The notes beneath the pieces were generated by a model. That model saw nothing but the letters and a program-made list of their open reading frames with translations. It searched no databases and was not told where the DNA came from. From contig CAKRWT010000039.1 of assembly GCA_934418125.1 (NCBI GenBank), positions 1 through 23,803 on the forward strand: DNA of 23,803 bases, in the 5' to 3' direction. Source of the stretch: an uncultured Lachnospiraceae bacterium. GTDB lineage: Bacteria; Bacillota; Clostridia; Lachnospirales; Lachnospiraceae. Positions 1 to 23,803 of the stretch are shown piece after piece; position 1 is the first letter of the stretch; each line of letters starts with the position of its first letter. A program made the translations under genes and the position numbers.

Positions 1-414
1 AAAATGGGGGATAAAGATTAGAAATTTTTATAGCAAGGGATAGGAAAAATAAGAAGGGGAGAAAGGAAGTTTATCCTCCTAGCGTCCCCCTCAACCCCTC
101 ACATCATTATAATTCCCTCTTATAACGTACCCGCTCCCTTTGGCAACAGTAATCAACACCCCAAGGAGTTTGAAAAACTTTCCCCTAGCATCACCAAAAC
201 ACCCGATACATCCCCTTATCAATCAACATCTTTGACAGGATACGTAGTTTCTATTTCAGCCAGACTAATATAGTTGAGGTAATACATTGTTAAAAAAATA
301 ACAAATGCATATTGATTTGGAACTAAAGTAGGGAAGTCAGTAAAAAAGTCTTGCATTTTGTGTTTGTCAGCGTTCCAATGACATACACTGTAAAAACCTC
401 GTCTGGAGGATTAG
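1..414. other. Non-coding stretch inside the element end
   Basis: No convincing ORF was found on either strand. Roughly 70-235 is unusually rich in C runs on the plus strand (several CCCC tracts), followed by an A/T-rich part at 240-350. It may be the 3' flank of an unseen upstream gene plus the leader of the SHOCT-like gene. No repeat or tRNA was recognised. Confidence 0.5.
382..389 (+). promoter_or_regulatory. Candidate -10 (CATACACT) for the SHOCT-like/recombinase operon
   Basis: CATACACT lies 25 bases before the ATG at 415, and a GGAGGA ribosome site sits at 405-410, so a -10 here would give a sensible short leader. The octamer matches the CATACAnT -10 of Bacillus sigma-E promoters and partly the sigma-K -10. 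I see no good sigma-E, sigma-K or sigma-A -35 at the right distance; the nearest is TTGTCA, 14 bases from TACACT. Weak candidate. Confidence 0.25.
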
Positions 415-594
415 ATGGGAAAGGCATCTGAATTATCAAAGAACAGGGTAGTAACAGTGAAGAATGAGGGAGCAATCATAGGAGGGATTATTCGATTGCT
501 TTATCAGAATAACAGTTTAACAGAAGAGGAGTTCATAAACATTATGAGCCTAGTAAACACAGAGAGAAAAAGTCAGGAGGACAAAAGCGTATGA
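415..594 (+). CDS. SHOCT-like small protein coupled to the recombinase
   Basis: A 59-aa ORF starting at ATG 415 behind a strong GGAGGA (405-410). Its stop overlaps the recombinase start as ATGA (591-594), so the two are probably translated as a unit. The N-terminus is basic and beta-like (Lys-Asn-Arg-Val-Val-Thr-Val-Lys). The C-terminal half, from about residue 25, reads Ile-Arg-Leu-Leu-Tyr-Gln-Asn-Asn-Ser-Leu-Thr-Glu-Glu-Glu-Phe, which resembles the short helical SHOCT motif (leucines followed by a Thr-Glu-Glu-Glu-Phe turn). SHOCT motifs usually sit at protein C-termini and are thought to mediate oligomerisation. Coupling to the recombinase suggests an accessory role such as directionality factor or regulator; that is inference. 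No function is recognised with certainty. Confidence 0.7.
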   Translation: MGKASELSKNRVVTVKNEGAIIGGIIRLLYQNNSLTEEEFINIMSLVNTERKSQEDKSV

Positions 595-2489
595 GTGAAC
601 TAGCGAATTTCCCACTCGAAACAAGGGTGGGAATCTATAACAGAGTTTCTACCGAGAAGCAAGTGCAGTTAGAAGCCTTGGATAAGCAGGTAGAGTACAC
701 AAGAAAACTGGTTTTGGAGAATCACTTAACCTTAGTGAATCAGTATGTAGAACCAGAGTCGGGTACGGAGGCAGAGCACAGATATGAATATCAACGTATG
801 CTGAAAGATATTCAGGCAGACAGATTGGATTTAGTTGTCGTGAAGTGTTCAGACCGATTATGTAGAAGTCAGGTGGAATGGCATAACTTTATCAAGCTGA
901 TATTGCATAAAAATGTGAGTTTATACTTCTATCTTGACGACCATATCTATCAACATGATAAGGATGATTTACTTTATTCCATGCAAGCGATTGTAGATGC
1001 GGAGCAAAGTAAAGTAACATCTAAGAAAATCAGGGATATTCACAGTAACCGACAAATCTATGCAGAGGGTCAAAAGGCTTTAAATATTACTAGACCTATA
1101 TTGGGGTGGGATAGGAAAGTAGAATTGATTGATGAGCGTAATAAAAGGGTTTGGTGGGAAGTAAATGAGAAAGAAGCCAGTGAGATTCGATATGCAATGT
1201 CACTGGTGGAAAATGGAGTAGGCTTTTACCGATTAGCTAATATCATGTTTGAACGAGGGGTATTAAGTAAAGGTACGAATGGAACGAAACAGCGTCAACC
1301 TGATAGAATCAGTGCTACGGCATGGAGAAATATCATCACATCCCCCTTATTGCATGGTGATTGCATTGTACATAAAACGGTATTAAATTTTTACACTAAG
1401 AAATCAATCAAGTTATCCGAAAAAGATTGGATATACAAGGAGAATGTGATTCCTCCCATTGTCAGCAGGGAATATCATCAACAAGTTTTGGATTGTCTGC
1501 AAAGCAGAACTTACAAAGTGGAGTGTGACAAATCCATGATAGGAAGGCATCGTTGGAGTAACAGAATATATTGTAAGAAATGTCATAAGCAGTTTTATCG
1601 AAATAGTATCACAACAGATTATGGTAAAAAGATGGCAGTATGGAAATGCTCGAATCAGTTTACCATGAGTCGGAAAGCCTGTGATACCATATCCATAAAC
1701 GAGACAACCTTAGAGGAACAGTTGGAGGAGTCGTTTAAAAAGAAGTATGGAGAGGTATTCCATATTTCCAGTGACCTGATAGAGAAAACAATGCAGTTGG
1801 TTGAGAAAGCCTTATTTCATACGAACCATGATTCAGAAAAAAGAAGCATAGAAGGAAAACTCACTCAGCTTTCCAAGAAAAAGAACATTCTATTTGAAAA
1901 GTTAATGAGTGCTGTCATTTCTGATAACGACTTCAAAACTTACAATGATAAGCTCGATGAGGAGATTAGGAGTTTAACAGAGAGAATAGAAGAACTGAAA
2001 GAAAGTGAAATTTCCATGGAAGATAAATATAAGAGACTCAAGAAAATCAGAGCGGATATCAGGAATTATCAATGTGATACGAAGGCGATTTTACAACTCT
2101 TATTTCAGTGTGTAAAGGTAATTGAGATAGGGAACACCGAAGAAATCAATGTTACGATGGATAAAGAAGAAATGGAGAAAAACTTTGAGTTGTATCACCT
2201 CTTGGATATGGAGGATAGCTTATACACCTTTTCATTCAACTATCACAAAGAAACTATTCTCACCAGAAGAAGGAAAGAGAGTAATGAAAAGATAATCGGT
2301 TTAATTCGGAAAAATCCATATATTACAATTCCTGAAATGGCGGAACAGTTATCGGTAAAGTATAGTTATGCATGGACAAGTGTAAAGCTGTTAAGGGATG
2401 AGGGAAAACTAAGATATGTAAAACCCAGCTTTCACCATGAAGATTGCTATTGGGAGGTTATAGGGGAAGAAAAAGGGGAATATACATAA
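591..2489 (+). CDS. Large serine recombinase (site-specific integrase) of the element
   Basis: 632 aa. The N-terminal resolvase domain (about residues 11-150) has the Tyr-x-Arg-Val-Ser-Thr motif with candidate nucleophile Ser20 and the Ser-Asp-Arg-Leu-x-Arg-Ser arginine cluster. A Recombinase domain follows (about 165-310), then a zinc ribbon with Cys328, Cys331, Cys353 and Cys364, then a charged coiled-coil segment (about 400-490). These enzymes join attP and attB through a 2-base staggered cut and usually need a separate directionality factor for excision. Residues about 560-628 look like an added winged-helix DNA-binding domain (Ile-Pro-Glu-Met-Ala-Glu-Gln-Leu helix, then Leu-Arg-Asp-Glu-Gly-Lys-Leu), which makes the protein longer than many family members. 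The gene is AT-rich with many AGA codons, unlike the wall genes that follow. It lies at the element edge, 50 bases from the interrupted PBP gene. Confidence 0.93.
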   Translation: MSELANFPLETRVGIYNRVSTEKQVQLEALDKQVEYTRKLVLENHLTLVNQYVEPESGTEAEHRYEYQRMLKDIQADRLDLVVVKCSDRLCRSQVEWHNFIKLILHKNVSLYFYLDDHIYQHDKDDLLYSMQAIVDAEQSKVTSKKIRDIHSNRQIYAEGQKALNITRPILGWDRKVELIDERNKRVWWEVNEKEASEIRYAMSLVENGVGFYRLANIMFERGVLSKGTNGTKQRQPDRISATAWRNIITSPLLHGDCIVHKTVLNFYTKKSIKLSEKDWIYKENVIPPIVSREYHQQVLDCLQSRTYKVECDKSMIGRHRWSNRIYCKKCHKQFYRNSITTDYGKKMAVWKCSNQFTMSRKACDTISINETTLEEQLEESFKKKYGEVFHISSDLIEKTMQLVEKALFHTNHDSEKRSIEGKLTQLSKKKNILFEKLMSAVISDNDFKTYNDKLDEEIRSLTERIEELKESEISMEDKYKRLKKIRADIRNYQCDTKAILQLLFQCVKVIEIGNTEEINVTMDKEEMEKNFELYHLLDMEDSLYTFSFNYHKETILTRRRKESNEKIIGLIRKNPYITIPEMAEQLSVKYSYAWTSVKLLRDEGKLRYVKPSFHHEDCYWEVIGEEKGEYT

Positions 2490-2509
2490 GGAAGGGGGTA
2501 TCCCCTTCC
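2490..2509 (+). repeat. Perfect 8-bp hairpin after the recombinase
   Basis: GGAAGGGG (2490-2497) and CCCCTTCC (2502-2509) are perfect complements around a GTAT loop, starting at the base after the recombinase stop. No T-run follows on the plus strand, so it is not a classical intrinsic terminator. It could weaken read-through, stabilise the mRNA, or belong to the recombinase-binding site at the element end. Confidence 0.6.
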
Positions 2510-2546
2510 AGTCGTAAAAAACTCCTAGAAACAGAATTCTTGTAAC
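2510..2546. other. Inferred hybrid attachment site (element/PBP junction)
   Basis: In the PBP frame (codons beginning at positions divisible by 3) there is a TAG at 2526, followed by Lys-Gln-Asn-Ser-Cys-Asn-Pro-Val-Phe. Class B PBPs are well conserved from the Asn-Ser-Cys-Asn onward, so the element/host crossover must be within about 2527-2545. Large serine recombinases exchange at a 2-base core, which I cannot fix from one end. The partner half-site should lie at the other element end, beside the N-terminal half of the PBP gene. Confidence 0.6.
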
Positions 2547-3227
2547 CCCGTATTTATTACCGTCGGGTTACGTATCGGGGTAGAACGATTCCATTCCTAT
2601 TTCAAACAGTTTGGTTTGCTGGAGAAGACAGGGATTGATTTACCGGGAGAAGCAGGGACTATTATGCATGATGTGGAGAATATCGGACCGGTGGAGCTGG
2701 CAACGATTTCTTTTGGGCAGTCCTTTCAGATAACACCTATCCAGCTTGCCACAACCGTTTCTTCTATCATAAATGGTGGCAGGAGAATTACACCGCACTT
2801 CGGGGTTAGTGTAGCAGACAGTGATGGCAGTAACCGACAGGAATTTGCTTATCCGGTCAGAGAAAATGTGGTATCCCAGGAAACATCGGAAACCATGCGC
2901 TATATCCTGGAACAGGTAGTAGCGGAAGGCGGTGGAAAAAATGGTTCCGTGGAAGGTTATCGGATAGGTGGTAAGACAGCAACCAGTCAGACACTTCCCA
3001 GAGGGAGTGGTAAGTATATTGCCTCTTTTCTTGGCTTTGCTCCGGCAGATAACCCTCAGGTGTTAGCGATTGCGATTATCCATCATCCACAGGGAATGTA
3101 TTATGGAGGACAGATTGCAGCCCCGGTGGTCAGACAGCTTTTTGAAAACATTCTTCCATATTTGGAGAAGATGGATTATAATAGACAGGGATTGGCAGAC
3201 CATACAGAAAATGGGTCTGGCTCATAA
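2529..3227 (+). pseudogene. C-terminal half of a class B PBP (FtsI/SpoVD type), split by the element
   Basis: Open frame encoding the last ~230 residues of a D,D-transpeptidase that cross-links septal or spore peptidoglycan. It keeps the SxN motif (Ser-Cys-Asn, 2538-2546), the conserved Lys-Thr-Gly-Ile-Asp-Leu-Pro-Gly-Glu segment, Ser-Phe-Gly-Gln, and the KTG-box region as Gly-Gly-Lys-Thr-Ala-Thr (Lys at 2973). The Ala in place of Gly I believe occurs in related Clostridia. The N-terminal anchor, dimerisation domain and Ser-x-x-Lys are missing. No PASTA domain follows the transpeptidase domain, unlike Bacillus SpoVD. A TTG at 2616 gives an ORF but has no ribosome site and would lack SxN, so independent translation is unlikely. 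The position directly before mraY is the usual place for ftsI or spoVD; I cannot say which. It is not decayed: the frame is intact to the stop, as expected if excision can restore it. Confidence 0.9.
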
Positions 3228-3245
3228 GGGAAAGGATTTTTTATC

Positions 3246-4202
3246 ATGAATTACACTATTTTAATATCCGTTATTTTGTCATTTGCAATCAGCGTGGTTT
3301 TAGGACCTATAGTGATTCCTTTTTTGAGGAGATTAAAGGTAGGGCAGACCGTGCGGGATGAGGGACCGCAGAGTCACTTAAAGAAAAATGGTACGCCGAC
3401 GATGGGTGGTATTTTGATTTTAATCAGTGTAGTGATAACATCTCTTTTCTTTGTGAAAGATTATCCGAAGATTATTCCGATTCTGTTTCTGACACTTGGT
3501 TTTGGTCTGGTGGGATTTTTGGATGATTATATTAAGGTAGTATTAAAACGTTCCATGGGATTAAGGGCATGGCAGAAATTTGCATTACAGATTGTGGTAA
3601 CGGGAATTTTTGTTTTCTATTTATTGCATTATACGGATGTTTCCCTGGCTATGAAGGTGCCGTTTTTAAATGGTGTTTATCTGGACTTTGGCTGGCTGAA
3701 TATTCCGATTCTGTTCTTCGTTGTAATCGGAACGGTAAACGGAACGAATTTTACCGATGGTCTGGATGGTCTGGCAAGCTCTGTCACGGTATTGGTAGCT
3801 ACTTTTTTTACGGTGGTAGCCATTGGAACCAACAGCGGAATCGAGCCGATTACCTGTGCAGTAGTGGGAGCTTTATTAGGCTTCTTGCTTTTTAATGTAC
3901 ACCCTGCCAGTGTTTTTATGGGGGACACCGGTTCTCTGGCGCTGGGAGGCTTTGTGGCAGCGACTGCGTATATGATGCAGATGCCGATTTACATTGTGAT
4001 TGTTGGATTTATTTATCTTATAGAAGTGGTATCTGTTATTCTTCAGGTATCTTATTTCAAAATGACAGGCGGGAAGCGGATTTTTAAGATGGCACCGATT
4101 CATCATCATTTTGAATTATGTGGCTGGTCAGAGACCAGAGTTGTGGCAGTCTTTTCGATTGTGACAGCATTGCTGTGTCTGGTAGCCTTAATGGGAGTAT
4201 AG
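3246..4202 (+). CDS. mraY: Phospho-MurNAc-pentapeptide transferase MraY
   Basis: 318 aa, about ten membrane spans. The enzyme transfers phospho-MurNAc-pentapeptide from UDP to undecaprenyl phosphate, forming lipid I at the inner membrane face. Visible family motifs are Pro-Thr-Met-Gly-Gly near residue 50, Asp-Asp-Tyr-Ile-Lys near 93, Asn-Phe-Thr-Asp-Gly-Leu-Asp-Gly near 165-175, Phe-Met-Gly-Asp-Thr-Gly-Ser near 224, and Pro-Ile-His-His-His-Phe near 285. Length is normal. ATG 3246 follows an AAGGAT-like site and lies 18 bases after the PBP stop, so it was built to be co-transcribed with the PBP gene. With the element in place, transcription from the native upstream promoter is interrupted. Confidence 0.97.
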   Translation: MNYTILISVILSFAISVVLGPIVIPFLRRLKVGQTVRDEGPQSHLKKNGTPTMGGILILISVVITSLFFVKDYPKIIPILFLTLGFGLVGFLDDYIKVVLKRSMGLRAWQKFALQIVVTGIFVFYLLHYTDVSLAMKVPFLNGVYLDFGWLNIPILFFVVIGTVNGTNFTDGLDGLASSVTVLVATFFTVVAIGTNSGIEPITCAVVGALLGFLLFNVHPASVFMGDTGSLALGGFVAATAYMMQMPIYIVIVGFIYLIEVVSVILQVSYFKMTGGKRIFKMAPIHHHFELCGWSETRVVAVFSIVTALLCLVALMGV

Positions 4203-4238
4203 CAAAAGTGCAGGAAAATACGCAGCATGGAGGGAAAG

Positions 4239-5603
4239 ATGGAATTACAGAATAAAAAGGTGTTAGTGGTTGGTTCTGGAATCAGCGGAATCGGAGCGGT
4301 AGAGGCATTGTGCCGGGTAGGGGCCGTTCCGGTTTTATACGATGCCAACGATAAATTGACGAAAGAAGAAGTGGTTGCCAAATATGCAGAAGGCGTGACC
4401 GCCGAAGTGGTATTGGGCGTGTTACCGGAAGAGATAGAAAAACAGACAGAACTGGTGGTGTTAAGTCCTGGGGTACCTACAGACACGGAATTTGTAAACG
4501 GATTCCGTCAGAGAGGCATCAAAATCTGGGGCGAGATTGAACTGGCTTATGAACTGGGACGGGGAAAAGTAATTGGTATTACCGGCACGAATGGTAAGAC
4601 CACTACCACCTCTTTGGTAGGCGAGATTATGGCGGCACATTGTAAGGATGTAGATGTGGTTGGCAATATAGGAAATCCTTATACACTGACAGCCCTGGAT
4701 GCTACAGAGAAAACGGTAACGGTAGCAGAAATCAGCAGCTTCCAGTTGGAAACCATTGAACAGTTCTGCCCGGATGTATCAGCCATTCTGAATATTACAC
4801 CAGACCATTTAAACCGGCATCATACAATGGAGAATTATGCAGCTGCCAAGGAAGCGATTACAAAGAACCAGACCAAAGAGCAGACCTGTGTATTGAATTA
4901 TGAGAATGAATATACAAGAACTTTTGGGGACAGATGTCCTGCTAAGGTAGTATGGTTTTCTTCTGCCAGAAAGTTAGAGAATGGCTTTTACCAGGAAGGG
5001 GAAGAAATCTACCAGGCAAAGGATGGTGTGGCAACCCGCATTATGAATATCCATGACATGAATCTGGTAGGAACCTGTAATGTGGAAAATGTTATGGCAG
5101 CGATTGCTATCACTCAGGCGATGGGAGTGCCGATGGATACTATTTTATCAGTGGTACGGCAGTTTAAGGCAGTGGAACACAGAATCGAGTTCGTTGCTAC
5201 CAAGAATGGGGTCGATTATTATAACGATTCTAAGGGGACCAATCCCGATGCAGCGATTCAGGGAATCCGTGCCATGAGTAAACCAACGATTCTGATTGGT
5301 GGCGGTTATGACAAACAGAGCGAATATGATGAATGGATTGAGGCTTTTGACAATAAGGTAAAATGCTTGGTTTTAATAGGGCAGACCAGGGATAAAATTG
5401 CTGCCTGTGCAAAAGCCCATGGAATAGAGAATGTTATTCTGGCAGATACCTTTGAAGAGGCATTTGCTATCTGCGTAAAGCAAGCCAGACCGGGAGACGC
5501 GGTACTGTTATCCCCTGCCTGTGCAAGCTGGGGAATGTTCCCGAATTATGAAGTGCGGGGCAGAATGTTTAAAGAGTTTGTAAATCAGTTGGAGGAAGCG
5601 TAA
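4239..5603 (+). CDS. murD: UDP-N-acetylmuramoyl-alanine--D-glutamate ligase MurD
   Basis: 454 aa from the preferred ATG at 4239. An ATG at 4227 would add four residues, but the GGAGGG at 4229-4234 is placed to serve 4239. Cytoplasmic ATP-dependent ligase adding D-Glu to UDP-MurNAc-L-Ala. The Rossmann-like N-terminal domain begins Lys-Val-Leu-Val-Val-Gly-Ser-Gly. The central ATPase domain has the P-loop Gly-Thr-Asn-Gly-Lys-Thr-Thr-Thr-Thr, then Ser-Ser-Phe-Gln-Leu-Glu and Asn-Ile-Thr-Pro-Asp-His-Leu-Asn-Arg-His. The C-terminal domain has Asn-Asp-Ser-Lys-Gly-Thr-Asn-Pro and Leu-Leu-Ser-Pro-Ala-Cys-Ala-Ser-Trp. All are typical of MurD rather than MurC, MurE or MurF. It follows mraY closely and abuts ftsW (3 bases). 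Confidence 0.96.
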   Translation: MELQNKKVLVVGSGISGIGAVEALCRVGAVPVLYDANDKLTKEEVVAKYAEGVTAEVVLGVLPEEIEKQTELVVLSPGVPTDTEFVNGFRQRGIKIWGEIELAYELGRGKVIGITGTNGKTTTTSLVGEIMAAHCKDVDVVGNIGNPYTLTALDATEKTVTVAEISSFQLETIEQFCPDVSAILNITPDHLNRHHTMENYAAAKEAITKNQTKEQTCVLNYENEYTRTFGDRCPAKVVWFSSARKLENGFYQEGEEIYQAKDGVATRIMNIHDMNLVGTCNVENVMAAIAITQAMGVPMDTILSVVRQFKAVEHRIEFVATKNGVDYYNDSKGTNPDAAIQGIRAMSKPTILIGGGYDKQSEYDEWIEAFDNKVKCLVLIGQTRDKIAACAKAHGIENVILADTFEEAFAICVKQARPGDAVLLSPACASWGMFPNYEVRGRMFKEFVNQLEEA

Positions 5604-5606
5604 TCA

Positions 5607-6773
5607 GTGGCGGGAAGAAATAATTCCAGAAGAGGACAACAAAATCACGAAAGCTATATGGATTACAGTCTGCTGTTTATCGTGCTGTTTCTGTTGGGAT
5701 TTGGCCTGATTATGGTTTATTCTACCAGTTCCTATGAAGCCAATCTGGATTTTGGAGATTCGGCATATTATCTGAAGAAACAGTTATTTGCAACCATTCT
5801 GGGATTGATTGCCATGACCGTGGTAGCCAATATTCCCTATCATTTCTGGGAAAAGTTTGCGGTACTTGGCTATATTGTGTCGGCGGTACTGATTCTGTTG
5901 ATTATTCCCTTCGGGCACGAAGCGGGTGGTGCGAAACGTTGGATATACATAGGGCCGATTTCCTTACAACCTGCCGAGGTGGCAAAGCTTGGAATGATTC
6001 TGTTTCTTGCCAGTATGATTTGTAATATGGGCAAAGCCATCCGGACGAGAAAGGGTTTCTGGATGGTTATTGGGATGCCTTTGCCGGTAGCTTTGATGAT
6101 TTGGAAGATTACGAACAACATGAGTTCTGCGATTATCGTTATGGGAATTGCGGTGTTGATGCTGTTTGTTTCCAGTCCGGAATACAAGCGGTTTATTCTG
6201 TTAGGTTTAGCTGGTGTGGCAGGTGTAGCGGCCATTGTTTTTGCAATTGTACAGATGGCAGCCTCCCAGGCAGACAGCTTAAACTTCCGTGGTGCGCGTA
6301 TCCTTGCCTGGTTAGACCCGGAGGCTTACGCCAGTGGAAAGGGATTTCAGACGCTGCAGGCATTATATGCAATTGGTTCCGGTGGGATTTTGGGCAAAGG
6401 TCTGGGACAGAGTATGCAGAAGCTTGGTTTCCTTCCGGAAGCGCAGAATGATATGATTTTCTCCATTATCTGTGAAGAACTGGGCTTATTCGGGGGAATC
6501 GCCATCATTGTCATGTTCTTACTGTTAATCTGGCGGTTTATGATTATTGCGAACAATGCACCGGATTTGTTTGGAGCACTTCTGGTAGTTGGTGTACTTG
6601 CCCATATTGCTATCCAGGTTATCTTAAATATTGCGGTTGTTACCAATACGATTCCGAATACTGGTATTTCCCTGCCGTTTATCAGTTACGGCGGTTCATC
6701 TGTGATGTTTCTGCTAATTGAAATCGGGCTTGTCCTAAGTGTAGCAAAGGGAATTCGTTTAAAAGATTTGTAA
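5607..6773 (+). CDS. ftsW: SEDS peptidoglycan glycosyltransferase FtsW
   Basis: 388 aa with about ten membrane spans. GTG start at 5607; GGAGG lies inside the end of murD (5591-5595). SEDS proteins polymerise lipid II into glycan and work in a pair with a class B PBP, which is the protein interrupted just upstream. Signatures seen are Pro-Glu-Ala-Gln-Asn-Asp-Met-Ile-Phe (the catalytic Asp region), Ile-Gly-Ser-Gly-Gly-x-x-Gly-Lys-Gly-Leu-Gly-Gln, and Pro-Phe-Ile-Ser-Tyr-Gly-Gly-Ser-Ser near the C-terminus. The short cytoplasmic N-terminus is basic and Asn/Gln-rich. Position after murD fits FtsW (or SpoVE) rather than RodA. If the interrupted PBP proves to be SpoVD, this could be its SpoVE-like partner. 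Confidence 0.93.
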   Translation: MAGRNNSRRGQQNHESYMDYSLLFIVLFLLGFGLIMVYSTSSYEANLDFGDSAYYLKKQLFATILGLIAMTVVANIPYHFWEKFAVLGYIVSAVLILLIIPFGHEAGGAKRWIYIGPISLQPAEVAKLGMILFLASMICNMGKAIRTRKGFWMVIGMPLPVALMIWKITNNMSSAIIVMGIAVLMLFVSSPEYKRFILLGLAGVAGVAAIVFAIVQMAASQADSLNFRGARILAWLDPEAYASGKGFQTLQALYAIGSGGILGKGLGQSMQKLGFLPEAQNDMIFSIICEELGLFGGIAIIVMFLLLIWRFMIIANNAPDLFGALLVVGVLAHIAIQVILNIAVVTNTIPNTGISLPFISYGGSSVMFLLIEIGLVLSVAKGIRLKDL

Positions 6774-6842
6774 AGACAAGATAACTTATGTCAGAAAAAC
6801 CATATAGATAGAATAGGTTATATTTTTTTATCGAGGTATCGT

Positions 6843-8108
6843 ATGGATGCTATTCGTATCTATGGAGGAAGGTGTCTGGACGGACAGACACGGATACAAG
6901 GTTCCAAAAACGCGGCACTGCCCATTCTGGCAGCGACTCTTTTAATAAACGGCGTTTGTGAGATAGAGAACTGTCCAGTTATTTCTGATGGGTATCATAT
7001 GCAACGGTTATTGCAAAGCATTGGCTGTCATATCAGGCGAAGGGATAACCAGCTGGAGATTGATACCAGGCAGGTTATGACTAACGAGATGCCGGCGGAT
7101 TCGGTGGGTGTGATGCGCTCATCCATTATGTTATTGGGTGCGTTGATAGCAAGAATCGGTAAAGTGTGGATGGAATATCCGGGTGGTTGTGTCATAGGGG
7201 CAAGACCTATCAATCTGCATCTGGAAGGACTCCGGCGGATGGGGGTAACTATCCGGGAAGAACAGAATGGTTTTGAAGCAAGCTGTGACAGACTGCATGG
7301 AGCAGAGCATAAACTTCCTTTTGTCAGCGTAGGTGCTACGGAAAACCTGATTCTGGCAGCGGTACTGGCAGAAGGGGTAACAATCATTGAACCGGCAGCC
7401 AGGGAACCGGAGATACAGGCATTGTGTGAATTTCTATGTCTGGCAGGAGCCAGAATAAGAGGTGCAGGAAGCAAACGACTGGTCATAGAAGGGGTAAAAA
7501 CGCTGTATCCGGTAAGCTACAGGATACCGGCAGACCGGATTGTTGCGGGAACTTATCTGGCAGCTTGTTTAAGTGCGGGAGGGCATATTTTCCTGGAAGA
7601 GGCACCAGCAGAGCAGATGCGGTCAGTATTGGAAAAGGCAGCCTGTATGGGCGCAGTAATAGAAGTGACCGGAACCGGTATGGAAATTATCTGTGAAGAG
7701 AAACCGAAGAATCTGCCTTATCTGGCGACGGCTTGTTATCCGGGATTTCCTACGGATTTGCAATCCCCTTTTTTAAGTGTGATGACGATTGCCAGGGGAA
7801 TGGGTGTGATAGAGGAAAAGGTTTTCGAGAATCGTTTCAGAATCGTAGAGGAATTAAGGAAAATGGGAGCCTGGATAACGATAAATGGTCAGATGGCTAT
7901 GGTGTCCGGGGTAAAACGCTTGCAGGGAACAAAAGTGTGTGCCAGGGAACTGCGCGGTGGAGCAGCATTAGTGGTTGCCGGTGCTGCAGCAGAGGGAATG
8001 ACTGTCGTTGAGAATAAACATTACATTGATAGAGGATATGAAGATATCGTTACAGATATGTGTAATCTCGGCGTGAGAATCGAGAGGGTTAACGAGGCTT
8101 GTGAATGA
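6843..8108 (+). CDS. murA: UDP-N-acetylglucosamine 1-carboxyvinyltransferase MurA
   Basis: 421 aa, normal length. It transfers enolpyruvate from PEP to UDP-GlcNAc, the first committed step of wall precursor synthesis. Evidence is the N-terminal Gly-Ser-Lys-Asn-Ala-Ala-Leu-Pro motif, the active-site loop Gly-Gly-Cys-Val-Ile-Gly-Ala-Arg-Pro (the fosfomycin-target Cys is present), and Tyr-Pro-Gly-Phe-Pro-Thr-Asp-Leu-Gln with the catalytic Asp. The later Val-Phe-Glu-Asn-Arg-Phe matches the conserved Glu-x-Arg-Phe. ATG 6843 follows GAGGT. A 69-base gap separates it from ftsW, and it overlaps ftsQ by ATGA. MurA sits where murG often lies in Firmicutes dcw clusters. Confidence 0.95.
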   Translation: MDAIRIYGGRCLDGQTRIQGSKNAALPILAATLLINGVCEIENCPVISDGYHMQRLLQSIGCHIRRRDNQLEIDTRQVMTNEMPADSVGVMRSSIMLLGALIARIGKVWMEYPGGCVIGARPINLHLEGLRRMGVTIREEQNGFEASCDRLHGAEHKLPFVSVGATENLILAAVLAEGVTIIEPAAREPEIQALCEFLCLAGARIRGAGSKRLVIEGVKTLYPVSYRIPADRIVAGTYLAACLSAGGHIFLEEAPAEQMRSVLEKAACMGAVIEVTGTGMEIICEEKPKNLPYLATACYPGFPTDLQSPFLSVMTIARGMGVIEEKVFENRFRIVEELRKMGAWITINGQMAMVSGVKRLQGTKVCARELRGGAALVVAGAAAEGMTVVENKHYIDRGYEDIVTDMCNLGVRIERVNEACE

Positions 8109-8956
8109 GTGATAAGAAGACAGTAAAAAAGGGGAAAAAGAGCAATCCGAATTTACGATTAGTAAAAAACGGAGACATTACCCCGAAGAAAGAGAAGACA
8201 AGAAGAGAAGAAAAGCAGGAAAAAATACGCTTTGGCAGGAAGAAGAGACTTACAATCATCGGTGTTGTCCTGGCGGTTATTTTCATCCTGCTTTTGGCTG
8301 CTTATGAATATATTCTGAATAACTATACCATTACTACAGTCTATGTAGATGGGAACGTACATTATACCAACGAAGAAATCATGGAAATGGTTATGGGAGG
8401 ACGGTATGGCAATAACTCCCTGTTCTTATCCTTAAAATACCGGGATAAGGGTATTGAAGGAATTCCTTTTATACAAACCATGGACGTTGCCATTGAGGCG
8501 AAGGATACCATTCGTATTACCGTCTATGAAAAAGCACTGGCGGGGTATGTATCTTACCTGGGGCGTTACGTGTACTTTGACAAAGACGGAATTGTGGTGG
8601 AAACCTCAGAAGAGGAAACAAAAGGGATTCCTCAGGTAACGGGGCTTACCTTTAACCATGTTATTTTACATGAGCCGTTGCCTGTGGAGAATGAGGAAGT
8701 TTTCAATGAGGTGTTAAATATTACCCAGCAGCTTTCCAAGTATTCCCTGACGGTTGACAAGATTTATTTTGATACGGATTATCATGTAACCTTATTATTT
8801 GGTAATGTGAAGATTTCGCTGGGGACAAGTGATAATATTGATGAGAAAATAATGAAGCTGCAATACATTCTGCCGGAACTGGAAGGAAAGAGTGGTACTT
8901 TGGACATGACGGAGTATAATGAAGATACCACAACTTATAGTTTTGAACAGGATTAG
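8105..8956 (+). CDS. ftsQ: Cell division protein FtsQ/DivIB
   Basis: 283 aa. The first ~48 residues are a Lys/Arg/Glu-rich cytoplasmic tail. One membrane span follows (about 49-71, Leu-Thr-Ile-Ile-Gly-Val-Val then Ile-Phe-Ile-Leu-Leu-Leu-Ala-Ala). Next comes a POTRA-type segment beginning Ile-Thr-Thr-Val-Tyr-Val-Asp-Gly-Asn-Val-His-Tyr-Thr, and an extracytoplasmic FtsQ domain. DivIB/FtsQ bridges early and late divisome parts together with FtsL and FtsB. Start ATG 8105 overlaps the murA stop, indicating translational coupling. Sequence conservation is low in this family, so the call rests on architecture plus position between murA and ftsZ. Confidence 0.88.
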   Translation: MSDKKTVKKGKKSNPNLRLVKNGDITPKKEKTRREEKQEKIRFGRKKRLTIIGVVLAVIFILLLAAYEYILNNYTITTVYVDGNVHYTNEEIMEMVMGGRYGNNSLFLSLKYRDKGIEGIPFIQTMDVAIEAKDTIRITVYEKALAGYVSYLGRYVYFDKDGIVVETSEEETKGIPQVTGLTFNHVILHEPLPVENEEVFNEVLNITQQLSKYSLTVDKIYFDTDYHVTLLFGNVKISLGTSDNIDEKIMKLQYILPELEGKSGTLDMTEYNEDTTTYSFEQD

Positions 8957-9046
8957 GAACTTGAGATATTGGAAAACAAAAAAATATATATAAAAATGCG
9001 GAAAAATGATAAAACAGGAAGTTTTAGACAAAAATCAAAAAAGTAG

Positions 9047-9075
9047 TTGCGAAATTACAGAAATGATTATATGAT
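9047..9075 (+). promoter_or_regulatory. Sigma-A-type promoter for ftsZ
   Basis: TTGCGA (9047-9052), a 17-base spacer and TATGAT (9070-9075) give predicted initiation at about 9082, with the ribosome site AAGGAGGT about 20 bases later. It lies in the A/T-rich 160-base gap between ftsQ and ftsZ, so ftsZ can be transcribed apart from the upstream cluster. Confidence 0.6.
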
Positions 9076-9116
9076 AGTCTATATGAGTTTATTTGGGAAT
9101 AAAAGGAGGTATTACC

Positions 9117-10349
9117 TTGCTTGAGATTAAGTCAAATGATGCTGAATCTGCAGCTAAGATAATCGTAGTTGGTGTCGGTGGTGCAGGTAATAATGCTGTA
9201 AATAGAATGGTTGATGAAGAAATTGATGGTGTAGAGTTTATCGGTATTAACACAGATAAACAGGCTTTACAGCTCTGCAAAGCACCTACTTTATTACAGA
9301 TAGGTGAGAAGCTTACCAAGGGACTTGGTGCTGGTGCGAAGCCGGAAATCGGTGAGAAAGCAGCAGAGGAAAGTTCCGAGGAGATTGCGGCAGCCCTGAA
9401 AGGTGCGGATATGGTATTCGTAACCTGTGGTATGGGTGGTGGTACCGGTACCGGTGCAGCCCCGGTGGTGGCAAAACTGGCAAAAGATATGGGGATTCTG
9501 ACCGTAGGTGTGGTAACTAAGCCATTCCGTTTTGAAGCAAAGGCGCGTATGACCAATGCGCTGGCAGGAATCGAGCGTATAAAAGATAATGTAGACACTC
9601 TGATTGTTATTCCCAATGATAAATTGTTAGAAATTGTTGACAGACGGACAACTATGCCGGATGCTTTGAAGAAAGCAGACGAAGTATTACAGCAGGCAGT
9701 GCAGGGAATTACCGATTTAATTAATGTACCGGCAGTTATCAATCTGGATTTTGCAGATGTACAGACGGTTATGAAGGACAAGGGTGTTGCACACATCGGT
9801 ATTGGTACTGGCAAGGGTGATGATAAGGCAAGCGAAGCGGTTAAGATGGCAGTGGAAAGCCCTCTTCTTGAGACAACTATTTCGGGTGCTACCCATGTTA
9901 TTATTAATGTATCAGGTGATATTTCCTTAGCAGATGCTTCAGATGCAGCAGATTATGTAAGAGAACTGACCGGAGATGATGTAAACATTATCTTTGGGGC
10001 TATGTATGATGAGAGTATGACGGATACCTGTAATATTACTATTATAGCAACCGGTATTGAGGAAAAGGCCAAGCAGATGAATTCCGGACTTGGATTTAAG
10101 TCGGGATACATAACGCCTACTTCTTTACAGGGAAAAGGAAATATGGGAGCAGCTCCGACCGGAATGGGTAACTTTACCGCTCCGGCAGGCGGTGTGAAGC
10201 CGACTGTAGCAGCAACACCGATTATTGGTGGACAGGCAGTCCAGCAGACTCCTTTAAAACCGATTACCGGTATTAACAGAACAACTGATATTAAGAGTTC
10301 CGTAGAAGAAAAATCATTAAAAATTCCGGATTTCTTAAGAAGCAAATAA
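9117..10349 (+). CDS. ftsZ: Cell division GTPase FtsZ
   Basis: 410 aa from TTG 9117, which sits six bases after a near-perfect AAGGAGGT (9103-9110). A longer reading from TTG 9093 would place that ribosome site inside the gene and is rejected. FtsZ polymerises with GTP into the ring that organises division and the asymmetric sporulation septum. Motifs seen are Gly-Val-Gly-Gly-Ala-Gly-Asn-Asn-Ala, tubulin signature Gly-Gly-Gly-Thr-Gly-Thr-Gly, synergy (T7) loop Asn-Leu-Asp-Phe-Ala-Asp, and the C-terminal tail Ile-Pro-Asp-Phe-Leu-Arg that binds FtsA, SepF or ZapA-type partners. A flexible Gly/Pro/Ala-rich linker precedes the tail. No ftsA lies between ftsQ and ftsZ. It has its own promoter and a strong terminator. 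Confidence 0.98.
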
Positions 10350-10362
10350 GAAGACAGGTGAT

Positions 10363-10393
10363 AAAACCACAGGAGAATATCCTGTGGTTTTTT
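10363..10393 (+). terminator. Intrinsic terminator of ftsZ
   Basis: A 12-bp perfect stem (10363-10374 with 10380-10391), loop GAATA, and a run of six T ending at 10393. It isolates ftsZ from spoIIGA. Confidence 0.93.
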
Positions 10394-10435
10394 GTTGTTA
10401 TATGTCCTTAAAAATATGGGAACAGCTCCCTGATT

Positions 10436-10468
10436 GTGACAGAATATTTACCTCCTGTTTTTTATAAT
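10436..10468 (+). promoter_or_regulatory. Candidate spoIIG-type promoter with long spacer
   Basis: GTGACA (10436-10441) and a perfect TATAAT (10463-10468) are separated by 21 bases. Nothing resembling a -35 sits at the normal 17. The Bacillus spoIIG promoter is known for a similarly over-long spacer (about 22) that makes it depend on phosphorylated Spo0A. No clear TGTCGAA-type 0A box was seen. Confidence 0.5.
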
Positions 10469-10492
10469 GGACATAAAGCATGGAGGTGAACT

Positions 10493-11311
10493 GTGTATTA
10501 CAAATTATATATTGACAGTGTGTTTATGATGCAGCTTATTTTGAATCTGTATCTTCTGTCTTTGGCAGGAAAAGTCTTACGATGTACTGCCACGCATGTA
10601 AGGCTTTGGCTGGGGGCATTTCTGGGAGCACTCCTTTTTTGTATGATACTGATACTTCCCATAGGTTCTGTATCTTTAAGGGTTCTTCTGGGAGCAGTAC
10701 CTGTCAGTATGTGCATGATGTATGTGACATTTCATATTAAGTTAAGATTACTTTTCAGAAGCAGTCTGGTTATGGCAGGCTGTGGATTTTTTATTGGTAA
10801 TATCATGATATGGTTTCTCAACCGCTTCAGAATCTCTGTAAACAGGTCTGCAGGAATGGTGGGTACGCTGTTTCTGGGGTATTTGGGATATGTGGTCTGC
10901 ACGTTTTTGGTAAGCAGGCTCCAAAGAAGGCAGGAGAAGACAGAAAGAATCGTAAGGATTCCGGTTCTGGATAATAGGGAAAAGGTGCAGATAATGGCAT
11001 TGTTAGACACTGGAAATCACTTGGTGGATCCTGTCAGCGGAGCACCGGTCTGCATTATCAGCCAAAAGTTGGCAGACAGACTGCAACCTTGCCTGGTGCC
11101 GGAAAAGTATCATGTGATTCCTTATACCAGTGTAGGAAAGAAAAGGGGAATTTTACCAGGTTATGAAATTCCAGTACTTTATATTGAGGAACCGTATCAG
11201 GAGCTTAAAAAAGAGAATGTCATGATAGCTGTTTGTGATACAGGAATATCAGCGGATAGTCCCTATCAGATGATATTGAACCCCCGGTTATTAAAAACTA
11301 GGAGGAAGTAA
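10493..11311 (+). CDS. spoIIGA: Sporulation protease SpoIIGA (pro-sigma-E processing)
   Basis: 272 aa; GTG 10493 after GGAGGTG. The N-terminal ~150 residues hold about five membrane spans, beginning [10 protein letters not shown], typical of the family. The C-terminal part carries the aspartic-protease signature Leu-Leu-Asp-Thr-Gly-Asn-His-Leu-x-Asp-Pro near residue 172. SpoIIGA is a membrane-embedded novel-type aspartic protease that removes the pro-sequence of sigma-E in the mother cell after asymmetric division, when forespore SpoIIR signals. It lies one base before sigE (stop 11311, start 11313), as in other spore formers. Confidence 0.94.
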
Positions 11312-11312
11312 A

Positions 11313-12050
11313 ATGGTTTTAAAAGTGGCAATTCCAGAAAAAATACAGATAAAGATGGTTCATAAGGACAGACTTCTTATGACCAGACAGGGAGACATTC
11401 ATTATATAGGAGGGGCAGAGGTGCTGCCGCCACCCTTAGAGACAGATGAAGAAAATGAGATTATAAGTGTTCTTGGCACAGACGCAGAGGAGGAAGCCAA
11501 GACGATTCTGATAGAACATAACCTGCGTCTGGTGGTCTACATTGCCAAGAAATTTGACAACACCGGTGTGGGGGTGGAAGACTTGATTTCCATAGGAACC
11601 ATAGGACTGATTAAGTCCATTAATACTTTTAAACCGGATAAAAATATTAAGCTGGCAACATATGCATCCCGCTGTATTGAAAATGAAATTCTGATGTATC
11701 TTCGAAGAAACAGTAAACACAAGCTGGAAGTATCCATAGACGAACCCCTGAATGTAGACTGGGATGGTAATGAATTGTTACTCTCGGATATTCTGGGAAC
11801 GGATGAGGATGTGATTTATAAGGATTTGGAAAATGAGGTGGAACGCCGCCTGTTAGTAAAGGCGATTTCCAAGTTGTCGGAACGGGAACAGATTATCATT
11901 AAGCTTCGTTTCGGGCTGGGCAGTAAGGAAGATAAAGAACTAACCCAGAAAGAAGTAGCAGAAATGTTAGGTATTTCCCAGTCCTATATTTCCAGACTGG
12001 AGAAAAAAATTATGAAAAGATTAAAAAAAGAAATGACGAAGGAGGTGTAA
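11313..12050 (+). CDS. sigE: Mother-cell sporulation sigma factor SigE (pro-form)
   Basis: 245 aa; ATG 11313 with GGAGG inside the end of spoIIGA. Region 2 reads Asn-Leu-Arg-Leu-Val-Val-Tyr-Ile-Ala, then [10 protein letters not shown] and [12 protein letters not shown]. Region 4 ends [12 protein letters not shown]. These match sigma-E rather than sigma-K or sigma-A. The first ~28 residues are a pro-sequence. The mature start region is marked by [11 protein letters not shown], equivalent to the Bacillus processing neighbourhood. Active sigma-E runs the early mother-cell programme. Unusually, the next gene, sigG, faces it, with only 18 bases between stops and no terminator. Confidence 0.96.
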
Positions 12051-12068
12051 TGATAATCTGCACCAGCC

Positions 12069-12848
12069 TTAAGCGGTCAGATAAAGGCGCATAGTTTTTA
12101 AGGCATTTTTTTCCAGGCGGGATACCTGAGCCTGGGATATGCCGATGCGGTCAGCCACTTCCATCTGGGTTTTGCCTTCGAAGAAGCGTAGGGAAATAAT
12201 TTCATACTCCCGTTCATTGAGTTTTTTCATAGCTTCGCTGAGGGAAATGTGTTCTACCCAGACTTCTTCCCGGTTTTTCTTATCACTAATCTGATCCATT
12301 ACATATAGCGTATCACCACCATCGGTGTATACTGGTTCATAGAGACTCATAGGACTTTGGATGGCATCCAGGGCATAGACGATATCTTCTTTGGCAACGC
12401 CGATTTCATCAGCTATTTCGGTAATGGTAGGTTCCTTGGCGTTCTTACGGGTAAGATGTTCTCTGGCATAGATTGCTTTATAGGCAGTGTCTTTCAGGGA
12501 ACGTGAGACACGGATACTGTTGGCATCCCGAAGATAACGTCTGATTTCACCTACAATCATAGGAACGGCGTAGGTGGAGAATTTAACATTAAGCGAAGCA
12601 TCAAAGTTGTCGATTGCTTTAATAAGGCCTACACAGCCTATCTGAAAAAGGTCGTCCACATTTTCGTTGCTGGAGTGGAATCGTTTGATAACACTTAATA
12701 CCAGGCGGAGATTACCATTAATATATTCTTTCCTGGCAGCTTCATCCCCATCTGTGATGCGTTTAAAAAGAGCTTCCTTTTCCGCATTTTTCAGAAGTGG
12801 GAGTTTGGAGGTGTTGACACCGCAGATTTCTACTTTTCCTTGTATCAT
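12069..12848 (-). CDS. sigG: Forespore sporulation sigma factor SigG
   Basis: 259 aa from ATG at 12846-12848 (minus strand), giving Met-Ile-Gln-Gly-Lys-Val-Glu-Ile-Cys-Gly-Val-Asn-Thr-Ser-Lys-Leu-Pro, which aligns with the start and length of Bacillus sigma-G. A 22-residue longer reading (to 12914) is not supported by the family. Region 2 has Asn-Leu-Arg-Leu-Val-Leu-Ser-Val-Ile and Asp-Asp-Leu-Phe-Gln-Ile-Gly-Cys. Region 4 has Gly-Ile-Ser-Gln-Ala-Gln-Val-Ser-Arg-Leu-Glu. The N-terminal Val-Glu-Ile-Cys-Gly-Val and Asp-Ala-Ile-Gln-Ser-Pro identify sigma-G rather than sigma-F. It drives late forespore genes such as small acid-soluble proteins and germination receptors. In Bacillus it follows sigE on the same strand; here it is inverted and convergent. 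Confidence 0.94.
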   Translation of the reverse strand: MIQGKVEICGVNTSKLPLLKNAEKEALFKRITDGDEAARKEYINGNLRLVLSVIKRFHSSNENVDDLFQIGCVGLIKAIDNFDASLNVKFSTYAVPMIVGEIRRYLRDANSIRVSRSLKDTAYKAIYAREHLTRKNAKEPTITEIADEIGVAKEDIVYALDAIQSPMSLYEPVYTDGGDTLYVMDQISDKKNREEVWVEHISLSEAMKKLNEREYEIISLRFFEGKTQMEVADRIGISQAQVSRLEKNALKTMRLYLTA

Positions 12849-12974
12849 GTAAGTACCTGACCTTTCTGAATTGTTCTTTTTGTATTCCTGTTGGAATCCG
12901 CTTTCTTTTATCAAGGATGTGCGAAAGTAAAAGAATTATTCATGAAATATTAAGGAAATCCGTAACAATGGTAT

Positions 12975-13003
12975 TTTACAAAACGGAAGTTTTTTGTTAC
13001 ATT
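12975..13003 (+). promoter_or_regulatory. Candidate promoter for the zinc-ribbon/SH3b gene
   Basis: TTTACA (12975-12980), a 17-base spacer and TACATT (12998-13003), about 65 bases before the ATG at 13070. It sits in the ~220-base divergent region shared with sigG. Confidence 0.4.
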
Positions 13004-13069
13004 AGTAAGAAGGTAGTGTTTATGAAATTTACCGGTAATCAAAAGAAGATTGAAAGAGGTGATATACCC

Positions 13070-13900
13070 ATGAAATGTACAAAATGTGGAGCAACCCTTT
13101 TAGATACAGACCAGTTTTGTAATAAGTGTGGAGCAAAGGTAGTAAGACAGAAACGATGTCCTGATTGTGGAACGGTTCTCAGAGATGGGACTTTATTTTG
13201 TCCCGGTTGTGGTAAGAAGGTAGGAGAAGCACAGGAAAAGGAAGTGGCAAAGGGAGAAACGCTGGATATTCCCATTGAGGTAATCGAACGGAATATTCTG
13301 TCAGAAACTGCTGCAGAGATGCTGACAGATGACAGAAAGAGAAATGCTATGGGAAAGAGGGAAACGCAGAGTATCCCGGCTAAGAAAAAGCCGACTCCGG
13401 AGCCACCTGTCAGAAAGAAAAGACCAGTCTATGAGGAAGTGGAAGAAGATGAGGAGGACTGGGATGACGAGGAAGATTTGGAAGAGGAAGAATGGGACGA
13501 CGATGAGGATGAAGAAGGCCCTGATATTTTAACAATTATGACCATCATTATTGGCTGTGTCCTGTTAGTTGTGGCGGTTTTCATTGGCTATCATTTCTAC
13601 AGACAGTATGTGCCTAAGGACTATGGGGAGGTTGCAGAAGAAATGCAGGAGGAACAGGAAGCGGAGAACTCTGAAGAAACCGATGCTTACGCCGGAACGT
13701 TGCGTATCCGCTCTAATGTGAATGTAAGAACCAGCCCTAGCACAGAAGGAACCAGTGTGATTATGGTAGCCAAACAGGATGAGACTTACCACTATTACAA
13801 TATTTCAGAAGATGGTAACTGGTATTGCATCGCTCTGGAAGGTAAGGGTGGTACCTATGACAGGGGATATGTGTTTGCGGATTATGTAACCATAGAATAA
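13070..13900 (+). CDS. Zinc-ribbon, single-span membrane protein with external SH3b domain
   Basis: 276 aa from ATG 13070, which follows AGAGGTGAT (13055-13063), closely matching the anti-Shine-Dalgarno. A 51-codon upstream extension is not credible. Two Cys-x-x-Cys pairs at the N-terminus (Cys-Thr-Lys-Cys and Cys-Asn-Lys-Cys) form one zinc ribbon. A second has Cys-Pro-Asp-Cys and Cys-Pro-Gly-Cys. A basic Pro-rich stretch leads to a strongly acidic Glu/Asp tract (about 120-155), then one membrane span (about 162-184). After a Glu-rich linker comes a C-terminal SH3b domain (Arg-Ser-Asn-Val-Asn-Val-Arg-Thr-Ser-Pro), a fold that often binds cell wall. The zinc ribbons should be cytoplasmic and the SH3b outside. 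Exact function unknown. It lies between sigG and ylmC, so a sporulation or envelope role is possible. Confidence 0.85.
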   Translation: MKCTKCGATLLDTDQFCNKCGAKVVRQKRCPDCGTVLRDGTLFCPGCGKKVGEAQEKEVAKGETLDIPIEVIERNILSETAAEMLTDDRKRNAMGKRETQSIPAKKKPTPEPPVRKKRPVYEEVEEDEEDWDDEEDLEEEEWDDDEDEEGPDILTIMTIIIGCVLLVVAVFIGYHFYRQYVPKDYGEVAEEMQEEQEAENSEETDAYAGTLRIRSNVNVRTSPSTEGTSVIMVAKQDETYHYYNISEDGNWYCIALEGKGGTYDRGYVFADYVTIE

Positions 13901-13911
13901 AAGAAAACGAG

Positions 13912-13977
13912 ATAGGAACCTTTTGGGGAAAGCTGCATTTATTAAATAAAAAGCCCCGGAGGTTCCTATGCTTTTTT
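13912..13977 (+). terminator. Terminator-like hairpin enclosing the ylmC ribosome site and start
   Basis: ATAGGAACCT (13912-13921) and AGGTTCCTAT (13960-13969) are perfect 10-bp arms. Inside them GGGG (13925-13928) pairs with CCCC (13954-13957), and a small TTTAT/ATAAA hairpin can form in the loop. The outer arm is followed by GC and six T (13972-13977), as in an intrinsic terminator. The 3' arm contains part of the GGAGG (13958-13962) and the first two bases of the ylmC ATG (13968-13970). Confidence 0.75.
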
Positions 13978-14201
13978 CGGAATTAAAGAAAAAGGAAGTT
14001 ATTAATCTTAAGAATTGCCAACGGCTTGGGCGGGTAAGTGACTTTGAGTTTGACGAATGCACCGGACAAATTTTTAAGCTGATGATACCAGGCGATAACA
14101 AACTCTGTGGTTTGTTTGGAAATGAGCCGAATTATGTCATCTGCTATAAGGATATTAAACAGATAGGACCAGATATTATTATCGTAGATATTTGCCTCTA
14201 A
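13968..14201 (+). CDS. ymxH: YlmC/YmxH-family sporulation protein (PRC-barrel)
   Basis: 77 aa. It starts Met-Leu-Phe-Ser-Glu-Leu-Lys-Lys-Lys-Glu-Val-Ile-Asn-Leu, then Gly-Arg-Val-Ser-Asp-Phe-Glu-Phe-Asp, the usual pattern of the YlmC/YmxH PRC-barrel family found near sigma-E/sigma-G genes in spore formers. The start is fixed by GGAGG (13958-13962) and by the family's short N-terminus. Molecular role unknown; the family is associated with sporulation. In Bacillus ylmC lies downstream of spoIIGA-sigE-sigG, so its presence here keeps that neighbourhood even though sigG is inverted. The ribosome site and start codon are inside a stable hairpin, so translation may need that structure to be opened, or transcription may stop there. 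Confidence 0.85.
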   Translation: MLFSELKKKEVINLKNCQRLGRVSDFEFDECTGQIFKLMIPGDNKLCGLFGNEPNYVICYKDIKQIGPDIIIVDICL

Positions 14202-14261
14202 AGGGAAGAATCCGGAAAGAACAATAAATTTCACAGTTTTCATTTAGTTTCCATAAAATAG

Positions 14262-14290
14262 TTGACATAAATCAGAACATCCCCTATAAT
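14262..14290 (+). promoter_or_regulatory. Consensus sigma-A promoter for nrdR
   Basis: TTGACA (14262-14267), exactly 17 bases, TATAAT (14285-14290): a perfect housekeeping promoter, about 50 bases before the nrdR ATG. Confidence 0.92.
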
Positions 14291-14339
14291 CATTATATTG
14301 GGTTAAGAAGCAACGTGAAGGTGTTAAGGAGGGTTCCAG

Positions 14340-14792
14340 ATGAAATGTCCTTTTTGTGGTCATGAGAATACGAGAGTAATAGACAGCAGACCGGCAGAAG
14401 AAAATAATTCCATCCGCAGAAGAAGAGTGTGTGATGAGTGTGATAAACGATTCACTACATATGAGAAGGTAGAAACGATACCACTTATCATTATCAAGAA
14501 GGATAATAACAGGGAGACTTATGACCGGTCCAAAATAGAGGCAGGAGTGCTCCGGGCATGTCATAAAAGACCTATCAGTGCCAACCAGATTAACCAGTTG
14601 GTGGACGAGGTAGAAACAGAGATTTTCAATATGGAAGAGAAGGAAATTCCCAGCCAGGTAATCGGAGAACTTGTCATGAATAAGCTCAAAGACCTGGAAG
14701 CTGTAGCTTATGTAAGATTTGCATCGGTATACCGGGAATTTAAAGATATCAACACTTTTATGGACGAACTGAAGAAAGTGCTTGATAAATAA
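14340..14792 (+). CDS. nrdR: Transcriptional repressor NrdR
   Basis: 150 aa, the usual length. The N-terminal zinc ribbon has Cys3, Cys6, Cys31 and Cys34, with the Arg-Arg-Arg-Arg stretch before the second pair that contacts DNA. The ATP-cone follows (about residues 49-139), with Ile-Lys-Lys-Asp and Tyr-Asp-Arg-Ser-Lys-Ile near its start. NrdR senses ATP/dATP and represses ribonucleotide reductase genes by binding paired NrdR boxes. Start ATG 14340 follows AGGAGGG. It is driven by a perfect sigma-A promoter. The reductase genes are not in the window. Confidence 0.97.
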   Translation: MKCPFCGHENTRVIDSRPAEENNSIRRRRVCDECDKRFTTYEKVETIPLIIIKKDNNRETYDRSKIEAGVLRACHKRPISANQINQLVDEVETEIFNMEEKEIPSQVIGELVMNKLKDLEAVAYVRFASVYREFKDINTFMDELKKVLDK

Positions 14793-14813
14793 GAAACAGA
14801 AGTGGAGTGCATT

Positions 14814-15083
14814 ATGACAGAACAGGAAAAAGAAATTGTGGCAAAGGCAAGTGTGCCGATGATGATTGCAAATGGTTTTCGGTGGTTTTTTCTTGTGATT
14901 GCCCTGTTACTTCTTTTGTTTTTATTTTTTGGAAATAAGCTGTGGGGACAGACGAACTGGTATCTTGCGTTTCAGGCGAAATCTTATGCCTTCCTGATGT
15001 GGGATATTCTGTTGATGTTGTTAAGCAATATTTTAAGAATTGCTTTTACAGCCAGATACAATAAAATTGTAAAAAAACTTTAG
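14814..15083 (+). CDS. Small two-span membrane protein, function unknown
   Basis: 89 aa from ATG 14814, chosen because GGAG (14804-14807) is correctly spaced for it; a GTG at 14802 would lie over the ribosome site. A charged start (Thr-Glu-Gln-Glu-Lys-Glu-Ile) is followed by a hydrophobic span (about 21-40, very Leu-rich). A short loop containing Trp-Gly-Gln-Thr-Asn-Trp-Tyr follows, then a second span (about 55-75) and a basic tail. No family recognised. It is 21 bases after nrdR and could share its transcript. Confidence 0.7.
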   Translation: MTEQEKEIVAKASVPMMIANGFRWFFLVIALLLLLFLFFGNKLWGQTNWYLAFQAKSYAFLMWDILLMLLSNILRIAFTARYNKIVKKL

Positions 15084-15164
15084 AAGAGGTTCAGCAGGTG
15101 TGGTTTTGTACCGATATAGTTAACATCTAAAGCAGATGAAATTACGTAGGAGAGGGTGTGAACC

Positions 15165-15590
15165 GTGACGATAGGTAACATATATGATTCGTTCCAAAGC
15201 AGTTACTGTTATGGAATACAGAAGCTTCCAACGATACAGCCAAACGAAGCAAAGCAGGCAGAGAAGCAGAATGATGCAGCGTTAGAACAACAGGCTGTCA
15301 GACTTGGAACAACAGGTTCTCAGGAAAATAGCACATCTCTTACAAAAGAAGAAACCAATCCCGCCAGCCGGATGGCGAATTTAGACCAGGTTGCTCTTAC
15401 ATTTAACAAAGAAGAGAGTTTTGAATATATCGGAAATGACAGCAGCCTCGACAATCTGGATATGCAAAAGGCCATATCTGTGATGCGGAAAGACCAGGTG
15501 CTCCAGGGTTATCAATATTTTGTAGGAAGTTCCAGAAACCTGATAGACGGGCAGCAGTCAGAAGATGGTATGGTTATTTTGAAACAGTGA
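15165..15590 (+). CDS. Conserved-looking hypothetical protein
   Basis: 141 aa; GTG 15165, with GGAGAGGG (15149-15156) eight bases upstream. No signal peptide or membrane span. The first ~75 residues are Gln/Glu/Ala/Ser-rich and likely disordered. The C-terminal ~60 look folded: Gln-Val-Ala-Leu-Thr-Phe-Asn-Lys, Phe-Glu-Tyr-Ile-Gly-Asn-Asp-Ser-Ser, then a helix Asp-Met-Gln-Lys-Ala-Ile-Ser-Val-Met-Arg-Lys-Asp ending Tyr-Gln-Tyr-Phe-Val-Gly. The pattern is reminiscent of small proteins in other Lachnospiraceae, but I do not recognise a named family. It has its own terminator. Confidence 0.7.
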   Translation: MTIGNIYDSFQSSYCYGIQKLPTIQPNEAKQAEKQNDAALEQQAVRLGTTGSQENSTSLTKEETNPASRMANLDQVALTFNKEESFEYIGNDSSLDNLDMQKAISVMRKDQVLQGYQYFVGSSRNLIDGQQSEDGMVILKQ

Positions 15591-15594
15591 TGTT

Positions 15595-15622
15595 AACCCC
15601 TTGCAAGAATGCAAGGGGTTTT
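15595..15622 (+). terminator. Intrinsic terminator
   Basis: AACCCCTTGC (15595-15604) pairs perfectly with GCAAGGGGTT (15611-15620) around AAGAAT, and T's run to 15622. The U-run is short but the stem is strong. It ends the hypothetical gene before yqeG. Confidence 0.85.
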
Positions 15623-15653
15623 GTTATGATGGGATAGAAAAAGCAAAAAAGAT

Positions 15654-16190
15654 GTGAAAATGGAGATTAGTGTGAGATTACTGGAACGATTTTATCCGGA
15701 TACTTATCTGGATTCTACTTATGAGATAGATTTTGAAGCGTTGTACAAGGAAGGCTACCGGGGTGTTATTTTTGATATTGATAACACATTGGTGCCCCAT
15801 GGTAAACCGGCAGACGACAGAAGCATAGCCCTTTTTCAAAGATTACATGGGCTTGGCTATAAGACTATGTTACTGTCCAATAATAAAGAACCAAGGGTAA
15901 AGATGTTTCATGATGGCGTTCATTCCCCTTATATTTATAAGGCGGGAAAACCATCTGTAAAGAATTATAAGAAAGCAATGGAGCAGATGAAGACCACAAC
16001 GCAGAACACGCTGTTTGTGGGCGACCAGCTTTTTACCGATATCTGGGGGGCTAAGAAGGCGGGCATCCGTACCATTCTGGTAAAGCCCATTCATCCAAAA
16101 GAGGAAATACAGATTGTTTTGAAAAGAAGACTGGAATGGATAGTGTTATTCTTCTATCACAGAGAACAGAAAAAGAAAAATGGTAAATAA
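15654..16190 (+). CDS. yqeG: YqeG-family HAD phosphatase (type IIIA)
   Basis: 178 aa from GTG 15654, or 176 from ATG 15660; neither has a good ribosome site, so the start is uncertain. HAD motif I is Val-Ile-Phe-Asp-Ile-Asp-Asn-Thr-Leu-Val (about 38-47), with the nucleophile and acid Asp. Motif II is Leu-Leu-Ser-Asn-Asn. A Lys lies in Lys-Ala-Gly-Lys-Pro. Motif III is Val-Gly-Asp-Gln-Leu-Phe-Thr-Asp-Ile. These match the YqeG family. The substrate is unknown. In Bacillus yqeG stands beside yqeH and the shikimate dehydrogenase gene; here aroE follows directly, so the old neighbourhood is partly kept and yqeH is absent. Confidence 0.88.
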   Translation: MKMEISVRLLERFYPDTYLDSTYEIDFEALYKEGYRGVIFDIDNTLVPHGKPADDRSIALFQRLHGLGYKTMLLSNNKEPRVKMFHDGVHSPYIYKAGKPSVKNYKKAMEQMKTTTQNTLFVGDQLFTDIWGAKKAGIRTILVKPIHPKEEIQIVLKRRLEWIVLFFYHREQKKKNGK

Positions 16191-16214
16191 CACCATGGAG
16201 AAGTGAGGAAAAAA

Positions 16215-17078
16215 ATGGAAATTACGGGAACAACAAGAACCTGTGGACTGATAGGAAATCCAGTAGAGCATACCCTGTCTCCGGTTATTCATAATACGCT
16301 GGCAGAAAGTCTGGGACACAACCTGGTATATGTTCCTTTTCTGGTACAGCCGGACAAGCTGGATGAGGCAGTAAAGGGAGCGGAAGCGTTGAACCTATTA
16401 GGCTTAAATGTGACAGTGCCCTATAAGAGTGATGTGATTAAAAGCCTGGCAGAGATTGACTCGTTGGCAAAAAATATTGGAGCCGTGAACACGCTGGTAA
16501 GAGTGGAAGATGGTTATAAGGGATATAATACCGATATGGAAGGGCTGTATCGTGCCATGCAGTCGGAACAAATCCGGATAGAGGGAGAAGAGATTATCCT
16601 GTTAGGTGCAGGTGGTGCAGCAAGGGCAGTAGCCTATCTGTGTGCCAGCAAGGGAGCGGAAAAAATATATCTGTTAAACCGTACCCTGGAGAAGGCAAAG
16701 CAGGTAGCTGAGGAAGTAAACCGGGTTATGGAACGGGAAGTCATTGTGCCGATGCAGTTGACCGATTACGGAAAACTGCCAGAGAGAAAATACCTTGCCA
16801 TTCAGGGAACCTCTGTAGGTCTTTATCCACATGTGGAAGAGGCGGTCATTACCGATAAGCATTTCTATGAGATGATACATACCGGTTTTGATTTAATTTA
16901 CAGTCCATGGGAAACGAAGTTCATGAGATTGGTAAAGAACAACGGCGGACAGGCATATAATGGCATGAAAATGTTGTTATACCAGGGAATTATCGCCTAC
17001 GAACTGTGGAATCAGGTAACCGTTTCGGAGCAGGATGCTGCGGTTATCTACGAGAAGCTGAGAACACACTTTGTCTAA
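16215..17078 (+). CDS. aroE: Shikimate dehydrogenase AroE
   Basis: 287 aa from ATG 16215, which has GTGAGG just upstream; the GTG at 16203 overlaps that site and is less likely. It reduces 3-dehydroshikimate to shikimate with NADPH. Substrate-binding motifs are Thr-Leu-Ser-Pro-Val-Ile-His-Asn near residue 22 and Asn-Val-Thr-Val-Pro-Tyr-Lys, with the catalytic Lys, near 68. Asn-Thr-Asp-Met-Glu-Gly follows. The Rossmann loop Gly-Ala-Gly-Gly-Ala-Ala-Arg-Ala-Val and the NADP-selecting Asn-Arg-Thr are visible. It is followed within about 35 bases by aroK and then aroQ, forming a small shikimate operon. Confidence 0.95.
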   Translation: MEITGTTRTCGLIGNPVEHTLSPVIHNTLAESLGHNLVYVPFLVQPDKLDEAVKGAEALNLLGLNVTVPYKSDVIKSLAEIDSLAKNIGAVNTLVRVEDGYKGYNTDMEGLYRAMQSEQIRIEGEEIILLGAGGAARAVAYLCASKGAEKIYLLNRTLEKAKQVAEEVNRVMEREVIVPMQLTDYGKLPERKYLAIQGTSVGLYPHVEEAVITDKHFYEMIHTGFDLIYSPWETKFMRLVKNNGGQAYNGMKMLLYQGIIAYELWNQVTVSEQDAAVIYEKLRTHFV

Positions 17079-17111
17079 GCAAAACGGATATACAAAAGAA
17101 TGAGGTTTAAG

Positions 17112-17618
17112 ATGGGAAATGTAATTTTGATTGGATTTATGGGATGTGGTAAGACCACCGTAGGACTGAAATTATCCTACCGGTTAAGACAGTCTGTGAT
17201 TGATACGGATAAAGAGATTGAGAAAGAGGAAAAACGTACCATATCCGATATTTTTGCAACCGATGGGGAAGCTTATTTCCGACAGCGGGAAACCGCCTGT
17301 CTGGAGAAAATGTTACAGACTACAAGAGATAAGATTATCTCCGTAGGTGGCGGGCTTCCCATGCTGGAAGAGAACCGGAAGCTGTTAAAACAGATAGGAA
17401 AGGTGTTCTATTTACGGGCTAAACCGGAAACGATTTATCAAAGACTGAAATATGATACCACAAGACCGCTTTTACGAGGGGACAATCCGGAAGGGAAGAT
17501 AACGGAACTGATGGCAAAACGAGCCTCCTTCTACGAGCAGACAGCCGATGTGATTATCGATGTGGATAACAGGGATTTTGAACAGATTATCAGCCTCATT
17601 GAACAGGCAGTGCAATAG
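17112..17618 (+). CDS. aroK: Shikimate kinase AroK
   Basis: 168 aa from ATG 17112, with GAGGT at 17102-17106; ATG 17100 is possible but badly spaced. It phosphorylates shikimate at the 3-hydroxyl using ATP. Walker A is Gly-Phe-Met-Gly-Cys-Gly-Lys-Thr-Thr. The shikimate-binding Asp-Thr-Asp, Phe-Arg-x-x-Glu and Gly-Gly-Gly segments are present, and the lid Arg lies in Arg-Pro-Leu-Leu-Arg-Gly. Length is normal. It sits between aroE and aroQ. Confidence 0.95.
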   Translation: MGNVILIGFMGCGKTTVGLKLSYRLRQSVIDTDKEIEKEEKRTISDIFATDGEAYFRQRETACLEKMLQTTRDKIISVGGGLPMLEENRKLLKQIGKVFYLRAKPETIYQRLKYDTTRPLLRGDNPEGKITELMAKRASFYEQTADVIIDVDNRDFEQIISLIEQAVQ

Positions 17619-17656
17619 AGCGTAAGGAGAAGAAACAGGAAAGGCGGCAGAAAACA

Positions 17657-18103
17657 ATGAAATTATTGGTAATTAACGGACCTAATCTGAATTTCTTAGG
17701 AATTCGGGAAAAGAGTGTCTATGGAACCCAGGACTATGATTACCTGCTTCGTATGATTGCAGAGAAAGGCGAAAAAGAACATTGTACGATTGAAGTGTTC
17801 CAGAGCAATCACGAAGGAGCAATTATTGACCGGATACAGGATTCTTATTTTGACGGAACCGAAGGTATTGTCATCAATCCCGGTGCATTTACCCATTACA
17901 GTTATGCGATTCGGGATGCCCTGGCAAGTATTATCGTGCCGAAGGTAGAAATCCACATTTCTGATATTACGAAAAGGGAAGAATTCCGTAAGGTATCTGT
18001 GACAGCACCGGTCTGTGACAAACAGATTTACGGACAGGGACTGGATGGTTATCTGCAGGCGATTGATTTTATCTTACAGAGCAAACAGGATAGTGAATCG
18101 TAG
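17657..18103 (+). CDS. aroQ: Type II 3-dehydroquinate dehydratase AroQ
   Basis: 148 aa, normal for the dodecameric type II enzyme that dehydrates 3-dehydroquinate. N-terminal Val-Ile-Asn-Gly-Pro-Asn-Leu-Asn-Phe-Leu-Gly, then a Tyr-Gly, Phe-Gln-Ser-Asn-His-Glu-Gly and Ile-Asn-Pro-Gly-Ala-Phe-Thr-His-Tyr-Ser are all family marks. The catalytic His lies in Val-Glu-Ile-His-Ile-Ser, and Arg-Glu-Glu-Phe-Arg follows. The Asp-Ile-Thr-Lys stretch before that Arg is somewhat divergent from textbook members. The ribosome site is weak (AAGGCGG). The reaction precedes that of AroE, so three shikimate steps are clustered here; aroB, aroA and aroC are elsewhere. Confidence 0.95.
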   Translation: MKLLVINGPNLNFLGIREKSVYGTQDYDYLLRMIAEKGEKEHCTIEVFQSNHEGAIIDRIQDSYFDGTEGIVINPGAFTHYSYAIRDALASIIVPKVEIHISDITKREEFRKVSVTAPVCDKQIYGQGLDGYLQAIDFILQSKQDSES

Positions 18104-18150
18104 CAAAACAACGGATTTAACGGATTTCTGGATTATTTTTTGCAAAATAG

Positions 18151-18179
18151 TTGAAAAATGATATTTTTTAGTATAAACT
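18151..18179 (+). promoter_or_regulatory. Candidate efp promoter
   Basis: TTGAAA (18151-18156) with either TATAAA (18172-18177, 15-base spacer) or TAAACT (18174-18179, 17-base spacer), in a very A/T-rich segment about 40 bases before the efp ATG. Confidence 0.5.
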
Positions 18180-18220
18180 AGTAAGGAATTATATTTGTGA
18201 AAATTTAGGAGGATTGTTTT

Positions 18221-18778
18221 ATGATTTCAGCAGGTGATTTCAGAAATGGCATTACCATCGAATTCGAGGGTAATGTTTATCAGATAATTGAGTTCCAGCA
18301 TGTTAAACCTGGTAAGGGAGCAGCATTTGTCAGAACTAAGTTAAAGAATATCATCAATGGTGGTGTAGTTGAAAAAACGTTCAGACCAACCGAGAAATGT
18401 CCACAGGCACGTATTGATAGAAAAGACATGCAGTATTTGTATTCTGATGGTGATTTATATAACTTTATGGATGTAGAGACTTACGACCAGATTGCATTGA
18501 ATGAAGATACAGTTGGCGATGCTCTTAAATTCGTGAAAGAAAATGAAATGGTTAAGATTTGTTCTTACAATGGTAATGTATTTGCCATTGAGCCACCATT
18601 ATTCGTAGAGTTAGAGATTACAGATACAGAGCCTGGTTTCAAGGGCGATACCGCTACAGGTGCAACAAAACCTGCTATCGTTGAAACAGGTGCTAAGGTT
18701 ATGGTTCCTCTGTTCGTTGAGCAGGGTGAAGTCATCAAAATCGACACAAGAACAGGTGAGTACCTCTCTCGTGTATAA
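18221..18778 (+). CDS. efp: Translation elongation factor P
   Basis: 185 aa, the normal length. EF-P enters the ribosome between P and E sites to relieve stalling at polyproline. Domain I shows Pro-Gly-Lys-Gly-Ala-Ala-Phe with Lys32 at the tip, the residue that is modified in Bacillus. The OB-fold domains II and III follow, ending in the conserved [11 protein letters not shown] and Lys-Ile-Asp-Thr-Arg-Thr-Gly-Glu-Tyr. Start ATG 18221 follows AGGAGG. It has its own promoter and terminator. Confidence 0.98.
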
Positions 18779-18808
18779 GCATGTAATTACAATCGATTAG
18801 AAGCCCAT

Positions 18809-18846
18809 AAGACAATGGAAGCGTAAGCGACCGTTGTCTTTTTTTT
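18809..18846 (+). terminator. Intrinsic terminator of efp
   Basis: Arms 18809-18818 and 18831-18840 form a 10-bp stem with one G-T wobble, followed by eight T (18839-18846). Confidence 0.92.
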
Positions 18847-18917
18847 CTCATAATTTGCAACAAAATAGAGGATAGGCAAAAATATGACCCTGCTGGAGAG
18901 AATGGGAAAGAGGAAAC

Positions 18918-19805
18918 ATGGAATTTCATATTTTTGTAGAAAAAGTAGTAGCAACATTAAAGGAAAGCCTGGGAGAGGCATACGAGATTCAGGTGACGGA
19001 GGTCGTGAAGAATAATAATATTCACCTGACTGGTGTGGTAATAACCAAAAGACCGGCGAATGTGTCCCCCACCATCTATCTCAACCAGTATTATCAGAAA
19101 TACCAGGAAGAAGGCAATTTCCAGCAGACTGTGGGAGAAATGATGGCACTGTATGAGCAGCAGGCTAAGGAATTGCAGTTAGATATGTCCTTTTTCACGG
19201 ATTTTACACAGGTTAAAGAACGGTTATATCACAAACTGGTACATTATGAGAAAAATAAAAAAATGTTGGAGGATGTACCACATATCCGCTGGAATGACCT
19301 GGCAGTTGTGTTTTATTATGCCATGGAACAGGACGTGGTAGGCAGAGCTACCATAACCATACGGAAGGAACATCTTGCCATCTGGAAACAGGAAGAAGGT
19401 ATGCTTTTTGCCATAGCCCAGGAGAATATGAGGCGCGATATGCCTGAACTGTTGGTGCCGATGAAAGAACTGTTGGAGGAAATGACCGGGGTGGAACTGG
19501 AAAAACAATACGATGTACCCATGTACGTGCTTACCAATAAAGAAAAAATATTTGGAGCATCGGTACTTCTGTATTCTGAAAAACTACAGGAGCTGGCAGA
19601 AAAAACAGGAAAAAACCTGCTGATACTACCAAGCTCTGTACATGAAGTGCTGCTGATGCCGGATGAAGAAGACCGGGAATATGGATTTTACAGACAGATG
19701 GTGGAAGAGGTCAATACCACCCAGGTAGACCCGGAAGAAGTGCTTTCTTACAGTCTGTATTGTTATGACAGACAAAAAAAGGAAATTAAGGAAATTTTTT
19801 CTTAA
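18918..19805 (+). CDS. DUF5688-like protein, function unknown
   Basis: 295 aa; ATG 18918 after AGAGGAAA. Soluble, with no signal or membrane span. It resembles a family very common in Lachnospiraceae (DUF5688). The first part reads Val-Thr-Glu-Val-Val-Lys-Asn-Asn-Asn-Ile-His-Leu-Thr-Gly-Val and Pro-Thr-Ile-Tyr-Leu-Asn-Gln-Tyr-Tyr. The middle has His-Ile-Arg-Trp-Asn-Asp-Leu-Ala-Val-Val-Phe-Tyr. The C-terminal third has Met-Tyr-Val-Leu-Thr-Asn and Ile-Leu-Pro-Ser-Ser-Val-His-Glu-Val. The last phrase recurs in the family, as far as I recall. No catalytic motif is evident. It stands alone between the efp terminator and a tRNA, with no clear terminator of its own. Confidence 0.8.
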   Translation: MEFHIFVEKVVATLKESLGEAYEIQVTEVVKNNNIHLTGVVITKRPANVSPTIYLNQYYQKYQEEGNFQQTVGEMMALYEQQAKELQLDMSFFTDFTQVKERLYHKLVHYEKNKKMLEDVPHIRWNDLAVVFYYAMEQDVVGRATITIRKEHLAIWKQEEGMLFAIAQENMRRDMPELLVPMKELLEEMTGVELEKQYDVPMYVLTNKEKIFGASVLLYSEKLQELAEKTGKNLLILPSSVHEVLLMPDEEDREYGFYRQMVEEVNTTQVDPEEVLSYSLYCYDRQKKEIKEIFS

Positions 19806-19817
19806 TAAATTGCCGAC

Positions 19818-19846
19818 TAGACAAGAGTGCCTGCTTATGGTATTAT
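19818..19846 (+). promoter_or_regulatory. Promoter for tRNA-Arg
   Basis: TAGACA (19818-19823), 17-base spacer, TATTAT (19841-19846); each hexamer is one base off consensus. Lies about 55 bases before the tRNA. Confidence 0.6.
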
Positions 19847-19900
19847 AATCAAGATGTAACAAATTCGTAATAATTGTACAGACGGATTTGCTGCATGCAG

Positions 19901-19972
19901 GCACCCGTAGTCTAACGGATAGAACGTAGGCCTCCGACGCCTTTGATGCAGGTTCGATTCCTGTCGGGTGCA
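19901..19972 (+). tRNA. tRNA-Arg (anticodon CCG)
   Basis: A cloverleaf can be drawn. The acceptor stem GCACCCG (19901-19907) pairs perfectly with CGGGTGC (19965-19971), with A73 at 19972. The T arm is GCAGG/CCTGT around TTCGATT. The anticodon loop CTCCGAC puts CCG at positions 34-36, reading the Arg codon CGG. The D stem has a C-A mismatch and the anticodon stem begins with a T-T pair, so those helices are imperfect. CCA is not encoded. A terminator follows directly. Confidence 0.9.
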
Positions 19973-19982
19973 TGGCACATAG

Positions 19983-20012
19983 AACGAATTGGGGTAATTC
20001 CCAATTCGTTTT
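19983..20012 (+). terminator. Intrinsic terminator after tRNA-Arg
   Basis: Perfect 11-bp stem AACGAATTGGG (19983-19993) with CCCAATTCGTT (20000-20010), loop GTAATT, T's to 20012. It starts ten bases after the tRNA. Confidence 0.88.
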
Positions 20013-20053
20013 ATGTAATGGCAAAGTTGACAAATTTTAGAAGGGTGTTGTAT

Positions 20054-21346
20054 ATGAATACGTCAAATAACAATATAAAGGATTATATCCTGGCAAAACT
20101 GAACCGTTTTGTAAACTGGGTAACCAGGCATGCTAAGATTATAATGCCTGTTGTATTATTGATATGTGTCATGATTACCATTAGCATAGCAATCAGTGCC
20201 AGTAACAAAGAAGAAGAACAGAAAGAGGCTGCTGTTACGACAGAAAATGTAGAAGTGACAGGCAATCTGCTTGCTGTACCGGAGATTCCATTAGAGCAGG
20301 ATGCCGTGCCGGAGATAAACGAACTTTTTAACAAGTACTATACCGCAATGGTAGAGGGGGATACCGATACCATGTCGCAGTTAGTAGACCATCTGGATGA
20401 TACAGAGATTTTAAGGGCACAGGAAACAAGCAAGTATATCGAAGCTTACCCAACCATTGAAGTTTACACAAAAGTAGGACCAAAGGACGGAACTTACATT
20501 GCATACGTTTATGCAGAACTGAAATTCTATGATTATGAAGAAGCCATTCCGGGAATGCAGGTTTATTATGTATGTACCGATGAGAACGGCAATTATTATA
20601 TCAACCAGGATGGTGACGAAAGCGATAGTGAGTTAAATTATATCCGCGAAGTTAATTTACAGGATGATGTAGTTGATTTAAATAACAGGGCGGCGGTAGC
20701 CTACAATGATATGCTGGCAGCCGATGAGAACCTGGCAAACTTCATTCTGGAGCTGAATGAAGAAATCGACAAAAACGTAGGTGAGACATTGGCTCGTGCA
20801 GAGGGCAGTGAGCAGACGGATGAGGCAGAAGCTGAAGAAACGGACGAAACCGAAAATACCGATGAGTCAGAGGAAACGGCAGGGACGATAGAAACGGTAG
20901 TAACTAAAGTAAAAGCAACGGATGTGGTTAATATCAGGTCCTCAGACAGCGAGACAGCCGATAAGGTTGGTAAGGCTGCTGTAGGCGATGAATTTACGTT
21001 ACTGGAAGAAAAAGGAAACGGCTGGAGCAAAATCCAGTATGATGGAAAAGATGCTTATATTAAGAGTGAATTCTTAGAACCATCAGAAACCCAGGAAGTA
21101 GCAGTGGGAACAGATGCCACAGAATCAGAGGAGACAACCGATAATACTGCATCAACTGCTACGACCGGAACAGTTACTGTAAAAGAAAATGTCCGTATCA
21201 GAAGTTCAGCCAGTGAAAACGGCGAGAAACTCGGAACAGCTTATGTCGGCGAGAAGCTTGAGTTAATTATGAAACAGGCAGACGGATGGACGAAGATAAA
21301 ATATAACGGACAGACCGCTTATGTAAAATCAGAGTTTGTTGAATAA
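20054..21346 (+). CDS. Membrane-anchored protein with two SH3b domains
   Basis: 430 aa from ATG 20054 (AAGGGTG at 20041-20047); a longer reading would run back into the tRNA and is rejected. A short N-terminus precedes one membrane span (about 27-48, Ile-Ile-Met-Pro-Val-Val-Leu-Leu-Ile-Cys-Val-Met). A predicted external globular domain (about 75-235) is rich in Tyr, Asp and Glu. A Glu/Thr/Asp-rich linker of low complexity (about 255-290) leads to an SH3b domain (Val-Asn-Ile-Arg-Ser-Ser-Asp-Ser). A second acidic/Thr linker and a second SH3b domain (Val-Arg-Ile-Arg-Ser-Ser-Ala-Ser) follow. Each repeat ends Ala-Tyr-[Ile/Val]-Lys-Ser-Glu-Phe. Probably an envelope protein binding peptidoglycan through SH3b; specific function unknown. 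It shares the one-span plus SH3b plan with the protein at 13070-13900. Confidence 0.85.
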   Translation: MNTSNNNIKDYILAKLNRFVNWVTRHAKIIMPVVLLICVMITISIAISASNKEEEQKEAAVTTENVEVTGNLLAVPEIPLEQDAVPEINELFNKYYTAMVEGDTDTMSQLVDHLDDTEILRAQETSKYIEAYPTIEVYTKVGPKDGTYIAYVYAELKFYDYEEAIPGMQVYYVCTDENGNYYINQDGDESDSELNYIREVNLQDDVVDLNNRAAVAYNDMLAADENLANFILELNEEIDKNVGETLARAEGSEQTDEAEAEETDETENTDESEETAGTIETVVTKVKATDVVNIRSSDSETADKVGKAAVGDEFTLLEEKGNGWSKIQYDGKDAYIKSEFLEPSETQEVAVGTDATESEETTDNTASTATTGTVTVKENVRIRSSASENGEKLGTAYVGEKLELIMKQADGWTKIKYNGQTAYVKSEFVE

Positions 21347-21396
21347 AAAGCAGATACATTTAAGATGATTAGTCTGTGAAGATTATGGAAAGAATA

Positions 21397-21429
21397 AAGA
21401 GCGTAGGAGAATATCCTAGGCTCTTTTTT
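21397..21429 (+). terminator. Intrinsic terminator of the two-SH3b gene
   Basis: Arms 21397-21408 and 21414-21425 pair with a single G-G mismatch; loop GAATA; T run 21424-21429. The apical AGGAGAATATCCT is identical to that of the ftsZ terminator. Confidence 0.88.
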
Positions 21430-21496
21430 ACTTTTTGTCTCCGCGGATAAAGTCTAAGAACCAGGGATAGTTCGTTTGAAAGAAAGATGAGGAATC

Positions 21497-21590
21497 GTGT
21501 GAAAAATCCATATACGAAAGATTTTTCACACACGAGATTTGTGGCCGCGCGCACTTGCCACAAACTGGGCATGCGCAAAGAACGTGCGCA
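21497..21590. repeat. Compact array of inverted repeats (structured intergenic element)
   Basis: Three dyads lie in about 95 bases. GTGTGAAAAATC (21497-21508) pairs with GATTTTTCACAC (21520-21531). TTTGTGGC (21538-21545) pairs with GCCACAAA (21557-21564). GCGCAC (21549-21554) can pair with GTGCGC (21584-21589). TGCGCA occurs twice (21572-21577, 21585-21590). The third dyad competes with the second. It lies between the SH3b terminator and the next ribosome site, and is GC-richer than its surroundings. It could be a dispersed repeat unit or an RNA leader. Confidence 0.6.
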
Positions 21591-21607
21591 GAAATGAGGA
21601 ATAAGAT

Positions 21608-22039
21608 ATGAAACAGGATGATGTAGTAATCTTAAAAGAAATTCAGAAAAATACACAGATGGCGATGAAAGCAATCGATACCCTGCAGGATAAAGTGTTG
21701 GATGATGAGTTCTTAAGGCAGTTGTCCAAACAGTCCCTTCGGTATTCTGAAATCCATAACGAAGCAACCGATAAACTGGTGGAAAACGATAGAGAAGGTT
21801 ATCATGGAAATTATTGGAATGACATGATGTTAAAAAGCGGAATCCACATGAAAACAGCCTTTAACGTAAGTACCGGACATCTGTCAGAAATGATGATACA
21901 GGGAAGTAACCGGGGGATTACCAGTATGTGGAAGATAATGAAACACCATCAGCTTGCCAGCAATACCATTATGGAGATTGCCGAAGAACTAGTTTCCTTT
22001 GAAGAAAACAATGTGAAGCGATTAAGAGAATTTCTGTAA
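21608..22039 (+). CDS. Helical protein of unknown function
   Basis: 143 aa; ATG 21608 after GAGGAATAAGAT. Predicted nearly all helical, with four long amphipathic segments. Notable residues are Ser-Gln/Tyr-Ser-Glu-Ile-His-Asn-Glu-Ala near 46, Tyr-His-Gly-Asn-Tyr-Trp near 65, and His residues near 80, 90 and 117-118. The layout suggests a four-helix bundle, perhaps ferritin-like, but the metal-binding Glu/His pattern is not clear enough to claim. No signal or membrane span. Placed between a structured intergenic element and gdhA. Family not recognised. Confidence 0.7.
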   Translation: MKQDDVVILKEIQKNTQMAMKAIDTLQDKVLDDEFLRQLSKQSLRYSEIHNEATDKLVENDREGYHGNYWNDMMLKSGIHMKTAFNVSTGHLSEMMIQGSNRGITSMWKIMKHHQLASNTIMEIAEELVSFEENNVKRLREFL

Positions 22040-22084
22040 AAAATAGTGCCCAAAGAAAGGGATGATATAGTGGACAAAGCGTGC

Positions 22085-22134
22085 GACATTGTATACACGT
22101 ATTGCTGGATATGCGTATCATTGTACAAAATGTC
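22085..22134. repeat. Imperfect dyad upstream of the gdhA promoter
   Basis: ATACACGTAT (22093-22102) and ATATGCGTAT (22109-22118) pair except for one A-C mismatch and one wobble. They are flanked by GACATT (22085-22090) and AATGTC (22129-22134). It ends about 45 bases before the gdhA -35, has no T-run, and might be a regulator site. Confidence 0.35.
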
Positions 22135-22180
22135 TAAAAAAACGCATTAAATTTTTACGCTTTAACATATTAAATCGGGC

Positions 22181-22209
22181 TTGTGCATTTTTTTTACCCA
22201 TACTATAAT
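22181..22209 (+). promoter_or_regulatory. Sigma-A promoter of gdhA
   Basis: TTGTGC (22181-22186), 17-base spacer with a T tract, perfect TATAAT (22204-22209), 37 bases before the ATG. Confidence 0.75.
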
Positions 22210-22243
22210 GATACGTGGATATAGAAATTAAAGGAGGGCATGA

Positions 22244-23593
<1,350 letters not shown>

Positions 23594-23626
23594 TAGCTGA
23601 TTTCTAAAATATAAAATGATATGGAT

Positions 23627-23659
23627 AAGTCCTGTAAACCCAGTGTTTATGGGACTTTT
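23627..23659 (+). terminator. Intrinsic terminator of gdhA
   Basis: A 13-bp stem (23627-23639 with 23645-23657, two wobbles), loop CCAGT, four T to 23659. Confidence 0.85.
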
Positions 23660-23715
23660 CTTTATGCGTTGATGAGACAAAAGAATTGTCAGAATATTCA
23701 TAAATAGAAGATAAT

Positions 23716-23803
23716 TTACGCTGTTTTGCCATCGTGGGGCAGGTGTTTCATTTTGAGTTTTCCCATGCACGTATTAAAATTGCCGTTCATGTAGGTTCCG
23801 TAG
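23716..23803 (-). pseudogene. Possible degenerate C-terminal piece of a tyrosine recombinase (partial)
   Basis: On the minus strand, entering from the window edge, an open frame reads Tyr-Met-Asn-Gly-Asn-Phe-Asn-Thr-Cys-Met-Gly-Lys-Leu-Lys-Met-Lys-His-Leu-Pro-His-Asp-Gly and stops at 23716-23718. The segment Leu-x-Met-x-His-Leu-Pro-His-Asp resembles the lead-in to the His-x-x-Arg box of phage-type integrases (usually His-Asp-x-Arg-His-Thr). The Arg-His-Thr part is lost and a stop follows, as in a decayed remnant. Only about 29 codons are visible, so this is a weak call. Confidence 0.35.

Follow-up and report, generated by a model that had tools for sequence, protein, structure and literature searches.

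Analysis of a 23,803-nucleotide stretch of DNA from an uncultured Lachnospiraceae bacterium (GenBank assembly GCA_934418125.1, contig CAKRWT010000039.1; hereinafter, the window), together with related loci from other genomes, suggests that spoVD, a gene for a cortex PBP, is interrupted at its active-site codons by a skin-like element, apparently derived from an ICE/IME, that is likely to be excised in sporulation to rebuild the gene. Comparison of the split loci reveals a single insertion dinucleotide, a reading frame that is restored by deletion, constraint on both halves of the gene, the existence of natural intact alleles and retention of spoIVA. From these patterns, we infer that the element is excised, when and in which cell this happens, and what a small open reading frame (ORF) adjacent to the recombinase gene does. 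Under this scenario, the large serine recombinase of the element would recognise the SCN active-site codons of spoVD; in the vegetative cell, spoVD would be split and unused, with division served by an ftsI-like PBP encoded just upstream. During sporulation, the recombinase and a small co-encoded directionality factor would excise the element at an AA dinucleotide in the mother cell, rebuilding spoVD for cortex synthesis; the mother cell dies afterwards, so that the germ line would keep the element.

The recombinase-PBP junction

The window starts within the element, the right part of which spans positions 1-2543; the left end of the element and the N-terminal half of the interrupted gene lie beyond the window edge. 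On the plus strand (591-2489), the element encodes a large serine recombinase of 632 amino acids (aa) with Resolvase and Recombinase domains (Pfam, 1.7e-19 and 6.6e-10, respectively); PF00239 and PF07508 match above the cut-off, and PF13408, the zinc ribbon that usually accompanies these domains, falls just below it (24.6 vs 25.3). The recombinase stop codon is followed by 54 nucleotides (2490-2543) which, judging from the right ends of related elements, constitute the right end of the element and hold the P arm of attR. Next comes the putative crossover dinucleotide AA (2544-2545), bases 1 and 2 of the Asn codon in Ser-Cys-Asn, where element DNA gives way to the C-terminal half of a class B PBP gene; the junction at 2544 is derived from the comparison of 41 right ends and is compatible with the attP symmetry seen in relatives, 28 of which have a complete site. 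The PBP frame opens right after a TAG at 2526-2528, includes NSCN at 2535-2546 and closes with a stop codon ending at 3227; the half gene (2535-3227, plus strand) is in frame from NSCN, with host sequence from 2544 on, as indicated by profile matches and by identity to the full-length protein P0242. The downstream neighbour, mraY (3246-4202, plus strand), starts 18 nucleotides past the PBP stop. Thus, the arrangement described in an earlier note on this DNA, namely, a recombinase gene, a PBP frame starting from Asn-Ser-Cys-Asn and mraY 18 nucleotides on, is confirmed by the ORFs and profile matches, and the split at the SxN active-site codons proposed there is refined, thanks to the relatives, to the AA of the Asn codon. 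Despite its likeness to the target, the AATTCTTGT preceding the AA is expected to be part of the element arm rather than of the host, because the bases before the AA at the right ends of relatives differ (CGC, GGT, GTC). An assembly artefact is ruled out: the split locus L003 (GAM79) resides in a complete-genome record, and many independent assemblies concur.

Identity of the split gene

The PBP fragment covers positions 104-299 of the PF00905 profile, up to the end of the latter (1.9e-41); its top family is SpoVD (TIGR02214, 8.3e-69, from profile position 346), and the closest solved structure is that of C. difficile SpoVD (7rcz, 200.7 bits, with the runner-up at 82.6). The full-length natural proteins P0242 and P0121 score 556.6 and 551.9 against TIGR02214, their best family, and thereby stay below its cut-off of 688. 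The intact, Lachnospiraceae-like cluster L001 has the order mraW, a 180-aa gene, a 706-aa PBP, a 585-aa PBP (NSCN at 367) and mraY; the second PBP corresponds to the split gene, and its upstream paralogue scores 411.9 against TIGR02214. The order in B. subtilis is ftsL-pbpB-spoVD-(murE)-mraY, so that gene position also points to spoVD. On the strength of the best matches, including 7rcz, and gene order, the split gene is best read as spoVD.

Copies of PBP genes were searched for in 12 genomes behind 13 loci, nine of which carry the split gene and three of which carry the recombinase elsewhere. All nine split genomes contain both spoVD halves and a separate PBP (32-38% identity) whose reading frame is open over 694-781 aa, and none of the nine contains a second SpoVD-level gene; in all three genomes with the recombinase at another place, spoVD is intact. 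An ftsI-like PBP lies upstream of the spoVD N-terminal half in many loci and is intact in the relatives. The possibility that ftsI itself is the split gene is disfavoured by this further open PBP, found in nine of nine split genomes, often upstream of the N-terminal half. The earlier note called for a search for another ftsI or spoVD copy, and it is an ftsI-like gene that turned up, in the relatives; given the spoVD reading and the separate ftsI-like gene, the concern raised there that an essential PBP is disrupted is therefore removed.

Crossover site and computed excision

Each of the 28 complete sites has the AA of the Asn codon at its two ends, and all 41 right ends (the window and L002 included) have it at the same codon; it is preceded by TGT or TGC at the left ends and by variable bases at the right ends. 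A large serine recombinase would need an attP with inverted repeats. The attP arms at the 28 complete sites form inverted repeats centred on the AA, with 54% symmetry over 28 bp, compared to 26% for shuffled arms (maximum of 30% in 200 sets) and 25-29% when the centre is offset by 1-4 bp; the attB flanks show 39%. This result is tempered by the spread among individual sites, with values between 36% and 68%, and by arms paired across different loci, which are still 45% symmetric because the arm sequence is partly shared. In seven of the 41 elements (L020, L021, L024, L030, L047, L048 and L049), the TAA stop codon of the recombinase is formed on the crossover AA.

The window's own left end is out of view, and the joined-gene result comes from the relatives: in each of the 28 two-ended loci, computed deletion between the two AAs yields one closed spoVD ORF of 574-590 aa containing NSCN. 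The N-terminal half with a shared core that the earlier note predicted is thus found in relatives, and all two-ended loci join into an open gene. Without the deletion, the N-terminal half reads 4-60 residues into the element before stopping. Both halves are open and constrained, as would be expected if they were expressed apart and worked as a split protein; yet the cut falls inside the catalytic motif, the N-terminal half carries this extension into the element, and the right half in the window lacks a start codon close to the junction (the first, TTG, is at 2616), all of which makes such an arrangement hardly credible.

Natural intact alleles

Public assemblies hold full-length proteins nearly identical to the GAM79 joined product and to the half gene in the window. 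The natural protein P0121 (599 aa), which comprises 2607 member sequences, agrees with the product computed for GAM79 at 579 of 585 residues. P0242 (605 aa, 31 members), which reads TMNSCNP over the junction, is identical to the C-terminal half in the window at 228 of 230 residues. Among the 120 listed of 224 matches to the GAM79 recombinase, 119 reach an identity of 96.8% (rounded) or more. The full-length alleles represent empty sites, left by excision or without any previous insertion, and may come from element-free strains. They also fit phase variation, whereby reversible excision would occur in a subpopulation regardless of sporulation, giving a mix of spore-competent and incompetent cells; we consider this quite improbable given that the mother-cell gene target, the promoter-like motifs and the known precedents favour sporulation timing. 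Potential evidence of excision from a bin with two spoVD copies (G247) was discarded: over 816 bases, these copies share 85.5% identity, which points to a probably mixed bin.

Recurrence and host distribution

Scanning of GTDB genome contigs with the recombinase alignment and two short peptide patterns produced a sample of 55 recombinase loci. In 39 of these, the SpoVD C-terminal half follows the recombinase (in L009 and L019, it is partial and reaches the contig end); 15 lack it, and L056 matched over a short stretch only. With the window and an additional case, L002, filed as 'Bacteriophage sp.', the split loci total 41, and a junction that recurs to this extent goes beyond chance. The N-terminal half is also visible upstream in 28 loci, where the element is 3.4-10.5 kb long; in other genomes, the distance between the halves reaches about 25 kb, and G006 has them on two contigs. 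Neither of two scans of viral contigs yielded a relative, and among plasmids, four records gave short matches restricted to the mraY region. The two records filed as 'Bacteriophage sp.', L001 (MT835696) and L002 (MT835561), hold bacterial cell-wall and division clusters and look chromosomal.

Within three genus samples, each built around a known split genome, the gene is split in 8 of 60, 17 of 37 and 1 of 41 genomes, the last one being the centre itself. The first of these genera also includes 50 genomes with a full-length gene (G247 among them), one with spoVD in two pieces elsewhere and one without spoVD. A family-level sample of 200 genomes includes at least two split cases among the matches listed, one of them the centre genome. 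The two-piece gene (G242:C4:8813-10517) is broken at residue 283-286 rather than at the element site, which suggests a frameshift or an assembly error. The element is patchy among relatives and therefore not required.

A host tree of 46 rows built from three genes (L007, L015 and L045 were omitted as copies of L067, L071 and L073; two rows are of unknown state, and the intact row L058 comes from the mixed bin G247) implies at least five changes between the split and intact states. These changes, the patchy presence and the full-length alleles that match the split ones are all in line with an ordinary ICE/IME for which spoVD merely offers a conserved attB and which knocks the gene out, without developmental excision, an alternative that we deem unlikely in view of the constraint, cargo and spoIVA data presented below.

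Recombinase phylogeny

All 41 recombinases from the spoVD site form one clade in the tree with 14 others (SH-aLRT 100; L031 and L056 excluded). Within this clade, a long-branch subgroup unites the window, L003 and L002: the window recombinase is only 32-36% identical to those of ten kin with mraY identity of 87-93%, so the site has been occupied more than once or the element has been replaced. For instance, the window and L007 share 34% identity in the recombinase and 93% in mraY, which again is compatible with the comings and goings of an ordinary ICE/IME. Across 595 pairs, recombinase and mraY identities correlate at 0.56, and the correlation rises to 0.75 (528 pairs) without the window and L002. 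Three elements encode short recombinases, 284-289 aa in length, whose genes run up to the attachment core (L047:10001-10855, L048:3215-4084 and L049:10010-10873); no zinc ribbon match was obtained in a profile scan of those of L047 and L049. Conceivably, the three short forms are excision-only enzymes.

Sister recombinases occupy other sites in L031, L034-L039, L041-L044, L046, L050, L052 and L053. Among six of these that were read, an ABC transporter permease-like frame on the opposite strand is no more than about 300 bases away from where the recombinase ends in L031, L041 and L042, and such a frame is located about 1.4 kb from the recombinase end in L043.

Selection on the two halves

The dN/dS ratio of a dead gene should drift towards 1. 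For nine hand-picked close pairs of split relatives (15 loci, with L010 in three pairs and L004 in two), the dN/dS values are 0.016-0.057 for the N-terminal half of spoVD and 0.00-0.065 for the C-terminal half, compared to 0.026-0.064 for ftsI, 0.031-0.063 for mraY and 0.12-0.21 for the recombinase, a reading that assumes that the halves have been split ever since the common ancestor of each pair. The dS values span 0.38-1.62, the high ones being near saturation for the method; the recombinase dS is similar to that of the host genes, as expected for an element inherited in place. Constraint at this level on the two halves is evidence against a dead gene and against an old deletion. It also runs counter to simple inactivation by an ICE/IME: in pairs where both members are split, at dS of 0.4-1.6, the halves are as constrained as ftsI and mraY.

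The small ORF and promoter-like motifs

In 38 of the 41 elements, a same-strand ORF of about 40-120 aa lies shortly before, or overlaps, the start of the recombinase gene (assigned by BLAST clustering for 31 loci and by eye for the window, L002, L003, L022, L029, L032 and L051); it is unassigned in L047, L048 and L049. In the window, this ORF (415-594, plus strand, 59 aa) overlaps the recombinase start and shares a motif with the relatives, for which the consensus is QLLLxIxELLAQRGLISEEEK. An alignment of 30 sequences contains a single invariant column, with the window sequence 12-35% identical to the rest, and the pooled dN/dS for six pairs of relatives (window excluded) is 0.12. Pfam searches yielded no match for the window, L002 and L045, and a match to DUF6870 below the cut-off for L004. 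By its position, the small ORF could encode a recombination directionality factor (RDF).

Upstream of the small ORF, AATATT followed 11-16 nucleotides on by [ACG]A[AT][AT] occurs in 14 of 38 elements, compared with 1.6 for shuffled sequences (where none of 200 sets exceeded 6), and [CG]ATA.A.T occurs in 13 of 38, against 4.2. A stricter pattern, ATA-12/16-[CG]ATA...[AT], was detected in 8 of 38 (3.5 in shuffles, with 3 of 200 sets as high), and the fullest promoter pattern in 3 of 38 (0.2 in shuffles). Within 420 bases 5' of the recombinase, CATANNNT is present in 28 of 41 elements compared to 14.4 in shuffles, and a sigma-K promoter pattern in none of the 41 (0.45 in shuffles). These patterns were picked after viewing the alignments, the relatives are non-independent, and 11 of the 38 starts are a few bases off the start codon. 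The sigma-E-type motif fits some clades only. In the window, the sigma-E/K -10-box-like CATACACT (382-389, plus strand) lies 25 nucleotides 5' of the small ORF, within a conserved leader that the window shares with L003; without a clear -35 element, this is a weak candidate. Altogether, the sigma-E-like promoter signal in front of the small ORF is suggestive. In C. difficile, sigma-E promoters have ATA as their -35 motif (PMC3789822), and B. subtilis spoVD is counted among the sigma-E genes (PMC517825).

Cargo and sporulation context

ORFs of at least 120 aa were examined in ten elements. As cargo, 18 elements of different species, 4.0-8.0 kb in length, have in common three ABC transporter genes on the opposite strand, typed by Pfam on the L020 copy (L020:6826-9686) as PF04392, PF02653 and PF00005, which speaks against ordinary inactivating ICE/IMEs. 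The L007 element carries an ABC system for an extracellular solute along with sensor proteins, and reading by eye of the L006, L012, L013 and L051 cargo points to a glycerol kinase, Fic, DnaK and a symporter. Conjugation or mobilisation genes, as would suit an ordinary ICE/IME, are found in L005 (coupling protein and TrbL) and in L045 (a relaxase, presumably within the element, the left end of which is on another contig); L003 encodes a Mutator transposase. The 2.5 kb of the element in the window contain no visible conjugation or mobilisation genes.

SpoIVA (TIGR02836) matches 27 of the 28 split genomes, 26 of them above the cut-off, in a comparison that covers split genomes only; the 27th match starts at base 5 of a contig and is probably cut, and G228 gives no match. 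Such retention speaks against mere inactivation of spoVD and in favour of programmed excision. Further along the window, a spoIIGA-like gene (10493-11311, plus strand; TIGR02854 1.1e-32, under its cut-off) is followed by sigE (11313-12050, plus strand; above the NCBIfam cut-off) and by sigG (12069-12914, minus strand; NF006071 above and TIGR02850 below the cut-off). The antiparallel orientation of sigG and sigE is observed in the window, L003 and L013 and not in L051, the four sequences in which both genes were found.

Comparison with known intervening elements

Several elements with comparable properties have been described, and the proposed spoVD mechanism would resemble those of skin and gin. 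Like the spoVD element, the C. difficile skin splits a mother-cell sporulation gene and relies on a large serine recombinase (PMC5025042); its target, sigK, encodes a sigma factor rather than a cortex PBP, and its excision needs a separate RDF, for which the spoVD element has a candidate. The few spoVD elements read or scanned revealed no phage genes, a further difference from skin. The gin element in gerE of B. cereus ATCC10987 (PMC5595907) is likewise not a prophage and employs a serine recombinase with an extra factor (GirX), but it is 28.6 kb long, has three recombinases and a 9-bp core, and belongs to Bacilli, whereas the spoVD elements share AA as the sole common core, range from 3.4 to about 25 kb and possess one clade of right-end recombinases. 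Excision of SP-beta from spsM in B. subtilis (PMC4191935) similarly rebuilds a spore-envelope gene, although SP-beta is an active prophage, and yin in yabG of C. botulinum (PMC10747680) also resides in a clostridial sporulation gene but is prophage-like and targets another gene. In B. subtilis, spoVD is a secondary integration site of ICEBs1 from which excision is reported as undetectable (PMC3715440).

Among the titles and abstract openings of the open-licence literature, we found the elements in sigK, spsM, gerE and yabG and none intervening in spoVD. As far as searched, the novelty lies in the target gene, the host family and the apparent series from conjugative to small forms.

Implications

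A broader proposition, on which we are evenly divided, is that an ICE-derived family has been domesticated in several Lachnospiraceae lineages, with programmed excision from the spoVD active-site codons controlling cortex synthesis, and that some members have come down to an excision-only recombinase of about 285 aa plus vegetative nutrient-transport operons that would be discarded by the mother cell. Sporulation spreads gut commensals between hosts, and genomes with the split gene would be read as those of asporogenous strains with a broken gene. If excision is programmed, a cortex PBP joins the rearranged sporulation genes, dozens of compact sets of recombinase, att sites and candidate RDF with a known target dinucleotide become available, and the question of how a mobile element turns into a developmental switch would become testable over a graded series from conjugative to stripped-down forms.
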